A DNA stretch of 64,000 nt from Prochlorococcus sp. MIT 1341 (lineage in GTDB: Bacteria; Cyanobacteriota; Cyanobacteriia; PCC-6307; Cyanobiaceae). The notes under the pieces are model-generated. The model made no database searches. It saw nothing but the letters and a program-made list of their open reading frames with translations, and had not been told where the DNA came from. Of this stretch, positions 1-64,000 are shown one piece after another; positions within the stretch are counted from its first letter, which is position 1; every line of letters begins with the position of its first letter. The position numbers and the translations under genes are program-made. The DNA is taken from NCBI RefSeq assembly GCF_034092415.1, contig NZ_CP139304.1:1658001-1722000 (forward strand), written 5' to 3'.

Positions 1-1
1 C

Positions 2-358
2 ATAAGATACAGTTTTTTTCGATTTATTCTTGTCGGCCTTGGAGGTGAGGTTGTTTATCTATTTTTGTATACATTGATTCTTTTACAAGGACAACCTGCA
101 AAAAATGCCGTTTTCTTGGCTGGCTTACTAGGTGTTCTTTTAAACTCCTTTACTCATTCTAAAATAACTTTTAAGGTTAAATACAGCAGAAAAATAATTG
201 TCCTTTACTCTTTAGTTCAAATCATATGTTTGATCAGCGTTACTTTACTTGCCTCCATTCTTCAATATTTAGCATTTCATCCCTTTATAATAGGAATCAT
301 TACGATGATATTATGGGCAGTGTTGTCATTTTTTCTAATCCGTAATCTCTTAACTTAG
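2..358 (+). CDS. GtrA-like multi-span membrane protein, 5' end outside window
   Basis: The reading frame is open from the first bases, so the gene starts to the left; a TTG at 65 is only an internal codon. The visible N-terminal part contains FRFILVGLGGEVVYLFLY, close to the first-helix signature of GtrA-family proteins, followed by about three more hydrophobic segments. GtrA-like proteins are small four-helix membrane proteins thought to move or present polyprenyl-linked sugars across the inner membrane for O-antigen or polysaccharide glucosylation. The neighbouring sugar genes fit that role. The exact substrate cannot be told. Confidence 0.7.
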   Translation: MRYSFFRFILVGLGGEVVYLFLYTLILLQGQPAKNAVFLAGLLGVLLNSFTHSKITFKVKYSRKIIVLYSLVQIICLISVTLLASILQYLAFHPFIIGIITMILWAVLSFFLIRNLLT

Positions 359-380
359 AAAACTATGACCTTCTTCACTG

Positions 381-1910
381 CTAAAAATCTTTTTCACTTG
401 ATCCATGAATTTTCTTTAGACAATCTCTAGCAACTCTCCTACCATTTGTCATTATCAATAACGCGATAGTACTACCTGGGATTGAGGGGAAACCAGCAGA
501 ATCAGCTACATATACGCCAGGCAAACCGAATACTTCTCCTGAAGGGTAACAATCAGATAGTTCTACAGGCCTTTCTTTCATGGGTGTCGTTCCTCCAAAG
601 TGCCATCCCCCTAACTGATTACCTCTGAGCAACTGTGATAACAACGAAGTAAAAGGTATAGGGATTAAAAATAATTCATTGAATTTGATTAGCACGCTTT
701 TAAATAACTCATAAAATGCTTTTTTTGGAGAACGGTTCTTGTTTTCACGTATAGTCATTTCTTGAATGTAGCGCTCATTAGTTCTTTTGGTATTGCAAAC
801 TATCAAGCTGGGTATTCCTATATTTGAATGGTAGCAAGTTATTGAAAATTTTATAAAACTTGTAGCCCAAATATAAATAGGGTAAATTATTTTAGGTAAC
901 TTAGACTTTATTTGCCTTGTGATCTCACTATTAATTGGTCCTAACTGAGTATGACACCATGTGTTACCTGTACTTTGTGATCGCATTTCTAAAAAGTGTG
1001 AACAGAGTTCGCTACCTCTTATTTTCGAATGTTTAGATGATTTATTTATGCTAAGATTTAGATATGCCTGAAGGTATATCGGTGCTGAGTAAAGCGAATA
1101 GTAAGTGGTTTTATCGATATTATTGTTTAATGATCTTATACTTAAATCTACAATTCCAGTTGTATTTATGCAGCCTGCACATAATAAAACTCCATCGTAC
1201 ACCCTAGACTCTTCATGGCTAATTTGGTTAAGCTCAGTATTATACTTTTCAAATATAATCTTATTTCCACTCTTAGTTCCTTTTATGGATAGAACATTAC
1301 AGTTTGGGATATAATTAAATGAACTAGATCTTATAAGTTCTTTCAAATACCCCTCAGGTTTAAATGGTGTAATCATTTCTTTACCCGATTTTTTTACATT
1401 CCTAGTAATTGCTATACGTGAATGTCCTAAAATTAGGTCAGCTTCGTCCTTTTTCCTTTCATCATTAGTATTTATTTCATTCTTGCTACTAATGTTGAAA
1501 AAATAATCTAAATCATCTTCTCCTCTTATTAGTTCTAGACAGTCGATTATGTGATCAACATCGATTTGCTTCGGTTGTGAACCTTCAGGCCATTCACTTA
1601 AGTCGTCACTTTTAGGAAGTAGCATTGAACCACTATATACATTGCTGAACCCTAACCATGCGTGACTTGAGCATATTCTCTTACTATGAATCTTCCTAGA
1701 CCATCGATTATCATTTAGACCATATGCAAAATATGACCCTTTATAGAGTTTGCTGTTAGGCACAGCTTTGTTTGTACAAAATAATTCTTTCTTTGTTAGC
1801 CCAATATCATATATGTCTACCAGTATTTTTTCATCTTCAGAAAGAGCCGAACAGGCACCAAAGCTTGCCAGTCCCGAACCAACTACAGCAATTCTTTTTT
1901 TATTGGTCAA
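381..1910 (-). CDS. GMC-family FAD-dependent oxidoreductase
   Basis: 509 residues. The N-terminus has an FAD-binding GSGLASFGA motif after a beta strand (RIAVVGSG). The C-terminus has the GMC C-terminal pattern: YVADSAGFPSIPGSTIAL, with the proline/alanine-rich stretch that packs on the flavin. GMC enzymes oxidise alcohols, often sugars or polyols. It lies in a surface-sugar island, convergent with the GtrA-like gene and divergent from a sugar aminotransferase, so oxidation of a sugar or glycan precursor is inferred. The middle substrate region is not recognisable. No signal peptide is evident, so a cytoplasmic location is likely. Confidence 0.7.
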   Translation of the reverse strand: MTNKKRIAVVGSGLASFGACSALSEDEKILVDIYDIGLTKKELFCTNKAVPNSKLYKGSYFAYGLNDNRWSRKIHSKRICSSHAWLGFSNVYSGSMLLPKSDDLSEWPEGSQPKQIDVDHIIDCLELIRGEDDLDYFFNISSKNEINTNDERKKDEADLILGHSRIAITRNVKKSGKEMITPFKPEGYLKELIRSSSFNYIPNCNVLSIKGTKSGNKIIFEKYNTELNQISHEESRVYDGVLLCAGCINTTGIVDLSIRSLNNNIDKTTYYSLYSAPIYLQAYLNLSINKSSKHSKIRGSELCSHFLEMRSQSTGNTWCHTQLGPINSEITRQIKSKLPKIIYPIYIWATSFIKFSITCYHSNIGIPSLIVCNTKRTNERYIQEMTIRENKNRSPKKAFYELFKSVLIKFNELFLIPIPFTSLLSQLLRGNQLGGWHFGGTTPMKERPVELSDCYPSGEVFGLPGVYVADSAGFPSIPGSTIALLIMTNGRRVARDCLKKIHGSSEKDF

Positions 1911-2098
1911 TGCATATTTCCATCTTTCATTACTGTAACATGTTTAAACTTCCTTTATAAGACAGATACAATCACTACTTACTTTACCTACCTTGAAAAG
2001 ATCCATGATTAATAGGCCTCATAGAATATTACTTAAGGTAACAAAGTTATAATAAGCTAATGATTAGATATTTATATTGTAATAACTGCCTTTTGTAA

Positions 2099-3259
2099 AT
2101 GCCAAAACCTTTAACTATACCCTTTAATAAGCCATATATATCAACTAAATGTAATGATTACATGCTAAAGGCCTATCGATCGGGAAAGCACTGTGGTAAT
2201 TATGATTGGACCAATAAGTCAATTCAATTAATCAAAGAGAAATATAATACATCAGAGATATTCCTAGTTCCTTCCTGCACGGCTGCTTTAGAAATGGGAG
2301 CAATGTTAGCCGGTCTCAAGCCTGGTGATGAAGTCATACTTCCATCTTATACATTTTCATCTACCGTAACCTCCATAATGCTTTTTGGTGCGCGGCCTAT
2401 ATTTTGTGACATTAATCCAAGCACAATGAATATAGATGTTAACCAAATAAAACCATTAATAACTAATAAAACTAAGTTGTTACTCCCAATTGATTACGCA
2501 GGTGTCCCTTGCGAGCTAGATAAAATTAAAGAAATTTCAAACAAGTATTCAATACCAGTATTGGTCGATTCAGCTCAATCTTTCGGCTCATTAGACTCCA
2601 ATAGTAAATGGTGTTCTTCTGAAGCTGATTTGATAGCCTTCAGCTTTCATGAAACAAAAAATATTAGTTGTGGAGAAGGAGGAGCATTAGTAGTTAATAA
2701 TAAGGAATGGATTGAACGAGCTTATATATTGCAAGAAAAAGGTACTGACAGAAGAAATGTCCTCCAAGGAAAACTATCAAAGTATCACTGGGTAGACTAT
2801 GGCTCAAGTTATCTGCTATCTGATATCCTTGCCAGCATTCTTTGTGGTCAATTGGAAGACGAAAAAACTATTATGAGTAGCAGGGCTAATGTTACTCAAT
2901 TATACAGCGAAATTTTGCGCAAATTTGAGAATCAAGTCAATGTGATTGATGAATCTCAAAAAGACAAATATAACCATCACGCATATTATATTGTTTTTGA
3001 AAGTCATCAGAAGAGAAATTATTTTATTTCTCTTCTGCAGCAAGATTTCAAGGTATCTGCATATGTCGGATACTCTCCACTACATTCATCACCTATGGGT
3101 TTGAAGTTAGGCTATAAGCCTAGTGACCTACCTGTAACCCAAGACCTGGCAAATCGGATTGTCAGACTTCCTATCTATACAGAGCTTGGGCAATCAAATA
3201 ACCAATTAGAGTACTTAAAGTATGCTATCGAGACGACACTTTTGTCAGTATTGAAATAA
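2099..3259 (+). CDS. wecE: DegT/DnrJ/EryC1 sugar aminotransferase, WecE/RffA type
   Basis: 386 residues, normal for the family. It should transfer an amino group from glutamate to a nucleotide-linked 4-keto-6-deoxyhexose using PLP. The PLP lysine is in SFHETKN, and the following GEGGALVV is typical of WecE/RffA, which make dTDP-4-amino-4,6-dideoxygalactose. PSCTAALEMGAM is the substrate/PLP phosphate loop and VDSAQSFGS carries the conserved aspartate. The ATG start gives the expected N-terminus (IPFNKPYIS). It ends one base before the convergent Gfo/Idh gene. With the 2,3-dehydratase nearby, its substrate could instead be a 2-deoxy keto sugar, which is inference. Confidence 0.85.
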   Translation: MPKPLTIPFNKPYISTKCNDYMLKAYRSGKHCGNYDWTNKSIQLIKEKYNTSEIFLVPSCTAALEMGAMLAGLKPGDEVILPSYTFSSTVTSIMLFGARPIFCDINPSTMNIDVNQIKPLITNKTKLLLPIDYAGVPCELDKIKEISNKYSIPVLVDSAQSFGSLDSNSKWCSSEADLIAFSFHETKNISCGEGGALVVNNKEWIERAYILQEKGTDRRNVLQGKLSKYHWVDYGSSYLLSDILASILCGQLEDEKTIMSSRANVTQLYSEILRKFENQVNVIDESQKDKYNHHAYYIVFESHQKRNYFISLLQQDFKVSAYVGYSPLHSSPMGLKLGYKPSDLPVTQDLANRIVRLPIYTELGQSNNQLEYLKYAIETTLLSVLK

Positions 3260-3260
3260 T

Positions 3261-4247
3261 CTACTTCTTGGAAAGTTTTCTTATCTCATCCAATAATCTC
3301 ATATTATCCAATATTTCTAAAGACTCAATATCCTTTAATTTGTGATCAGAAATTAATTTGTAAAAATAAATGAGCATATTTTTGAATTGATTATCTTTTT
3401 TAAGCTCAATTTTTTCCGAACCCGACTCTTTCTCTAGATGTAATGTAGGCTTCATATCTAGAGGTGATGTAAATATCCTGGAGGTCGACAATTTCCCTTT
3501 TTGGCCCCAAATTTCTAAGTTACATTGATAAAAATTGTTGAACCCGAATGCTAAGGAAGCAACAATACCAGAGCCTTTCTCCTCAAGGTGTGCTCCACCC
3601 CACATATCTACTTCATAGCCCTTTGGAGTGTGTAAGGTTGATGATTTAACTGACAAACCTACCCCCAGCAATAACTGCGATATTTTTGTTGTATAACAAC
3701 CCACATCTAGGAGCGCACCTCCACCTAGACTGGATTGGTATCTAATATTGTTAGTGTTATTAAACAGAGGAAATCCAAATGACGATCTGATCGTTCTTAA
3801 CTCGCCTAATTGGCCTGTCTGAATGATCTCTGATATTGACCCAAGTTGGCTATGAAATCTAAATTGAAATGTCTCAAATATCGCAAGTTTCTTTCTTTTA
3901 GCAACACCAACAAGTTCTAATGCCTCCTGATAGTTAGTTGTAAATGGTTTTTCTAATAAAACATTGACATTATTTTCAAGAGCACACATTGCACATTTAA
4001 AGTGTAATGAATTAGGTTGTGGTATGTAAACGGCATCGATACAATTCGAATTTAATAGCTTTTTGTAATCATGAAAAAATTTACATCCATATTCCCCGGC
4101 TATTTTTTCCGTGTTAATTATATCCCTTGACGAAATTGCTGACAATTTATAATGATTTGGTAGAGATAATATTTCAGGAATTATACTTCTCTTGGCAATT
4201 GATGCTAGCCCAATTACACCTATTCGAATTTTCTTTTCATTTTTCAT
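3261..4247 (-). CDS. Gfo/Idh/MocA-family NAD(P)-dependent sugar oxidoreductase
   Basis: 328 residues. An N-terminal Rossmann motif IGVIGLASIAKRS is followed by EKPF, the conserved lysine motif of the family, then a GGGALLDVGCY segment in the C-terminal alpha/beta domain. The start ATG overlaps the stop of the upstream 2,3-dehydratase by 4 bp, so the two are probably translationally coupled. In antibiotic deoxysugar pathways an enzyme of this family reduces the 3-keto group made by the 2,3-dehydratase; that is the role proposed here from context. Confidence 0.8.
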   Translation of the reverse strand: MKNEKKIRIGVIGLASIAKRSIIPEILSLPNHYKLSAISSRDIINTEKIAGEYGCKFFHDYKKLLNSNCIDAVYIPQPNSLHFKCAMCALENNVNVLLEKPFTTNYQEALELVGVAKRKKLAIFETFQFRFHSQLGSISEIIQTGQLGELRTIRSSFGFPLFNNTNNIRYQSSLGGGALLDVGCYTTKISQLLLGVGLSVKSSTLHTPKGYEVDMWGGAHLEEKGSGIVASLAFGFNNFYQCNLEIWGQKGKLSTSRIFTSPLDMKPTLHLEKESGSEKIELKKDNQFKNMLIYFYKLISDHKLKDIESLEILDNMRLLDEIRKLSKK

Positions 4248-5674
4248 GTTAATGGCACCATGGCAAGTATATTCCTTAGTTGTATATTTAAAAAGTTATT
4301 AAATCGATTCAGATAAGAAAGTTGGCCTAAGGTTATCCATATATAGTTATCAGGAAGGTCCTGATTGAAATCATCTTTTGCTACGATGAAAATATTTCTA
4401 TTTTCTTCTTTATAAAATCTACCTCCTTCATCAGATTGCATAGAATCTATTAACCTTTGATTTGTACCGCTATTTAAAACGTATTCAAGAAACGGTACGC
4501 AGTATCCATCTTCTCCAAGATAACTTCCTGTGAGGCATTGAACAGTAGGTGCTAATTCTATTACATCTCTATTGCCACACTCTAGCTTTGCCTGCACAAT
4601 CAAGTGCAATATTCCATTTATCATTTTCCCAATAGTTGCACAAATTCCATTCTGCGAAGACTCTACTATTGGTTGTTGCCAACTGAGCGTCTCTCTACTT
4701 CCAATCGAGGCTGATACCCCAAAAATTCTAAAGTATTTCCCATCTTCTCGACTTATCTGCTCGTCAGTTACAGACCATTCACGCATATTCGATAGCTTTA
4801 TTTTTTCTACTTCGAGAGTACTTTCACTTTTGACTCTTGTGATGAAGTTAAGTATCTGATCAAGATCATATAGGGGTGTACCCATGCCCGTAAAGGAACC
4901 TATCGATATTGATTTACTTAAGGAAAGGGTTGGGGGTACATTATCAACTTCTGATAAACTATTTAGAGTAAAAGGTGAATACCTGATTCCAGAAATAACT
5001 GACCTAGTGTCCATATTTACGGTATTATCAAACTTCATTAGTGACTTAATTTGATTCAGGGTTAGCCATCTGAATCCATGCTCAAGCTTCATTTCTTCTT
5101 TTACTTGAATAATAATATTTCGATTCCTCTTCATTAGGAATCTCCCTCCTTGCTCTGATTGAAGGTTATCTAATAGGATATTTTCAGGCGAAGCCCGGAG
5201 AAAATATTCAAGATACATTGGCTTCTTGCCTTTATGCAACCCCATATAGTTGCTACGTGTTGCTTGTAGTGTTGGTGATAGTTGAACGTAATTAATATTC
5301 CCAGGCTCTATCTTTGCCTGAACCAAAAAATGCAATACACCATTAAATGATTTGACGATGAATCCTAAATATCCAACTTCATTCTGATTGATTATTGGCT
5401 GATCCCATTCGCTGATATTTTCTAAATTTGTCTTAACTCTGATTCCTTCTATTCTGAAGAAACCTCCTGATTCATGCCTTATGCATCCTTCATCAGCATC
5501 ATATATCCAACCTTCTAATGGCGTTAGATGAATTCTCTGAATGTCAATTGAAATTTCATCCTTAATGGTTTGTATCCATTTAAAAACATCTTCCAGACTA
5601 CCTGAAACACTATAATCAGTAGTGGCACTTTTCAAAAAATCTTGCCATGACGGTAATTTTCGACTTGATCGCAT
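4244..5674 (-). CDS. NDP-hexose 2,3-dehydratase (EvaA/TylX3-like)
   Basis: 476 residues made of two similar halves (about 1-235 and 245-476), as in the NDP-hexose 2,3-dehydratase family. Repeated landmarks are EGGRF...NRNI followed by a W-x-TL-x-Q motif: EQGGRFLMKRNRNI and RWLTLNQ in the first half, DEGGRFYKEENRNI and IWITLGQ in the second. SNYMGL and GSYLGE, and FLVQAKIEPGN and LIVQAKLECGN, also correspond. The enzyme removes the 2-hydroxyl from a dTDP-4-keto-6-deoxyhexose, the first step to 2,6-dideoxy sugars. The ATG start is well placed. The downstream Gfo/Idh gene overlaps by 4 bp and would supply the 3-ketoreductase. Confidence 0.85.
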   Translation of the reverse strand: MRSSRKLPSWQDFLKSATTDYSVSGSLEDVFKWIQTIKDEISIDIQRIHLTPLEGWIYDADEGCIRHESGGFFRIEGIRVKTNLENISEWDQPIINQNEVGYLGFIVKSFNGVLHFLVQAKIEPGNINYVQLSPTLQATRSNYMGLHKGKKPMYLEYFLRASPENILLDNLQSEQGGRFLMKRNRNIIIQVKEEMKLEHGFRWLTLNQIKSLMKFDNTVNMDTRSVISGIRYSPFTLNSLSEVDNVPPTLSLSKSISIGSFTGMGTPLYDLDQILNFITRVKSESTLEVEKIKLSNMREWSVTDEQISREDGKYFRIFGVSASIGSRETLSWQQPIVESSQNGICATIGKMINGILHLIVQAKLECGNRDVIELAPTVQCLTGSYLGEDGYCVPFLEYVLNSGTNQRLIDSMQSDEGGRFYKEENRNIFIVAKDDFNQDLPDNYIWITLGQLSYLNRFNNFLNIQLRNILAMVPLT

Positions 5675-5697
5675 TGGAAAATCGACTAGTTAGCTTT

Positions 5698-6040
5698 TTA
5701 CCATCCATTAAGCATATCTGGATAGTCTCGTAAAATCTCTGTTGTTTCATGTGATGGTATTACTTGCTGATATTCACGAGCTAAATCAAAGAATTATCTT
5801 AAACTCATAAAAGCAAGTCGCATCTTTGTTCATTTGTGTAATGTTCTTACTACCCTTTGTGGGGCTTGGGGTAGTGGGTGAAAAGCAAAAGCCTCCTTGC
5901 TGCATACGCTTCTCTTTTGTTTCTCTGTATAGATTTTCAGCATCAGCAACAAACTGTTGGCCAGAGAAAGCTGTTTCCACCTCACAGATGTATTCAAGAC
6001 TTTTTGTCGAAGTAGCTGCGAGTTCCCAGCTCTTAAAATC
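5698..6040 (-). pseudogene. possible decayed gene remnant
   Basis: Two minus-strand stretches in different frames look protein-like and could be one broken coding region. The upstream piece reads SWELAATSTKSLEYICEVE and continues through AFSGQQFVADAENLYRE. The downstream piece, in another frame, ends in EILRDYPDMLNGW and a stop. Neither has a convincing start. The two would join by a frameshift near 5790. The remnant lies between two sugar genes, where gene decay is common. I cannot name the parent family, and a chance composition effect is possible. Confidence 0.3.
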
Positions 6041-6134
6041 TTACTATACTCTGATTGTGTTTTCGAAATCTCAATATGTTTTTTTGAAAGACTCTAAAAG
6101 TATTAATTCGATGAGTTTATAATATAATATTTGT

Positions 6135-7100
6135 ATGCAAAACCTTATCCAGTTAAAAGATCGTATCTTTATAGCGGGCCATAACGGTATGGTTGGAAGT
6201 GCTATTTGCCGGTCTCTTTTGAGCAAAAATTACACTAATATTTTAACAGCAAATCGATCTGATTTAGACCTAGAGGATTTTGATTCCGTAGATAACTGGA
6301 TACAAGCAAGTCAACCCGATGTAGTTGTCCTTGCAGCCGCTAAAGTTGGGGGTATAGAAGCAAATAATATGTATCCCGCTTCTTTTCTTTTGCAGAACCT
6401 AAAAATACAGAATAATGTAATCGAAGCCTCATGGAGGAATGGAGTTAGAAGATTACTATTCCTAGGGAGTAGTTGTATATATCCTAAGTATGCTATTCAG
6501 CCAATTAAAGAAGAGGCTTTGTTGGAATCAGCACTCGAGCCAACTAATCAGTGGTATGCGATTGCAAAAATATCAGGGATAAAGTTGTGCAACGCACTTC
6601 GCATTCAATATGGGTTTGATGCAATTAGTCTTATGCCAACTAACCTTTATGGACCTGGAGATAATTATCATCCTAGGAACAGTCATGTACTTCCTTCATT
6701 TATAAGAAGGTTTAATGAGGCAGCAGAAAAAGGAGAGAAATCAGTTACATGTTGGGGAAGCGGATCGCCCTACCGCGAATTTCTACATGTAGATGATCTA
6801 AGCGATGCTTGTGTTTATTGCTTGGAGAAATGGAAGCCCAAAAAGGATGAACTTCAGTTTTTAAATGTTGGTACAGGAGTTGATCTGACCATAAAAGAAT
6901 TAGCAGAAACCGTTGCAAATATAACAGGCTATCAAGGTCAGATTTTATGGGACAAAAGTAAACCAGATGGTACACCACGAAAACTATTAAATATAGACCG
7001 AATATCTACCCTAGGTTGGAAGGCTAAGATCCCTCTTGTTGATGGATTGAAGGATACAGTTGCATTATTTAAGCAAACCAATCATCAGTTGAGAACTTAA
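6135..7100 (+). CDS. fcl: GDP-L-fucose synthase
   Basis: 321 residues, the usual size. It converts GDP-4-keto-6-deoxy-D-mannose to GDP-L-fucose by epimerisation and NADPH reduction. Visible signatures are the Rossmann motif IAGHNGMVGSAI, the catalytic region GSSCIYPKYA, the YAIAK tyrosine/lysine pair, and the substrate loop NLYGPGDNYHPRNSHV, all characteristic of Fcl/WcaG. The ATG lies just after an AT-rich stretch. Its partner gene gmd, usually next door, is at the right edge of the window about 57 kb away. Confidence 0.93.
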   Translation: MQNLIQLKDRIFIAGHNGMVGSAICRSLLSKNYTNILTANRSDLDLEDFDSVDNWIQASQPDVVVLAAAKVGGIEANNMYPASFLLQNLKIQNNVIEASWRNGVRRLLFLGSSCIYPKYAIQPIKEEALLESALEPTNQWYAIAKISGIKLCNALRIQYGFDAISLMPTNLYGPGDNYHPRNSHVLPSFIRRFNEAAEKGEKSVTCWGSGSPYREFLHVDDLSDACVYCLEKWKPKKDELQFLNVGTGVDLTIKELAETVANITGYQGQILWDKSKPDGTPRKLLNIDRISTLGWKAKIPLVDGLKDTVALFKQTNHQLRT

Positions 7101-7262
7101 AGATAACTTCTTAAAATCAATCCAAACTTTCTTCTGATATACAATTCTCAAGTAGCGTTTATTTATTAAAGGTCAGCTAATAGAACTCAAATCAAAAGCC
7201 CTCTATAAGTTTCTTATTATTTTCTGTTATACTAATGCCGGATCACTTGTCTATAGAGATTC

Positions 7263-8411
7263 CTAACAATATCTCTTGGCAAGGTTTTGCGCTTGTCCCT
7301 TACGATCTGAATATATCGACTGAGCCTTAAATCCGTCGCCTTTAATATCAAACATCTTGCTTGTACAGTTAAGGGTCAATTTCCGCTTTCTGAACCAACC
7401 TTCCGGTTTTGCTTGCCCTTGAAGAAAAAGTGAATTAACGCAATCTTCGCTAGCCCCTTGTGAACAATTGATTGCACCAATGACACCTGCAAAAATATTC
7501 CCAGCGATTTGCCTGCCTCTTTCAATCTCAAACCGATAAACATCAAAATATAACTTCCTATCTTTAATTTTGTAGCTTCTGCCAACTCTTTTTGAAAAGG
7601 TTTCATTAGTATCTTGCAGCCATTCTCCTGCAAAACTTCCTACACCCATCGATTCATCATTGAAGCCATTCATGAAAGAATTAAATCTATTTTTGGGGTT
7701 GTCATGCTTTGAGAGTAAATGAAAATCTCCAACACTAAAAAAGAGATTCGCACCCTTAGTAAAACCTTCTAAAGGCATCAACTTTTTAGATATTGCATAA
7801 GCCAAGTACTTTCCAGCCCTCCAATCAGCCTCATTCTCCTCATTGTCAAGGTACTTTTCTCTGCCAATATGATAATTCACATGATGTCCAAATTCATGAG
7901 ATAAAATTGCCAAGCTAAGATAACTAAGATTAAGATTTTTTCTGTCAGTGAAACCTTGAATTAATGGCCTTACATCAACAGTAATTTCACTGGAGGAAGG
8001 ACAATAAATATTGGGCAACTTAGAAATTAGTTTTTTTCCACATCCCATCAAATATCCATCATCAAGGCGGAGGATAGGTATAGGAAAAGTTGCGCCACGC
8101 GCCTTAGAACGTTCGATCCAATAGGAATACATCATTTTAAAATGAAGACTCAAAAATTCCTTATCCGCAATATCGGCACTTGGTTCTCCATAGTCATATA
8201 GCTTCGCTAGTAAGTGTTGATTAGAATCAATTAAAGAAGAACCCTTTTGATTTCTTTCTGGGTAAATCCGAGAATAGTAAAGATAGCAGTTTTTGTAATC
8301 ATTTCCTTTTCTTGCTTGACATGTTTTGTGAGCCATTATGTTTAGCTCTTCAGCCCTCAAAGAACTCACGCTATTAATTACAGATAGTAGTAGTAACAGG
8401 GCTTTCATCAT
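7263..8411 (-). CDS. secreted HExxH metallopeptidase-like protein
   Basis: 382 residues. The first 20 or so residues form a signal peptide (KALLLLLSVINSVSSLRAEE). A zinc-peptidase motif HEFGHH lies near residue 175, followed about 20 residues later by EENEADWRAGKYLA, which could supply a third ligand (E or D). Several cysteines are present, consistent with export. The combination resembles neutral zinc metallopeptidase-type proteins, but I do not recognise a named family. The gene stands alone, convergent with fcl. Substrate unknown. Confidence 0.65.
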   Translation of the reverse strand: MMKALLLLLSVINSVSSLRAEELNIMAHKTCQARKGNDYKNCYLYYSRIYPERNQKGSSLIDSNQHLLAKLYDYGEPSADIADKEFLSLHFKMMYSYWIERSKARGATFPIPILRLDDGYLMGCGKKLISKLPNIYCPSSSEITVDVRPLIQGFTDRKNLNLSYLSLAILSHEFGHHVNYHIGREKYLDNEENEADWRAGKYLAYAISKKLMPLEGFTKGANLFFSVGDFHLLSKHDNPKNRFNSFMNGFNDESMGVGSFAGEWLQDTNETFSKRVGRSYKIKDRKLYFDVYRFEIERGRQIAGNIFAGVIGAINCSQGASEDCVNSLFLQGQAKPEGWFRKRKLTLNCTSKMFDIKGDGFKAQSIYSDRKGQAQNLAKRYC

Positions 8412-8657
8412 TCATTAAGTCTACCCGCATAGTCTCTTATAACTTCAACCATTTAGAACCTCAAAACTTTGAACAGGCTTTAGGGATTCTTTGCAATCAA
8501 ATATCCTAACAACTGTTTAGTTTTAATTAGCTAGAAGTTGATTCTGATTCATAGACCTTGATCAAAGTATTTTCATGGTTGCATAAACTACAGGACTTTG
8601 AAGTGTTAGTGGGCCTTCCTTGCTGGAAGGGGAGTAAGTTTTTGCTCTGATTTTTCT
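8412..8657. other. intergenic, no gene seen
   Basis: No supported reading frame. It contains a short hairpin (CCTTCC, 5-base loop, GGAAGG) near 8614 without a T-run, so it is not a clear terminator. Confidence 0.4.
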
Positions 8658-8960
8658 TCATTTAATTGCATAACCGTTTTCTACCAACTTATCGAAGACT
8701 GTTGCACCTCTTGCTTTTTTTCCAATCGGGACGGGATTGATCTGGTCAAGTACAGACGCAAAGCAAGTAATCCAGTAACTACCTTTGCGAACAGAGGCGG
8801 CTTCACAAATGTGATCTGGTGCAGCCTCTACACAACCCTGCGTTCTGGAAACACTGATGCTTGCGAGTTGAGAATCAAGCTCTAGCTCCAATATCTGAGC
8901 TTCTTCCTTTGTAATTGCTGTCCCGGCAGCATGACACTCAAGCAACATTTGATAGTTCAC
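8658..8960 (-). CDS. small conserved-looking protein with cysteines, unknown
   Basis: 100 residues from an ATG. It has four cysteines (positions about 9, 43, 51 and 67) and an acidic helix (KEEAQILELELDSQ). There is no signal peptide or membrane span. I do not recognise a family. It is the last gene of a minus-strand run of small genes that begins with two hli genes; gaps are short, but a single transcript is not shown. Confidence 0.6.
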   Translation of the reverse strand: MNYQMLLECHAAGTAITKEEAQILELELDSQLASISVSRTQGCVEAAPDHICEAASVRKGSYWITCFASVLDQINPVPIGKKARGATVFDKLVENGYAIK

Positions 8961-8990
8961 TTTGCATCTACTTGCAGGGGATTAATACTT

Positions 8991-9146
8991 TTAGTCCTTT
9001 TCGGAGTCCTGAGTCTTTTCTCGCTTTTCATTAACAGTTTCTTGATTCTCTCCTGTTTTTGAGTATGGGCAGTCCCCACTACCCCAGGCAAGAACAGGGA
9101 CGGCGTTAAGAGAGAGGGCAAATGCCAAAACAAGAATTTTTTTCAA
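8991..9146 (-). CDS. small secreted protein, 51 residues
   Basis: A TTG start gives a clear signal peptide (KKILVLAFALSLNAVPVLA) cut before WGSGDCPYSK, followed by a hydrophilic charged tail. The composition is too protein-like to be chance. Short exported proteins of this layout are common in picocyanobacteria. The TTG is the only start in frame downstream of a stop. Function unknown. Confidence 0.55.
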   Translation of the reverse strand: MKKILVLAFALSLNAVPVLAWGSGDCPYSKTGENQETVNEKREKTQDSEKD

Positions 9147-9258
9147 GTTGATGCAAAAATTTTATGCATCTTAAACAGGTTGAGCCGTAGTGGCCCTGTT
9201 GTATGGAGAGAATAGTGTTGGCATTAGATTTTTCCTGGCGTTCAAATATAAGATTTTC

Positions 9259-9468
9259 TTATTGAACACCTTGCATGATTGGAATCATTTTTCCTCCACC
9301 TTGATCATCGTCGTCATCAGAATTGCGGGCAAGAAGTTCAAAAGCAACAAGAACTACCATTGGATAAAAGCACCAAAGGATCGCTTTCCATGCTGAAAAA
9401 CTATCTAAGGATGATTGAAGTTGGATTAAAGGCATAATCTCATTAAAAAAATTAGGAAAAAAATTCAC
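9259..9468 (-). CDS. small single-span membrane protein with acidic/glycine tail
   Basis: 69 residues with one hydrophobic segment (AILWCFYPMVVLVAFELLA), then a run of five aspartates and QGGGKMIPIMQG. The GTG start overlaps the stop of the 35-residue gene upstream (GTGA), so translation is probably coupled. This acidic-then-QGGGKM ending looks familiar from picocyanobacterial small proteins near photosynthesis genes, but I cannot name it. Confidence 0.65.
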   Translation of the reverse strand: MNFFPNFFNEIMPLIQLQSSLDSFSAWKAILWCFYPMVVLVAFELLARNSDDDDDQGGGKMIPIMQGVQ

Positions 9469-9572
9469 AATACCCCCACAGACCCTGCAGCTAAACCAAT
9501 GGCTAAGAAGAAAGTAAATTCAATTAACTCGCGAAATGGCGAATTTAGCGCAATAGAAATTTGGTGAGACAT
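9465..9572 (-). CDS. 35-residue single-span membrane peptide
   Basis: ATG start, one membrane helix (FTFFLAIGLAAGSVGVL), with a short polar N-terminus (MSHQISIALNSPFRELIE). It overlaps the next gene by 4 bp. Size and shape match small photosystem or cytochrome subunits, but the sequence does not match PetG, PetL, PetM, PetN or Psb peptides that I can recall. Treated as unknown. Confidence 0.5.
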   Translation of the reverse strand: MSHQISIALNSPFRELIEFTFFLAIGLAAGSVGVL

Positions 9573-9658
9573 TTGTATTGATTAATTGATAGAGAATAAG
9601 TAGGTTTAGTTGATTTAGCACGGGGGCTTTGATTTTTAATCCTGTAAGTTTAATGGCC

Positions 9659-9838
9659 TCAAAAAAGGAAAATACCTTTTGCTTGAAAGAAGATATGTAT
9701 ACCAGGATTATGAAGATATTGATAATGAAAAAATAAGACTAGAAAAGCCGAAAGCAATGAAATTCTAGCCAATAACCTATAGAAAGAATCGATGTATCCT
9801 ATAGGGGGCTGAGGAGTAATTAGAGTTGATAAAATCAT
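9659..9838 (-). CDS. 59-residue membrane protein, unknown
   Basis: ATG start with a hydrophobic segment (LLARISLLSAFLVLFFHYQ) flanked by a proline-rich N-terminus (STLITPQPPIGYID). There is no Shine-Dalgarno, as is common here. It belongs to the same minus-strand small-gene run as the hli genes. No family recognised. Confidence 0.45.
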   Translation of the reverse strand: MILSTLITPQPPIGYIDSFYRLLARISLLSAFLVLFFHYQYLHNPGIHIFFQAKGIFLF

Positions 9839-9882
9839 GAAAAATTAGGTTAAATTAATTTAGAAAGGTATCTCAATATTTT

Positions 9883-10056
9883 TCACTTCCTGAATCCAAG
9901 TTGAATCTGGCCAGAATCGACTAGTTCCCCAAGCTTTAATGAAGTAGCTTGCTCACACTTTGAGAAATTCAATTGGTTTATAGCTACCCAATTTAATTCA
10001 TCTTGGGTAATAATTCCACTAGATATGGAGGTTAAAAATAATGTACCAATACTCAT
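9883..10056 (-). CDS. 57-residue conserved-looking picocyanobacterial protein
   Basis: ATG start with GAGG about 11 bases upstream. The sequence (SSGIITQDELNWVAINQ then KLGELVDSGQIQLG) resembles a short protein I recall from Synechococcus and Prochlorococcus with the same TxxELxW and GxLxDxGxIxLG pattern. It appears soluble and helical with a C-terminal turn. It lies directly downstream of the hli genes, so a light-stress link is inferred from position only. Confidence 0.65.
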   Translation of the reverse strand: MSIGTLFLTSISSGIITQDELNWVAINQLNFSKCEQATSLKLGELVDSGQIQLGFRK

Positions 10057-10068
10057 TTGTAAGATGCC

Positions 10069-10146
10069 TCAGTGGGAATACGAAGCGGACCTTTTGCAGA
10101 TCCCAATCATAAATTGTTTGATAGGCTTGAAGGGGTCTAATTCCAT
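10069..10146 (-). CDS. 25-residue open frame, doubtful
   Basis: ATG start with AGGA just upstream. The product begins MELDPFKPIKQFMIG. It fits neatly between the second hli gene and the 57-residue gene, which is the only support. It may be untranslated spacer. Confidence 0.22.
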   Translation of the reverse strand: MELDPFKPIKQFMIGICKRSASYSH

Positions 10147-10150
10147 AGTC

Positions 10151-10258
10151 CTAAAAAATACCCGGAATGATTTGCCCAGTGAAGGCGTAAGTTCCTAGAG
10201 CAGAAAAGATACCGATCATCGCGCATCTTCCATTTAGCAGTTCAGAGGTTTTGTTCAT
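10151..10258 (-). CDS. hli: high-light-inducible (Hli) chlorophyll-binding protein, short
   Basis: 35 residues from ATG: the ELLNGRCAMIGIFSA motif is the chlorophyll-a/b-binding signature (E, N and R ligands, GxxAMxG pattern), followed by the typical TGQIIPG end. Hli proteins are single-helix thylakoid proteins that bind chlorophyll and carotenoid and protect photosystems under light or nutrient stress. A longer frame runs upstream, but it reads antisense-like sequence across the next hli gene, so this ATG is preferred. It is the second of two tandem hli genes. Confidence 0.85.
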   Translation of the reverse strand: MNKTSELLNGRCAMIGIFSALGTYAFTGQIIPGIF

Positions 10259-10284
10259 TATTATGCGATATGTTAGTGATTTTG

Positions 10285-10425
10285 TTAAACAATTCCAGGG
10301 ACGATCTGACCTGTTGATATGTATGCACCAACTAAAGCCCATAGTCCCATCATTGCGGCCCATCCATTAATGCGTTCAGCAAGAAACGGATTGGCAACAG
10401 CATCAAGTTGTGGAGAGTTTTTCAT
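10285..10425 (-). CDS. hli: high-light-inducible (Hli) chlorophyll-binding protein
   Basis: 46 residues from ATG. AERINGWAAMMGLWA is the Hli helix, with tryptophan at the place of the usual arginine after NG, a known variant in picocyanobacterial Hli proteins. It ends in TGQIVPGIV like its neighbour. It is the promoter-proximal gene of the small-gene run; the 26-bp gap to the next hli suggests co-transcription. Expected to sit in the thylakoid membrane and dissipate or carry excitation energy under stress. Confidence 0.88.
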   Translation of the reverse strand: MKNSPQLDAVANPFLAERINGWAAMMGLWALVGAYISTGQIVPGIV

Positions 10426-10932
10426 TGGAGAAAGGTGAAAAAATGTCGCTCGTCGATGAGCTGTGAAGAACTATAACGAATTATATTACGGAGTGTGACG
10501 GTTCGGCTTGCCGTATTTAGCCTAAGTATAGCTAAAATTGCTTTAGACTACCTACAATTAAAGCCTCTGGCCCACTTGTTTTTGGTATATATTTTTTATA
10601 TTTATATTTTTTATTTAGACCCTCAACGTAAAAATTTAAAGGCAAATTTTACCTGGTACCTAAAATAGCTTCCTAGTTTGAGACATCGATCTGTTTTATT
10701 GTCAGGCATAGATTTCAATTTTGATTCACTATCTGACGTGGCTTTGAGGAAGCTAAAGATAGGTGAATATGATAAGTAAAACGTTTTAGAAAGCTCTAGC
10801 TATTCTTGCTTCTCCATTTGAGTTGATAGCTTTTAAGCTTTATATCCAAGCAGTTTCTTTCGTCACATTAATGAAGCTTGTCGAAAATAGGGATTTTAGG
10901 AGGCTTTGTATTACAAGGCTTTTGCCTCTTTT
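10426..10932. other. AT-rich intergenic, no gene seen
   Basis: Upstream region of the hli cluster and downstream of a small minus-strand gene. No supported frame. It should contain the hli promoter on the minus strand, but I cannot place it with confidence. Confidence 0.4.
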
Positions 10933-11085
10933 TTATAAAACCCCTTTCTTTGGTTTGTCTTTGTATGGTTGGTCTCCAATGTCAGGTGGCACGGTTTTGC
11001 TTTTCTCTGAGACGACGGCGCCTCCCATCCCACCCATTAAATTTTTAATCCATGCCTTAACCCTGGCAGTTACAGATTCAGCCAT
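10933..11085 (-). CDS. 50-residue basic glycine/proline protein, unknown
   Basis: ATG start. A helical N-terminus (ESVTARVKAWIKNLMGGMGG) is followed by a polar tail with EKSKTVPPDIGDQPYKDKPK. Amino-acid use looks like a real gene, while the longer plus-strand frame over the same bases looks like its shadow. No family recognised. Confidence 0.5.
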   Translation of the reverse strand: MAESVTARVKAWIKNLMGGMGGAVVSEKSKTVPPDIGDQPYKDKPKKGVL

Positions 11086-11106
11086 ACCTTTCAATGGATT
11101 CAAGAA

Positions 11107-11211
11107 CTAACTCAAATTAACTTCTTTTCTCGAACTCAACAATTCATTGGGAGGACGGTCTGCATAGTCAGCATAAGAGCTGTAAATGTCTTCGTAGAGT
11201 TGCTCAAGAAG
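11107..11211 (-). pseudogene. C-terminal remnant of a small gene
   Basis: The frame reads LLEQLYEDIYSSYADYADRP then PNELLSSRKEVNLS and a stop, which looks like real protein, but there is no start in frame. The preceding bases in another frame read DVYDFL, so a one-base indel could have broken a longer gene. Chance cannot be excluded. Confidence 0.3.
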
Positions 11212-11598
11212 TCATAGACATCGCTCTAGTTGTCGAAACTACGGGGTAATGCCCTCCTTTTTTCCATCTTGACGGATTGTGCAAGATCTCATTTGACTGG
11301 TTTTGTTAAGTCTTGGAGTCGAAACCATTGTCATTTTCTTTGTACGCATAGTTCAGTAGACAAAACCTTCGACAAGGTTTTCTTTATTGCTCCACTTGTT
11401 TCTGATTGGTTTCTCCTCTTTTCCCTTGATCATTTCTAAGTTGGATAAAGCTTCGCTGAGGCTCTCATTTTTGAGGCCTAAGCATTTCATACATGCAGGT
11501 TGAACAATCCTGGGATGTTTTCAAAAGAACGAATTAGCCACGCTTACAGTTGGTTTCTGTAATTGTGTTATCAATTCCTTCTTTATGGTTTTTTGACC
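11212..11598. other. intergenic with only shadow-like frames
   Basis: A 69-codon plus frame here is low in protein-like composition and is not called. No RNA gene or repeat is seen. Confidence 0.35.
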
Positions 11599-11844
11599 AT
11601 GTCTACTCAGGAGCTGCTAGAGGACTCTCTTCAGGACCCAGCAATAGGAGATACCTCCAGATTTCAATGGCATGCCACTCCAGTTGGAATTGCTGCATTG
11701 TGCAAAGAGAAGGAGGCTTGTCTTTCAGAAGATTTCTATGCGAATGCAATTACAGAGGGATTAGCAGTTGGGCTCGATCTCTCTAGGGAGGAAAGGGAAT
11801 CCCATTACTCTAAAAAAGGCTTGGTAATTCTCTTTTACTCGTAG
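11599..11844 (+). CDS. 81-residue protein, unknown
   Basis: The ATG start gives STQELLEDSLQDPAIGDTS and then a helical part with CKEKEACLSEDFYANAITEG and LDLSREERESHYSKK. Acid/base balance and lack of rare runs favour a real gene. The longer frame upstream of this ATG is hydrophobic and unlikely. No membrane span, no recognised domain. Confidence 0.5.
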   Translation: MSTQELLEDSLQDPAIGDTSRFQWHATPVGIAALCKEKEACLSEDFYANAITEGLAVGLDLSREERESHYSKKGLVILFYS

Positions 11845-11944
11845 GAGTGAGGTTCTCTGTCTTGGATTGCTTTTCAATTTCAATTCGATTCTCATTACCT
11901 GAGAGAAGCTGATAGGCACACCAAGGGAAGTTTCCATAAGCCAT
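11810..11944 (-). CDS. 44-residue open frame, doubtful
   Basis: ATG start reading AYGNFPWCAYQLLSGNENR then a charged tail. Its 3' end overlaps the end of the plus-strand 81-residue gene by 35 bases. Composition is plausible but there is no ribosome site or family support. Confidence 0.25.
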   Translation of the reverse strand: MAYGNFPWCAYQLLSGNENRIEIEKQSKTENLTPTSKRELPSLF

Positions 11945-12229
11945 TAGTGCATGCCATTCGTGGAGGGAATGGGAGGAATAACTTTTCATTTGTATTCAGT
12001 TTGGACTAAAGCAATACCTATTTTTTTTATTAAAAAGAGCTTTTATGGCGGATGAAAAAGCTATTGCAAAAACCTTTGGCATTGCGAGTGTTGTGTGAAT
12101 CAACTGAATTTGGCAATCCAGTTGATTCGAGTTGTTTTTTACGAACTTAAAAATTAGAAGGTGGCTTTTCGCTATAGATGCTTGTATTGCAGTCGATTTG
12201 CTTTCTTCTGGCGAGCTCTATTGGCCCCA

Positions 12230-12336
12230 CAAAAAAAAAAGGCCCCTCGCAAATGCTTTGGGCCTGGGTGATGGGGACACTATTTCTAAGCGACTTTGAG
12301 CCGTAATTCAAGTCCCAGATGCGACGTGATTTGGAA
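12230..12336 (-). ncRNA. repeated non-coding element, copy A, with terminator-like 3' end
   Basis: Read on the minus strand, the element ends in GGCCC, a short inner GC pair, GGGGCC and a run of T, which is an intrinsic terminator. Upstream of that lie CCCCATCAC and CGGCTCAA with a small TTGA/TCAA pairing. The same blocks in the same order recur at 25.9 kb on the same strand. No protein is encoded. I interpret it as the 3' end of a small RNA or of a conserved untranslated region. Confidence 0.5.
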
Positions 12337-12430
12337 TGCTTATTCCGCTACCTATGGTGTAGCTCTCTCTGAAAATTAAGGCTTAGTACTCATTACACAG
12401 AGTGATCTTCTTACTAGCCTCAGCGTGGCT

Positions 12431-12494
12431 GGGTGATGGGGATCAAACAGCTTACGAGGGTAAAAGCCTCCGTTCTGCATGCGGAGGCTTTTTA
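12431..12494 (+). terminator. partial repeat block followed by strong plus-strand terminator
   Basis: GGGTGATGGGGAT repeats the core of the element at 12.27 kb. It is followed by a hairpin with arms AAAGCCTCCG (from 12463) and CGGAGGCTTT and a T-run ending near 12494. The hairpin has a 10-bp stem and 9-base loop, a typical intrinsic terminator for plus-strand transcription. No plus-strand gene ends immediately before it, so a small RNA between the two hairpins is possible. Confidence 0.6.
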
Positions 12495-12612
12495 TTTGGC
12501 TGAGTAGACTTTCTTGGCTAAAGCAATAAATTGTTTTCAGAGACCACTGCCTCTATTTCAAAAAAATATCCAAAACTTGTAACCAAGGAGCTTAGGTTCC
12601 TACATTCTGTTG

Positions 12613-12762
12613 ATGTCAGTTTCTATAGCTGCAAAAGTATTTGTCCCGTTTAGCGGATTAGTTGCTGCCAAAGGCTTTAAAGCATTCAGTTTTGTCATCA
12701 GAGCCTCTTACTTAAAGATTCTCAAGAAATTTCCCTGGCTAATACTGATGCTTCTTGATTAG
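12613..12762 (+). CDS. 49-residue small membrane-type protein, doubtful
   Basis: ATG start. The product alternates hydrophobic and basic residues (SIAAKVFVPFSGLVAAKGFK, later KKFPWLILMLLD). A real small protein is possible; no family recognised. Confidence 0.35.
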   Translation: MSVSIAAKVFVPFSGLVAAKGFKAFSFVIRASYLKILKKFPWLILMLLD

Positions 12763-12971
12763 GGAATGCCCCAGTGAAGCTTGAAGAGAGTCCTTTGGAA
12801 AAAGAACCTCTATGAGTCATTCCTACCTAAAGGTGACACTCTTTTTTCTTCTTCAATGATTTATTAGACAATTAGCTCTCCGGGTGGGAGCCCTATTGAA
12901 ATGCGAAAACGATTGCGAATGGGTTTGAACTATTCCTCCTGTTTAATTGGGGTAACAGCCTTTAATTTCTC

Positions 12972-13091
12972 ATGAGTGAGCAGTTAATTGCATTCATATC
13001 AAAGGACTTGGATGAGAGGTTTCGGCTTTATAGTTTTTTTGATCAGGAACCCGCTCAAGAGAGCACGTGTAACAACTACCAGAATGGATAA
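12972..13091 (+). CDS. 39-residue protein, possibly truncated
   Basis: ATG start reading SEQLIAFISKDLDERFRLYS then FFDQEPAQESTCNNYQNG. The first 25 residues look strongly protein-like and helical; the end looks arbitrary, so the gene may be a shortened version of a longer one. Function unknown. Confidence 0.4.
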   Translation: MSEQLIAFISKDLDERFRLYSFFDQEPAQESTCNNYQNG

Positions 13092-13502
13092 ACAAGCTAG
13101 GGCAACGCATAGAGGGCAGTGTGGAAATCCCATTTATTAGTAGCTCCAGAAAGTTGTATTTCCTTTCTAGCTTTTTAGCAGGCCTTTTCGAATAGTGTTT
13201 AGCTTGTGTTGATGAGCGATGGAAGAATTAATTAAAAGGTTGGCAGAGCTTCATAACAGAGCCCAATCTTGACAAGGCATTTTGCTATCCCAAGCCAAAA
13301 GATAACAAACCGCTTCTTTAGTGGTTTTCGCTCATTAAAAAAAAATATTTTTAGATCAAGTACTCACCCAATTACTCCAAGTATTAGTCTCGCTAAGCTA
13401 TTTAGTTTGAACCTTCTCACCACAAGAACATTCTTCAAGGGGGCAAATAGAATTGATTCTCTCCCTTTTAATGAATTAGCCTTTTAAAGCTATCTAAATC
13501 AG
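13092..13502. other. intergenic, micro-frames only
   Basis: A 17-codon frame at 13219 (MEELIKRLAELHNRAQS) looks like the start of a helical protein but stops at once. The longer frame at 13.27-13.49 kb is not protein-like. Nothing is called. Confidence 0.3.
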
Positions 13503-13640
13503 ATGACCGAAAAAAAGCCTTACATATGGAAAGACCTATTTGTTGATGCTGCAATTGTTGCTGTATTTCTTGGTGGAGCTCTTTTAATTATTGGCTCATT
13601 CCCAGAGTTTTTTGGGAAATTCCTTTCATTCTTGAAATAG
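13503..13640 (+). CDS. 45-residue single-span membrane protein
   Basis: ATG start. A charged N-terminus (TEKKPYIWKDLFVD) is followed by one membrane helix (AAIVAVFLGGALLIIGSF) and a short tail (PEFFGKFLSFLK). The pattern is that of a genuine small membrane protein. Function unknown. Confidence 0.55.
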   Translation: MTEKKPYIWKDLFVDAAIVAVFLGGALLIIGSFPEFFGKFLSFLK

Positions 13641-14095
13641 AGGACTTTTAGCTTTGGGAGATGCTCCTAAAAACACTTATTGTTGATTCAGTTATGCCTC
13701 TATGGTGTTGCGTTCATAGGTTTGAATTAGCTGCAAAATTCGTGCTCCTGAGAAGTAGATGGAGGATGTCAAAAATAATTGGCTTCTTTAGAACGAGCCG
13801 AAGGCAGAACACCCAAATATCGAGACCAATCGAGAGTTTTAATTTGGATTAATTGAAATAGCTCGTTTTGCTAGGTGGAGAACTTTTGAAATGTCTTGCA
13901 AAGCTTTGAAAAGTTTAAGGGATCCCTTCTGATTTCTTGAAACTATTGTTTCTTATTGCTTATGTGGCCAGTAGTGGGTCTCTTGTCTATCGAGGTGCTC
14001 GGCGAGAGTTGTTAGTGCTTTGAATAAATTTTAAAGAGAAATTTGTGATATCCGTCAACCTTTTCGATAATTTAGTTAGAAGGTATGAAGAACCT
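13641..14095. other. intergenic, no supported gene
   Basis: A 63-codon plus frame has no recognisable features. The last 51 bases are open in frame with the nitroreductase and could be part of it if the GTG at 14045 is used. Confidence 0.35.
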
Positions 14096-14641
14096 ATGGA
14101 CTTACAAGAAGCAATAAAAAACCGGAGAACAATTCATTCTTTTAATACCAAGAAGGTTCCAGAAATAATTATTGAACGGGCAATAGAGGCAGCTAATTTT
14201 GCCCCTTGCCATATGCATACTTTTCCATGGCGTTTTACTAGCCTCCAAATGCAGAAAAGACAATTGCTTGTCCAGTTAGCTTTAGAGCTCAAGTTTGAGA
14301 ATTGTTCACCAGATCAAATTAGCAAGGGGAAAATCTTAAAAAAGATGCTGAATCCCTCTCACCTGCTTGTCGTTAGTCAGGTAGTTAATGCTGATCCCAA
14401 AAGGAAGTTAGAAGATTATGCGGCTTGTGCGTGCGCCATCCAAAATCTATCTCTTTCACTTGTGGGCGAGGGTGTAGGGAGTAAATGGTCCACTGGAAAA
14501 ATTACTACAGATAAAAATACCTATAAAATTGTTGGGATTGATCAGGGTGAAGAAGAAATTATTGGTTTTATATGGGTTGGATATGGCGAAGCACCTCTTG
14601 AAATAAAACGGCCTTTAATTTCGTCTATTTTTCGACGATAA
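14096..14641 (+). CDS. nitroreductase-family protein
   Basis: 181 residues from the ATG chosen because family members begin just before the FMN-binding arginine-rich motif, seen here as MDLQEAIKNRRTIHSF. EAANFAPCHMHTFPWRF is the second conserved block, and the C-terminal GFIWVGYGE matches the end of the FMN site. Such enzymes reduce nitro groups, quinones or related compounds with NAD(P)H and usually act as dimers. A GTG 51 bases upstream would add 17 residues. The gene stands alone. Substrate not predictable. Confidence 0.8.
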   Translation: MDLQEAIKNRRTIHSFNTKKVPEIIIERAIEAANFAPCHMHTFPWRFTSLQMQKRQLLVQLALELKFENCSPDQISKGKILKKMLNPSHLLVVSQVVNADPKRKLEDYAACACAIQNLSLSLVGEGVGSKWSTGKITTDKNTYKIVGIDQGEEEIIGFIWVGYGEAPLEIKRPLISSIFRR

Positions 14642-14791
14642 TGGCTCTGTAGTTATTAATCCAACCAGGTTTCATAAAGCTTAGAAGGAAATTTTGATTC
14701 TCAGTAAAGTCTTGCCATCACTTTAAAAGGCTTTCAAATTAGCTAATGCGAAAGTATTTTTGTCCCATTGGAGCTACAGGCTTCAATTTGA

Positions 14792-14995
14792 TTATTGAGA
14801 CTCTTCTTTTATCCATTCTCTATACCATTGACGATCGTCAAGCCACCGAATTATTGGCCAATTAATAAGAGTGGTAAGAATTAGAATTAGGAAATTTGAA
14901 AATTGCTCAGAGAAATTAGCAAAAAGAAGAGTTGGGACAACAGCCATTATTGCTGCTGTAAGCAAAGCTCTTCTAGGGGACATTTTCCTACGCAT
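14792..14995 (-). CDS. 67-residue two-span membrane protein
   Basis: ATG start. A basic N-terminus (RRKMSPRRA) is followed by two hydrophobic helices (ALLTAAIMAVVPTLLFA and FLILILTTLINWPIIRWL) and a charged end (DDRQWYREWIKEESQ). The topology and composition suggest a real membrane protein. No family recognised. Confidence 0.6.
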   Translation of the reverse strand: MRRKMSPRRALLTAAIMAVVPTLLFANFSEQFSNFLILILTTLINWPIIRWLDDRQWYREWIKEESQ

Positions 14996-15303
14996 TGTTT
15001 TGTTTGCTGAAAAGTTTGAATAGAATTTTTTGAGTGAAGGTTCTGGTTTCTTCTAATATCGCGTGTATTAAAATTCCTAAATGGAAATTTACATAGCTAA
15101 AAGTATCTATTGTATCTACTCGGGTGGAAGTTAAACATGCTTGTGAGGAGCTAAAGGTTCATAATAACGCTTAGGTCACGCTCATAAGAAGGATGACTTA
15201 AGAAATGTAATCCAATTATTCTTTACACGTGTTTTCTCTGCCCCGGAGACAAGTATTTGCTGGAAAAGTGTAAGATATGCTAATTCATCCTGGCTCATAA
15301 GGT
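14996..15303. other. intergenic, no gene seen
   Basis: Separates two divergent genes; presumably carries both promoters. No convincing frame or structure. Confidence 0.35.
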
Positions 15304-16170
15304 TTGTTTGGCATTATTTCTGCTTTATTAGCAGCCAGTTCTTGGACATATGCTTGTTTCTTATGGAGGCAGCAGACCAAATGGTTTTCTGCTTTACAAA
15401 TTAATATTATAAAGAATATAATTGCATTCGTAGTATTCTTTCCAGCCTTATTAATTTTTGATTTTGATTCAAGCTTTAAAGCGATATTTATTCTTTTACT
15501 AAGTGGTATCATCGGAATAGCTTTAGGTGATTCTTTTTATATAACTTCGTTGAAGATAATAGGAACACGTAGAACTCTTACCGTTGAAGCTTTTTCCCCG
15601 ATTTGTGCAACGATTTTAGGCTCTGTGATTTTACAGGAAATGCCATCATTAAAAGTATCTGCAGGTATTTTCATAGTAAGCATTTCTTTGCTAGGTGTGG
15701 CACTTCATAGAACGAAAAGTAATCAGATTTTGGAAGCTAATATCTCTAAAATGAAAGGCTTTGCTTTTGCTTTTCTTTCTGTATTATGTGCTGTGATTGC
15801 AGCAACTTTGTCAAGGTTCGTACTCACAAATTCTGATCTAAACCCATTCCAAACTACGGAGATTAGATTGCTCGGTGGTATTATCGGCTTATTCCCCTTT
15901 ATTGAGAGGGATTTAATTACATCAATAAAAAAATTGCCTTCAAAAAACAAGTCTAGCCTTATAAAGGCAACTTTTTTGGGGACAAATTTAGGAATATTGT
16001 TTCAGCAAAATGTTTTTAGAACATTACCTCTTGGATTAGGGTGGACACTCTTGAGTACATCGCCTGTAATTTCACTTTTTGTAGCAAAAGAAGAAGGAGA
16101 GAAGCTTGATTGGGAAACTTTACTTTTAACTACAATGACAATATTTGGTATTGGAATAGTTTTGATCTGA
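15304..16170 (+). CDS. EamA/DMT-superfamily transporter
   Basis: 288 residues with about ten hydrophobic helices arranged as two EamA repeats of about 140 residues. The first repeat holds IIGIALGDSFYITSLKIIG and the second ILFQQNVFRTLPLGLGWTL, in matching places. Proteins of this superfamily exchange or export small metabolites such as amino acids or nucleotide precursors across the inner membrane. The start is TTG; no better ATG lies upstream of the first helix. The substrate is unknown. Confidence 0.75.
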   Translation: MFGIISALLAASSWTYACFLWRQQTKWFSALQINIIKNIIAFVVFFPALLIFDFDSSFKAIFILLLSGIIGIALGDSFYITSLKIIGTRRTLTVEAFSPICATILGSVILQEMPSLKVSAGIFIVSISLLGVALHRTKSNQILEANISKMKGFAFAFLSVLCAVIAATLSRFVLTNSDLNPFQTTEIRLLGGIIGLFPFIERDLITSIKKLPSKNKSSLIKATFLGTNLGILFQQNVFRTLPLGLGWTLLSTSPVISLFVAKEEGEKLDWETLLLTTMTIFGIGIVLI

Positions 16171-16334
16171 TTGATTTTGAGACTATTAAAAGCTTCAGAT
16201 CGAAATTCAGGTAGTACAAGAACATTCGATACATATTTTGTTTTCACTGGATATTGGTTTTTTGTTATATTCGGAACTCTCTTTTAAAGTTGAACTAAAG
16301 TATATTCATATATTCACTTCAACCTGATTTTCCC

Positions 16335-17000
16335 TTGACTAATTATTTGATAACAGGCTCAAACCGAGGAATAGGATTGGAATATTGTCGTCAACTGAAA
16401 AAAAGAGGACATGATGTTATTGCCACATGCCGAGACTCTTCTCCCGAATTAGATCAACTTGGAGTAAGAGTTGAATCAGGGGTTGATATTACCTCAGGAG
16501 CATCTGTGGTGAAGCTTAAAGAGAAGTTAGAAGGCAAGTGCATAGATGTTTTGATTCAAAATGCAGGTATTGCAGAATTTAATTCTTTATCAAATCTTGA
16601 CCCTGAAAGTGTTATTCGTCAGTTTGAGGTGAATGCATTAAGTCCTTTATGCCTTACACATGCATTTCTTGGAAATATGAGAATGGGCTCCAAAGTTGCA
16701 CTTATGACAAGCCGGATGGGATCCATCGAGGACAATGCATCTGGTGGCTCTTATGGCTATCGGATGTCTAAGGTTGCACTTTGTATGGTAGGCAAATCTT
16801 TATCAATTGACCTAAAGTCACGAGGAATTGCTGTGGCTATTTTGCATCCTGGCTTAGTAAGTACACGGATGACCGGGTTTACTCCTAACGGGATTACCCC
16901 AGAACAATCAGTTAATGGACTTCTTTCAAGAATTGACTTATTAACACTTGAGAATTCAGGTACTTTTTGGCACTCTAATGGAGAAATTCTTCCTTGGTAA
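16335..17000 (+). CDS. short-chain dehydrogenase/reductase (SDR)
   Basis: 221 residues. The N-terminal TGSNRGIG is the NAD(P)-binding motif, NAG (IQNAGIAE) follows the fourth strand, MTSRMGS holds the catalytic serine and YGYRMSK the catalytic tyrosine and lysine. LHPGLVSTRM is the usual C-terminal motif. It is on the short side and resembles the C-factor-like SDR branch. Start TTG. It would reduce or oxidise an alcohol or ketone; substrate unknown. It follows the EamA gene by 164 bases on the same strand. Confidence 0.82.
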   Translation: MTNYLITGSNRGIGLEYCRQLKKRGHDVIATCRDSSPELDQLGVRVESGVDITSGASVVKLKEKLEGKCIDVLIQNAGIAEFNSLSNLDPESVIRQFEVNALSPLCLTHAFLGNMRMGSKVALMTSRMGSIEDNASGGSYGYRMSKVALCMVGKSLSIDLKSRGIAVAILHPGLVSTRMTGFTPNGITPEQSVNGLLSRIDLLTLENSGTFWHSNGEILPW

Positions 17001-17308
17001 TTTCTTTTGAGCTAGTCAGCTTTTGATAGGACCATCATAAAATATCTATGCTTTTCCTATAAGTTTTCGCCTTATTAAACAGTATTTTTTCCTTTCTAAT
17101 AGGAGATTTTTCTCAAATCCATTCATTTAGGGTAAGCAACTTTGGATTTAATACACCTTCAAGTTCCTGACTTTTTGGATTCATTCATATAGGCCTCTAA
17201 GGCATAATGGTTATATAGAAGAAACTGGATCCTAATCCAACTATCGACTTTCGCTATTCACTTTAGTAAAAGTTTCTAAACTTGTACACGCAACATCATG
17301 GTAAAGAA
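17001..17308. other. intergenic with a tRNA-like but unconvincing stretch
   Basis: Around 17188-17265 the sequence has a D-arm-like GGCATAATGG and an anticodon-like arm but no acceptor stem or proper T-arm, so no tRNA is called. A TTG at 17282 is open in frame with the next gene. Confidence 0.35.
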
Positions 17309-17923
17309 ATGAATTTAACCAAGTTTTTATTTATAGATATTGTATTGGTCATGGCAGGCCTTTCTTTGTGGATTATGGCTCATGCGCATAAAGGAAAAAG
17401 TCTATTGCTAAACAATTTGAAAGATGGCGAGGAGATAGATCTATCTGCTTTGAAACTTCCTAACCAGCAAAAATTGCTAGAGCTTGAAGCTATCGCGCGC
17501 AAAGATGGAAGTGGCATTTCATCTGAATCTTTAATTGGCCTCTGGCAATTTATTTCGGTGTGGAAGCAAGCAAATGATCAGGAAGATCTTTTTATGAGTG
17601 CATTATTGCGACTATTTTCAGCAAGCTTGGACATCAAAAAAGGTGAGGCGAACCAGTTTGTTATTGCAAACTCCATTCAATTTGGATTTCTTTCAATACG
17701 ATTTAAGGGTTCTGGTAATTTAAAAGGTAAACAACCTTTATTACCCTTCTTTTTTGATTGTATAGAGTTTAAAGCCGGCTCCAGTGTTGTTTTCAGTCGG
17801 TTTTTGCCAAAACCAGATGAAATGAATATGCCTTTTTTTGCATTGATTTCAATAGAGCAAAATGGTAAATGGCTTTCAGCTAGAGGACGAGGGGGTGGAC
17901 TTGCACTATGGGTTAAAGGTTAA
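17309..17923 (+). CDS. membrane-anchored protein, unknown
   Basis: 204 residues from the ATG; a TTG nine codons upstream is the alternative. One N-terminal helix (FLFIDIVLVMAGLSLWIMA) should anchor the protein, followed by a hydrophilic domain with LKLPNQQKLLELEAIARKDG and a beta-rich second half (FRFLPKPDEMN region, ending GRGGGLALWVKG). No known motif is seen. It ends 12 bases before a convergent gene. Confidence 0.6.
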   Translation: MNLTKFLFIDIVLVMAGLSLWIMAHAHKGKSLLLNNLKDGEEIDLSALKLPNQQKLLELEAIARKDGSGISSESLIGLWQFISVWKQANDQEDLFMSALLRLFSASLDIKKGEANQFVIANSIQFGFLSIRFKGSGNLKGKQPLLPFFFDCIEFKAGSSVVFSRFLPKPDEMNMPFFALISIEQNGKWLSARGRGGGLALWVKG

Positions 17924-17935
17924 AAATAAATGTTT

Positions 17936-18838
17936 CTATACCTTTGCGTTTGTGCTTCTTGATCCTGCATAGGAGAGTGTTTTTAGGATGGCTTTCTTCC
18001 ATTCTTGAGAGTTAAATTGATGGGCATATCCATGACCAGGCAATATCCAGCTGACGTCGAGACCGATAAGCCGTTCTACTGATTTCAATTGCTCGTTCCA
18101 ATCCCACCAGCAATATTCTTTTGAAGCTATTAAAGCACCTTTTTTAGGATTCCACCAAAGGTGATCTCCACTAAAAAGAATTTGTTTTTGATCTCCAAGT
18201 AAAGCAACCATTGATCCCTTGGTATGCCCGGGTGTGGGAATTAAACTAAGGTTCTTACCTAGAGGAAGATCAGCTAAGCCTATTACTTTTTTTTCTGCTT
18301 CAGGTGCTGCATCTGCATCATTTTGATGAATCCATCTTTCGCAGTTGAAAGCTTTAGCCCAATAGGCATGGTCTGCTACATCATCACGATGAGTGAGCAC
18401 GATCTGGCTAATCCCACCCATCTTTTTGATTTGTCTAGCAAGTGGAGCACTCCAGCGAGGGGAATCGATAAGTACATTTCCATCTGATTTGACAATCAGC
18501 CAACTACTGGCACCAAAACTACGCTTGGAACTCCAACCGCAATAATGGATTTCACCAGCAGGATGTTTTGTGACCAATATTGGGAAAACATCAGCCGGAA
18601 TGCTTTTAGTTAATTCTTTTGGGGCGCCGATTGCTGCTACAGGACAATCGACCATGGCTAAAAGAGCCTTGTTAATTTCTTTTTGATTTTTTGGTTGCGT
18701 GTGGACGAAAGAATTACTCTCTGATTGTGAAAAGTGTTCTGGGTCTATATGCCAACAACTGCCACAATCAATGCAACTTGAGTCCACGAAAAATGGACCT
18801 GGTGAATTCTGCCTGAGGCGATCGTTTAGTCGAGCCAT
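17936..18838 (-). CDS. ferredoxin domain fused to metallo-beta-lactamase-fold hydrolase
   Basis: 300 residues. The N-terminus (about 1-70) is a ferredoxin-like domain with DSSCIDCGSCW and a later CPVAAIG; with only two plus one clear cysteines near the first motif and one in the second it may bind a single cluster. The rest is a metallo-beta-lactamase fold: THRDDVADH (zinc site), TPGHTKGS, FSGDHLWW and LPGHGYAHQF supply the metal ligands. The fusion is known in cyanobacteria and plants, but its substrate is not established to my knowledge. A 43-residue gene lies six bases upstream. Confidence 0.82.
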   Translation of the reverse strand: MARLNDRLRQNSPGPFFVDSSCIDCGSCWHIDPEHFSQSESNSFVHTQPKNQKEINKALLAMVDCPVAAIGAPKELTKSIPADVFPILVTKHPAGEIHYCGWSSKRSFGASSWLIVKSDGNVLIDSPRWSAPLARQIKKMGGISQIVLTHRDDVADHAYWAKAFNCERWIHQNDADAAPEAEKKVIGLADLPLGKNLSLIPTPGHTKGSMVALLGDQKQILFSGDHLWWNPKKGALIASKEYCWWDWNEQLKSVERLIGLDVSWILPGHGYAHQFNSQEWKKAILKTLSYAGSRSTNAKV

Positions 18839-18844
18839 AGTAAT

Positions 18845-18976
18845 TTACTTACCAAATTTATCCGGTAGGCTTTGCTCCATATATTGTTTATTAAAGTTTG
18901 AATAGAGACCTCTGATCATTTTAGGAACTTTGCTTTTGAGAAATCCTCTTTTGAATTGTCCAGTAGGTGATTTCAT
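18845..18976 (-). CDS. 43-residue basic protein, unknown
   Basis: ATG start reading KSPTGQFKRGFLKSKVPKMI and then RGLYSNFNKQYMEQSLPDKFGK. The frame stays open for about 20 codons upstream (including SNFRQNCLEL) without an ATG, so the true start may be a rare codon or the gene may be truncated. It sits six bases upstream of the ferredoxin-hydrolase fusion and is probably co-transcribed. Confidence 0.42.
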   Translation of the reverse strand: MKSPTGQFKRGFLKSKVPKMIRGLYSNFNKQYMEQSLPDKFGK

Positions 18977-19161
18977 TAATTCTAAGCAATTTTGGCGAAA
19001 GTTGCTTTTTAGAAAAGGTATTTTTAAGAGTATACTTTAGGGTAGAGGTCGTTTCATTCTGTTGGAAATCTGGAAATATTTATTCGGTACTCATTAATCT
19101 CTTCTTTCTATCCAAGATATCACTTGCTACTAAGTTGATAACTTAGGCATATATATGAATA
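18977..19161. other. intergenic, open frame edge
   Basis: No separate gene is visible. The first part continues the open frame of the 43-residue gene without a usual start. Confidence 0.3.
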
Positions 19162-20100
19162 TTATTTGTTAGTCACTAATTTTTTGAGCTCTTTTATTCT
19201 AAATACTTTAATTATCGTTCTGATTACAGGCAATATTTTATGTATATTCAGAAGGAAATACTTCCTAAAATAGCAATAAAAACTCTTGTATTGACCACTA
19301 TAATTGTAAAATGAGTATTCATATATCCAATTTACTAGCCATTTTGTTTTATTAGTAATTGGCCTGTCCTTATCATCAAAAATATGTACAGTTTGCTTAT
19401 AACCCCAATAAAATTTTCTTTGCTGAGTTATTTCTAGGTTATTCAGAATATCAAGACTAGGTATCTCTTCAAAATTATATCTTAAGTCTACCCATTTAAA
19501 CTTAGGGATGTCTCTAAAACTACAATAAGCTCTTAATGCAGTAATCCAATTCATAGAAGGATTGATTTTCAAGACTTCTTTGTATCTTTTACCTAAAACA
19601 GCATTTCCACTTAGATAGGGGGATATTGTCCAGAATTCTGGATTAAAAAGAGCTTCTAGCACATTGGTCTCACCAAATAAAACCATATCACCAAGCCATT
19701 GGTGCATAGCACTTTCCTGACTTATTAAAAGTAGTTTGTTTTCATCTTTTAAGACTTTTTGGCAGTATTTACAAATATTTTCTCTGAGAATGACTGAATC
19801 TCCCCTATATTTAAATATGCGTTCAAACCCTTTCTCTTTAGCATGTAAAATTCCTTTGTAAATCATTTCTGGGAACCCATTACCTGGGAATTCTCTGTTA
19901 ACGTCATTCCAAATTATTGAATCGCACGCATCGATTGTCTTTTTGCTGGGGTAGGTTCCTGAGCCTGAAATAATAATGTATGAATCAGGATTTAATTCCC
20001 GGCATTTTCTTGCCGACATCTCTAACATCATTTTAAATTTGTACCTATCTTCAGTCAGCCATACCTGACTGATTAAAATACAATTATCTTTAGAATTCAT
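19162..20100 (-). CDS. unknown protein, possibly glycosyltransferase-like
   Basis: 312 residues, no signal peptide. The N-terminus (CILISQVWLTEDRYKFKMML) and the middle (GFERIFKYRGDSVI, an aspartate in the position of a nucleotide-sugar/metal site) recall glycosyltransferase-like proteins, but no clear family signature is present. The C-terminus is basic and aromatic (YSFYNYSGQYKSFYCYF), perhaps membrane-associated. Its start overlaps the sulfotransferase stop by 11 bp, so the two belong to one operon and probably act on the same glycan. Codon and base use are AT-rich like other surface genes here. Confidence 0.45.
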   Translation of the reverse strand: MNSKDNCILISQVWLTEDRYKFKMMLEMSARKCRELNPDSYIIISGSGTYPSKKTIDACDSIIWNDVNREFPGNGFPEMIYKGILHAKEKGFERIFKYRGDSVILRENICKYCQKVLKDENKLLLISQESAMHQWLGDMVLFGETNVLEALFNPEFWTISPYLSGNAVLGKRYKEVLKINPSMNWITALRAYCSFRDIPKFKWVDLRYNFEEIPSLDILNNLEITQQRKFYWGYKQTVHIFDDKDRPITNKTKWLVNWIYEYSFYNYSGQYKSFYCYFRKYFLLNIHKILPVIRTIIKVFRIKELKKLVTNK

Positions 20101-20812
20101 AATTAAAATTATCTATATCATCTTTATATATATTCCCGATTATGTCCCTGGATGCGTTGTCATAATACTTTCTGTAATTCTCTACTTTAACCTTTGACTT
20201 CATTCCATGTCCCAATTCGCCTAAGAAAGTCAAGCCAATTTCTTCTGTTAGGTTTAGCCAGTCTGAATATAAATTTTCGAATCTACCTATAAAATCTAGT
20301 TTATTTTTGCCATCTATGGATGTGAAATGAATTTGGGGCTTGAAATGAGCTTCATTCCTCCACTCAGAATCTCCAAATCTATGTACAAAGTCTGAAAAGG
20401 TTTTTGTTTGAAAAAATAATGTTTTATATTTTTTCTCAAGAAAAGAATAGTTCATGAGTTTCTGGTTACCATTTCTGCCGTATGCCATATCGTTATAAAG
20501 TGAGACAAATCGATCCCATGGATTTCTCACAAAAGCAAATTTATAGTAATCATCTAGATTTAAACTAGATTAATATAGGGACAAATCTTGGATGCCCATA
20601 TGGTGAAACCTAGGCTCCGGATGAATGTAATGGTTTAAAATTTCATTTATGCTAGTAGATGCAACTTTTGCTGTACAAATAAAAATATACTTCTTCCTTG
20701 CTCTTGGGTAAGCCTCCCAGTCTTTTAGTTCCCTCATGTCTGTCAAGGTATAACCTCTAAGATGAGGAATGTTTTTAAATAGTGGGTTTAGCCTTCGCTT
20801 TAATTTAGACAT
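20090..20812 (-). pseudogene. carbohydrate sulfotransferase interrupted by in-frame stop
   Basis: The frame would encode 240 residues but carries one TAA at 20570-20572. Both sides are in the same frame and look intact. Before the stop is the PAPS 5'-phosphosulfate loop (FICTAKVASTSINEIL); after it come DDYYKFAFVRNPWDRFVSLY, the 3'-phosphate binding motif, and the normal end. The family moves sulfate from PAPS to a sugar hydroxyl. A single base change from CAA, GAA or AAA would explain the stop. Either the gene is newly inactive, it is read through, or the base is a sequencing error. Confidence 0.75.
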
Positions 20813-21465
20813 TTTATTATTACAAATTTGATTATAGTAATCTTCTTTATTTATTAGTTTGAACTCTGTTCTCTACGGTCAATACAATAATCGCTATCAC
20901 TAATAATAGGCATAATAGTTAGGCTGATTCCATAAGATTAACATACAATTAATCCAAAGGTTCTAGAAAAGCAAAAGTAAGGTTTTAATTACAACACAAA
21001 GAAGATATTGTAATATCATAATCTTATTTTATCTCTTATCAGTCTCTATAATAGTTAGGAATTCATACAATGATTAGAATAGGCGTACTAGGATTTTCAT
21101 AAATTCCATCTAGTAGAGATGCTGGAAACCCTTCTTTATCTCTTTTCTTGAGCTCAAATACCCTTTCTCACCATTCATTTGGTCTGCTTAGTTACGAGCA
21201 TTGTGCTATTTCTTGACCTGCCAATCTACTTAGAAGCCTCTAAGGCTTCATTTTGTAATGTTAATAGCCAGCAGGATAGAGGTTGATTTGGTTTTTCAAC
21301 GACACATAACTTAAAACCTGAAATAGCCAGGCCTGAGGTCTTAATGGGATCCGTTGGGCGATGCCAAGGAAGAGAAATTAAACTTTTCGTGTTTATATCA
21401 CTACTCCGTAAGGCACTCCCAATTCAAGTATCACTTGTTAGAATCATTAGAAACTAAGTTGAACA
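20813..21465. other. long intergenic region, no gene seen
   Basis: About 650 bases. A 10-codon frame at 21070 begins like a Gfo/Idh protein (MIRIGVLGF) and then stops; this is probably chance. No repeat, RNA or convincing frame found. Confidence 0.35.
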
Positions 21466-21630
21466 ATGGATTGGGACTCTGCCAGGAATCACTGTAAAGA
21501 TCGAAACTGGGATTGGTCGTTAGATTTTATTAATCAAGTCCAAAAAGAGATGCAAGAGCTCGAAGAAAAGGTTAAAAAACTGGAGGACCAGCAGAAAGCT
21601 CAGCGATTGTATGATGCATGTACTTACTAA
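21466..21630 (+). CDS. 54-residue coiled-coil protein
   Basis: ATG start. An N-terminal part (DWDSARNHCKDRNWDWSLDF) is followed by a strong heptad-type helix (QKEMQELEEKVKKLEDQQK). The pattern is clearly protein-like. Such small coiled coils may oligomerise, but the function is unknown. Confidence 0.6.
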   Translation: MDWDSARNHCKDRNWDWSLDFINQVQKEMQELEEKVKKLEDQQKAQRLYDACTY

Positions 21631-21900
21631 TGGTGTTGCTAACACAGCAATCTCAATAGTATTAATTATTAGTGAATCTTTAGCTACTCCTATCCTTAAT
21701 GATAGGCCAACTCCTTAGCCTTCATGTAATGCTTCTAACAATATAAATTCGATACTAAATTTATATTGTTACCGATAAAAAATAATGTCCTCTTTATTTC
21801 TACTACCTTAAACTATATGTATTCAATTTAGTAACGCTGAATTTTTTGTAAATCCTGCTTTTTGATTCCCTGTAATTTTATTATCTTAATTATGAATATT

Positions 21901-22539
21901 TTAAAAAAGACTCAACTGAAAAGTTGGTTTATCTTGAATTGGTGTTGCTATCCACTCCTCTGGACTCCATCCATTTATCAATGACTCTAGTCTCCTCAAC
22001 TCCGCAACATTTTTATTTGGAGCTATCCAATCTTTTTCTAATCCATTTGGTATGATAACTGGCATTCTGTTATGAAGTTGCTTCATTAAAGTGTTTGGAT
22101 TGGTTGTTAATATACAGCAAGTTTCAAGCTCACTGCCTTCAGGACTCATCCATCGATTCCAAATGCCTGCGAGCCAAAATGGTTGATAGTCTTTCCTGCT
22201 TATGCGATGACCTTTCTCAAAAAAACCACTAGCAGGCAACAGACATCTTTTATACCTCCAACTCCCTCTGAATAATTTCTTCTCTTTAACAGTTTCTACC
22301 CTTGCATTGAAAGGTTTTGGCTTAGATGGGTCGAAAGGGTCTTTTGCCCATTCTGAAATAAAACCCCAAAGCATGAAACAAGATGATACTTTGCCCTCAT
22401 CCCTTAGTACAAGTACAGGATCATTTGGTCTGATTAATTCCTGTTGTGAGTAGTTTTTTTCAAAACTTTTTGGAAGATTTTCCTTTAAAATTAATGGTAG
22501 TTTCTCGAATTGGGTCTTGAGCTCATATCGTCCACACAT
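21901..22539 (-). CDS. yedK: SRAP (SOS-response associated) peptidase, YedK/HMCES family
   Basis: 212 residues starting MCGRYEL: cysteine 2 becomes N-terminal after methionine removal and forms a covalent link to abasic sites in single-stranded DNA. Other family signatures are FNARVETV, CLLPASGFFE, the catalytic glutamate in GFFE, and HNRMPVI with the conserved histidine. The protein shields abasic sites at replication forks. It stands alone. Confidence 0.92.
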   Translation of the reverse strand: MCGRYELKTQFEKLPLILKENLPKSFEKNYSQQELIRPNDPVLVLRDEGKVSSCFMLWGFISEWAKDPFDPSKPKPFNARVETVKEKKLFRGSWRYKRCLLPASGFFEKGHRISRKDYQPFWLAGIWNRWMSPEGSELETCCILTTNPNTLMKQLHNRMPVIIPNGLEKDWIAPNKNVAELRRLESLINGWSPEEWIATPIQDKPTFQLSLF

Positions 22540-22743
22540 AATTGGATTAAAACCGAACTAGTTAGTTTTTATAAGTGATTACGTTACACTTTATACTCTT
22601 TTTAATCATTATTCGGTTTGTGTGACAATAAACCTTAAATAGTTTAAGTATTTTTTTTCTCACATTTACATTCGAAGTGTTTTCCTTATGAACCTTTTGA
22701 TTAAGCATAGTGATTTTGTTTGTTCCCAAAGAGGAGGGAAGTG

Positions 22744-22866
22744 ATGATTTCTTTGCCGTCAGCTTTCTTAGCGATCCGATATTTAAGACTATTTAGGGTT
22801 AATGCCTTAGCTGATCTGTGTCAAAAAGAAAAGGATTCCTTTAGAGAGAACCCATCCAATCAATAA
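22744..22866 (+). CDS. 40-residue protein with strong ribosome site
   Basis: ATG preceded by GAGGAGGGA at good spacing, unusual for this genome. The product has a hydrophobic N-terminus (SLPSAFLAIRYLRLFRV) and a polar tail (LADLCQKEKDSFRENPSNQ). The ribosome site is the main support. Function unknown. Confidence 0.42.
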   Translation: MISLPSAFLAIRYLRLFRVNALADLCQKEKDSFRENPSNQ

Positions 22867-23247
22867 ACAGATTGCAACCGTCTTTAGTGAATCCATTCGA
22901 TTCGTCTAAAAAATGAGCAAATTCATCTTATAGGTATTGGCCTGTAGCCTCTCTCATAGATTTATAAATAGAGGCCTGTGAGTAACCTTTTACTGAGAAT
23001 GTAAGTGTGAAATACAGATTCTTACTGTTGTTATAACCCTCTTTATATAGGCTTTCAGCCTTTGAGAACTGTACTGGTAAGACTAATGTCTCAAAACAAG
23101 CACGAAAAGATTTCCTAATACCGCTTAATTCTCCTGATTAATTCCTTTCTTTCATTACTTTAGACATTATCAAATGTTATACGCTATTGAGAAATGCTTG
23201 CCTTGCGCCTTTATTAGCTATAAATAAGTAAAGATCACATTGCTGAT
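22867..23247. other. intergenic, no gene seen
   Basis: AT-rich, several short frames with no support. No inverted repeat of note. Confidence 0.35.
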
Positions 23248-23523
23248 ATGTATAAGGCCATAGATGGCACGCTTTTTCAGACCAATTGGCGTTGCAAGCT
23301 CCATAACTCAATTCTACGCAGTAATGGACGTAGTACAATCCAACAAAATATAAGACTGCTAAAACAACATCCTGAGAAAGTTGGTGGAAATAAAGAAACT
23401 GCAAAAGAACTAATTGAACTCCTTGAGGGCATTTCTGACGACCAAGCCTGGTTAGTTGCGAAAGCAATGGCAGGATTATCTCTAGAAAAAGCCCTTGAGA
23501 CTGTTAACTCGATGCGCATCTAA
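23248..23523 (+). CDS. 91-residue protein, unknown
   Basis: ATG start. The second half is helical and acidic (NKETAKELIELLEGISDDQA, then LEKALETVNSMRI) and clearly protein-like. The minus frames over the same bases appear to be shadows. The N-terminal 25 residues are less certain and the true start may be later. No domain recognised. Confidence 0.55.
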   Translation: MYKAIDGTLFQTNWRCKLHNSILRSNGRSTIQQNIRLLKQHPEKVGGNKETAKELIELLEGISDDQAWLVAKAMAGLSLEKALETVNSMRI

Positions 23524-23860
23524 ACTTTCGTACCATTTGTTATTACTGGAAATTGCGCATTAACTTTTAGCATTTAACCCTGCTAAAGTAATGCTTGTCT
23601 ATGTTTATTAATTGCCAACTGTATGATTTATTCAAAGATACGGAATGTCTTTTGCCTAGAGATCTTGCTTAATGCCTAGTAGGCTCAGAATCTTAACAGG
23701 TTTAGTTTGCATTGACTGATACATTGAGTATAATTCTTTCATGAATGCCGTTAGGTATTGTTTTTGCACTGATAGTTAGTGAAAACCAATGTCTATTGAC
23801 CCAGAAGTGATTCCCCCCTTCAAGTCCTTCAGGTGATAATTCTATCCTCTTTATACCTAA
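23524..23860. other. intergenic, no gene seen
   Basis: No supported frame, RNA or repeat. Confidence 0.35.
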
Positions 23861-23986
23861 ATGGGTGTTTTACGGGTTTATTTGTTTGGGAACTCTTTTT
23901 TCGTGGGGATACTAAAAATACTTCTACCATTTATCTTGATGGGTCTTGCTTTAGGCTTCATTTGGAAGAAAGCTACGTCTTATTGA
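23861..23986 (+). CDS. 41-residue single-span membrane protein
   Basis: ATG start. Hydrophobic almost throughout (FVGILKILLPFILMGLALGF) with a basic end (IWKKATSY). Likely a small membrane protein; function unknown. Confidence 0.4.
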   Translation: MGVLRVYLFGNSFFVGILKILLPFILMGLALGFIWKKATSY

Positions 23987-24271
23987 ACCAATAACATTTA
24001 GTTTAAATTCCTAGATATGCAAACAAGCTTTATTTTTTTATTGTTAACTTCATCATAAATGTTAGAGAATATCAAGCCTTCTTTATAAGGACTATTTAGT
24101 TAAAGAGTGGTTGCCAATCTTCTGTTTTGATTGCTTTCTAAGTTTGGAGAAAATTTAGATGGAGGCTTCAAATCTTCTTAGCATGGCTGATTAGGCTAGA
24201 AGGTAGGATTTCATTAGGAAATAAGAGGTATTTAAATTAATCAATTTGTAGTTTTGAAGAAATCGCTCCGG

Positions 24272-24553
24272 ATGGATCAGTCTTCTTTGCTTCATTCAAC
24301 GAATCTTAAACCAGACGAACCCCCATTCTTTTACAATGAGTACAGAACTGGGAAAGCAAAACGGCCTCTGATGCTAAAACCAGAACCCCTGCTATTTTTT
24401 TTGATTATTTTAGTCGCAGGATCCCTAGCTGTTTTTTCCTTGGTTCAAATCCTAAGACAAATGTTAAACAGGCAGATTGCCGAACAAATTGAAAAGATTG
24501 TCCCTTTAAAAAGATTTAGAAGCCGTATAGAAGTCAGGATTAAATGGCAGTAG
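24272..24553 (+). CDS. 93-residue single-span membrane protein
   Basis: From ATG; a TTG six codons upstream is the alternative. A polar N-terminus with PDEPPFFYNEYRTGKAK is followed by one helix (LLFFLIILVAGSLAVFSLV) and a basic amphipathic end (RQIAEQIEKIVPLKRFRSR). Likely anchored with the N-terminus outside or inside undetermined. No family recognised. Confidence 0.58.
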   Translation: MDQSSLLHSTNLKPDEPPFFYNEYRTGKAKRPLMLKPEPLLFFLIILVAGSLAVFSLVQILRQMLNRQIAEQIEKIVPLKRFRSRIEVRIKWQ

Positions 24554-24841
24554 GTGAATTAAATGTGGTACTTAATTTTCTATATATTTACTTTAAGATT
24601 AAAATTTTAAGGTTTAAAAAACAATAAAGTTTAAATATTTTTCTGAGTCTTTTCCCCCATTTGTGTTCCGTCCCTTTAACTTACTTTCACAAGAAATGGA
24701 TTTATACTTTACCAGTGGTTGACTAGTACATCAAAATTCTTTAAAAAGATTAATTGTTATCTTGCTGAATGTTAGGTCATGTTAATCTTAGGCTAATGTG
24801 ACTCACATTCACTCAGTTCAAGGGGTTTAATTAAAGTTATT

Positions 24842-25243
24842 GTGGCTATAACAAAGCTCACTTTCCTATTTGATGGTGGTTGTCCTTTTTGTCGAAGAGA
24901 GGTCTCATTTCTTAGATCTAGAGACAACATGAAGAGTATTGCATTCGTAGATATTAATTCTCCTTGCTATAACCCTGATTTTTATAGCGGGATTAGTTAT
25001 CGAGAGGGGATGGGAAGAATTCATGCAATCACTTCTTCTGGAGAAGTTTTAAAGGGTGTGCAAGTGTTTCGTGAAGCATATCGATTGGTTGGGCTGGGTT
25101 GGGTCTACTCTCCAGCTACGTGGCCATTGTTAGGAGCTTTGCTTGATGGAATTTATAACTTTTGGGCACGTTGGAGGCTTCCTTTTTCCCTACGCCCCTC
25201 ATTGGATGAACTTTGCAAGCGACGTGAGAAGATTGATCTTTAA
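24842..25243 (+). CDS. DCC-family thiol-disulfide oxidoreductase (DUF393/YuxK)
   Basis: 133 residues, GTG start. The N-terminus has LFDGGCPFCRREVSFLR, the DxxCxxC signature of the DCC family. GVQVFREAYRLVGLGW and the short hydrophobic stretch after it are also typical. The family is thought to be redox-active through the CxxC pair; partners are unknown. Alone between intergenic stretches. Confidence 0.85.
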   Translation: MAITKLTFLFDGGCPFCRREVSFLRSRDNMKSIAFVDINSPCYNPDFYSGISYREGMGRIHAITSSGEVLKGVQVFREAYRLVGLGWVYSPATWPLLGALLDGIYNFWARWRLPFSLRPSLDELCKRREKIDL

Positions 25244-25576
25244 TTATTTCACTTGTAGATCTGCTCTGAGAGTTGTTTATTTGAAGTTGATTTTATCTGG
25301 CCAAGTTCGATAAAATAACAATCGTTGAATTCTATTTTAAAAGATAATTGCAAGCAGGACTCAATGCTGTAGCCCAGGAGAAGCCCCCCACCTGAATCGG
25401 AATTCTACATGGGTTACTCATCTTTGAAAAATGCCAATTTTCTGTTTATTTGTTCAATAAGTTCGTTCTGGTGGAGTGAATATCCAATTGTGGTAACAGA
25501 ATGAGAACTGTACCTGCAAAGCTTGTGGGTAGAAACTCCTATGGGCTATAAATGCAATCAATTTTTGTTTTTGGTA
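25244..25576. other. intergenic, no gene seen
   Basis: The last 54 bases are open in frame with the next gene, but the encoded residues are not convincing. Nothing else is seen. Confidence 0.35.
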
Positions 25577-25870
25577 ATGCAGTCTCAAGGTGGTTTATCA
25601 GACGTTGGTTTTGTGGAACGGATAAAACAGGTTTCTGAAAACAAATGGGAAAGCCTTAGTGACCGTCAAAGGAAATATGCCAAAAAGGTATGGGGAGTAA
25701 TGACCTACAAATGGCGATGGCAGATTGCAATGAATGTTCCATACCTTGCAATTTTTGCTTTGGACAGGACTGTTCCGACGGTCCATGAATTTGACATGGC
25801 TTTGTTGGCCACCATCACTTCTAAACTCCCAATACCTGCTTTCATGTCTGCATGGTTGGGACTTGGCTGA
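25577..25870 (+). CDS. 97-residue protein, unknown
   Basis: ATG start chosen within a longer frame because the residues from here (QSQGGLSDVGFVERIKQVSE) look natural. A basic helical section (SDRQRKYAKKVWGVMTYKW) and a hydrophobic end with DMALLATITSKLPIPAFMS follow. No family recognised. Confidence 0.55.
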   Translation: MQSQGGLSDVGFVERIKQVSENKWESLSDRQRKYAKKVWGVMTYKWRWQIAMNVPYLAIFALDRTVPTVHEFDMALLATITSKLPIPAFMSAWLGLG

Positions 25871-25933
25871 GTTTTCAGGTCGGCACAATTATCTATAGGC
25901 TTATTGATTAAGTTAAGGGTTGTTGGAAATCAA

Positions 25934-26027
25934 GAAAAAAAGACCCCCTTGCGTAACACGCATCGGGCCATTGTGATGGGGAACTTATTTTTTAAGAGAG
26001 ATTGAGCCGGAAATCAACCCCCCAAGT
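25934..26027 (-). ncRNA. repeated non-coding element, copy B, with terminator-like 3' end
   Basis: Minus-strand counterpart of the element at 12.2 kb. It shares CCCCATCAC, CGGCTCAA with its TTGA/TCAA pairing, and a final hairpin: GGCCC, then GCGT-gtt-ACGC, then GGGGGTC and a T-run. The inner pair differs in sequence from copy A yet still pairs. It lies between an unknown plus-strand gene and pstS on the minus strand, downstream of pstS, so it may be the 3' end of a separate RNA or of the pstS transcript. Confidence 0.5.
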
Positions 26028-26212
26028 AGTGTTTTTTCTTTCAGACATATAAGTTGACTCATCAAGAACGTACGTGTGCCTCCCCTTGACACTGATTATC
26101 CTCATTTCAGCGGCCGGCTGATTGGATTGGACTCATGTTGGGTCGGTATAAGAAAGCCTCTGTTTTACTAGTCAATGTGTTGCCTGGGAGGCTCCTGCAT
26201 TACTTGAAAGAT

Positions 26213-27202
26213 TCAGTTTTCAATCCTGTTGATTGCAGCTCGTGATTTCTTTAGGATTTCGCCCTGTAGAGAGACAAACCCAAGGACCGGGGCTTTACTT
26301 TGCGCAGCATCACTTAATAGATATTTTAAAGATTCCTTAATTGCCTCAGTTTTTGAGCCATTACCAGTTCTATATGCCAACACCCAAGTAAGAGTGGCTA
26401 TGGGGTATGCATTTTTTGCTTTTGGATTGGGATTGTTGCCAGCGAGGTTTTGATCAAGCCTGATGCTATTTAAAGCAGCGGACCCAGTTTTTGTGCTTGG
26501 CTTCAAAAATTGTCCTGAAAGATTCTGCAACGCTGCTGCTTTAACAATTCCCTTGATATAGGACTGATTAATATACCCAATTGCACCAGGGGTATTACGA
26601 ATAATTCCTGCGACTCCTGCATTGCCTTTCCCCCCAACACCAGCAGGCCAATTGACAGATTTGCCAGTGCCAAGAGTCCATTCTCTCGAGAAAGCCCTCA
26701 TGGAATTGGTGAAGGCTTTAGTTGTCCCAGATCCATCTGAGCGATGGGCCCAAATAAGTTTTCCTGCTGGGCAACCCAATTCACTCCAGTCTTTGATAAT
26801 TCCCATAGCAACTCTTACTGCTTGGGTTTGGGTCAATTTCAGTTCACAATCATAGTTATATCCAAATGCAATAGTTCCTCCGACCATGGGGATTTGAACT
26901 AAACCTCGAGTAACTTTCGCAATGTCTTTTGACGTCATTGGATCGTCCGATGCCCCAAAGTCAACAGTTTGGTCAATAAAAGCTTTGCGACCTGATCCTG
27001 ATCCAATTGCCTGATAGTTGACCTTGGGCCCGTCAGATTTGGCTAGATCAGAAAACCAACGCGTATAGACCTTTGCAGGGAAAGTTGCTCCAGCACTGCT
27101 AAGACGAATGTTGGGATTGTTTCTTGTTGAATTACAAGAAGTAATACCAGCACTAAGGGCAAGCAGGGAAGAAAAAATTAGGACCTTCTTTGGGAAGGAC
27201 AT
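26213..27202 (-). CDS. pstS: phosphate ABC transporter substrate-binding lipoprotein
   Basis: 329 residues. A lipoprotein signal peptide ends LLALSAGITSC. Mature landmarks are SSAGATFPAKVYTRWF, GSGSGRKAF (phosphate-binding loop), DFGASDDPM and HRSDGSGTTKAFT, all typical of PstS. It binds phosphate in the periplasm and hands it to PstCAB, which are not in this window. An inverted repeat lies 29 bases upstream of the start. Stand-alone pstS genes are common in marine picocyanobacteria. Confidence 0.93.
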   Translation of the reverse strand: MSFPKKVLIFSSLLALSAGITSCNSTRNNPNIRLSSAGATFPAKVYTRWFSDLAKSDGPKVNYQAIGSGSGRKAFIDQTVDFGASDDPMTSKDIAKVTRGLVQIPMVGGTIAFGYNYDCELKLTQTQAVRVAMGIIKDWSELGCPAGKLIWAHRSDGSGTTKAFTNSMRAFSREWTLGTGKSVNWPAGVGGKGNAGVAGIIRNTPGAIGYINQSYIKGIVKAAALQNLSGQFLKPSTKTGSAALNSIRLDQNLAGNNPNPKAKNAYPIATLTWVLAYRTGNGSKTEAIKESLKYLLSDAAQSKAPVLGFVSLQGEILKKSRAAINRIEN

Positions 27203-27230
27203 TTGCCTGAAGATAGCTGCTCTATAGATT

Positions 27231-27248
27231 AATCAATATGCATTGATT
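27231..27248. promoter_or_regulatory. inverted repeat upstream of pstS
   Basis: AATCAAT, a 4-base spacer, then ATTGATT. It sits about 30 bases before the pstS start and could be an operator or a chance palindrome in AT-rich DNA. I do not see clear tandem Pho-box repeats. Confidence 0.28.
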
Positions 27249-27363
27249 AGATCAAGAAACCTATTTGCTCTAATGGGGGATTAAACCTGAATACTTTGGC
27301 CTTTATTCTTTTGTAGCTTTTTTTCTCTCTTTATACTTGCAAGATGGGCAAGATTGAAGCAGT

Positions 27364-27771
27364 TTAGGTATTGATTTCATGTTGCTTCGAACATCTTTCA
27401 CATAGACCATAGAATTCAAGTGTATGAAACAATAATTGAAATTTTTTTGTTTGATTCTTTGGCAATTGAAGGTCTTTAACTGGGCAATAACTCAAAACCT
27501 GTGTTTGACCACAATCAACACATGTCAAATGGTGTTGGTCTCTATCCAAAGGTGAATATAGAACTTCTCCTGATGGTAGGTGACGGGATCGCACCATCCC
27601 TTTTTGCTGAAGTTCATGCAGATTGCGATAAACCGTAGCCAATCCCATGTTTGTTGAGCCATCTTGCAATTTACGGTGTAATTGTTGCCCGCTCATTTCG
27701 TCTTGGCATTTTTCAAGCTCCTCTAAGATTTGGTTTTGTCGAGTAGTAACTCTTGAGCTTTTTTTGATCAT
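27364..27771 (-). CDS. zur: Fur-family regulator, Zur type
   Basis: 135 residues. A winged-helix part (TTRQNQILEELEKCQDEMSG, NMGLATVYRNLHEL) is followed by HHLTCVDCGQ, then HTLEFYGLCERCSKQ. The two CxxC pairs bind structural zinc. The CPVKDL and HTLEFYGLC wording matches cyanobacterial Zur more than Fur or PerR. It should repress zinc-uptake genes when zinc is sufficient. A ZnuA-like gene with a matching upstream box is 5 kb away. It is not in an operon with it. Confidence 0.75.
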   Translation of the reverse strand: MIKKSSRVTTRQNQILEELEKCQDEMSGQQLHRKLQDGSTNMGLATVYRNLHELQQKGMVRSRHLPSGEVLYSPLDRDQHHLTCVDCGQTQVLSYCPVKDLQLPKNQTKKFQLLFHTLEFYGLCERCSKQHEINT

Positions 27772-28041
27772 TCACATGCGCCGAATCAAGACCTTTCCTA
27801 TACATTAGGCCTTTTTATTGGAGTAGTGGTTATCTCCATGATCATTCTTCTTATGAAATTTTGTATTTGTAAAATTTTAATATCAATCTCTGAGGTGCCT
27901 AACCAAGATTGCTTTGCCTAAAATGATCCCTAGCATTTGTTTATAGATCATTTCAATTATATCCAGATAATTCGAGGGAGATTGATAGCTTTTAGGAGGC
28001 GGTACTGTGATTACATCAGCTTCTAAACACTTAAATAAGGC

Positions 28042-28468
28042 TTACTGGACTGGTGTCAAGGTAGGAATGCCTTCAGCTGAAGCAACGCTTACCCCCATCA
28101 CTGCTGATTTGTTTCCGGTGTTCCCCATTGTGTGAGGAGGAGTTTTAGCACCTAAAACAAAAGAGTCACCTTCTAGAAAAGTTTCGCTCTGCCCACTGTC
28201 TTTTGTAAGTTTTAATTGTCCTTTTTCAATGTGACCAGTTAAAGGGGTTGGATGGGAGTGAAGAGGGATTTCGGCGCCTGCTTGAACTTCAACTCTATAA
28301 AGACGCATTTCAGCTTTGCCTTTTTTGGTATGAGAAGCTATCACCTTCAATTGTTTTTGTGCTGGTGAATACCTCCTGAACGTCTACAGGAGATTCAGCA
28401 GCATTAGCAACAATTGGCGCAAATGGCATTACGACAAAGGCCATAGCGATGAAAAATTTTTTAAGCAT
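28042..28468 (-). pseudogene. secreted cupin-domain protein with frameshift
   Basis: The signal-peptide start (LKKFFIAMAFVVMPFAPIVA then NAAESPVDVQEVF) is in one frame and the cupin domain in the next. The break lies at 28344-28345, where GAAGGTG on the minus strand has one extra G relative to GAAGTG; removing it would join TSTKTIE to VIASHTKKGKAEMR. The cupin part has HSHPTPL and a GxxFVxG-like GDSFVLGAKTPPH region, giving the metal-binding histidines. Full length would be about 141 residues. It may be a real mutation, programmed shift or sequence error. A 102-residue frame could still be made from an internal TTG. Confidence 0.68.
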
Positions 28469-28879
28469 AGATTAAGGAGCATTTTTAGAGATCTTATCTG
28501 TTTTACCTTAGGTGCTAATTAAATATTCTCTTTCATTAGAATTGGCTTTTTCTAAACAGGCTTTTTGAGCGGAAACCATTTTTCTGTTTCTTTAAGGGAA
28601 TGGGAAATAGCTATCTACCGTATAAGAAATCTAAAGAAGCCAGCAGTGGAACTTCGTTAATCACTGCATACGCTTGCCTGCGGATTTCTTAGAGGAGATG
28701 CAATTTCTCAAGAATATAGGTATGGGGAAAGCTATATCTGTCGATTTATTCCCTTGAGGACTGGCTGGCTGTTTTTTGATTATTCTTGGAATTACAGCTA
28801 AATAAAGAGGGTTATAAATTGATTGATAATGACTATTCAATAGCTGAATAGAAACTCGCTCATTCATTGGCAAGCTTTT
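28469..28879. other. intergenic with a doubtful minus frame
   Basis: A 70-codon frame at 28661-28873 starts at TTG six bases after the next gene's stop but has no convincing features. Nothing else is seen. Confidence 0.3.
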
Positions 28880-29116
28880 TCATTTCACCTGATACACCTT
28901 GGAACGCCCATTGCATTTCCTAACCCCCCATGAGATGGGAGCATTGGACTTTGCTATTTCTTGTTCTACGCATATGTTTTGATTATCCGCCCATTGAGCC
29001 AGTGGGCGTAGGCTCATCGTTATCAAGAGAAGGCATAAAGCACATAACAACAGAGCAAATCCATTCAATAGTTTTATCCAATCAAAATTTTTGTTATTTG
29101 GAGTTTCGGTCATCAA
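28880..29116 (-). CDS. 78-residue single-span membrane protein
   Basis: ATG start (two ATG in a row). A polar start (TETPNNKNFDWIKLLNG) precedes one helix (FALLLCALCLLLITMSL) and a domain with two cysteines (NQNICVEQEIAKS, VRKCNG). The cysteines would lie outside if the helix is a signal anchor, and could pair. Function unknown. Confidence 0.6.
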   Translation of the reverse strand: MMTETPNNKNFDWIKLLNGFALLLCALCLLLITMSLRPLAQWADNQNICVEQEIAKSNAPISWGVRKCNGRSKVYQVK

Positions 29117-29309
29117 TATCTAATGGCATGAGCCAAGTTATTTCTCACCCTATTTTCACAAACCATTTTTTGCAACTTTTGTAATTAGAGTCATCTTTCG
29201 CTCCTCCCCTTGATTTCATTGGAGCTGTCAAAGGACTTAAAACTTTGTGATCATTGATAAATGACTACTAAAAACGAGAAAATGGAGTTATATCCTTAAA
29301 TCGATTGAA

Positions 29310-29831
29310 ATGCCTTCTTCAGTAGTTTTGTTGTTATACCTCCTTGCAGGTGCATCACTGGGTGGGGTAATGCTTCTTACGGGTATCCCTGCTGGCCCGC
29401 TTTTAGGAGCAATATTAGGAGCCGGATTGTTAAGTATTAGTGGTCAGCTTGAGATTGCGGCCTGGCCTTTAGGAACCAAAACAGTACTTGGGATAGGGAT
29501 AGGAACAGTTATTGGGACGGGAATTAATAGAGAAACACTCGAGGAGTTGCAATTGCTTTGGAAACCAGCCTTAGTGATTACCTTTACCCTTCTGATAACT
29601 GGAATTCTAGTTGGTCTATTAATTAGTAGGTTCCTTGGGGTCGAGAAAATCGTAGCTCTCTTAGGAGCTGCCCCTGGAGGGACTATAGGGATGAGCCTGG
29701 TTGGGGCAGAGTTTGGTGTGGGTGCAGCTGTTGCGGCTCTGCATGCAGTGAGATTAATAACGGTTTTGTTTTTGATACCTGCAATAGTCAATTTCCTGGC
29801 ACCAGTGGGAGGTCCTGATGCTCTTAAATAA
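29310..29831 (+). CDS. AbrB-type membrane protein, half length
   Basis: 173 residues with about five helices. The sequence LTGIPAGPLLGAILGAG and APGGTIGMSLVGAEFGV match the AbrB-duplication membrane family, usually about 350 residues with two such units. Only one unit is present here, as in some cyanobacteria, so it may dimerise. Some members are reported as ammonia monooxygenase-like or transport-linked; substrate unknown. An ATG start is used. A long hairpin follows the stop. Confidence 0.75.
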   Translation: MPSSVVLLLYLLAGASLGGVMLLTGIPAGPLLGAILGAGLLSISGQLEIAAWPLGTKTVLGIGIGTVIGTGINRETLEELQLLWKPALVITFTLLITGILVGLLISRFLGVEKIVALLGAAPGGTIGMSLVGAEFGVGAAVAALHAVRLITVLFLIPAIVNFLAPVGGPDALK

Positions 29832-29837
29832 CACCTT

Positions 29838-29890
29838 GGACTTGCTCTAACCTCCCCTTAATTGACTTGAGGGGAGGTTAGAGCAAGTCC
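29838..29890. terminator. 20-bp perfect hairpin between convergent genes
   Basis: Arms 29838-29857 and 29871-29890 are perfectly complementary around a 13-base loop. It lies between the AbrB-type gene and the DUF481 gene, which converge. Without a T-run it is not a classic intrinsic terminator, but the position suits a bidirectional stop or a mRNA 3' stabiliser. Confidence 0.6.
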
Positions 29891-29927
29891 CATATTCTCA
29901 GTTTTATTATTAGCTAATAAAACTGCT

Positions 29928-30836
29928 TTAGAATTTTGTCCCAAGATTTAACTTGTAAACATGTTCTTGGCTAGGTTCTTTTATTTCATCAAATATGTTT
30001 TCATAGCTGAAAGATGTATAGAGACTTGATTTGTTTGAGGGGAAGAACCTTATAGCCGTTAAGAATTTGTTGCTTTTATAAGAATCTCTAGCAAGCTCTG
30101 CGTTAAATGTATTCTGAATTAATAATTCTATATTTTGACTGATTGATGCTTCGAAATTAGACCCAAAGGATGCTCCTGGACGAATATCACCACAGCTTGA
30201 TTCTTTAGAGCAGTTTACCCCACCATTGATCCAGTCGAGAGATGGGCCAGCTGATAAGAGAAGAATTGCTTTAGAAGTTTCAATTAACTTATACGCAACA
30301 CCTGCAGAGGTGCTGATATCATTAACTCCTACTTTATTTAATTCATTGTATTCATAACTAGTAGATAAATAAGAAGTCCATCGATCCTTTAATGAGCTAT
30401 CAAGTCTAACTTTTGTAAAAGCTTTTTTTATTGCCGTAATGTCTTCCTTCCCTGACTTTGAAGTCTTCTTGAAATCATATCTAGTATTTAAGTTTAGTTC
30501 TTTGGCTTTCTCTTTGTATTTTGCATTTATTTCTAGAAGATATCCTAATGAATTGCTTGATGTTGTACTTGAACCATCAAGACCTACCTCTATGTTCCCG
30601 TTCCATGGGTTTGTTTTGGGAAGTAGAATATCAGAAGATTTTATTTCGATTTTACCTAGATGTTTATGCAGGATCACTTTTAGATCATTTGTACTCTCAC
30701 CCTTTAGCAATTTTCCCGAGATTGAATCTCCATTTAAAAGTTGGTAGATAACCTGTTCAGCTTTAGCAGACCTTTGTAAGGTAAAAGCAAAATCTGCTAA
30801 AATCAACAAAAAGATAAATGCTTTAGCGGCCTTCAA
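29928..30836 (-). CDS. DUF481 outer-membrane beta-barrel protein
   Basis: 302 residues. A signal peptide (AAKAFIFLLILADFAFTLQ) precedes an N-terminal beta domain with LLNGDSISGKLLKGES, then alternating beta strands (YLSTSYEYNE, FLTAIRFFPS) ending in a phenylalanine (LNLGTKF), typical of outer-membrane barrels. The layout matches DUF481/YdiY-like salt-induced proteins. Function not established. Confidence 0.78.
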   Translation of the reverse strand: MKAAKAFIFLLILADFAFTLQRSAKAEQVIYQLLNGDSISGKLLKGESTNDLKVILHKHLGKIEIKSSDILLPKTNPWNGNIEVGLDGSSTTSSNSLGYLLEINAKYKEKAKELNLNTRYDFKKTSKSGKEDITAIKKAFTKVRLDSSLKDRWTSYLSTSYEYNELNKVGVNDISTSAGVAYKLIETSKAILLLSAGPSLDWINGGVNCSKESSCGDIRPGASFGSNFEASISQNIELLIQNTFNAELARDSYKSNKFLTAIRFFPSNKSSLYTSFSYENIFDEIKEPSQEHVYKLNLGTKF

Positions 30837-31232
30837 GGATTAGTGAGCTTCTTGTCTCTCAAGATGCAATATGAGTGAGCAAAGAGCTAGGTCTAGGTCA
30901 ACAAATGTATAGATGAATCTTTGCTGCAATTAGTTAATCCAATCGATCCGTAAAACTTTTAGGTAAGTCTGATTAGCCTTAAAGCATTATTCTTGAACCC
31001 CTCGTCTCAAAGCTTTGCTTCCTGAGATTTTGTGGTTGATTATATTGATGCCCCTCCACATAGAAGGGTTTGAACTGTAAAAAGCTCGAATTTATACCTC
31101 TTGCCTTTGATTAATTACCTTTATGAAATCCTACTATATTCAACGAGAGTTCTCTCTATTGTTTGCTATGGACTTTCAGAATAATTATCAAGACAGTAGA
31201 GATTTTAATTTAAATAATCAGGGTTTAGGGAT
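30837..31232. other. intergenic, no gene seen
   Basis: Contains only a 24-codon frame that overlaps the apt stop on the other strand. No structure of note. Confidence 0.35.
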
Positions 31233-31751
31233 TTATAATTGAATTTGTGCTCGAACAGGAAAATCGAAATTTGCCTTAGCATTCAGCTCACTTAGTTCAA
31301 TTACTACCGAGAGCCCAGAGATTTTTCTGCCATTAGTTTCTAATATTTTAGAAACGCAGCTTACTGTACCACCCGTTGCCAATAGGTCATCAACAATTGC
31401 AAATTTTTTAAAAGCATCTAAAGAGTCTTTTTGAATTGATAGACAATTACTTCCGTATTCAAGGTTATAGGATTGACTAATAAGATCACCAGGCAGTTTC
31501 CCAGGTTTCCTGGCCAAAATTAATGGTTTAACTGCTTTAATTGCAATGCTAGACCCTAGCAAAAAACCTCTAGCATCTATTGCAATTATCGCATCACATT
31601 GATTGAAAATAGGGTCGGATGCCATCTGCTCGATCAGCCTAGAATATAACTTTGGCTTGGCGAAGATGGGAAGCATGTCTTTAAAAAATATCCCTTCTTT
31701 GGGGAAATTAGGGTAAGTTTTGATTTCTTTTTTGAGTTCATCAGATAACAT
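31233..31751 (-). CDS. apt: adenine phosphoribosyltransferase
   Basis: 172 residues from the ATG that follows AAAGGAAAG; a longer frame upstream is not needed. FPKEGIFFKDMLPI and IDARGFLLGSSIA bind adenine and the ribose, and FAIVDDLLATGGT is the PRPP-binding motif. The enzyme makes AMP from adenine and PRPP in purine salvage. It stands alone. Confidence 0.92.
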   Translation of the reverse strand: MLSDELKKEIKTYPNFPKEGIFFKDMLPIFAKPKLYSRLIEQMASDPIFNQCDAIIAIDARGFLLGSSIAIKAVKPLILARKPGKLPGDLISQSYNLEYGSNCLSIQKDSLDAFKKFAIVDDLLATGGTVSCVSKILETNGRKISGLSVVIELSELNAKANFDFPVRAQIQL

Positions 31752-32434
31752 AAACTTTCCTTTGATAAGTAAGTTAAATTCAGTAAAAAGTGAAAAATTA
31801 GCTGGCATCAAAAGATTTTATCTTGGCGGAGATCTGGCTCCCCCTTTTTCAGCGAGATAGAGATGCAAGTCATCCCAAAAGATTGCGAGGAGAGAAGATG
31901 CTGGCAAGAGGCTTTCTATGGAGAGTGAATCCAGGAAATACTGTTTTCTTCTCTATTAATAGACTCTTGGTTGTAGAAGGAGCAATGGGTGCAAGATCTT
32001 TTGATTTGATTTCTTAGAGCTAAAAGTTATTCAGCTTCACCCTTAGCCCTGGCTTTTAAGCTTACGAGCTTAAGTAGTTAGATCAAGCATTTTGATTAAA
32101 GCATGTCTCTTGGTGGTTTTTGTGTGCCCCAAAATTCTTTATGGCGTAAGGACCCTTTGCGAAGATTGGTTTTTTTGCAAAGCAACTGCCTTTTGCCCTT
32201 TTCATGAATCATCCTTGAATTAATCGATTTTGAGATTGAATGATTTCCCTTTGTGGCAAAGCATTTTTGGAGGATTGAAAAAATTCGAATATCCCGGATT
32301 GCCTGCTTTAACCAATTGCGAATGCTTTTTTCGGGATTTTCCAACAACTATCGACCTCATGCTTCATATTTGGTAGACCAGTAGTCAAATACCTGCTAAA
32401 AAGTATCAAGCACTACTTTTTAGGACTAATTCGC
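31752..32434. other. long intergenic region, weak frames
   Basis: About 680 bases. A 64-codon plus frame (31.8 kb) and an 83-codon minus frame (32.1-32.35 kb) are open, but composition gives little support to either. Possibly decayed sequence. Confidence 0.35.
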
Positions 32435-32572
32435 ATGATTAATGAAAACCTTGTAGAGATCCTTCTGGCTGCAATTCTTGTCTCGTCTACTTATGACAAG
32501 GATCAAACAGTGATTAAATGGGGTGGGATCGTAATTGCTGTTGCAGCAGTTGCTTCAGCTCTATTTGGTTAG
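32435..32572 (+). CDS. 45-residue single-span membrane protein
   Basis: ATG start. An N-terminal helix (NLVEILLAAILVSSTYD), a polar turn (KDQTVIKWG) and a second hydrophobic stretch (GIVIAVAAVASALFG). The frame is followed 30 bases later by an intrinsic terminator, which supports a real transcription unit. Confidence 0.6.
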   Translation: MINENLVEILLAAILVSSTYDKDQTVIKWGGIVIAVAAVASALFG

Positions 32573-32602
32573 ATCCATTTTTCTAAAAAAAATTAAATAA
32601 CT

Positions 32603-32635
32603 AAAAAGGCCTCAATATTATTTGGGGCCTTTTTG
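32603..32635 (+). terminator. intrinsic terminator
   Basis: AAAAAGGCC arm, loop, then GGCCTTTTT with a T-run, just after the 45-residue membrane protein gene. Confidence 0.75.
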
Positions 32636-32954
32636 CTGTGCCTCAAAAAGGCTTTGTTTAGCAAGGCTTTATGCGATCAGTCTTTACCAGGGATTCAGAA
32701 AGTTCGATTTGATCTGAATTGGCTTTCAAACACTAGTAGTGAATCTATAGCTTTTGCTGATTGCCCAAAGGAGAGTTCTTGATGTTGGGTGTCCGGTCTT
32801 CATGCGAAGTAGCCCTGTCAAGCTAAGAATTGCTTGCAGACTCCGTTGAGAAGTGTGTTTTCCTTGTTTCGATACTTTTAAATGATCTTTTTTCACCAGA
32901 TTGGGCTCAATTGGCAAGGGGAAGGGCTGACTGGAAAAGGCTCCTTGTTATACA

Positions 32955-32977
32955 GTGAAAATGATAACCATTTCCGC
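32955..32977. promoter_or_regulatory. candidate Zur/Fur box before znuA
   Basis: GTGAAAATGATAACCATTTC contains the pseudo-palindrome AAATGATAACCATTT, which matches the AT-rich Fur/Zur-type boxes with central TGATAA. It ends about 30 bases before the znuA start, a place where a repressor would block transcription. Confidence 0.55.
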
Positions 32978-33006
32978 TTAACTGGCTCATTCCTGCCTAC
33001 AGCCCA

Positions 33007-34020
33007 ATGCTTCCAATCAATCAACCTAAAAAAGAGAGTTTCTTTGTCTCTAGTAGAAAGTTAAAAAAGGCCCTTTTGGCAACGGCTATTTTTTTAAGTG
33101 GCTGCAACTCAGAAGTTCAAGTTGACTCAAAAAGAATTGTTGCGGTTGAACCCATAGTCTGTGACTTGGTGAATGCAATTGCCCCGCCTTCAATACCTGT
33201 TAATTGTTTGATCCAGGAACATCAAGATCCTCACAACTTTAAGATCACTCCTCAAGCAGCCCAAACTCTTAATGAGTCGACGCTAATAATTACTCTCGGC
33301 AGAGAAATGACCCCTAGTATTGCTAAATGGATCAAAAAACCTTCAACTATATTAGTTGGTGTAAGTGCAATTAAGAGGGGTGGTGTATCAGAACATCATG
33401 AAGGAAATCATGATGATCATTTACACTATGGATTAGACCCTCATATTTGGCATGATCCTTTAAATATAAGACAAATGAGTAATCTTATTGCAGATTCCAT
33501 TAATAGATATTTTCTTTCATCTGATAATAGAAAATCTCAAATTTTAGAAGAAAGGCGAAAGATTGTAAATAGTGTCCTATTGGGTTTAGATCAATGGAAT
33601 AGAAAACAAATTGCCACAATTCCTATTAAAAACCGGTTCCTAGCATCTAAGCATAAAGCTATGGAGTATTACGCATATAAATATGGATTTAACACTCTTG
33701 GCTTGTTAAATTACCTAGGACATTCGGGGAGCCTTCGCCCAGAAACTATTTCATCAGTTATGCGGAAGCTAAAAGAAAACAATGTACAAGCTTTATTTGC
33801 TGAACAAAACCCACCATCAAAGTTAATCAAAAGTATAAGTCGTAAAAGCTCTATTCCAATAGCATCAAAACCGATTTATGTTGATGGAATAAAGCCTGGA
33901 GGTTCTATCATAACTACAGCTATTTCCAATACATGTATAATCGTAAATTCGTTATCTGGAGCATGTAATAATCAAACAGGTCAATCACTTAAGGTTAGAT
34001 GGGAATCCTTAGTCCGCTAA
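33007..34020 (+). CDS. znuA: zinc ABC transporter substrate-binding lipoprotein, ZnuA/TroA family
   Basis: 337 residues. A basic start is followed by a lipoprotein signal ending AIFLSGC. VAVEPIVCDLV is the first conserved block; EHHEGNHDDHLHYG is the histidine-rich loop that captures zinc; DPHIWHDPLN carries metal ligands, as in ZnuA. It should bind zinc in the periplasm for a ZnuBC permease, which is not next to it here. A Zur-type box lies upstream, so zinc-repression is inferred. Confidence 0.85.
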   Translation: MLPINQPKKESFFVSSRKLKKALLATAIFLSGCNSEVQVDSKRIVAVEPIVCDLVNAIAPPSIPVNCLIQEHQDPHNFKITPQAAQTLNESTLIITLGREMTPSIAKWIKKPSTILVGVSAIKRGGVSEHHEGNHDDHLHYGLDPHIWHDPLNIRQMSNLIADSINRYFLSSDNRKSQILEERRKIVNSVLLGLDQWNRKQIATIPIKNRFLASKHKAMEYYAYKYGFNTLGLLNYLGHSGSLRPETISSVMRKLKENNVQALFAEQNPPSKLIKSISRKSSIPIASKPIYVDGIKPGGSIITTAISNTCIIVNSLSGACNNQTGQSLKVRWESLVR

Positions 34021-34076
34021 TTAGAAAAAACTAGATATAGATATATAGAAACAGTGGATATCTAAAATTTAAATAA

Positions 34077-34637
34077 CTATGCAAGACTTTTTGTGATTAC
34101 TGCGTTAAGGAATGCTTCGTTTAAATCTTCTAAAGGACTATTTGTCCAATCATTGAGAGCAGACCTCATTGCGCAAGAGCCAAATCTATAAGCTATTGTC
34201 ATCTCTAACCCAGTTAATTTATGAGTCCCTAGCAGTATTTGGAAGACTAGTTCAGGATTGCTGTGCGGGTAATTTTTGAGATGTTCAGCTAATTCTTTTA
34301 AGGCAGTTTTAGGATCAAGTCCTTTTTTCCTCATATGGTATTCAAACTCTGCCTTTGCAACTTCACCATATTCTTCTGCTCCTTCATCAGTAAAGATTCT
34401 TCCTATACTTTGACCTTGCTTGACCTCTGCCGAGTCTAAATTAAGAAAGCTTTCTATCCGCTTCAGTCTCCCTTCTAGGGGTAAATTTGACTGTTTCGCT
34501 TCTGCTATCACTAATCTTTCAGTGACAAAGGCTGTCAATGTTTTACCTTCCTTTATTGCCTCAGCTTTAAGACTTACCAATAACTCTGGATCAATATTGA
34601 TATTGAGCTGAGCCTTCTCTTTTGACATTTTTACCAT
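34077..34637 (-). CDS. ribbon-helix-helix-like protein with unnamed C-terminal domain
   Basis: 186 residues. An N-terminal 50 residues (LNINIDPELLVSLKAEAIKE, KTLTAFVTERL) fit a ribbon-helix-helix DNA-binding fold. The C-terminal half has FTDEGAEEY, KGLDPKTALKEL and HKLTGLEMTIAYRFGSCA, all matched in the protein at 61.1 kb. The two are paralogues. It probably dimerises and may bind DNA, with the conserved domain sensing something or binding a partner. No toxin gene is adjacent. Confidence 0.65.
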   Translation of the reverse strand: MVKMSKEKAQLNINIDPELLVSLKAEAIKEGKTLTAFVTERLVIAEAKQSNLPLEGRLKRIESFLNLDSAEVKQGQSIGRIFTDEGAEEYGEVAKAEFEYHMRKKGLDPKTALKELAEHLKNYPHSNPELVFQILLGTHKLTGLEMTIAYRFGSCAMRSALNDWTNSPLEDLNEAFLNAVITKSLA

Positions 34638-34844
34638 AATTAGCCTTGGGAATTATACTTGTTCTATCCAACATTGGAAGATAGTATTTTTACCTAGCCG
34701 ATGTGAGACAGCTGGTTTGCTTGGAGTTTGAATCCTTAACCCTTTTACCAGAAGAAAGAATTATCATGGGAGATGATTTCTGGCTTTTGCTACTTACTGC
34801 AAGTCATTTTTGAATTCTTTTTGAAAAGTCTTCCTAGCTGTTGG

Positions 34845-35015
34845 TTAGTCAGCATATCCATCGTCATCATCCGAGTTAATAATTTTAGGATCATTAGCAG
34901 TTTGTTCATACCATGGATGAATGAATGATTCTGGGTCAGAGTAGACCTCACTCTTCAATTCATTTAGCAGGGATTCAAGGTTTTGAATAATTCTTTTTAG
35001 ATTTTCTTTTTTCAT
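34845..35015 (-). CDS. 56-residue acidic protein
   Basis: ATG start. An N-terminal helix (KKENLKRIIQNLESLLNELK) and a middle segment (VYSDPESFIHPWYEQ) precede a highly acidic end (NSDDDDGYAD). Clearly protein-like and similar in style to small picocyanobacterial proteins. Function unknown. Confidence 0.6.
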   Translation of the reverse strand: MKKENLKRIIQNLESLLNELKSEVYSDPESFIHPWYEQTANDPKIINSDDDDGYAD

Positions 35016-35282
35016 TATCTTTGAGCGTATAAGCAGAGTCTAGTGCGGATCAAGATTTTGAGTACCAAAAACCCCATTTTTAATATTGATTTGGAAGAGT
35101 TAGGTTTAACTTGCTGTTCAGATTGAGCTAATATAGCTGCTATTTTTTGAGAGAATAGTCTGAGAACAGTTTTTATTTCTCCTTTACTAGTCGTTAGTAT
35201 GTGAGCTTGACTTTTCTCTAAAGGAAAAGTCGATTTAAGAATAGGTTTATTGAATATCTTGAGTTTGTGAGAAATGAGCTCT
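35016..35282. other. intergenic, no gene seen
   Basis: No supported frame. Confidence 0.35.
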
Positions 35283-35464
35283 ATTCGTTAGGCCTAATTA
35301 CCTGTTCTCCAATGGCTTCTTCTGGGGGCGCTTTTGCTAGATATGGGCTTGTAAATACCAGTTCAACCTGAGAGAAAGGCCTAGCTCTTTGATAGGAGGA
35401 AAGCTCTCCTGAAATAAAACTTTCCCGCTTGAAGGTTGAAATTCTATTAATCTTAGATTCATTC
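35283..35464 (-). pseudogene. small gene, apparently frameshifted
   Basis: From an ATG the frame reads NLRLIEFQPSSGKVLFQESF, then becomes less natural. A second frame over the end reads YQRARPFSQVELVFTSPYLA then KAPPEEAIGEQVIRPNE and stops, and has no start of its own. A one-base slip near 35400 would join them to about 60 residues. Alternatively only one frame is real. Confidence 0.4.
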
Positions 35465-35521
35465 TCGTCCAGTTACTTGAAAACTGAATAGTATTATCTT
35501 GGGATTGACTTTTTGCTAATT

Positions 35522-35647
35522 ATGAAAGAGGAAGATTTATCCAAAGACGGAAAGATTAGATTTAGAACTGTGCTGGCATATATTTATATGGCTTCCGTTG
35601 CTCTCGCAGCAGTTTTTTGGATCGCAGGAAAATTTTACGTAGGGTAA
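35522..35647 (+). CDS. 41-residue single-span membrane protein
   Basis: ATG start with a charged N-terminus (KEEDLSKDGKIRF) and one helix (VLAYIYMASVALAAVFWIAG). Pattern of a real small membrane protein; no family recognised. Confidence 0.48.
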   Translation: MKEEDLSKDGKIRFRTVLAYIYMASVALAAVFWIAGKFYVG

Positions 35648-35661
35648 GTTTAGTTGCGGCT

Positions 35662-35850
35662 TTATTTTTCAAACCATTTGTACATGTAATACATAATTAG
35701 GAGAAGAACGATGACATAAGAGTAGGCTTTTAAAGCAATAAAGACTCCATAAGTAAACAAGGGAATAAGGCAAATTCTTTTGAGGGTTAACCTTTGCTGA
35801 GGCGTCATGGCCTTCCAGTTGATATCTCTCCATTGGAAAATCTTTTTCAT
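35662..35850 (-). CDS. 62-residue two-span membrane protein
   Basis: ATG start. A basic, glutamine-rich N-terminus (QWRDINWKAMTPQQRLTLKR) and helices (ICLIPLFTYGVFIALKAYSY, VIVLLLIMYYMYKW). A second overlapping minus frame is a shadow. Function unknown. Confidence 0.6.
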   Translation of the reverse strand: MKKIFQWRDINWKAMTPQQRLTLKRICLIPLFTYGVFIALKAYSYVIVLLLIMYYMYKWFEK

Positions 35851-36076
35851 TCAATCAAGTAGGAGTTGGTAGGTCATCATTCAGGATAATCTTTTTGTAT
35901 CCTTAGTCTTGAAACTTTTATGATCCTGGCTGGATTGATTCATGAGCCTTGGTCTAGGAGGAAAACTTTTTCTAACTTTAGTTAAATCCATTTAGCTAGG
36001 TTTCAAACCATTGGTTTAATTTCTTCTATTCATCTAGCCTTCTGTCGGTTTATATGCCTAAGGCTTAAGTATATTT

Positions 36077-36787
36077 TTATACGCTCAAGAATTGATCAAC
36101 TATTGCTTTACTTAAGTCATTTGTTTTCCCACTAGCAACTATGCCTCCTCTCTGCATTGCGTAATAACGATCTGATTGCCGAACAAAGTGTAGATGTTGC
36201 TCTACAAGTAAAACGCCTATACCCGTTTCTCTTATGATTTTTTTTATTGCCAACTCAATATCTTGAACAACACTTGGCTGGATACCTTCAGTTGGCTCAT
36301 CTAATAAAAGGAGTTTTGGCTTGCCCAACAATGCTCTTGCAATAGCAAGTTGTTGTTGTTGACCTCCACTTAGATCCCCCCCCTTACGGGTTAAAAATTC
36401 TTTTAAAATAGGAAATAACTCATAAACGAAATCATCAATTTTTGCATTCCTATTAAGACCACCTCTTGCCAAAGCCTCCATCCCAAGGTGAAGGTTTTCT
36501 TCAACAGTGAGTTGCGGAATAATTTCGCGTCCTTGAGGAACATACCCCACCCCTGACTGTGCTCTTTTATGAGGAGCCTTTCTTTTAAGGTGTTCTCCAT
36601 TGAATATTATTTCTCCATTCCTTGGGGTTAATAACCCTATTAGAGATTTAAGAAGAGTAGTTTTACCAACGCCATTGCGGCCTATTAAGCAAACCATTTC
36701 TCCAGAGCTGATTGTCATATCAACCCCCCTAAGAATATGACTTTCCCCGTAATAAGTGTTTAGCCCATGAATTTCTAGAAGTGTCAT
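36077..36787 (-). CDS. urtE: urea ABC transporter ATPase UrtE
   Basis: 236 residues with Walker A (GRNGVGKTTLL), the ABC signature (LSGGQQQQLAIARAL) and Walker B (LLLLDEPTEGIQPS). It resembles LivF-type ATPases and UrtE by length and by the NTYYGESHILRG start. It powers high-affinity urea import together with UrtD. Its start overlaps the urtD stop by 4 bp, the last gene of urtABCDE. Confidence 0.92.
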   Translation of the reverse strand: MTLLEIHGLNTYYGESHILRGVDMTISSGEMVCLIGRNGVGKTTLLKSLIGLLTPRNGEIIFNGEHLKRKAPHKRAQSGVGYVPQGREIIPQLTVEENLHLGMEALARGGLNRNAKIDDFVYELFPILKEFLTRKGGDLSGGQQQQLAIARALLGKPKLLLLDEPTEGIQPSVVQDIELAIKKIIRETGIGVLLVEQHLHFVRQSDRYYAMQRGGIVASGKTNDLSKAIVDQFLSV

Positions 36788-37539
36788 TCAACTTCCTCTT
36801 CTTGCTGACCTAAATAAACTTCTATTACTTTTGAATTCTTTTGAATCTCTTCCATAGGGCCTTCGCATAAAACGTGCCCCTGGTGTAGGACAGTTACTCG
36901 ACTTTCGAGTCGTCGGATGAAATCCATATCGTGATCGATTACTAAAACTGTGTGATCGCCAGATAAAGATTTTAGAAGATCTGCAGTCAACTCAGATTCT
37001 TCGTCAGTAAGACCCGCTACTGGTTCGTCGACAAGTAATAGATCCGGGTCTTGGCCAACTAGCATAGCAATTTCGAGCCATTGCTTCTGACCATGAGAGA
37101 GTAAACCTGCAGCAACATTTGTCCGTGATTGTAGATTCACAATGTTGATTAGTTTATGTATTTGACCTCTTTCACGTTGGGTTAGCTTATTAATTAGAAG
37201 TTCCCAAGGTTGCTTAGGTTTACTGACTGCAATTGCAAGATTTTCATGAACAGTCAATTTTTGAAAAATACGTGGGCTTTGAAACTTCCTTCCAATGCCA
37301 AGTCTTGCAATTCTGTGTTCTCGTATCCCAAGAAGTGACTTCCCTTTAAAAATAACGTCTCCAGAAGATGGTTGAATTTTTCCAGTAATTACATCGAGAA
37401 AAGTTGTTTTTCCTGCTCCATTTGGTCCTATTACGGCTCTAAGTTCTCCTGGGTCAAGAGTAAGGTTGAGATCATTAAGAGCAAGGAAGCCTTCAAAATT
37501 TACTGAAACCTTACGCAGTTCAAGTAGTTGCTTATTCAT
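36784..37539 (-). CDS. urtD: urea ABC transporter ATPase UrtD
   Basis: 251 residues. Walker A GPNGAGKTTFLD, signature-region LLSHGQKQWLEIAM (SHGQ in place of SGGQ, normal for LivG/UrtD), Walker B LLLVDEPVAGL and the H-loop VLVIDHDMDF. It is the partner ATPase of UrtE. Overlaps urtC by 8 bp and urtE by 4 bp, indicating tight coupling. Confidence 0.93.
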   Translation of the reverse strand: MNKQLLELRKVSVNFEGFLALNDLNLTLDPGELRAVIGPNGAGKTTFLDVITGKIQPSSGDVIFKGKSLLGIREHRIARLGIGRKFQSPRIFQKLTVHENLAIAVSKPKQPWELLINKLTQRERGQIHKLINIVNLQSRTNVAAGLLSHGQKQWLEIAMLVGQDPDLLLVDEPVAGLTDEESELTADLLKSLSGDHTVLVIDHDMDFIRRLESRVTVLHQGHVLCEGPMEEIQKNSKVIEVYLGQQEEEVE

Positions 37540-38662
37540 AGGTCACCTCGTCTTTTCCTTTCCCTAGAAGACTTGGATAAGTGGTGATTGGGCGAGAAAT
37601 TCCTAATCGAGTAAGAACATTTCTAGGGCCATTCCCTTGAAACCATCCTAATAATCCTTCAGGCAAGGCAGTAACCACAAAAATAAACATTCCACCCTGT
37701 ATAAACATCCAGCTTGCAGGCAAGGCTTCACTTACAAGACTCTTTGCGTAATTAATAAGCACCGCTCCGAGAATAGCTCCAAGTAGTGTTCCTCGGCCTC
37801 CGACAGCAACCCAGATAACCATTTCAATTGAAAATGGAACCGTCATGAATTGAGGGGAAACTATTCCAGATTGAACAGTGTAAAGAGCTCCTGAAATGCC
37901 TGCTAATCCACCAGCAATTGAAAAGACAATTGTTTTAAAAAGAGTAGTGTTATAACCGGCAAATCGAATTCGCGGTTCATCATCTCTAATGCCTACTAAA
38001 ACATTGCCAAAACGATCTGAAACAATCCAGCGAGTGAAGAACCAAGCCAATATTACTAATAAAGCTGTAACCCAGAAAAACAAACGTTGCATAGAATCAG
38101 ATCCAACCATCTGCCCAAAGAGTTCTGTGACATCAGTCTTTAGACCATTAGTGCCGTTGATCAGTTTTTGTTGGCCATTGAAGAAATTAAAGAAAACTAA
38201 TAAAGCTGCTTGAGTGAGGATTGAAAAATAAACACCTTTAATGCGATTACGAAAAACTAAAAAGCCAAGGATTCCAGCGACTAAAGAAGGAATTAACCAA
38301 ATCGCTATGGATGTAAAAGCTGCTGATTTGAAAGGTTCCCAAAAGAGAGGTAAGTTTTTAACCCCATATAAACTAAAGAATTCTGGAATTTTGTTAGGGA
38401 GATTAAATGAACTATTTAGTTGCAAAAACATTGCAGCACAATAGCCTCCCAATGCAAAGAAGATTCCTTGTCCGAGACTAAGGAGTCCAGTAAACCCCCA
38501 AATCAGGTCGACTCCCAGTGCAACAATTGCCAGGGAAAGATAACGGCCAAGAAGGTTGAGCCGGAACACCGGTAATACAGAAGGGGCTGCAATTATTGCT
38601 GCAATAATTGCGATCCAGATAACCAAGGTAACTAAACGTCTCTTCTTAAGAGTGATTTCCAT
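37532..38662 (-). CDS. urtC: urea ABC transporter permease UrtC
   Basis: 376 residues, about ten helices, with WGFTGLLSLGQGIFFALGGY near the start, the conserved block of LivM-type permeases, and GGRGTLLGAILGAVLINYAKS near the end. Forms the membrane channel with UrtB. Two bases separate it from urtB. Confidence 0.93.
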   Translation of the reverse strand: MEITLKKRRLVTLVIWIAIIAAIIAAPSVLPVFRLNLLGRYLSLAIVALGVDLIWGFTGLLSLGQGIFFALGGYCAAMFLQLNSSFNLPNKIPEFFSLYGVKNLPLFWEPFKSAAFTSIAIWLIPSLVAGILGFLVFRNRIKGVYFSILTQAALLVFFNFFNGQQKLINGTNGLKTDVTELFGQMVGSDSMQRLFFWVTALLVILAWFFTRWIVSDRFGNVLVGIRDDEPRIRFAGYNTTLFKTIVFSIAGGLAGISGALYTVQSGIVSPQFMTVPFSIEMVIWVAVGGRGTLLGAILGAVLINYAKSLVSEALPASWMFIQGGMFIFVVTALPEGLLGWFQGNGPRNVLTRLGISRPITTYPSLLGKGKDEVTYE

Positions 38663-38664
38663 AA

Positions 38665-39819
38665 TTAACTCTCTATCATCCTTCCCTTTTGAGGGAATAA
38701 TCCTGAAGGCTTGAATTGCAGGAAGACCACGATTAAAGCAAAAACCAAAACTCTGGCCATACTTGTTGTGGCAAAGAAGTCGACTGTTGATGAAAGCGGT
38801 GCAGGCATATCAGGCCATATCGAGAGCAATCTGCCGGCACCAATTAAGTCCGTCATGATTCCTATTGCAAAGGAGGCAATAACTGTCCCAAACATGTTCC
38901 CAACACCTCCAAGGACAACAACCATGAAACACCCGACTATGTAGCTTGCTCCAACATTTGGGCCGACAGACCCGAGTAGTGAAACAGCTACTCCTGCGAC
39001 GCCGGCAAGTCCTGATCCAATCCCAAAAGTAATTACATCTACTTTTTGAGTAGAGATACCAAGACACTCACTCATCGATCGATTTTGAGTGACAGCTCGT
39101 ATACGCATACCCCAGGCACTTTGGTTTAAGAACCAGGTAACGGAACAAACCGCAATGATTGTGATGACAATAATTACAAGACGTGTAATTGGGAAAGTTA
39201 TTCCTCCAACATCAAATCCACCACGCATCCATGCTGGTGCGGTAACATCAACGTTTCTTGCACTAGAGCGACCTAATCGACTTATAGATGTTGCTAACCA
39301 ACTCGAGGAGATTAATCCAAGCACAACCGAGATCCCCCAACTGCCTGCTTTCACTATCTTGCTTCGGCTGTTAGTAAGTAGTTGGGTTGGGGTGAAGAGA
39401 GGAATAATGAAACCACTTAACAATGTAATTACAAGCCCACTTGCATATGCCAAAGGAATACTTCTGACAAACTGTTGGAGGATAAGACTTACTCCCCATG
39501 TCGCCAGCAATGTTTCTAAAGGTCTCCCATAGAGCCTTCTAATTACCGAGCGTTCTAAAAGTATTCCTACAAGAGCTGCAACTACAAAAGCAACTAGTAA
39601 CGATACGATTACATATGAGTTGTAAAAAGGTTTGAGTATAGGAAGCCTGAAGACTAGTTGTGTTACGTATGTGGAATATGCACCCAGCATCATCAATTCT
39701 CCATGGGCAAGATTAATTACACCCATTAATCCAAATACAATTGCTAGGCCGAGGGCAGCTATAAGTAAAACAGAACCAATAGCTACCCCATTAAATAGAC
39801 TTTCAAGAAGTAATTGCAC
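38665..39819 (-). CDS. urtB: urea ABC transporter permease UrtB
   Basis: 384 residues of LivH type: VFGLMGVINLAHGELMMLGA at the start, and GLAGVAGVAVSLLGSVGPNV and LGGVGNMFGTVIASF in the second half. It pairs with UrtC in the inner membrane. Follows urtA by 87 bases. Confidence 0.93.
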   Translation of the reverse strand: MQLLLESLFNGVAIGSVLLIAALGLAIVFGLMGVINLAHGELMMLGAYSTYVTQLVFRLPILKPFYNSYVIVSLLVAFVVAALVGILLERSVIRRLYGRPLETLLATWGVSLILQQFVRSIPLAYASGLVITLLSGFIIPLFTPTQLLTNSRSKIVKAGSWGISVVLGLISSSWLATSISRLGRSSARNVDVTAPAWMRGGFDVGGITFPITRLVIIVITIIAVCSVTWFLNQSAWGMRIRAVTQNRSMSECLGISTQKVDVITFGIGSGLAGVAGVAVSLLGSVGPNVGASYIVGCFMVVVLGGVGNMFGTVIASFAIGIMTDLIGAGRLLSIWPDMPAPLSSTVDFFATTSMARVLVFALIVVFLQFKPSGLFPQKGRMIES

Positions 39820-39906
39820 TATTAGAAAAAGAGTCGTAAGTAATAATGGAGAAACCTTCGATTGGTTTCTCCATGCAGTTGAAAGGGGGCTCGAAAGATA
39901 GTCTAT

Positions 39907-41196
39907 TTAAAAGCGATATCTTTCTCCTTTGCGCGCGTTAGTCCAGTCACATGCGTAACCTTTAGAGCTTGGCTCAAATTGATTCCAGGCTTGGGGTGCA
40001 ATTGGCCCATTCGTTGATTCGAGAATCTTGAATTGTCCACGGGAAGTTATTTTGCCAATACGTACTGTCTGAGAAATGTGGTGATTGGGCATCACCTCAA
40101 CCGGACCTTGTGGAGCATCGAATTTGATACCCACAAGAGCTTTACGAACAGCATTGTCATCGAATGTTCCTGCTTTTTCGACGGCTGCTTTCCACAAGTA
40201 GACCATGTTGTATGCAGATTCTTGTGGGTCAGCAACAACTCGGTCAGCACCCCATCTCTTTTGGAAGTTTTTGGCAAACTTTTTGGATGCAGAACTATTA
40301 ATAGACATCATGTAGTTCCAGGCTCCGTAATGGCCTTCTAAGAACTCTGGACCAATAGTACTTATTTCTTCTTCAGCAATGGAGTAACTCATTACGTAGT
40401 AGCCATTCTTGGGTGTAATACCTACATCTTGAATTTGCTTAAAGAAAGCAACGTTTTGATCCCCATTCAATGTATTGATTATAACGCCGCCGTTAGGAAG
40501 GGCTTTTTTGATTTTGGCAATAATTGGAGCAACTTCTGTATTTCCCAGAGGTAAATAATCTTCCCCAACTACCTTTCCACCTAGAGACTTCACTTGTTCT
40601 TTAGTGATGGTGTTTGATGTACGTGGGAAGACGTAATCAGACCCAACCAGGAAGAAAGGCTTTCCTGCAGCAGGTGAGCGCTTAAACATGAACTCTGTTG
40701 CTGGTTCAGATTGTTGATTAGGAGTTGCGCCAGTATAAAAAATGTTGTTAGAGCATTCTTGACCCTCGTACTGAATTGGGTAGTAAAGGAATGCATCCTT
40801 TGATTCATATACAGGAAGCATCGCTTTACGACTAGCCGAAGTCCAACCTCCAAATACAACAGGCACTTTGTCCTGAGTAATCAATTTTTTCGATTTTTCG
40901 GCGAATGTTGGCCAGTCAGAGGCCCCATCTTCAACGATGTATTTTATTTCGTATTTTTTGCCGCCAACCTCTATACCCCCTGCAGCATTGATCTCTTCGA
41001 TCGCCATTTTTTCTGTGTCAACCAAAGTGGATTCCGAAATTGCCATCGTTCCACTTAATGAATGAAGAATCCCAACGGTTACTTCTGCATCGCAATCAGC
41101 GCAGCCAGAAGATTGGTTTCCACTTCCACATGCAGTCACTGATGCTCCAAGAGCAAGAGAACTTAAGGCGATAAAAAAGCGCTTGGTCAAAGTCAT
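39907..41196 (-). CDS. urtA: urea ABC transporter substrate-binding lipoprotein UrtA
   Basis: 429 residues from the internal ATG that gives a proper lipoprotein signal (KRFFIALSSLALGASVTAC); the longer frame upstream adds 31 residues without purpose. VGILHSLSGTMAISE, VFGGWTSASRK and GQECSNNIFYTGATPNQQ are UrtA signatures. It captures urea in the periplasm. A GT-N10-AC NtcA-like site with a -10 lies 84 bases upstream, so nitrogen control is expected. Confidence 0.93.
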   Translation of the reverse strand: MTLTKRFFIALSSLALGASVTACGSGNQSSGCADCDAEVTVGILHSLSGTMAISESTLVDTEKMAIEEINAAGGIEVGGKKYEIKYIVEDGASDWPTFAEKSKKLITQDKVPVVFGGWTSASRKAMLPVYESKDAFLYYPIQYEGQECSNNIFYTGATPNQQSEPATEFMFKRSPAAGKPFFLVGSDYVFPRTSNTITKEQVKSLGGKVVGEDYLPLGNTEVAPIIAKIKKALPNGGVIINTLNGDQNVAFFKQIQDVGITPKNGYYVMSYSIAEEEISTIGPEFLEGHYGAWNYMMSINSSASKKFAKNFQKRWGADRVVADPQESAYNMVYLWKAAVEKAGTFDDNAVRKALVGIKFDAPQGPVEVMPNHHISQTVRIGKITSRGQFKILESTNGPIAPQAWNQFEPSSKGYACDWTNARKGERYRF

Positions 41197-41240
41197 AATT
41201 CCAAAATTTGGATGGAGAACGTTGCTCACGGTCTCGGAAC

Positions 41241-41280
41241 GTAATAGCAACTGCAATGAATGTTTTGTATCAAATCGAAC
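41241..41280 (-). promoter_or_regulatory. candidate NtcA promoter of urtABCDE
   Basis: On the minus strand GTT, eight bases, TAC (41267-41280) is followed after 20 bases by TATTAC (41241-41246), the spacing of an NtcA-activated promoter (site centred near -41). It lies between ureG and urtA and reads toward urtA. The site differs from the GTA-N8-TAC consensus at one base. Confidence 0.5.
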
Positions 41281-41308
41281 CTTTTTCAAGGCGTTCCTTC
41301 GTTGATCC

Positions 41309-41911
41309 TTAATTTGGTATTTGTTGCAACAAAAACTCGACTACTTGATCAAGCCCCTTTCCGGTGTGGAGATTCGTAAAGCACCAAGGGCGCTCTTTTC
41401 GCATCCTTGAGGTATCTTTATTCATTATTTCAAGGCTTGCTCCAACCATTGGAGCAAGGTCGATTTTGTTGATTACAAGTAAATCTGAGCGAGTAATTCC
41501 AGGCCCACCTTTTCTAGGAATTTTGTCCCCTGCAGCAACATCTATTACATAAATAGATATGTCAACCAGCTCAGGACTGAAGCTTGCCGCAAGATTGTCA
41601 CCACCACTTTCTACAAAAACTAAGTCCAGTTTGGGAAATTGCGTTTCCAGCTCCTCAACTGCCGAGCGGTTAATTGAACAATCCTCGCGAATAGCGGTAT
41701 GAGGGCAGCCACCAGTCTCAACTCCTCGGATTCGCTCAGGTTCTAGTGCCCCAGCCTTTGTAAGGTATTTTGCGTCTTCTTGTGTGTAAATGTCATTTGT
41801 CACAACAGCTAGTTGCAACTGATCCCTAAGGTATTTGCAAAGAGCTTCTACTAGGGCAGTTTTCCCTGATCCAACTGGCCCAGCTACCCCAACACGTAAT
41901 TTGCTTCCCAT
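41309..41911 (-). CDS. ureG: urease accessory GTPase UreG
   Basis: 200 residues. P-loop [22 protein letters not shown], the metal-binding CPH motif ([13 protein letters not shown]), ESGGDNL and NKIDLAP are all present. UreG hydrolyses GTP to drive nickel delivery into urease with UreDFE. Its ATG touches the ureF stop by one base. Confidence 0.95.
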
Positions 41912-42585
41912 TAACTTCTAAATAATTTGGAATATAATTCCTTATGTGATTGTTGAGCCATGATAGTTCCAATGTCTCCCGTCCAAAGATCATGGGGATT
42001 CTGATTTAATAACAGCGCAGTTTGGGAAGCTATCAAAGGAAGTAATTGATACTGCATGTGTTGAACTTTGTTAGGCCCAAACGGTAATAAGCGCAAAGTA
42101 GCACTCAGTTGATTTGCGATCCAGCTATACAAATAACCTTGAACTACGTCAACTTTAGGTAGTGAAAAGCTTAATCCTGCCCAGGACCAAGCTATTGGCC
42201 AAGCTAAATTCTTTTTTTTGTTTGGCAATGGATGATTTAGATCCGCAAGTAGTTGCAATAATGATGTTCCCATTTGCTTTTGTTGCAAACGAACCTCTTT
42301 AGAGTCTCGCAAGGCTAAGAGCCAAGAATTCCATTCATAAATTTGTTTTTCTGTTTGGGATGTTTGTACTTTTTTCCAGTTGTCCAAACAATCCATCATT
42401 GGTGAGATTGAAGCGGCTTCAATACGGAGCTGGCCTCTAAGTAATTCGCTTTCTAACCAATTAAAGACTTCTGATTCGGTTAGTAATTTTTTTTCTTGTG
42501 CCATGAACTCAATACCTTCTGAATAGCTAAAGGCACCAACAGGTAAGGCAGGGGAAACAAGTTGAAAAATTGCAGGTGAAGTCAT
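41911..42585 (-). CDS. ureF: urease accessory protein UreF
   Basis: 224 residues. The N-terminal [16 protein letters not shown] is the UreF signature, and the end has [12 protein letters not shown] and the family's helical pattern. UreF bridges UreD and UreG during nickel insertion. Overlaps ureE by 4 bp. Confidence 0.93.
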
Positions 42586-43031
42586 TTATGAGGATCTGAA
42601 TAGGCCCCAGATTCCGGTTGAAAAGGTCGGCTCACATTTTTTAAAATAAGCCCTCTTTTCTTGAGCATTAATTCAAGAACAGGGTCTTTTAAGAAAAAAA
42701 GCTGTTGATCTTGAATTTCAAGATCAACATGACGATTACCTAAATGATATGAAGCTTTGGCTAACTCTAAAGAAGAGCTTGATTCTACTTGAATTAACTC
42801 TTCAATGGCTGCTTTTACTTCTATTAAGGGAAATTTTTTATCACTAGTAAGGATCTCTCCTGGGCGTAGAGGACCTTCCCTTGGCAATTGAAGTAAGACA
42901 TTAATGCCGCAGGTAGTCTTTCTTAGCCCCCTTAGCTTGGTTCGTTGTTCTGCAGATAGAGGAAGGAATAGAAGCTTTTCATCCTTAACTTTTTCAATTC
43001 TTTGCGTAAGAAGGATTGGTTGGTTTGCCAC
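42582..43031 (-). CDS. ureE: urease accessory nickel chaperone UreE
   Basis: 149 residues. N-terminal beta domain (LPLSAEQRTKLRGLRKT) and YHLGNRHVDLEI with the nickel-binding histidine region. The end has PFQPESGAYS and DPHK instead of a long histidine tail, as in many UreE proteins. First gene of ureEFG, divergent from ureD. Confidence 0.93.
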   Translation of the reverse strand: MANQPILLTQRIEKVKDEKLLFLPLSAEQRTKLRGLRKTTCGINVLLQLPREGPLRPGEILTSDKKFPLIEVKAAIEELIQVESSSSLELAKASYHLGNRHVDLEIQDQQLFFLKDPVLELMLKKRGLILKNVSRPFQPESGAYSDPHK

Positions 43032-43127
43032 CTCTAAGAAAACTCGCTTTGTTTTAACTAATCAAGCTTAGAAAGAAGCCGATTTCTACTAAATTGGTTA
43101 AATGAATCAATTTTGAATTATCTTGAG

Positions 43128-44036
43128 ATGAGCCAAGAAGATACGGCTTGGCATGGGATGTGTGATTTGAACTTCCTAAATAGAGACGACTCTAAAAGTT
43201 CAGACCCTTACACTATTCATCAGGGAACCTATAAGGCTCCTTTCAAATTATTACGAGCCTCACAGAAGGCAGATGGCAGGTGTGAATTACCAATTTTGCA
43301 TACTGCTGGAGGGTTGGTTGGTGGCGATCAGTTGACGTTGAAGGTGGTAGCCAATCGTAGAACTCGTTCTCTTTTGACGAATGTCGCGGCACAAAAGGTG
43401 TATGGAAGTGTTGGCCGGTTAAAAGATCACCCTGAAGGTAAATGGGCTACTCAAAATTGTTACTTTTTTCTTGATGAAGATTCAGACCTTGAGTGGATGC
43501 CTCAAGAAGTCATTGTTTTTGCTAATGGTCTTTTTGAACAACGCATGCATGTTGAACTTTCCCCATCAGCAAGCTTTTTAGGTGTTGAAGTGGTTCGATT
43601 GGGGAGAACTTCTTTGGGGGAAACACTGGATTCAGGATGTTGGCGTTCTGGTCTGGAGATATCACGTCATTTTGGGCAAGAGAAGAGATGGGAATTTATT
43701 GATCGCTTAGAACTAAGCGGAGATGCTTTGACTGCAAAGCATGGCATGGATAGCCAGCCTGTCCTGGGATCGCTGGTTTGGGCTGCACCGACATCTCTCA
43801 CTCAAGAGAAGATAGATCAGCTTTTAGAGGTATGTCGTAAAAAAGGAGATGTGCGAGAAGGAGCAATGAGCTTGAGTTCAATTAATCATGGCATTTCCGC
43901 TAGATATCTTGGCCGGTCCACACAAGAAGCAAGATTCTCGTTCTTTCGAATCTGGATGCATATTAGAAAGTTTCGGTCTTTACATTCTCCGGAGTCTTTA
44001 CGGGTTTGGCCTATGCAGGAGGATCCTTCTTTTTAA
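43128..44036 (+). CDS. ureD: urease accessory protein UreD
   Basis: 302 residues from ATG; a TTG five codons upstream is possible. LPILHTAGGLVGGDQLTL, TNVAAQKVYGS and the middle MPQEVIVFANGLFEQRM are typical UreD motifs. UreD binds apo-urease and docks UreF. It starts the ureDABC set, divergent from ureEFG across about 97 bases. Confidence 0.93.
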   Translation: MSQEDTAWHGMCDLNFLNRDDSKSSDPYTIHQGTYKAPFKLLRASQKADGRCELPILHTAGGLVGGDQLTLKVVANRRTRSLLTNVAAQKVYGSVGRLKDHPEGKWATQNCYFFLDEDSDLEWMPQEVIVFANGLFEQRMHVELSPSASFLGVEVVRLGRTSLGETLDSGCWRSGLEISRHFGQEKRWEFIDRLELSGDALTAKHGMDSQPVLGSLVWAAPTSLTQEKIDQLLEVCRKKGDVREGAMSLSSINHGISARYLGRSTQEARFSFFRIWMHIRKFRSLHSPESLRVWPMQEDPSF

Positions 44037-44101
44037 ATTATGTCTGGTTTAGATGGTTTTAATCAAACTAATTGCAAGAATGGGATTGGATAGGTTTTTG
44101 A

Positions 44102-44404
44102 ATGCACTTAAGCCCTCAAGAAAAAGACAAACTACTGGTTGTTACGGCTGCTCTGCTTGCGGAACGAAGGATGACTCGTGGTCTGAAATTAAACCACCCG
44201 GAAGCTGTTGCTTGGCTTAGCTTTCAAGTGCTTGAGGGGGCTCGGGATGGCAAAAGTGTCTCAGAGTTAATGGCCGAAGGGACTACGTGGCTAAAGCGTG
44301 AGCAAGTGATGGAAGGAGTCCCAGAGCTGATTGATGATGTTCAGATTGAGGCCGTATTTCCAGATGGGACGAAACTTGTAACTCTCCATGATCCAATTCG
44401 CTGA
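44102..44404 (+). CDS. ureA: urease gamma subunit
   Basis: 100 residues: [20 protein letters not shown] and [11 protein letters not shown] are the standard opening of UreA. Gamma subunit of the UreABC trimer. Ten bases from ureB. Confidence 0.96.
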
Positions 44405-44413
44405 AAATTAAAA

Positions 44414-44731
44414 ATGTCCCATTTAATTCCTGGTGAGTTGTTTCCCGAAAAGGGAGAAATAGAACTAAATCTTGGGAGACCGGTCACAACTCTTTCTGTC
44501 TCAAACAAGGGTGATCGACCAGTACAAATTGGATCGCATTTTCATTTCTATGAAGCAAATCAAGCTCTTGATTTTGAACGAGAGCTGGCTCTTGGTAAAC
44601 GACTCGATATCCCAGCAGGGACAGCAATTCGTTTTGAACCAGGAGATAGACGTGAGGTAAAACTTGTCCCTTTTGGGGGAAAGCGTATTGTTTTTGGTTT
44701 TAACGGTTTGATAAATGGTCCTTTGGATTGA
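44414..44731 (+). CDS. ureB: urease beta subunit
   Basis: 105 residues with [31 protein letters not shown] and [13 protein letters not shown], the UreB pattern. Structural subunit with UreA and UreC. Confidence 0.96.
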
Positions 44732-44738
44732 TTGAACT

Positions 44739-46448
44739 ATGCCTTATAAAATTTCTCGACGTGCATATGCTGAGACTTATGGTCCAACCAAAGGGGATCG
44801 ACTGAGATTAGCCGACACAGATCTAATCCTTGAGGTTGAAGAGGATTACACCCACTATGGGGATGAAGTTAAGTTTGGCGGGGGAAAAGTTATTAGAGAT
44901 GGCATGGGGCAATCTCAACAAACTAGAGATAATGAAGTAGTCGATACAGTAATAACTAATGCCTTGATTTTGGATTGGTGGGGAATTGTTAAAGCCGATG
45001 TAGGAATTAAAGATGGGAAAATTGTTGGCCTCGGGAAGGCTGGTAATCCAGACGTCCAGGAAGGAGTTTCAATTGTTATTGGTCCAAGTACTGAGGCGAT
45101 TGCAGGAGAAGGTTATATTTTGACGGCAGGGGGTGTTGATAGTCATATCCATTTTATTTGCCCACAACAGATAGAGACTGCTCTTTCGAGTGGTATTACA
45201 ACAATGATTGGAGGAGGTACCGGACCTGCCACAGGAACAAATGCCACCACGTGCACGCCTGGCTTGTTTCATATTCAGCGAATGCTCCAAGCGGCTGAAG
45301 GTTTACCGGTAAACCTTGGTTTTTTTGGAAAAGGAAATGCAAGCAGTCACCCTGCAATAGAAGAGCAAGTTTTGGCAGGTGCTTGTGGTTTGAAGCTCCA
45401 TGAGGATTGGGGTACTACACCTGCATCAATTGATTGCTGTTTACAAGTTGCTGACCAAATGGATGTTCAGGTTTGTATCCACACTGACACTCTTAATGAG
45501 GCAGGATTTGTTGAAGATACTATTAAGGCTATTAATGGCAGAACTATTCATACATTTCATACTGAAGGTGCAGGTGGTGGCCATGCTCCAGACATCATAA
45601 AAATTTGTGGAGAAGCTAATGTGCTTCCAAGTAGTACAAATCCCACAAGACCATACACCATTAATACTCTTGAAGAGCATTTAGATATGCTCATGGTTTG
45701 TCATCACTTGGATCCTAAGATTCAAGAGGATGTTGCCTTCGCTGAATCACGTATAAGGAGAGAAACGATTGCTGCTGAAGATATCCTCCATGATGTAGGA
45801 GCTTTTTCAATTATTGCAAGTGACTCTCAAGCAATGGGAAGGGTAGGAGAAGTAATTAGTAGAACTTTTCAGACAGCTCATAAAATGAAGGTTCAACGCG
45901 GACCTCTTCCAGAGGACATAGAACGTAATGACAACAATCGTTTAAAACGTTACATCGCGAAAGTGACAATTAACCCAGCAATTGCTCATGGAATGAGCAA
46001 TCATATTGGCTCAATAGAAGTAGGTAAGCTAGCAGATATAGTGCTTTGGAAACCAGGTTTCTTTGGGATAAAACCAGAACTGGTTTTAAAGGGAGGGAGC
46101 ATAGTTTGGGCACAGATGGGTGATGCCAATGCCTCAATTCCAACACCGCAACCTGTTCATGGAAGACCAATGTTTGCTTCCTTCGGAGCTGCTATTGCTC
46201 CCAGCTGCATTACATTTATAAGCAAAGTTGCCATGGATGCGGGAGTGCCGCAAAAACTTGGGTTGAGAAGGCATTGTTTGCCAGTTGAAAACACTAGGGA
46301 AATTTCTAAGAAAAATATGCGCTGCAATGATGCGCTGCCTTCTTTAAAAGTTGACCCGCAAACCTATCAAGTATTTGCTGATGGGGAATTACTTACTTGT
46401 GAGCCGGCAGCAGTCCTACCTCTTGCTCAACGATATTTATTACTTTGA
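44739..46448 (+). CDS. ureC: urease alpha (catalytic) subunit
   Basis: 569 residues, full length. Nickel ligands and catalytic residues are visible: HIHFICPQQ (two histidines), GLKLHEDWG (carbamylated lysine), [25 protein letters not shown], and MVCHHL with the flap histidine. It splits urea to ammonia and carbamate, then CO2. Ends the ureDABC set, seven bases after ureB. Confidence 0.97.
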
Positions 46449-46518
46449 TAATAGTATCTTTCAAAAAGTCTTTAGAACAAGAAATAAACTGGTGAAATAT
46501 TTTCTTTTGGATGCTTAG

Positions 46519-47409
46519 TTAAGTTTTTGTAATTGATTTTTTTAGAACAGAAATATCCTTATCTTGGTGGCCTTCTTTTATTAGGGTTTCTTCTAATTCT
46601 TTTACTTTTGATGTTATTGGAAGATTTAAACCTAATTCTTCTGCTGTTCTTAATGCAATGGATAAATCTTTGTGGTGTAACTTTAATTTAAAGCCTAATG
46701 GATAATCATCTTTGAGCATTGATTGGGAACGATGCGAGAGTGCCCAAGAGCTAGCAGCCCCTTTTTGAAGCGCCTTGATGACTATATCCATTGGCAGTTT
46801 TAATTCTTGTCCTAAGGCAATTGCTTCTGCAACTGCCACATAACTTCCAGCAACGAGGATCTGGTTAATAGCTTTTACCTCTTGACCTTTGCCAACCTGT
46901 CCAAAAGGGTAGACAGAACTTGCTATGGCTTTAAAAATTGAACCTACATCCTTGAATGATTCATTTTCAGCGCCTAGGAAAATAGTTAGGCTACCTGCTT
47001 TAGCCCCTTCTGTTCCTCCCGTTACTGGAGCATCAATATAGGAAATCTCTTTAGGGGCAAGTTTGGCTGCAAATAATCTCGCCTTTTCAGGACTGATTGT
47101 GGAAAAATCAATTACAACTTGTCCTGGCCTAAGGCTACTTTCAGCCCCTTCAGGACCAAACAAAACTTCCTCTACTGCATCCTCATCACTCACACAAATC
47201 AGAAAAAAATCACCTCCTTCAGCTGCACTTTTTGGTGAAGAACAACGCTTTGCTCCATCTAATTCTTGACTTCTTTCTGCTGTTCGACTCCTTGTATGAA
47301 CCTTTAAAGGAAAACCGGCTCGAAGTAGGTTTGCTGCTATTGGCAGGCCTATCGCCCCTAGGCCAACAAAGCCTAAGCAGGGCTTTGTATTTAGATTTTT
47401 CAAAGTCAT
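46519..47409 (-). CDS. beta-hydroxyacid dehydrogenase family (3-hydroxyisobutyrate type)
   Basis: 296 residues. N-terminal GFVGLGAIGLPIAANLL is the NAD(P)-binding fingerprint, DAPVTGGTEGAKAGSLTI the substrate-binding block, and GKGQEVKAINQ carries the catalytic lysine, as in GarR/MmsB-type enzymes. It likely interconverts a beta-hydroxyacid and its semialdehyde. Its start overlaps the 2H phosphoesterase by 4 bp. Substrate not predictable. Confidence 0.85.
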   Translation of the reverse strand: MTLKNLNTKPCLGFVGLGAIGLPIAANLLRAGFPLKVHTRSRTAERSQELDGAKRCSSPKSAAEGGDFFLICVSDEDAVEEVLFGPEGAESSLRPGQVVIDFSTISPEKARLFAAKLAPKEISYIDAPVTGGTEGAKAGSLTIFLGAENESFKDVGSIFKAIASSVYPFGQVGKGQEVKAINQILVAGSYVAVAEAIALGQELKLPMDIVIKALQKGAASSWALSHRSQSMLKDDYPLGFKLKLHHKDLSIALRTAEELGLNLPITSKVKELEETLIKEGHQDKDISVLKKSITKT

Positions 47410-47954
47410 TTCAAGCTTTGAGCTTTCTCTATATTATGAAGGCCTAAGGGATAGCTCCTTGATATTTTTGCAAGGCATGTGATTTCATCAAAATCAACAA
47501 TAGAAATTTTATTTACTGTTAGAGAACATATTAATTTTGGTAGAGAAGGAATGAGGCCCACTTTACTTTTAGCTTCATGGTACCCATAGACTAAACTTAT
47601 ATGCGGCGAGAAGATTTTAGTTGAATCTAAATGATTAATTCTCAAGATTTCTTCTCTAAAGGAATCTAATTTATTTGACCTGGCTAAGGAAATAAAAAAT
47701 GATTCAAAGAATTTTTTTTTATGTTCATATTTAATGGCATCTACCTTAAAGGGTGATTGGTTGCTGCAGAATTTATGTATTTTTTGGAGTGCAGATTGTT
47801 CTAACTTAACGAAAGGACCTGCTAGGGTTATATGTATTGGAAAAGATACGCTTCTTAGTTTGGTTTTTACTTTATCTTGAATCTCTTCCAGGTGTTTTTG
47901 ATCTAGTTCGCTGAATTGAGCCCAAACCCAAAAAGCTTTGGTTATTCTTTCCAT
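47406..47954 (-). CDS. 2H phosphoesterase (2'-5' RNA ligase/cyclic phosphodiesterase type)
   Basis: 182 residues with the two HxT/S motifs of the 2H superfamily: FPIHITLAGPF at about residue 41 and SPHISLVYG near residue 119. These enzymes open cyclic phosphodiesters in RNA or nucleotides. Here the role is unknown. Coupled by overlap to the following dehydrogenase gene. Confidence 0.75.
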   Translation of the reverse strand: MERITKAFWVWAQFSELDQKHLEEIQDKVKTKLRSVSFPIHITLAGPFVKLEQSALQKIHKFCSNQSPFKVDAIKYEHKKKFFESFFISLARSNKLDSFREEILRINHLDSTKIFSPHISLVYGYHEAKSKVGLIPSLPKLICSLTVNKISIVDFDEITCLAKISRSYPLGLHNIEKAQSLK

Positions 47955-48004
47955 GGTTTTTATTTATATTAGAATTTTGAAGAAAGATTTCTGGGATTCT
48001 TTAT

Positions 48005-49006
48005 TTAGCATCTGTTGTAGGTTTCGTCCATTTGTTTTAATGATTGCAGTTCAGTACAAGAAGCTTCATAAGAAAGTCCCCCTAAACCATCGCATTCTGC
48101 ATAAAACCATTTCGGAGACTGGCAATTATCAACGACAAGTGCACCCTCTTCTCCTATAAATCCGCCTGAGCATAATATTTTATTGTCGAAATCGTTTTGG
48201 CCAAAATTTGAGTAACTGGAAGTTGCCAATGTACCTATGATGTAACTAATCAACTCTTTACCAATATCAACTCGTTGTAGGTCTATATATTTGTTGGCTT
48301 TTATTTTTTTCAGAGCCCCAGATTTTAGAAGTGAGTGACCAATTAGAAATATTTTAAAATTCTTATGAATTAAAGGTAGAAAGTCAGATATATCTTCTGA
48401 TATATCACTACAGGAAATGATCACTCCTTGAGTATTTATAAAAGTATGCTCAATATGACGTACTAAATCTGGCGATACAATCGTATGTGCTGGCTTAGTA
48501 AGAATTATGGAATTTACAACTGCAATAGCCTTATTAATATCTCGATTAAAGCATTTTATTTTAACGCCAGATTCCGTAAGGGCCTTTATGAGTTTTGATC
48601 CAATATTACCCGTACCGATTAAACCTAACTTTAAACCGGAAATATCCATATACTGCCTAGTTAGTTCTTTCCAGGTTGCACTTACTGTTAGATCATTTAA
48701 CTTTATAGGATAGAGAGCCAACTTATCTTGAAGGCCCGTTTCATTTATAGACAATCTAATACTTTTGAAGAGATTATTTAGTTGGTCAGCCTTATTTGTA
48801 ATGTTAAGAGGTTGCTTCTTTTCTAGATCTACAAATAAATGAGAGCTCGTTTCCGAGACTAACCTTACAAAATCAGCGTAATCAATTTTTTCTGAGCAAA
48901 GGAGCGAAACAATTTGATAATCTCCAATCTCTCGAACAGCTGTTGTTTTTATTCGATCTTCAAAAATCCTCCCTACAGAATTTGATAACACAATGATTCT
49001 CTCCAT
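48005..49006 (-). CDS. Rossmann-fold protein with NAD(P)-binding motif, unknown
   Basis: 333 residues. The middle (about 125-145) holds GLKLGLIGTGNIGSKLIKAL, a GxGxxG nucleotide-binding motif as in D-2-hydroxyacid or related dehydrogenases. The N-terminal 120 residues (starting ERIIVLSNSVGRIFEDRI) match nothing I know, and the C-terminus has cysteines (CSGGFIGEEGA, CDGLGG, CTELQ). It ends eight bases from the FAD-NeuB fusion on the minus strand, so it is probably part of the same surface-sugar pathway. Confidence 0.55.
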   Translation of the reverse strand: MERIIVLSNSVGRIFEDRIKTTAVREIGDYQIVSLLCSEKIDYADFVRLVSETSSHLFVDLEKKQPLNITNKADQLNNLFKSIRLSINETGLQDKLALYPIKLNDLTVSATWKELTRQYMDISGLKLGLIGTGNIGSKLIKALTESGVKIKCFNRDINKAIAVVNSIILTKPAHTIVSPDLVRHIEHTFINTQGVIISCSDISEDISDFLPLIHKNFKIFLIGHSLLKSGALKKIKANKYIDLQRVDIGKELISYIIGTLATSSYSNFGQNDFDNKILCSGGFIGEEGALVVDNCQSPKWFYAECDGLGGLSYEASCTELQSLKQMDETYNRC

Positions 49007-49014
49007 ATTTATAA

Positions 49015-51483
49015 TTAATCCAGGATTTCTATATCATCTATGCTAACAGGCTGATTCTTACTTACAACCTTTTTTATCCTTAGTGCGCACCTCGGTAAAA
49101 TGGCATGGAAATCACTATATCCCTCAGGTGGTGCAAGTGCAATTAGGTCGTCAGTGTGAATCAGATCACCAACTTTTAGATTGTGTGGGAACCTAAGAGA
49201 TTTTTTTTGCATTGCAAATGTTATTTGCTCACTTGGGTGAATAACCTTTCTTTTTTTAGAAGTTGATTTTGAGACTAGATGTAATTGCTTAGAAAGCTCT
49301 AATGTTTCTTTCGGTCCAATTGACATTTTATTGTCCGGACCTGGCAGATGTTTGTTAGTTGTAAAGTGTCTTTCTATATAGGCTGCGCCTGCAGCCGTAG
49401 CTAAAAGACTTGTTAAAATACCTTCAGTATGGTCAGAATAGCCTATACAACAATCTGTAATTTCTCTAAGATAACTAATCTCTCCTAAATCTATATCTTC
49501 AAGCCTGGCTGGATAAGAGCTTCTACAACTCATTAGCATGACTTCTGTTTGTTTTGAATACCTTGATATTGATCTTTTGACTTCTTCTATATCACTCATT
49601 CCTGTTGAAATGATTACCGTTTCGAAACCCAGCGAATTAATTGCCTTGTGCAGCTTAAGGTTATTGCAATCCATTGAAGCAATTTTAACTATTTTTTGAC
49701 CAATGCTTCTTATGTAAGAAGCAGATTTAATATCAAAAACTGTAAAAAATACTGGCAAGTTAATTTCTTTACCATGGTCAATCAAATCTAAACATGAATT
49801 TTCATTTAATCTTGCTCTTTCAAAAATATCATTTAGAGACATTTCAGTTCCATCTGCTGTTTCATGTAAGTATTCAGTTAGTGAGTTTTTTTCAACTCTC
49901 GCATCTTTTTGATAGTACTGGAATTTTGCAAAGTCAGCTCCTGACTCCTTCGCTGCTTCCATCATTGCCTTTGCAAGGCTTATATCCCCATTGTGATTGA
50001 TACCAATTTCTGCAATTAACGGAACTCTAGAACCTGAGATATGATGAAGGCTTGATAAAGTAATGTACTCAGAGTTAGAATCCTTTGATTCATTCTGCTT
50101 GGTTGGTGATAAATGAACTAATGAATTACTTTTTTTACTGATTGAAGTTATTAACGGAACACTATAAATGTTTTCTTTTGTTATTTTTTTGAGCAAGCTA
50201 TTAATTAAACCTTTACTCTTTCTAAAAATTATTTGCATATCTGAATAATGAAACTCTCCACCCGTACCAATCACATGTAAGTTTTCAAAATAGGCAACTC
50301 GAGAATTGTATTTTGCTAAATTTGCTCTAAACTTAGTATCTTGAATTGGATAAACACATCTTTCAATATTCTCAGTACTAAATTCAGAGATATAGCCTGT
50401 AGAGTTAAAATCTTTCTGTCTAGATAGCCAGTCAAGAATCTCATCGAAGCTCTCTTCTGAAGAAGGTATATTTCCTTTGCTTGCAAATGTGTTCTCTACA
50501 CATAAAAAGGCAAAACCCTCTGGGCCAAGGTGTTTTGAAAAAGTAGTTGGTTCAGTGATCCGATTAAATGAAAGGCTTTTATCACTACAATATACCCAAT
50601 TAAAATCTTTTGGTAGGATTCGATTATTCTTAAAGAATAGATATCTTGATCTAACACCTCTAAATTCTAAGTCTAATTCTTGACCTATAAATCGAGCTAG
50701 TGTTGTTGCTGGGATTGTTGAGACAACAATATCTCCAGGTGAAATTTCTATTTTTTCCTCTTTGTTGAAAACTAAAGACCTTATTTTATCTTCAGAATAA
50801 TTGACCTTGCTAAGCTTTTTATTCATTTTTAATTTAAAATCCTCAGATTTTCTGAGGATTTCAACTATTCTATGATAAAAACAACCGGTACCAAGCTTCC
50901 CAACCTTTACGAAAGGTTTTGTATAAAATGGTCCGCTACTCTCTCTTAATTCTATTCTTTGAGGCGCCCAATCTGCTAACATTTTATCAGTTTTAATACC
51001 CCAAACCTTTTGGGGATAATCTGTAAAGAATAGTTTGCTTAAAGTCTTTCCTACTTTTCCTTCCATAAACTCTTTGAAACTAGATGAGGATCTAGATTTA
51101 TCTTTTTCTTTTATAGATTTGTATTCTTCTAATATCTGATTCAAAATACTTTTAGGTAGATTATTTCTAAGCGTTTCAAATGATATGGGATAGTCGAAAA
51201 GTTTATTTGGGTATTCTTTTATGATATTACAAGAAGTGTAATTACCAGGTATTAATAGATCATCTCCTATGCTCCCCCAGTCCTTTGCGATTTCTTTATC
51301 TGATGTATGAAAGATATGTGGGCCTGTATCTAGTATGAAACCTTTATGCTCCCATGATCTGGCCATCCCACCTATTTTGTCGGTCATTTCATAGATAGTG
51401 ATTTCTTTTATGCCAGAAATTTGTGCATAATATGCTAATGATATTCCTGCTGGACCAGCACCAATAATATGAATAGCTCCCAT
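49015..51483 (-). CDS. fusion of FAD-dependent amine oxidoreductase-like domain with NeuB-type nonulosonate synthase
   Basis: 822 residues. N-terminal part (1 to about 440): IIGAGPAGISLAYYA, EMTDKIGGMARSW, ILDTGPHIFHT and PQKVWGIKTDKMLADWAPQR match COG1232 flavoproteins (protoporphyrinogen-oxidase or UGM-like). After a polar linker (about 440-475) the rest is a sialic/legionaminic/pseudaminic acid synthase: AEIGINHNGDISLAKAMMEA, SGADFAKFQYY, KIASMDCNN, ISTGMS, CIGYSDHTEG, and a C-terminal SAF-like domain (LRFPHNLKVGDLIHTDDL). NeuB joins phosphoenolpyruvate to an N-acetyl-hexosamine. The frame is continuous, with no stop or frameshift. No cytidylyltransferase is adjacent. Confidence 0.85.
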   Translation of the reverse strand: MGAIHIIGAGPAGISLAYYAQISGIKEITIYEMTDKIGGMARSWEHKGFILDTGPHIFHTSDKEIAKDWGSIGDDLLIPGNYTSCNIIKEYPNKLFDYPISFETLRNNLPKSILNQILEEYKSIKEKDKSRSSSSFKEFMEGKVGKTLSKLFFTDYPQKVWGIKTDKMLADWAPQRIELRESSGPFYTKPFVKVGKLGTGCFYHRIVEILRKSEDFKLKMNKKLSKVNYSEDKIRSLVFNKEEKIEISPGDIVVSTIPATTLARFIGQELDLEFRGVRSRYLFFKNNRILPKDFNWVYCSDKSLSFNRITEPTTFSKHLGPEGFAFLCVENTFASKGNIPSSEESFDEILDWLSRQKDFNSTGYISEFSTENIERCVYPIQDTKFRANLAKYNSRVAYFENLHVIGTGGEFHYSDMQIIFRKSKGLINSLLKKITKENIYSVPLITSISKKSNSLVHLSPTKQNESKDSNSEYITLSSLHHISGSRVPLIAEIGINHNGDISLAKAMMEAAKESGADFAKFQYYQKDARVEKNSLTEYLHETADGTEMSLNDIFERARLNENSCLDLIDHGKEINLPVFFTVFDIKSASYIRSIGQKIVKIASMDCNNLKLHKAINSLGFETVIISTGMSDIEEVKRSISRYSKQTEVMLMSCRSSYPARLEDIDLGEISYLREITDCCIGYSDHTEGILTSLLATAAGAAYIERHFTTNKHLPGPDNKMSIGPKETLELSKQLHLVSKSTSKKRKVIHPSEQITFAMQKKSLRFPHNLKVGDLIHTDDLIALAPPEGYSDFHAILPRCALRIKKVVSKNQPVSIDDIEILD

Positions 51484-51661
51484 AGAAATTACTTAATGTG
51501 AATTAATGGTCAAATTACTAAGAAGAAGCTTCGTCATGCTGTGTCATAACCACGCATTTATCATTAGACAATACTCGGCTTAACTCTACATGAGCTATTA
51601 ATGTTACTAATTTAAAAAAAAATATAATTCTAATTTCACAAATTGTTGAATCTAATTCTAA

Positions 51662-53473
51662 TCATTCGGCTTTTAACATATTTGACTTACTATAATCACC
51701 AATAAGATTAGTTAATCTGACTACCATATTCCTATCTTGATTAGCATATTTTGAGCAAAATAAGCTTCTAATTTCTTGGGTTTTTCTATTTAGCCACCAA
51801 GTATTAACATCATTCCAAAACCTTTTAAGATGATTGGCAGCATCTGTAGGGTCATCAAAGAAAATATTTACTTCTTTAAGTAATTTAAAGTCCATAATTG
51901 CATCCTCCCTGATTTCCCAGTGCTTTGGGTCCCAAAATATTATTGTTGGTATGTTTAATGCTAATGATTCCAAAAAAGTTGTACAATTATATGTGCTTAT
52001 GTAAATACGTGTATCTTTTAGAAGTTCTTTTATCTGCACTTCTCCTGAATTTATATATATATTTTTGTACCTATCCTTCCATCTTTCATATTGACATAAT
52101 CTGAAGTCACATCTTCCCAGCCTAACAATTAATTTATCCTGTATTACCTTTGGTAGAGTATCTACAAATTTAAATTGATTGTTTAGGTATTCCTCCCATT
52201 GACCAGAACCTATTGTACTACTAAACATTGCAAAACTATACCTAGAATAACTCCATTGAACTAATAGGACATTTTTTCTTCTTTTAGATTCATTTTCTCT
52301 TCTTACTTTAGAAGGTAATGACCGTAACATACCTATTGAAATACATTTAGAAGAATCACCAGGTGTATTCCAGCCCCATGTTAGAAAATTGTTTGAAATT
52401 TTTTGAGCATGATCCTCTTCAAATACCCACTTGCAAATTCCATAGGAGCCTCCATGCTGGCCTATGAATAGAGGAATTCCTCTTTCAACTTGACTTGCTG
52501 TCCATGCTTTAAAGAAGTCATCATTGAAGAAAGCTCCACCTGTAAAAATAGACTTAGGATTTTTAGGCCATAGTGAATTTGCGGTTAAATTTACAAGGCT
52601 TTTGTAACCTTCTAAATATATCCTAGGCATAAACCTAGGTAAAAATGTTTTTAGTAGCTCTATGAACTCTGTGCATTCTTTATGATCTTGCGTAATAGTG
52701 ACAACCCAACTTCTAGCTTTTTTGGAAAATTGGTTCCCTTTTATTTCTGGCCTTTCCCATGATATCGGCCTGTTCCTAAGACGAAGATGAAGCTCAACTA
52801 GCTTGAATAAATCCATGTAGGTATCAATAATCAGATGTGAGTCTTTACGATTCAACCTCATCAATAAATTTTTTATAAATGTCTTCAACTTATTTTTTCT
52901 CGATTCAAAGATTAATTCATTCTCCAATTTTTCGTCACAATCAGCCTCCGCTTCTATTTCCCCTACATAACATATTTCTTTTCCCATAAATTTAATAATC
53001 TCCCCACACATCATTTCGTTCCACTTGTCACCTACTATCAGACTGTGGAACTCTTGGTAGTCATTAGCAGCAAGATCTTCTTCGGAAACTTGAATTATAT
53101 TGGTTTTATTTATTTCATGCTTTTTAAATGCTTCCTTAAGCATGAACCATCTGTCATATAGAATATAAATGAACATTCCAAGCCAAGGACCTATAAGTAT
53201 TCGCCAATATCTAACAGAATAATTTGTATTATGCTTTTTATTTAAAATTAACGCTAATTCCTCTAAAACTGATTCATACAGAATTAATAGTGATTTGTAA
53301 TCTTTAAATAATTTCTCTCGATCGTCCCAATGATATTTTAAGGTTGTGTGTTCTAGATTTTCCCATTTTTTTCTTCTTGAGTATATTTTACACCATTCAC
53401 CTAGAAATAATACACTTGCCTTTTCTTTTGGCCATGTTTTTTCGACCCCACTTGTGACTAAAACTTTTTCCAT
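51662..53473 (-). CDS. LIC12162-family putative surface-glycan transferase
   Basis: 603 residues. It opens with VLVTSGVEKTWPKEKASVLF then LGEWCKIYSRR, which matches the start of the LIC12162 putative transferase family (TIGR04331). QHGGSYGICKW and IYISTYNCTTFLESLA are further likely landmarks, the latter like a nucleotide-sugar donor pocket. Family members occur in surface-glycan loci. It is 178 bases upstream of the FAD-NeuB gene and in the same direction, so it may transfer the nonulosonate. That role is inferred. Confidence 0.7.
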   Translation of the reverse strand: MEKVLVTSGVEKTWPKEKASVLFLGEWCKIYSRRKKWENLEHTTLKYHWDDREKLFKDYKSLLILYESVLEELALILNKKHNTNYSVRYWRILIGPWLGMFIYILYDRWFMLKEAFKKHEINKTNIIQVSEEDLAANDYQEFHSLIVGDKWNEMMCGEIIKFMGKEICYVGEIEAEADCDEKLENELIFESRKNKLKTFIKNLLMRLNRKDSHLIIDTYMDLFKLVELHLRLRNRPISWERPEIKGNQFSKKARSWVVTITQDHKECTEFIELLKTFLPRFMPRIYLEGYKSLVNLTANSLWPKNPKSIFTGGAFFNDDFFKAWTASQVERGIPLFIGQHGGSYGICKWVFEEDHAQKISNNFLTWGWNTPGDSSKCISIGMLRSLPSKVRRENESKRRKNVLLVQWSYSRYSFAMFSSTIGSGQWEEYLNNQFKFVDTLPKVIQDKLIVRLGRCDFRLCQYERWKDRYKNIYINSGEVQIKELLKDTRIYISTYNCTTFLESLALNIPTIIFWDPKHWEIREDAIMDFKLLKEVNIFFDDPTDAANHLKRFWNDVNTWWLNRKTQEIRSLFCSKYANQDRNMVVRLTNLIGDYSKSNMLKAE

Positions 53474-53669
53474 GCTCTACCAACTATATTCTAACCATCA
53501 TAAACTATAAACTCATTTTACGATTTACACGAATTACCTTCATCCTTTTGCACTCTTCATTATTCCAACACCTCTAATCCATAAATACTAGTTGAAAAAA
53601 ATTATTTCTAACAGACAACGACATTGTCTTATTGATACTAATTTTATTTTTTGAACTAAAATGTTATTT

Positions 53670-54167
53670 TCAGCCTATGACCCAGTAGCCTATCCAATCA
53701 GGTTGCATGTTAACAGATCTATTCTGAGGATCTTTCTCTAACACTACTGTGTAATTCTTTACTCTGTCAATCTTATATAGATTGTCTTTGTGAACCTGCT
53801 TCATTGGTTCGGTCCATTTCTTTTGAGCTTTGTTCTTTGCTTTTTTCGCTGAATCTGCTACTACGATTTCTAAATGATGCTTTTCAAGCATTTCACTTTC
53901 TTTATATCCTCCAAGATTTACAAGCCAGAGTTCATTGGCTTTCCCTGTAGCCTTTGTGGCTTTCTCAACGAGCTTGACCCTGTAACCATCTACAAATTTT
54001 ATTAACTTGAAGCTATCTATATGTAGGCCTCTTGATACACCTATCCATTCCGATTTCAACTCAGGAAAAGTTGATTCGAAAGTGTCACCAACGACCCATC
54101 GTATGTCATGCATCTCTATGTTCCCTCCCTTCACCCTTCCACCAAGTACTACAATGTATAGGTTCAT
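53670..54167 (-). CDS. DUF1543 protein
   Basis: 165 residues. The N-terminus YIVVLGGRVKGGNIEMHDI then VVGDTFES matches DUF1543, in which a GGRxxGxNIExHD stretch is conserved. Some related proteins carry two such halves. Soluble; function not known. Confidence 0.75.
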   Translation of the reverse strand: MNLYIVVLGGRVKGGNIEMHDIRWVVGDTFESTFPELKSEWIGVSRGLHIDSFKLIKFVDGYRVKLVEKATKATGKANELWLVNLGGYKESEMLEKHHLEIVVADSAKKAKNKAQKKWTEPMKQVHKDNLYKIDRVKNYTVVLEKDPQNRSVNMQPDWIGYWVIG

Positions 54168-54350
54168 TTATTGAGAACTTAAACGGTAATCCAATTTACA
54201 ATTAATGTCAACAATAAGGAATAGTGAAAGCCAGTTAATTCTTATTTTTGATTTATTTGGTCATATGTGGCTTAATTAACCCAGCTGTTGTATCTAATCT
54301 TTTCAATTAATAATGATTTTCATGAATATAGATTTGACTCCTGTTGTTTT

Positions 54351-54506
54351 TTATTTCCATCTTATTCGTTCAGGTCTGTTTTTCTCAATTCTTTTTAGGA
54401 TCATAACCAAACCTGCAATGGCTAATGGACCGATTATTAAAGAAACAGCAATAAAGGTTTTTATTGCTGGGTCTAATCCAACGTGATAGTTATTTAGTGT
54501 GTCCAT
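54351..54506 (-). CDS. 51-residue single-span membrane protein
   Basis: Internal ATG preferred to an upstream one (54542) because residues then start with DTLNNYHVGLDPAIKT before one helix (FIAVSLIIGPLAIAGLVMIL) and a basic end (KRIEKNRPERIRWK). Reads as a real small membrane protein. Confidence 0.5.
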   Translation of the reverse strand: MDTLNNYHVGLDPAIKTFIAVSLIIGPLAIAGLVMILKRIEKNRPERIRWK

Positions 54507-54588
54507 GATTTGTTTTTGATTATAGAGCAGAAATGTTTGCAACTATTCGCTAATTCCCTCCACATCTATATTTAATGGGATGTATGTG

Positions 54589-55029
54589 TTATTGGGGTAC
54601 CCTGTGAGTTGCACAAGGCATCCATAAAGTACCCATTTTGTGCACACCTAAACATCCTAGTTTTTTCGCTTCAGCTTCAGCTTGAGATCTAGAGGGATAA
54701 GCATAGATGTTCTTAGATGATGAATTTGATTCATCGAATGTTTTTTGAAGGGCTGCTCCTTCAGGGCTCCATACCTTAAGACCCATAGTAGTAATTCCTG
54801 CAGAAAATATTCCCATGCCCACTATAGAAGCGTTCATTACACCCATTGCGACTACCCCAATAGATACAACTCCCATTGGAACTATTCCAATAGTGACTAT
54901 ACCCATTGGCACAATACCAATAGAAACTATCCCGAGTGGTGCTATACCAATAGCAATTTTTTTGGGCTTACTTCCGCAATGCTCGGTGCTTTCTGACCGT
55001 TGTTGCTTGGAGGTATTTAGATTCGACAT
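54589..55029 (-). CDS. GIV-repeat protein with C-terminal DUF3721 domain
   Basis: 146 residues. Positions about 25-85 are ten-residue repeats of the form G-I-V-P/S-I/M-G-I-V (IGIVPMGIVTIGIVPMG), hydrophobic and regularly spaced, perhaps a beta-roll or membrane-inserting stack. The C-terminal 40 residues (PSRSQAEAEAKKLGCLGVHK, then MGTLWMPC) match DUF3721, with the cysteine and H-K-M-G pattern. It lies two bases after the DUF3721 lipoprotein-like gene, so the pair is an operon. Function unknown. Confidence 0.72.
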   Translation of the reverse strand: MSNLNTSKQQRSESTEHCGSKPKKIAIGIAPLGIVSIGIVPMGIVTIGIVPMGVVSIGVVAMGVMNASIVGMGIFSAGITTMGLKVWSPEGAALQKTFDESNSSSKNIYAYPSRSQAEAEAKKLGCLGVHKMGTLWMPCATHRVPQ

Positions 55030-55031
55030 TT

Positions 55032-55289
55032 TTAATGATTGTGTTGATGCTTAGAATCACCATGGTTTTTGCATGGCATCCACTTATCACCCATTTTGTG
55101 AGCCCCAGTGCAGTTAAAAGCCTCGGCAGCTTTTTCTGCTTCAGCTTTGCTATTGAATAGAGCAGGGGTTGCTTTTTTCTTTGCTTCAGTTGAACATCCA
55201 CCAAAAGCTACCGTTATCAAGGTGAAGGCTAGGAGAAAAATTTTGTTCAAAGGACCTGATTTTTCTATAAATTTAGCAAGGGTAAACAT
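55032..55289 (-). CDS. DUF3721 lipoprotein-like protein
   Basis: 85 residues. An N-terminal hydrophobic signal (KIFLLAFTLITVAFGGC) ends in a lipobox-like GGC. The domain has KAEAEKAAEAFNCTGAHKMG then DKWMPC, as in the neighbouring repeat protein, then a histidine-rich end (KHQHNH) that might bind metal. First gene of the pair. Confidence 0.75.
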   Translation of the reverse strand: MFTLAKFIEKSGPLNKIFLLAFTLITVAFGGCSTEAKKKATPALFNSKAEAEKAAEAFNCTGAHKMGDKWMPCKNHGDSKHQHNH

Positions 55290-55831
55290 GTTTTGAATTT
55301 AAATATTCTGGTATTTACATTTTTCTATCTGTCAAAATGGTCTCCTTTTTACCAACAAAATATGGATTGAACCTATTCATGATTCCTTGAATGGGCCTTT
55401 CATAAGGTTCTTACTCTTAGGCCTAAGAAATATTGTTTAATTTGTTTGCATGCCTTTAATCTAATTAGGACTTGAATCTGACATTGATTTTCTATCTCTT
55501 TCGCTGGATTAAGTGGGGTTACCTGCTGATTGATTCTGTTCTTAGCAGGTGAGATCAAAACTTTTAGCACCGAATTCCTTTTACCTTATCAATGTTGCTA
55601 CAAAAATCGAGCAATATTTGGAGAAGGTCTTTTGCTTTTCATTTCTTAAGAATCACCTTTTTGTGCATGCAAATCACTTTACGAAAAAGATAATTGCCTG
55701 ATGAACTCTCTTTTCTGGATCATGGTGGATGCAAAACAGTACTTCATTTAGAGGAGAATTAGTCAGTATCTAATCCTGAATTAGATTTTGATTGCTTAGA
55801 TGTGTTACTTAAGCTCTGAGTCTAAAGCAAT
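55290..55831. other. intergenic, no gene seen
   Basis: About 540 bases with only very short frames, including a 16-codon one at 55.7 kb. No repeats or RNA genes seen. Confidence 0.35.
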
Positions 55832-56083
55832 TCAGTTGAAAGCACGAAATTTACCTGTTCCACTGTCTCTGTGATTGTCTGGCAGAAATGGGAAATTGTC
55901 TTTTGGACCTAAGAGTTCATTAATGCTCTCTTGTCTTTCTGAATTTCGATTAATTCCTTCTTTATTATCCAACCCATGCTCCTCTATGGGAGCAAGTTCT
56001 GCATTAGCTACTTGGAGACAGCACATAAGTGAAAGACAAAATAAAATGCAAATAGAAGCAACTCTTCGCATTGGTTGATACAT
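55832..56083 (-). CDS. small secreted acidic protein
   Basis: 83 residues from ATG; an earlier in-frame start gives 101 and a later ATG gives 79. The signal peptide (RRVASICILFCLSLMCCLQV then ANA) is clear, followed by a polar region (PIEEHGLDNKEGINRNSERQ) without a known motif. Likely periplasmic or secreted. Confidence 0.6.
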   Translation of the reverse strand: MYQPMRRVASICILFCLSLMCCLQVANAELAPIEEHGLDNKEGINRNSERQESINELLGPKDNFPFLPDNHRDSGTGKFRAFN

Positions 56084-56450
56084 TTTCTTAGTAACAAAAT
56101 GAATATTATATTCTAGCTTCTTTTTAGGGGGCACCAAGATTAAAATTTTAATAACCTCATTTCTTTTTTGCTAGGGAAATAGCCCTTCATTTGATCTCTT
56201 GAAGTGGTTGTGAATGCTTTCTCCTACAAGCTTTCTATCTTTAGAAAGATGTGAGTGCAATTAGAGGCAATATCTTTAGTATTGGATCATGAAAGCTAGT
56301 CCGATGATGCCAGATGAAAATCATCCTTGGTATTTGTTGCTGTCTTGAATCTTGTTGGATAGATAGTTCGTATTTCATACATGATGCACCTTCTAAATGG
56401 TTAAAATGAAGTCCTATAGTCTTTAATGAATTTATTTCTTGAGATATTTA
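56084..56450. other. intergenic, divergent promoters expected
   Basis: Lies between the secreted protein gene and purU, which point away from each other. No distinct frame or repeat is seen. Confidence 0.35.
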
Positions 56451-57305
56451 ATGAATACCTCCTCTTGCACGCTTCAGCTTATTTGTCCTGACCGACCTGG
56501 CTTGGTTAAGGAATTGGTCAGTTGGGTAACTGATCATAAAGGGAACATCCTTCATGCAGATCATCATACCGACAATGAAGCAGGGTTGTTTCTTAGTAGA
56601 ATCGAATGGGGTTTAGATGGATTCGCAGTTGATAATGAATCTATACCCATCGAAGTTAAACAATTAGCTCGACATCTAGATGGTAAGGCCTCCGTGCATT
56701 TCTCCGATGCTATCCCTAGAGCTGCTATCTTTATTAGCAAACAAAGCCATTGCTTGTTAGATTTGCTCTGGAGAGCACGGAGCGGTGAGATTCGTATGGA
56801 CATCCCTTTAGTTATCTCCAACCATCAGGATTTAGAGGGAATTTGTAATGATCTGGATGTAAACTATTACTATATCCCTAACAATTTAAAATATAAAAGT
56901 GATTCAGAAAGCAGAATGCTAGATATTCTCTTAAACCATCAAATTGAATTAGTTATTTTAGCAAAATACATGCAAGTTTTAACAGGAAACTTTATAGAAA
57001 GATGTCCTCCAATTATTAACATACATCATTCCTTTCTTCCAGCTTTTAAGGGTGCCAACCCCTACTTCCAAGCATGGCAAAGGGGAGTGAAGCTGATCGG
57101 AGCAACAGCTCATTACGTCACGGAGGAGTTAGATGATGGACCTATTATCGAGCAAACACTTGTTAATGTAAGCCATAGAGATGAGGTCTCAGACTTAATT
57201 CGTAAGGGAAGAGATACTGAGAGAGTTGCTTTAGCAACAGCTGTAAGATTGCATTTGCGACATCAAGTAATGGTCTATAGAGGTAGAACCGCAGTGTTCG
57301 CATAA
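56451..57305 (+). CDS. purU: formyltetrahydrofolate deformylase
   Basis: 284 residues from ATG (a TTG 4 codons upstream is less likely). An N-terminal ACT-like part (LICPDRPGLVKELVSWVTDH, HADHHTD) precedes the formyltransferase fold with NIHHSFLPAFKGANPYFQAW and GATAHYVTEELDDGPII, carrying the catalytic asparagine, histidine and aspartate. It releases formate from 10-formyl-THF, balancing one-carbon and purine metabolism. Confidence 0.94.
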   Translation: MNTSSCTLQLICPDRPGLVKELVSWVTDHKGNILHADHHTDNEAGLFLSRIEWGLDGFAVDNESIPIEVKQLARHLDGKASVHFSDAIPRAAIFISKQSHCLLDLLWRARSGEIRMDIPLVISNHQDLEGICNDLDVNYYYIPNNLKYKSDSESRMLDILLNHQIELVILAKYMQVLTGNFIERCPPIINIHHSFLPAFKGANPYFQAWQRGVKLIGATAHYVTEELDDGPIIEQTLVNVSHRDEVSDLIRKGRDTERVALATAVRLHLRHQVMVYRGRTAVFA

Positions 57306-57414
57306 CAATTCGATGTTTATATAAGGCTTACACTTTATTAATAACTATGTTAAACAGTAATCATCCAATAATTAATAGATTATGGCCATAATGATTTTTC
57401 CAGGGATAACCCTT

Positions 57415-57843
57415 TTAATCATCTTCGGAAAGCCTGCCTTGCCTTTTCCGTTTTAATTCGCCTCTTTGTTTCTTTACCTGAATTCTACGCTTCTGAGATG
57501 AAATAGTTGGCTTTGTTGATTTCCTTTTTTTTTGAGGAGGCCTTAACCCTTCACGTAGAAGATCTGATAAATATATTAGCGCAAGTTGACGATTTTTATA
57601 TTGTGAACGTTCTTTAGATACAATTATATGAAGACATCCATTAATCAAATGGCCTTTGAGGTTTCTCATTAATCTTTGCTTATAATAAACATCAAGCACA
57701 TTTGAAGAAGCTAGATCGAATATAAGTTCAACTCGAGAAGACGTTTTATTAATAGCTTGACCGCCAGGACCAGTAGCCCTTGAGAAACGCCAACTTAGCT
57801 CTTTAGCTGGTATAACCAACTTAGAATTAATAGTTAAATTCAT
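57415..57843 (-). CDS. arfB: ribosome-rescue peptidyl-tRNA hydrolase ArfB (GGQ domain)
   Basis: 142 residues. FSRATGPGGQAINKTSSRVE contains the GGQ motif that hydrolyses peptidyl-tRNA, and the C-terminus is a basic tail (KKRKSTKPTISSQKRRIQVK) that enters the mRNA channel of stalled ribosomes. No codon-recognition domain is present, so ArfB/YaeJ rather than a full release factor. Confidence 0.9.
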   Translation of the reverse strand: MNLTINSKLVIPAKELSWRFSRATGPGGQAINKTSSRVELIFDLASSNVLDVYYKQRLMRNLKGHLINGCLHIIVSKERSQYKNRQLALIYLSDLLREGLRPPQKKRKSTKPTISSQKRRIQVKKQRGELKRKRQGRLSEDD

Positions 57844-58105
57844 TTATTTATATTAATTGATTACGAAGAAGTAAGGGGTAATCATTAGGGTATCAGATTT
57901 TTATTAACCAGATGAGGGAAAACCAATTTGACTTATTCATAATATCTTTCCATAGAGGTTTGCTTGTTTAACGGAATGCTGTTCAATTTCAATTGAAAAC
58001 ATGTTTTAGATTCCTTGTCTTGCTTTGCTGAAATCATGTGATTATGATGTCCTATACAGATTGGAGCCTATTGCTCTGAATTTGATTATTCTCATTTAAT
58101 CTACC
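57844..58105. other. intergenic, no gene seen
   Basis: Promoter region between divergent genes. No further support for any feature. Confidence 0.3.
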
Positions 58106-58543
58106 TTGCAAATCAAGTTAAGCCTTTTCACTCGACTCATGGCAGTGCCTTTATTGGTATTAACTGTTAGTTGTGGGGGTTCAAACTCTTCAAAAGTTGC
58201 CCCTAATCTTTCCAATAAAGAAAAGATTAGTAAAAAAATAATGGCTGCTACTGACAAGGATCTGTTTCTCTATAAGGGAATTGGTACCACATATGTATGC
58301 AATGCCCTTAGTGTAGGCCTTAAATTCTCAAAGGCCATTGGCATTGCATCAGCAACCTATACCCAAGTACTTAATGCTAGACACGGTGGTAGAGTTGCTT
58401 CAGTAGGGGATAAAAAGCTAAGTGATGATCAACTTCTGAGTGGATCAGAACTTCAGATGGTCAAAGGATCGTATGACCATTGCCCTAAAGAAATCCCTGA
58501 TGAGATAAGAGGGAAAATTAAATCAGCATTATCTAAACAATAG
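58106..58543 (+). CDS. exported protein, probably lipoprotein
   Basis: 145 residues, TTG start; an ATG 11 codons later is possible. N-terminal hydrophobic stretch (LMAVPLLVLTVSCGG) ends in a cysteine as in lipoproteins. Then a soluble domain with two more cysteines (TTYVCNALSVGLKFSKAIG, SYDHCPKEIPDE). Looks like a conserved picocyanobacterial exported protein. Function unknown. Confidence 0.62.
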   Translation: MQIKLSLFTRLMAVPLLVLTVSCGGSNSSKVAPNLSNKEKISKKIMAATDKDLFLYKGIGTTYVCNALSVGLKFSKAIGIASATYTQVLNARHGGRVASVGDKKLSDDQLLSGSELQMVKGSYDHCPKEIPDEIRGKIKSALSKQ

Positions 58544-58743
58544 ACAATGTAATGGTATGAGTTTCTAACAGAAAAAAGTACATATTTTGTACCCATCTGA
58601 TTAATTATTAATTGTCTTTATTCAACCAAAAAGAATAATCTCGATAGAGCTAAATGGCTTTGCTTTTAACTATTAAATTGATTTGACGTTTATTAAAAAG
58701 GCTATATATTGATTGAGACCGATGAGATTTAGGGGCTAACGTA

Positions 58744-58944
58744 ATGCTTGAATCAACTCTCACATTCTTGGCTGGCATCTTTCAAGACAATAATTTGATG
58801 ATTAGGCGAATTGCTATAATCTCTATAGTCTTATATGTAGCTCTTCAACTCCTTGGTTTGGTTTTCCCCGTATTTATTACTTTAGGAATAAGCTTTTTGC
58901 TTTACAAGAAAATGACCAAGGAAAATTCGAAATCAATCGATTAA
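58744..58944 (+). CDS. 66-residue membrane protein
   Basis: ATG start. Two hydrophobic stretches (MIRRIAIISIVLYVALQLLG and LVFPVFITLGISFLLYKKMT). Followed after two bases by the next gene, so the two are probably co-transcribed. Confidence 0.55.
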   Translation: MLESTLTFLAGIFQDNNLMIRRIAIISIVLYVALQLLGLVFPVFITLGISFLLYKKMTKENSKSID

Positions 58945-58946
58945 AT

Positions 58947-59324
58947 ATGTTGGTCTTTAGCCTTCTTTTTTCATTATTCATAACGATATGCCCATCTACT
59001 TCGTTTATTTGTGATGGCTCCACTCTTTATGCAACTATAAGGAATAACCTATCCGGAGACTTTGCCTTGGTTGATGATCTAGAAAACATTGATCAAGGAG
59101 CTTTTGTGGTGCTTAATTGGAAGTCAAAAAATATAATGCTGCCTATTTCATTCCAATCCGGAGAGATTACTTTTCGAGATAATAAATGGTTGTGGAGTTA
59201 CCAAGATAATGAATATGGTTTGCATCTAAATAACCCTCGTTTTGCTCAATTGCTCCCAAGCGGTAAGGTTGTTGAACATGAATGCATAATACCTAAATTA
59301 TCTTCTTCAGGAAGCATGAACTAG
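58947..59324 (+). CDS. 125-residue exported protein
   Basis: ATG start just after the preceding stop. A signal peptide (VFSLLFSLFITICPSTSF) then a beta-rich region (GSTLYATIRNNLSGDFALVD, FQSGEITFRDNKWLW). Two cysteines lie outside the signal. No family recognised. Confidence 0.6.
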   Translation: MLVFSLLFSLFITICPSTSFICDGSTLYATIRNNLSGDFALVDDLENIDQGAFVVLNWKSKNIMLPISFQSGEITFRDNKWLWSYQDNEYGLHLNNPRFAQLLPSGKVVEHECIIPKLSSSGSMN

Positions 59325-59484
59325 GACACTAATTTTTATTAGGTCAAAGTACATATAAACAGTAAGTTATCAGTTAATTTTGCTCTTTCATCGTATTGAT
59401 AGTGCTTTTTATGTAATGACTGATGTTTCACAAAATTGTCTTATTACTGCTAGAAGCTCAATGCCTTTCAATAAAATTAGCCGA

Positions 59485-59790
59485 TTAATTAGCTGCCGAT
59501 CTCCTACGGACAATTCGTCTTCCATCGGGGGCCTCTTCCACTTTAGATCCTTTGTCAGTTGAGGCTTCGCTGTTGGATTGCTTCGGAGGCTCCTCTTCTC
59601 CTCCTTCCATTTCTAAGCAAGTTCCTACAACCATCGCTGCTTCAATGGGATTGGGCAAGTCTCCAATTGTGATGAGTGCTTTTAGCACGAGCTGCATCCG
59701 AGCCTCTTTAGGGAGTCCTGGGCGAAGTTTGTTGACAGATTGCCAAAGCTCTTGCGTAACTTCTTTTAGGAGGTCTTTTTCTGGAACCAA
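59485..59790 (-). CDS. 101-residue acidic-tailed protein
   Basis: ATG start. A helical domain (LKEVTQELWQSVNKLRPGLP, QLVLKALITIGDLPNPIEA) is followed by a disordered acidic/basic tail (EGGEEEPPKQSNSEAS) and RRIVRRRSAAN. It looks like a conserved picocyanobacterial protein. Function unknown. Confidence 0.65.
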   Translation of the reverse strand: MVPEKDLLKEVTQELWQSVNKLRPGLPKEARMQLVLKALITIGDLPNPIEAAMVVGTCLEMEGGEEEPPKQSNSEASTDKGSKVEEAPDGRRIVRRRSAAN

Positions 59791-60440
59791 AGTACTTCTC
59801 GTGTAGATGATGTTCTTATTTAATTCTATTGGCTGGCATCTCTATTTTCAGAGGTTGATTTGGACTTCAAGAAGAGGGCTTGCCTTGAGATAAGCCTCAT
59901 ATTGATTTAGCTTTAAAGCCTTGCTAGGTAGCTAAGGCAAGTTTCAATTGGTTTTGGGACGATTTCAGAGGCTTCAATCGCTCAGAGTTCATCGGAGCGC
60001 AGAGACGTCGAGGGGGTATGAGCATTATCACTGCTTGTCATTTTGTAGCAACTGCTACAAAATGACAAGCAGTGATAATGCGAATTACGCCTGGCTTTAC
60101 CATCCCTTTCTGGAAATTTTCTTATAGCTCCTTAATTGCTTAGAAAGTTTTTAGCAGACCTCACAGAATGCTTTTTCTCTTGTTGATATTCAGTAAGCTT
60201 ACATTTTCATGGATGCTTAATCTTTAAAGTAATATTCTTTTCCCGGATGGAAATTTTACCTTTACTCGCAAAATATTTTTATATCAAAAATAATTGTTTT
60301 ATGATTCTAGCTTTTTCGTTGAAATAACTAGCATTTGTGCGCCAGTACCTTTACCCATCTTAATCAGTTTTTGGTTGCAAATTTCGATTTGTATGGATTT
60401 TTGATGATATAAATTAGGCCCTATTTGTAAGGAGGAGGAG
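59791..60440. other. long intergenic region with perfect inverted repeat
   Basis: About 650 bases without a gene. It contains the 29-bp inverted repeat described separately. The last bases (AAGGAGGAGGAG) form the strong ribosome site of the next gene. Confidence 0.5.
60022..60081. repeat. perfect 29-bp inverted repeat with 2-base spacer
   Basis: Arms 60022-60050 and 60053-60081 are exact reverse complements. As RNA it would make a long hairpin (a few central bases unpaired). No T-run, no flanking direct repeat seen. It could be an unusual terminator, a recombination or binding site, or a small mobile palindrome. Confidence 0.7.
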
Positions 60441-60596
60441 ATGTCTGAAGATCAAAGCTATTTACTAGTCAATGGAAAGAATGACCCTATCGAGGAATAT
60501 TTTGAATGTATTACGGAGTGTTCCCTTGATGAAGAAAGGGTGGATTGTATTACGCACTGTGTCCAGGTTCACTTAAAAACGGAGGTGATGTCATGA
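60441..60596 (+). CDS. 51-residue twin-CX3C microprotein
   Basis: ATG preceded by AAGGAGGAGGAG, the best ribosome site in the window. Product has CITEC and CITHC, that is CX3C-X8-CX3C, in an acidic helix-rich chain (EEYFECITECSLDEERVD then CITHCVQVHLK). Paired cysteines would form a helical hairpin or bind metal. I recall similar short cyanobacterial proteins. Its stop overlaps the next start (ATGA). Confidence 0.72.
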   Translation: MSEDQSYLLVNGKNDPIEEYFECITECSLDEERVDCITHCVQVHLKTEVMS

Positions 60597-60976
60597 ATGG
60601 GGCCAAACCTTTTTATATAAGCCCGAATGGGGGGGTAATATTTTGTTTTAGAGGTGATTCTGGGAGGGTTTTTCGGTCTTGCTTTCATAGTCGTTGTATT
60701 TATGCGACTGATTTGCATACTGCAAAATCCTATTTAAATAATCTTGAGAGCAATATGAGTCATAGGGACAAGACGCCATTCGTTCACCCTGAGCAAAGGA
60801 AAACTACTCTTAAATGGAACTCGAATGGTGAGCTATCATCAATTGATATGGCAAGGATTCTTGATTGTTTGAGGAACCCTGAGCTTACCGAGTGCACTTT
60901 GTCCTCTGAGGTTGTTGATTATGGGTGGAATCAAACAAAAGCATTCAATTCAAAGCTTTTAACGTCTAATTCCTAA
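60593..60976 (+). CDS. 127-residue protein coupled to microprotein
   Basis: The internal ATG overlapping the upstream stop by 4 bp is preferred; GGAGGTGATG lies just before it. An N-terminal beta section (GAKPFYISPNGGVIFCFRGD) with several cysteines (FRSCFHSRCIYAT) and a helical end (SSIDMARILDCLRNPELTEC). No family recognised. Translational coupling suggests a joint role with the twin-CX3C protein. Confidence 0.65.
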   Translation: MNGAKPFYISPNGGVIFCFRGDSGRVFRSCFHSRCIYATDLHTAKSYLNNLESNMSHRDKTPFVHPEQRKTTLKWNSNGELSSIDMARILDCLRNPELTECTLSSEVVDYGWNQTKAFNSKLLTSNS

Positions 60977-61119
60977 GATTCTTGAGTTGTCTATCTAGTG
61001 CTTTTTGGGCAAGTCACTCCCAACAACTTTTTATGTAGTGATATGGACATCAAAAGAGCTCTGATAAAACCTTATGCCATTTCAAACGTTACTTTGTATC
61101 AAGCGTCACTTTTGTTGTA

Positions 61120-61677
61120 GTGGAAGAGCCTCGACCTAGTGTGACGATTACCTTTGAGTTGCAGAAGCTTCTTAAAGCTCAAGCAGATAATTCCGGTTTA
61201 TCGGTTGATGAGCTTGCCAATAACCTTCTGCTAGATGTTTTGTCAGGTTCAAAACAAGGAGAAGTTTCCGAATCTAAAACCTCAAATTTTGATGAGTTCT
61301 TTGATAATCGTTTGGAGCAAAAGCAATATCAAGAGACTTCTCCGTCTATTTTGAGCTTTGGCGAAACACGTTTTACTGATGAGGGAGCACGGGCATATAC
61401 CAAAGCAGTTAGATACGAGTTTCAGAAACATGCATCATTGAAAGGTCTTTCCCTAAATAAGGCGTTAGGCGAGCTGCCAGACATAGCCAAAAAACATCAC
61501 GGAGATTTTGCGGTAATAGGCCAAATCCTGATGGGAAGACACGAGCTTACCGGGGAAGAGATGGATATTTGGTTTGAAAAAAGCAGAGGGTGTCCATTGC
61601 AAAAGACCCTTCAGGAATGGAGCGGTGATTCTCTACCTTCGCTTTGTAGGGTTTTTGTACAAGCCATAGAAGTATAA
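61120..61677 (+). CDS. ribbon-helix-helix-like protein with unnamed C-terminal domain, paralogue
   Basis: 185 residues, GTG start. The N-terminus (PSVTITFELQKLLKAQADNS, LSVDELANNLLLD) fits the same fold type as the protein at 34.1 kb. The C-terminal half carries FTDEGARAY, KGLSLNKALGEL and HELTGEEMDIWFEKSRGCP in matching order. The pair is clearly related. No toxin partner is next to it. Confidence 0.65.
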   Translation: MEEPRPSVTITFELQKLLKAQADNSGLSVDELANNLLLDVLSGSKQGEVSESKTSNFDEFFDNRLEQKQYQETSPSILSFGETRFTDEGARAYTKAVRYEFQKHASLKGLSLNKALGELPDIAKKHHGDFAVIGQILMGRHELTGEEMDIWFEKSRGCPLQKTLQEWSGDSLPSLCRVFVQAIEV

Positions 61678-61943
61678 ATATCTAGGCCCGAAAAGTTTTT
61701 CATAAAGTTGTTATCAGGGGGTAATTTGTCTTTTAAACCTGTTCTTTTTCTTGGGTAAGGGTTACCCTTCAATACCTTATTGTGAGATTGAAGAGATATA
61801 TATGAAACAATCATCATTGAGTGACCGAGCATTAGCCTTTGCTTGAAGAGAGGGCAAAATCTTTAATACATTTCCTGTACTGGGGCAAACTTTTAAGAGG
61901 TAAACGTTTAGACTTTTACTTTGATGAGGCATTGTTTAGGAAT

Positions 61944-62159
61944 ATGGCTTTAAAGCAATTAAAGGCTTTTTTGCAGAAGATGCAGGATGAACCTTCGCTC
62001 AAAGAGAAGGTTCTTAACTCTTCAACTGCTGATGATGTAGCTCAAATCGCCTTAAGTCTAGGTTATGAGTTCTCAGGAGATGAATTGCTTAGGTTCTCTG
62101 GAAAGAAGGTTGGCCGAGTTACAGTTCAGAAAAATGATGTTCCAGGTGAATATAATTAG
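61944..62159 (+). CDS. Nif11-family protein
   Basis: 71 residues from an internal ATG with AGGA just before. MALKQLKAFLQKMQDEPSL is the Nif11 opening; ALSLGYEFSGDELL is its second conserved block. Nif11-type domains also serve as leaders of lanthipeptide-like (prochlorosin) precursors, but the end here (GRVTVQKNDVPGEYN) has no GG cleavage site or cysteine core, so a precursor role is unlikely. Upstream frame open but unneeded. Confidence 0.78.
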   Translation: MALKQLKAFLQKMQDEPSLKEKVLNSSTADDVAQIALSLGYEFSGDELLRFSGKKVGRVTVQKNDVPGEYN

Positions 62160-62277
62160 TATGCAAACATTGTAGTTGTCTTTTTCACCAATTGTTTTTT
62201 ATTGCTTTAATAATTTTTCTCAATAAATAATATCATTAATCAATTTATAGGAATTCTTATATGAATAAGCCTAAATT

Positions 62278-62478
62278 TTAGGGTTGTATTTTTTCTTTTG
62301 CCAAGCTTAGAACATTTAGATAAAGGTATTCATCTATTTCTCTTATATCATATTCTGAAGGCATTGCACCATGTATATATTCGTGAACCACCATCCAGCA
62401 ATAGCGTTCGAGCTCACTGTTTTTTGAGCCTGTTAGTTTAATAGCCTTATTTGCAAGATTCTCCTGTAAAGAGTTCAA
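62278..62478 (-). CDS. 66-residue protein, unknown
   Basis: ATG start. Helical throughout (SLQENLANKAIKLTGSKNSE, CWMVVHEYIHGAMPSEYDIR), protein-like. The HEYIH stretch is HExxH-like but with no downstream ligand seen, so no metallopeptidase is claimed. Confidence 0.55.
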   Translation of the reverse strand: MNSLQENLANKAIKLTGSKNSELERYCWMVVHEYIHGAMPSEYDIREIDEYLYLNVLSLAKEKIQP

Positions 62479-62652
62479 TGAGCTTAATGATTTAATTTTT
62501 ATTAGATTATTTGAGACTAACTAGTTTTATTGTTTAGGCTAAATTATCTTAACATTATGCCATTACCGAAGCGTTTTTTTCTTTGGATTTGCTATCGGGT
62601 AATTTTTGGAATAAAATTCGATCTATTAGACATGAGAAATTCTTTGTAAAAA

Positions 62653-63297
62653 ATGGCCTGTAAAGTCCTGACTGACTACCAAAGGGAGAAGATAGATAAA
62701 AGTGATGATTGTATTTTTTATGCGACACCTCGTTTTGTTTATCACTTAGACAAGTCCTTTCGAGAAAGATTGACCCAGCTTTATAGAGAACATCTTACTA
62801 GAAACTCTGTAGTTTTGGATCTTATGAGTAGTTGGGTTAGCCATCTGCCAAATGAGTTTAAATTTCACAAAGTTATTGGCCATGGCCTAAATAAAATAGA
62901 ATTAGAGTCTAATAAGCGTTTGGATTCCTTTTGGACCCAGGACCTTAACCAAAATCAGAAGTTGCCTTTAGACGATTCTTCTGTAGATTACTGCCTGATG
63001 GTTGCGGGCTGGCAATACCTGCAACAGCCTGAAGAAATAGCTTTGGAACTTAAAAGGGTTTTACGTCCTAAAGGGAAAATAATAGTCTCATTTTCTAACC
63101 GAGCCTTTTGGGACAAGGCACCTCGTATTTGGACACATGGTTCAGATTCTGATCACATAAATTATGTTAGTTCTATTTTGATTTCCCAAGGTTGGACTCA
63201 ACCTGATGTTATTGCAGAGAGTACCGTTGTGAATGGGTTTTTTCGAATCTTTGGTAGTAAAGGTGATCCTTTTTTCTCAGTGATCGCAACAAATTGA
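62653..63297 (+). CDS. class I SAM-dependent methyltransferase-like protein
   Basis: 214 residues. After an N-terminal 55 residues (with FYATPRFVYHLDKSF) the fold shows SVVLDLMSSWVSHLP (motif I variant, aspartate at beta 1), LPLDDSSVDYCLMVAGWQYL (acidic motif around beta 4) and LKRVLRPKGKIIVSFSN. The glycine-rich motif is degenerate (MSS), as in a known branch of these proteins. Substrate unknown. Confidence 0.7.
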   Translation: MACKVLTDYQREKIDKSDDCIFYATPRFVYHLDKSFRERLTQLYREHLTRNSVVLDLMSSWVSHLPNEFKFHKVIGHGLNKIELESNKRLDSFWTQDLNQNQKLPLDDSSVDYCLMVAGWQYLQQPEEIALELKRVLRPKGKIIVSFSNRAFWDKAPRIWTHGSDSDHINYVSSILISQGWTQPDVIAESTVVNGFFRIFGSKGDPFFSVIATN

Positions 63298-63483
63298 GTC
63301 GATTATCAATTTCCTAAAAAAGGTCATAGCGTTAACATTATCTTCACATGATCGGATATTATTATTACATGAAACCTTAAACAGCTTAACTAGGTATGGC
63401 TAGGTTCCCAGAAGCTTTTAAAATGGCACTTAGGAATTGAAGCTAACTTATTTGACTGACTTGAGAAAATTGGAGGCATTTAA

Positions 63484-64000
63484 GTGAAGAAAGCTTTGAT
63501 TACTGGCATTACAGGACAGGATGGAAGTTATCTTGCCGAATATCTTGTTCAGTTAGGCTACGAAGTTTTTGGAATTGTTCGAAGGCAATCAGTAGCGGAG
63601 AATCAGAGTTCGCGAATCCATGAAATAAATGATCAAGTTACTACTTATTATGGCGATTTAATTGATGAGACTTCACTTTATAAAATTATAAGAAGAGTTC
63701 AGCCTGATGAAATCTATAATTTGGCCGCCATGAGCCATGTCAGAGTTAGCTTTGATGTGCCTTCATTTACGATAAAAACAAATGCTTTAGGAGTATTAAA
63801 TATGCTTGAAGCCTATCGAGAGGTTACTCCAGAAGCGAAATTTTATCAGGCAAGTTCATCAGAAATGTTTGGTAATTCTGTTGATAATGATGGTTGCCAA
63901 AGATTAACAACTAATATGAGTCCAGTCAGCCCTTATGGGTGTTCTAAGGTTATGGCTTATAATTTGGTTTGTCATTATAGAAATGCATATAAATTACACG
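63484..64000 (+). CDS. gmd: GDP-mannose 4,6-dehydratase, 3' end outside window
   Basis: GTG start with GGAGG seven bases upstream. The first 172 residues show ITGITGQDGSYLAEYL (NADP motif), YNLAAMSHVRVSF, ASSSEMFGNS and SPYGCSKVMAYNL with the catalytic tyrosine and lysine. It makes GDP-4-keto-6-deoxy-D-mannose, the substrate of the fucose synthase near the left edge. The gene is truncated only by the window. Confidence 0.95.
   Translation, partial: MKKALITGITGQDGSYLAEYLVQLGYEVFGIVRRQSVAENQSSRIHEINDQVTTYYGDLIDETSLYKIIRRVQPDEIYNLAAMSHVRVSFDVPSFTIKTNALGVLNMLEAYREVTPEAKFYQASSSEMFGNSVDNDGCQRLTTNMSPVSPYGCSKVMAYNLVCHYRNAYKLH

Follow-up and report, generated by a model that had tools for sequence, protein, structure and literature searches.

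The locus considered here raises the question of what is made by a single protein in which a flavin-dependent domain is joined to a complete NeuB-type synthase, and whether such a protein really exists. The window, that is, the whole stretch of DNA that was analysed (64,000 nucleotides of Prochlorococcus sp. MIT 1341, whose genome is one contig of 1.94 Mb), carries on its minus strand, at 49015-51483, a single unbroken frame of 822 codons from ATG to stop. A preliminary description, made from the letters alone, had read this frame as a flavoprotein followed by a complete NeuB with a SAF-like end, and the reading is borne out by the open reading frame, by Pfam and by the structural model. The gene, its parts and its two neighbours are the following:

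49015-51483, minus strand: fusion gene, 822 aa, UGM-like flavoprotein joined to NeuB and SAF (open reading frame, Pfam, model)
50179-51483, minus strand: FAD domain, residues ~1-435
50059-50178, minus strand: linker, residues ~436-475, of low confidence and variable length
49249-50025, minus strand: NeuB barrel, residues 487-745
49018-49221, minus strand: SAF/antifreeze-like C-terminal domain, residues ~755-822
48005-49006, minus strand: partner gene, 333 aa, 8 bp from the fusion on its downstream side; predicted fold NAD(P)-dehydrogenase-like, with two domains
51662-53473, minus strand: LIC12162-family transferase, 603 aa, upstream of the fusion (TIGR04331, 464 bits; cut-off 225)

Pfam places NAD_binding_8 (6-63) and Amino_oxidase (12-263) in the N-terminal half and NeuB (PF03102) at 507-745, with 204 bits against a cut-off of 22.1; the GLF/UGM model collects 31.6 bits in total with no single stretch passing, and SAF is called in homologues, not in the window protein. 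In structure alignments residues 473-819 of the model match the NeuB of N. meningitidis, SAF included, and the complete NeuB with its SAF end corresponds to ~476-822 of the protein. The linker is modelled as disordered, with pLDDT <50 at 436-457 and 465-473. No NCBIfam model spans the whole fusion. In the open-access literature neither a report of this fusion nor any characterised FAD-NeuB fusion was found, and it may be described in subscription papers or preprints. The fusion and its partner gene are a two-gene module, undescribed in the open-access papers searched and common to picocyanobacteria and SAR11.

Within the window's family, 7 of 400 genomes, that of the window among them, carry the same domain order in a single frame; two of the relatives are 56-60% identical to the window protein and four are 34-39% identical, one of them, first matched in two pieces, being actually one frame of 807 aa that was confirmed as one match. 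A scan of named genomes that used the window protein alone as query returned no relatives, whereas an alignment query did: the fusion was found in Prochlorococcus and Synechococcaceae single-cell genomes, in many Pelagibacteraceae, in one SAR116, in one further alphaproteobacterium, in one Elusimicrobia MAG and in one MAG labelled Nitrososphaerales. This last contig (L046) measures only 9.7 kb and has low coverage, and a binning error may lie behind its archaeal label. Of 297 SAR11 genomes about 4 or 5 carry the fusion, two of these being truncated matches, as do 2 of 295 genomes of the Elusimicrobia phylum. None of the viral contigs and phage records scanned encodes it. Presence is thus patchy in distant groups, and therefore gene exchange across them is suggested. 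An empty insertion site beside purU could not be demonstrated in genus relatives, where synteny is not kept.

The Rossmann protein noticed in the preliminary description beside the fusion turns out to be, moreover, its conserved partner. It is predicted to adopt a two-domain NAD(P)-dehydrogenase-like fold, its sequence matches being weak, and the 7 of 400 family genomes that carry it are precisely those with the fusion, in a search with a profile built from family and SAR11 relatives, by which remoter homologues could be missed. Once duplicates are removed there are 25 distinct fusion loci (the second Elusimicrobia match is extra to these), and in 23 of them the partner, on the strand of the fusion, adjoins or nearly adjoins it; it lies downstream 13 times and upstream 10 times. 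Locus L052 lacks it, and L055 begins at a contig edge, its upstream side being unseen. The gap reaches 508 bp in L060, a single-cell genome in which the fusion gene (L060:5372-7748) lies in two frames, likely through a frameshift or sequencing error. There is strong evidence that partner and fusion share a function, because their order swaps while their adjacency persists. In PADLOC the partner has one weak match (E1-E2, 19.5 bits) and the fusion none.

As to the flavin half, the preliminary description was right in calling it a flavoprotein, but its COG1232 label proved imprecise. Judged from sequence profiles and the predicted model, this half has the fold and the nucleotide-sugar contacts of UDP-galactopyranose mutase (UGM), and COG1232/HemY is not its best description. 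When a profile of 19 fusion FAD halves is compared with the PDB, UDP-galactopyranose mutases rank first; the model aligns with bacterial UGMs at Z 32-36 (for 3hdq, Z 35.8, rmsd 2.7 over 357 residues), against Z 26-28 for protoporphyrinogen oxidases, the best of which (27.8) stands 8 Z units below UGM. The UGM of K. pneumoniae contacts the diphosphate and the sugar through R174, R280, Y314, Y349 and W160 (PMC3624792), and in the profile-PDB alignments these residues correspond to R176, R308, Y378, Y413 and W161, which are kept in 23/23 fusions, as is the flavin histidine H56; F186 (Tyr in UGM) and D415 complete the UGM-equivalent positions of the domain. The likeness to UGM (3hdq, 1i8t, 2bi7; UDP-GalNAc mutase 4mo2) thus extends over ~357 residues of the fold and includes the pair of diphosphate arginines, two tyrosines, the tryptophan and the flavin histidine. 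Against it are set an identity of just 16-21%, an invariant Phe (F186) at the position of UGM Tyr185 and a score of 63.2 bits with the UGM equivalog TIGR00031, far under its cut-off of 303.75; the position of the uracil-binding N270 of UGM, as read from the alignment, is Tyr. By profile the half is nearest to the PRK07208 group (151 bits, versus 63 for curated UGM), whose cyanobacterial members (470-640 aa) are however without a fused NeuB. To our knowledge, no function has been established for PRK07208-type FAD proteins.

It could also be argued that the FAD half performs true redox chemistry as an enzyme of the COG1232/amine-oxidase type, which would oxidise the NeuB product or its precursor to give a keto- or acid-modified nonulosonate, with the partner performing a second redox step. 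The Amino_oxidase match in Pfam, the protoporphyrinogen oxidase folds that align as well and the dehydrogenase-like partner that nearly always adjoins the fusion are consistent with this, but UGM folds score clearly higher and the UGM nucleotide-sugar contacts are invariant, and we consider it unlikely. The linked oxidation step of the preliminary description is thus kept as one option and is not the favoured one.

The NeuB half, which is the sole NeuB in the window genome, retains the catalytic apparatus of the family. Its fold aligns with the N. meningitidis enzyme (1xuu/2wqp) at Z 35.0 over 335 residues, SAF included, with 29% identity, and its metal and PEP site residues are invariant in 23/23 fusions, the invariant positions of the barrel being E492, K520, Q522, K600, S603, Y657, S683, H685, E704, H706 and D717. 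Among the differences between the two proteins are the flavoprotein, which the meningococcal enzyme lacks, and a residue of the SAF domain. In N. meningitidis NeuB Arg314 contacts ManNAc and the R314A variant is inactive (PMC6795526, citing Joseph 2013). The equivalent position is occupied in the window protein by A784 (49132-49134), and among the fusions by Gly, Ala, Ser or Pro: arginine is found there in 0/23 fusions versus 44/47 standalone NeuBs (Fisher p = 1.5e-15, a value that overstates independence, the sequences being related). The fusion NeuB also falls under the curated NeuB and PseI cut-offs, scoring 239.7 bits with the N-acetylneuraminate synthase model TIGR03569, whose equivalog cut-off is 399.65. 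Because the SAF arginine is absent from the fusions, a changed aldose is proposed for this half, and its sugar substrate probably differs from the ordinary one. This loss adds new evidence to the earlier suggestion of a modified nonulosonic acid, which is probably correct.

The gene neighbourhoods point in the direction of CMP-sugars. It had been remarked that no cytidylyltransferase is adjacent, and indeed none adjoins the fusion in the window; however, a PF02348-type enzyme lies within about 3.5 kb of the fusion in 19/25 loci, and in the window genome a PseF-like one, a candidate CMP-sugar synthetase, is encoded at 677 kb, about 1 Mb from the fusion, and is 54% identical to the cytidylyltransferase beside the fusion in L035. 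The search for a PseG hydrolase in the window genome gave a sub-cut-off match only, and the one full-length PF02350 epimerase match looks, from its sequence and context, like the non-hydrolysing WecB type. The PseG and PF02350 searches therefore revealed no supplier of the ordinary kind for NeuB in that genome, which is not proof that there is none. Recurrent neighbours at the other fusion loci are a class III aminotransferase, a short SDR-like protein and radical SAM/SPASM proteins, and an aldo/keto reductase is near the fusion in two Prochlorococcus loci. The surface-glycan character attributed earlier to the neighbours in the window is upheld by the LIC12162-family transferase and the Rossmann protein. 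The transferase was dropped as a candidate member of the module; it is not kept beside other fusions.

From sequence and model it seems moderately likely that the fusion is a conserved enzyme of two domains, belonging to a pathway for nonulosonate-type (3-deoxy-ulosonic acid) sugars that are activated with CMP, and the product is most likely a modified nonulosonate-type sugar made from a nucleotide sugar. The NeuB half would probably condense PEP with an aldose other than ordinary ManNAc, and a PF02348 enzyme would, with good likelihood, activate the product to a CMP-sugar. For the flavin half the best-supported reading is that it acts on a nucleotide sugar, by a reaction that we infer: more tentatively, the UGM-like half, with reduced FAD, might bring about flavin-N5 attack and ring opening on a nucleotide-linked precursor of the NeuB substrate and pass the opened or rearranged sugar to NeuB, while the partner would reduce or oxidise the sugar, or keep the flavin reduced. 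A flavin step before NeuB is preferred mainly because no other substrate supplier was found. In its fullest form, which is tentative and, taken as a whole, somewhat unlikely, this proposal has the UGM-like half expel the nucleotide from an NDP-sugar and open the sugar ring in the form of a flavin iminium; the open-chain aldose would then pass to the fused NeuB, in place of the step that NeuC, LegG or PseG hydrolases otherwise perform. The nonulosonate precursor would be one without the usual recognition of a C2 N-acetyl group, and gene exchange would have made the module common to unrelated ocean bacteria. A module of this kind changes the substrate to be expected of a NeuB enzyme; should the sugar be supplied or reshaped by the flavin half, nonulosonate biosynthesis would gain a new point of entry and the UGM fold a new role. 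Its recurrence in unrelated ocean bacteria points to an undescribed route to an acidic surface sugar. Cell-surface sugars likely matter for the recognition of such cells by phages and grazers.

Alternatively, the UGM-like half could work later than NeuB, on the CMP-activated product, whose ring it would contract, or its substrate could be a different nucleotide sugar belonging to the same glycan; joining the two enzymes would then serve for coordination. The pyranose-furanose change that UGM performs on nucleotide sugars provides a precedent (PMC3624792), and cytidylyltransferases are near most fusion loci. Yet CMP-sugars have one phosphate and both diphosphate arginines of UGM are kept, and we consider this alternative unlikely.

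A chance fusion of two glycan enzymes, kept without functional coupling, would find parallels in other NeuB fusions of marine bacteria, NeuB-CTP_transf_3 and CBS-NeuB-AP_endonuc_2, in which NeuB likewise has an additional domain and some of which share a neighbourhood with the FAD-NeuB fusion; these are however without a flavin domain and, where tested, outside the fusion NeuB clade. A tree built by a quick method, whose long rows (L040, for example) may be wrongly placed, separates the fusion NeuBs from every standalone NeuB by one branch (SH-aLRT 94). This single clade, in which none of the sampled sequences is a split version, its specific loss of the SAF arginine and the co-inherited partner make an uncoupled chance fusion very unlikely. 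That the frame is an assembly or annotation artefact has a negligible probability, and the fusion can be taken as genuine, because independent genomes, single-cell assemblies included, carry both halves in one frame at 28-60% identity, and because the window genome is a single contig. The base composition (GC 0.337; GC3 0.24-0.25 in both halves, low as in the neighbouring genes) bears no sign of a join and gives no proof of an island.

Several further observations concern related genes. The NeuB-cytidylyltransferase (PF02348) fusions are of ~580-590 aa, adjoin a radical SAM gene and occur in several of the same neighbourhoods (L036:12004-13770, L046:5742-7514, L049:9466-11208, L051:3725-5473 and L065:9456-11201, with Pfam run on the L036 copy only), and the CBS, NeuB and AP_endonuc_2 domains are combined in a 758-aa protein at L038:10756-13032. 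Frames of 750-775 aa that contain NeuB are found repeatedly in other cyanobacteria. In the window's own genome, at ~970 kb, a KdsB-like cytidylyltransferase is flanked by an AroB-related sugar-phosphate cyclase and an SDR (L042:7778-11421), an arrangement that suggests a CMP-linked cyclitol or similar compound. Within the window, a putative second sugar cluster is read from the sequence in 1-8000, with an aminotransferase-like gene (2099-3259), a dehydratase-like gene (4244-5674) and a GDP-fucose-synthase-like gene (6135-7100), and 54589-55029 encodes a 146-aa protein with many GIV(P/S)(M/I)G-like repeats.
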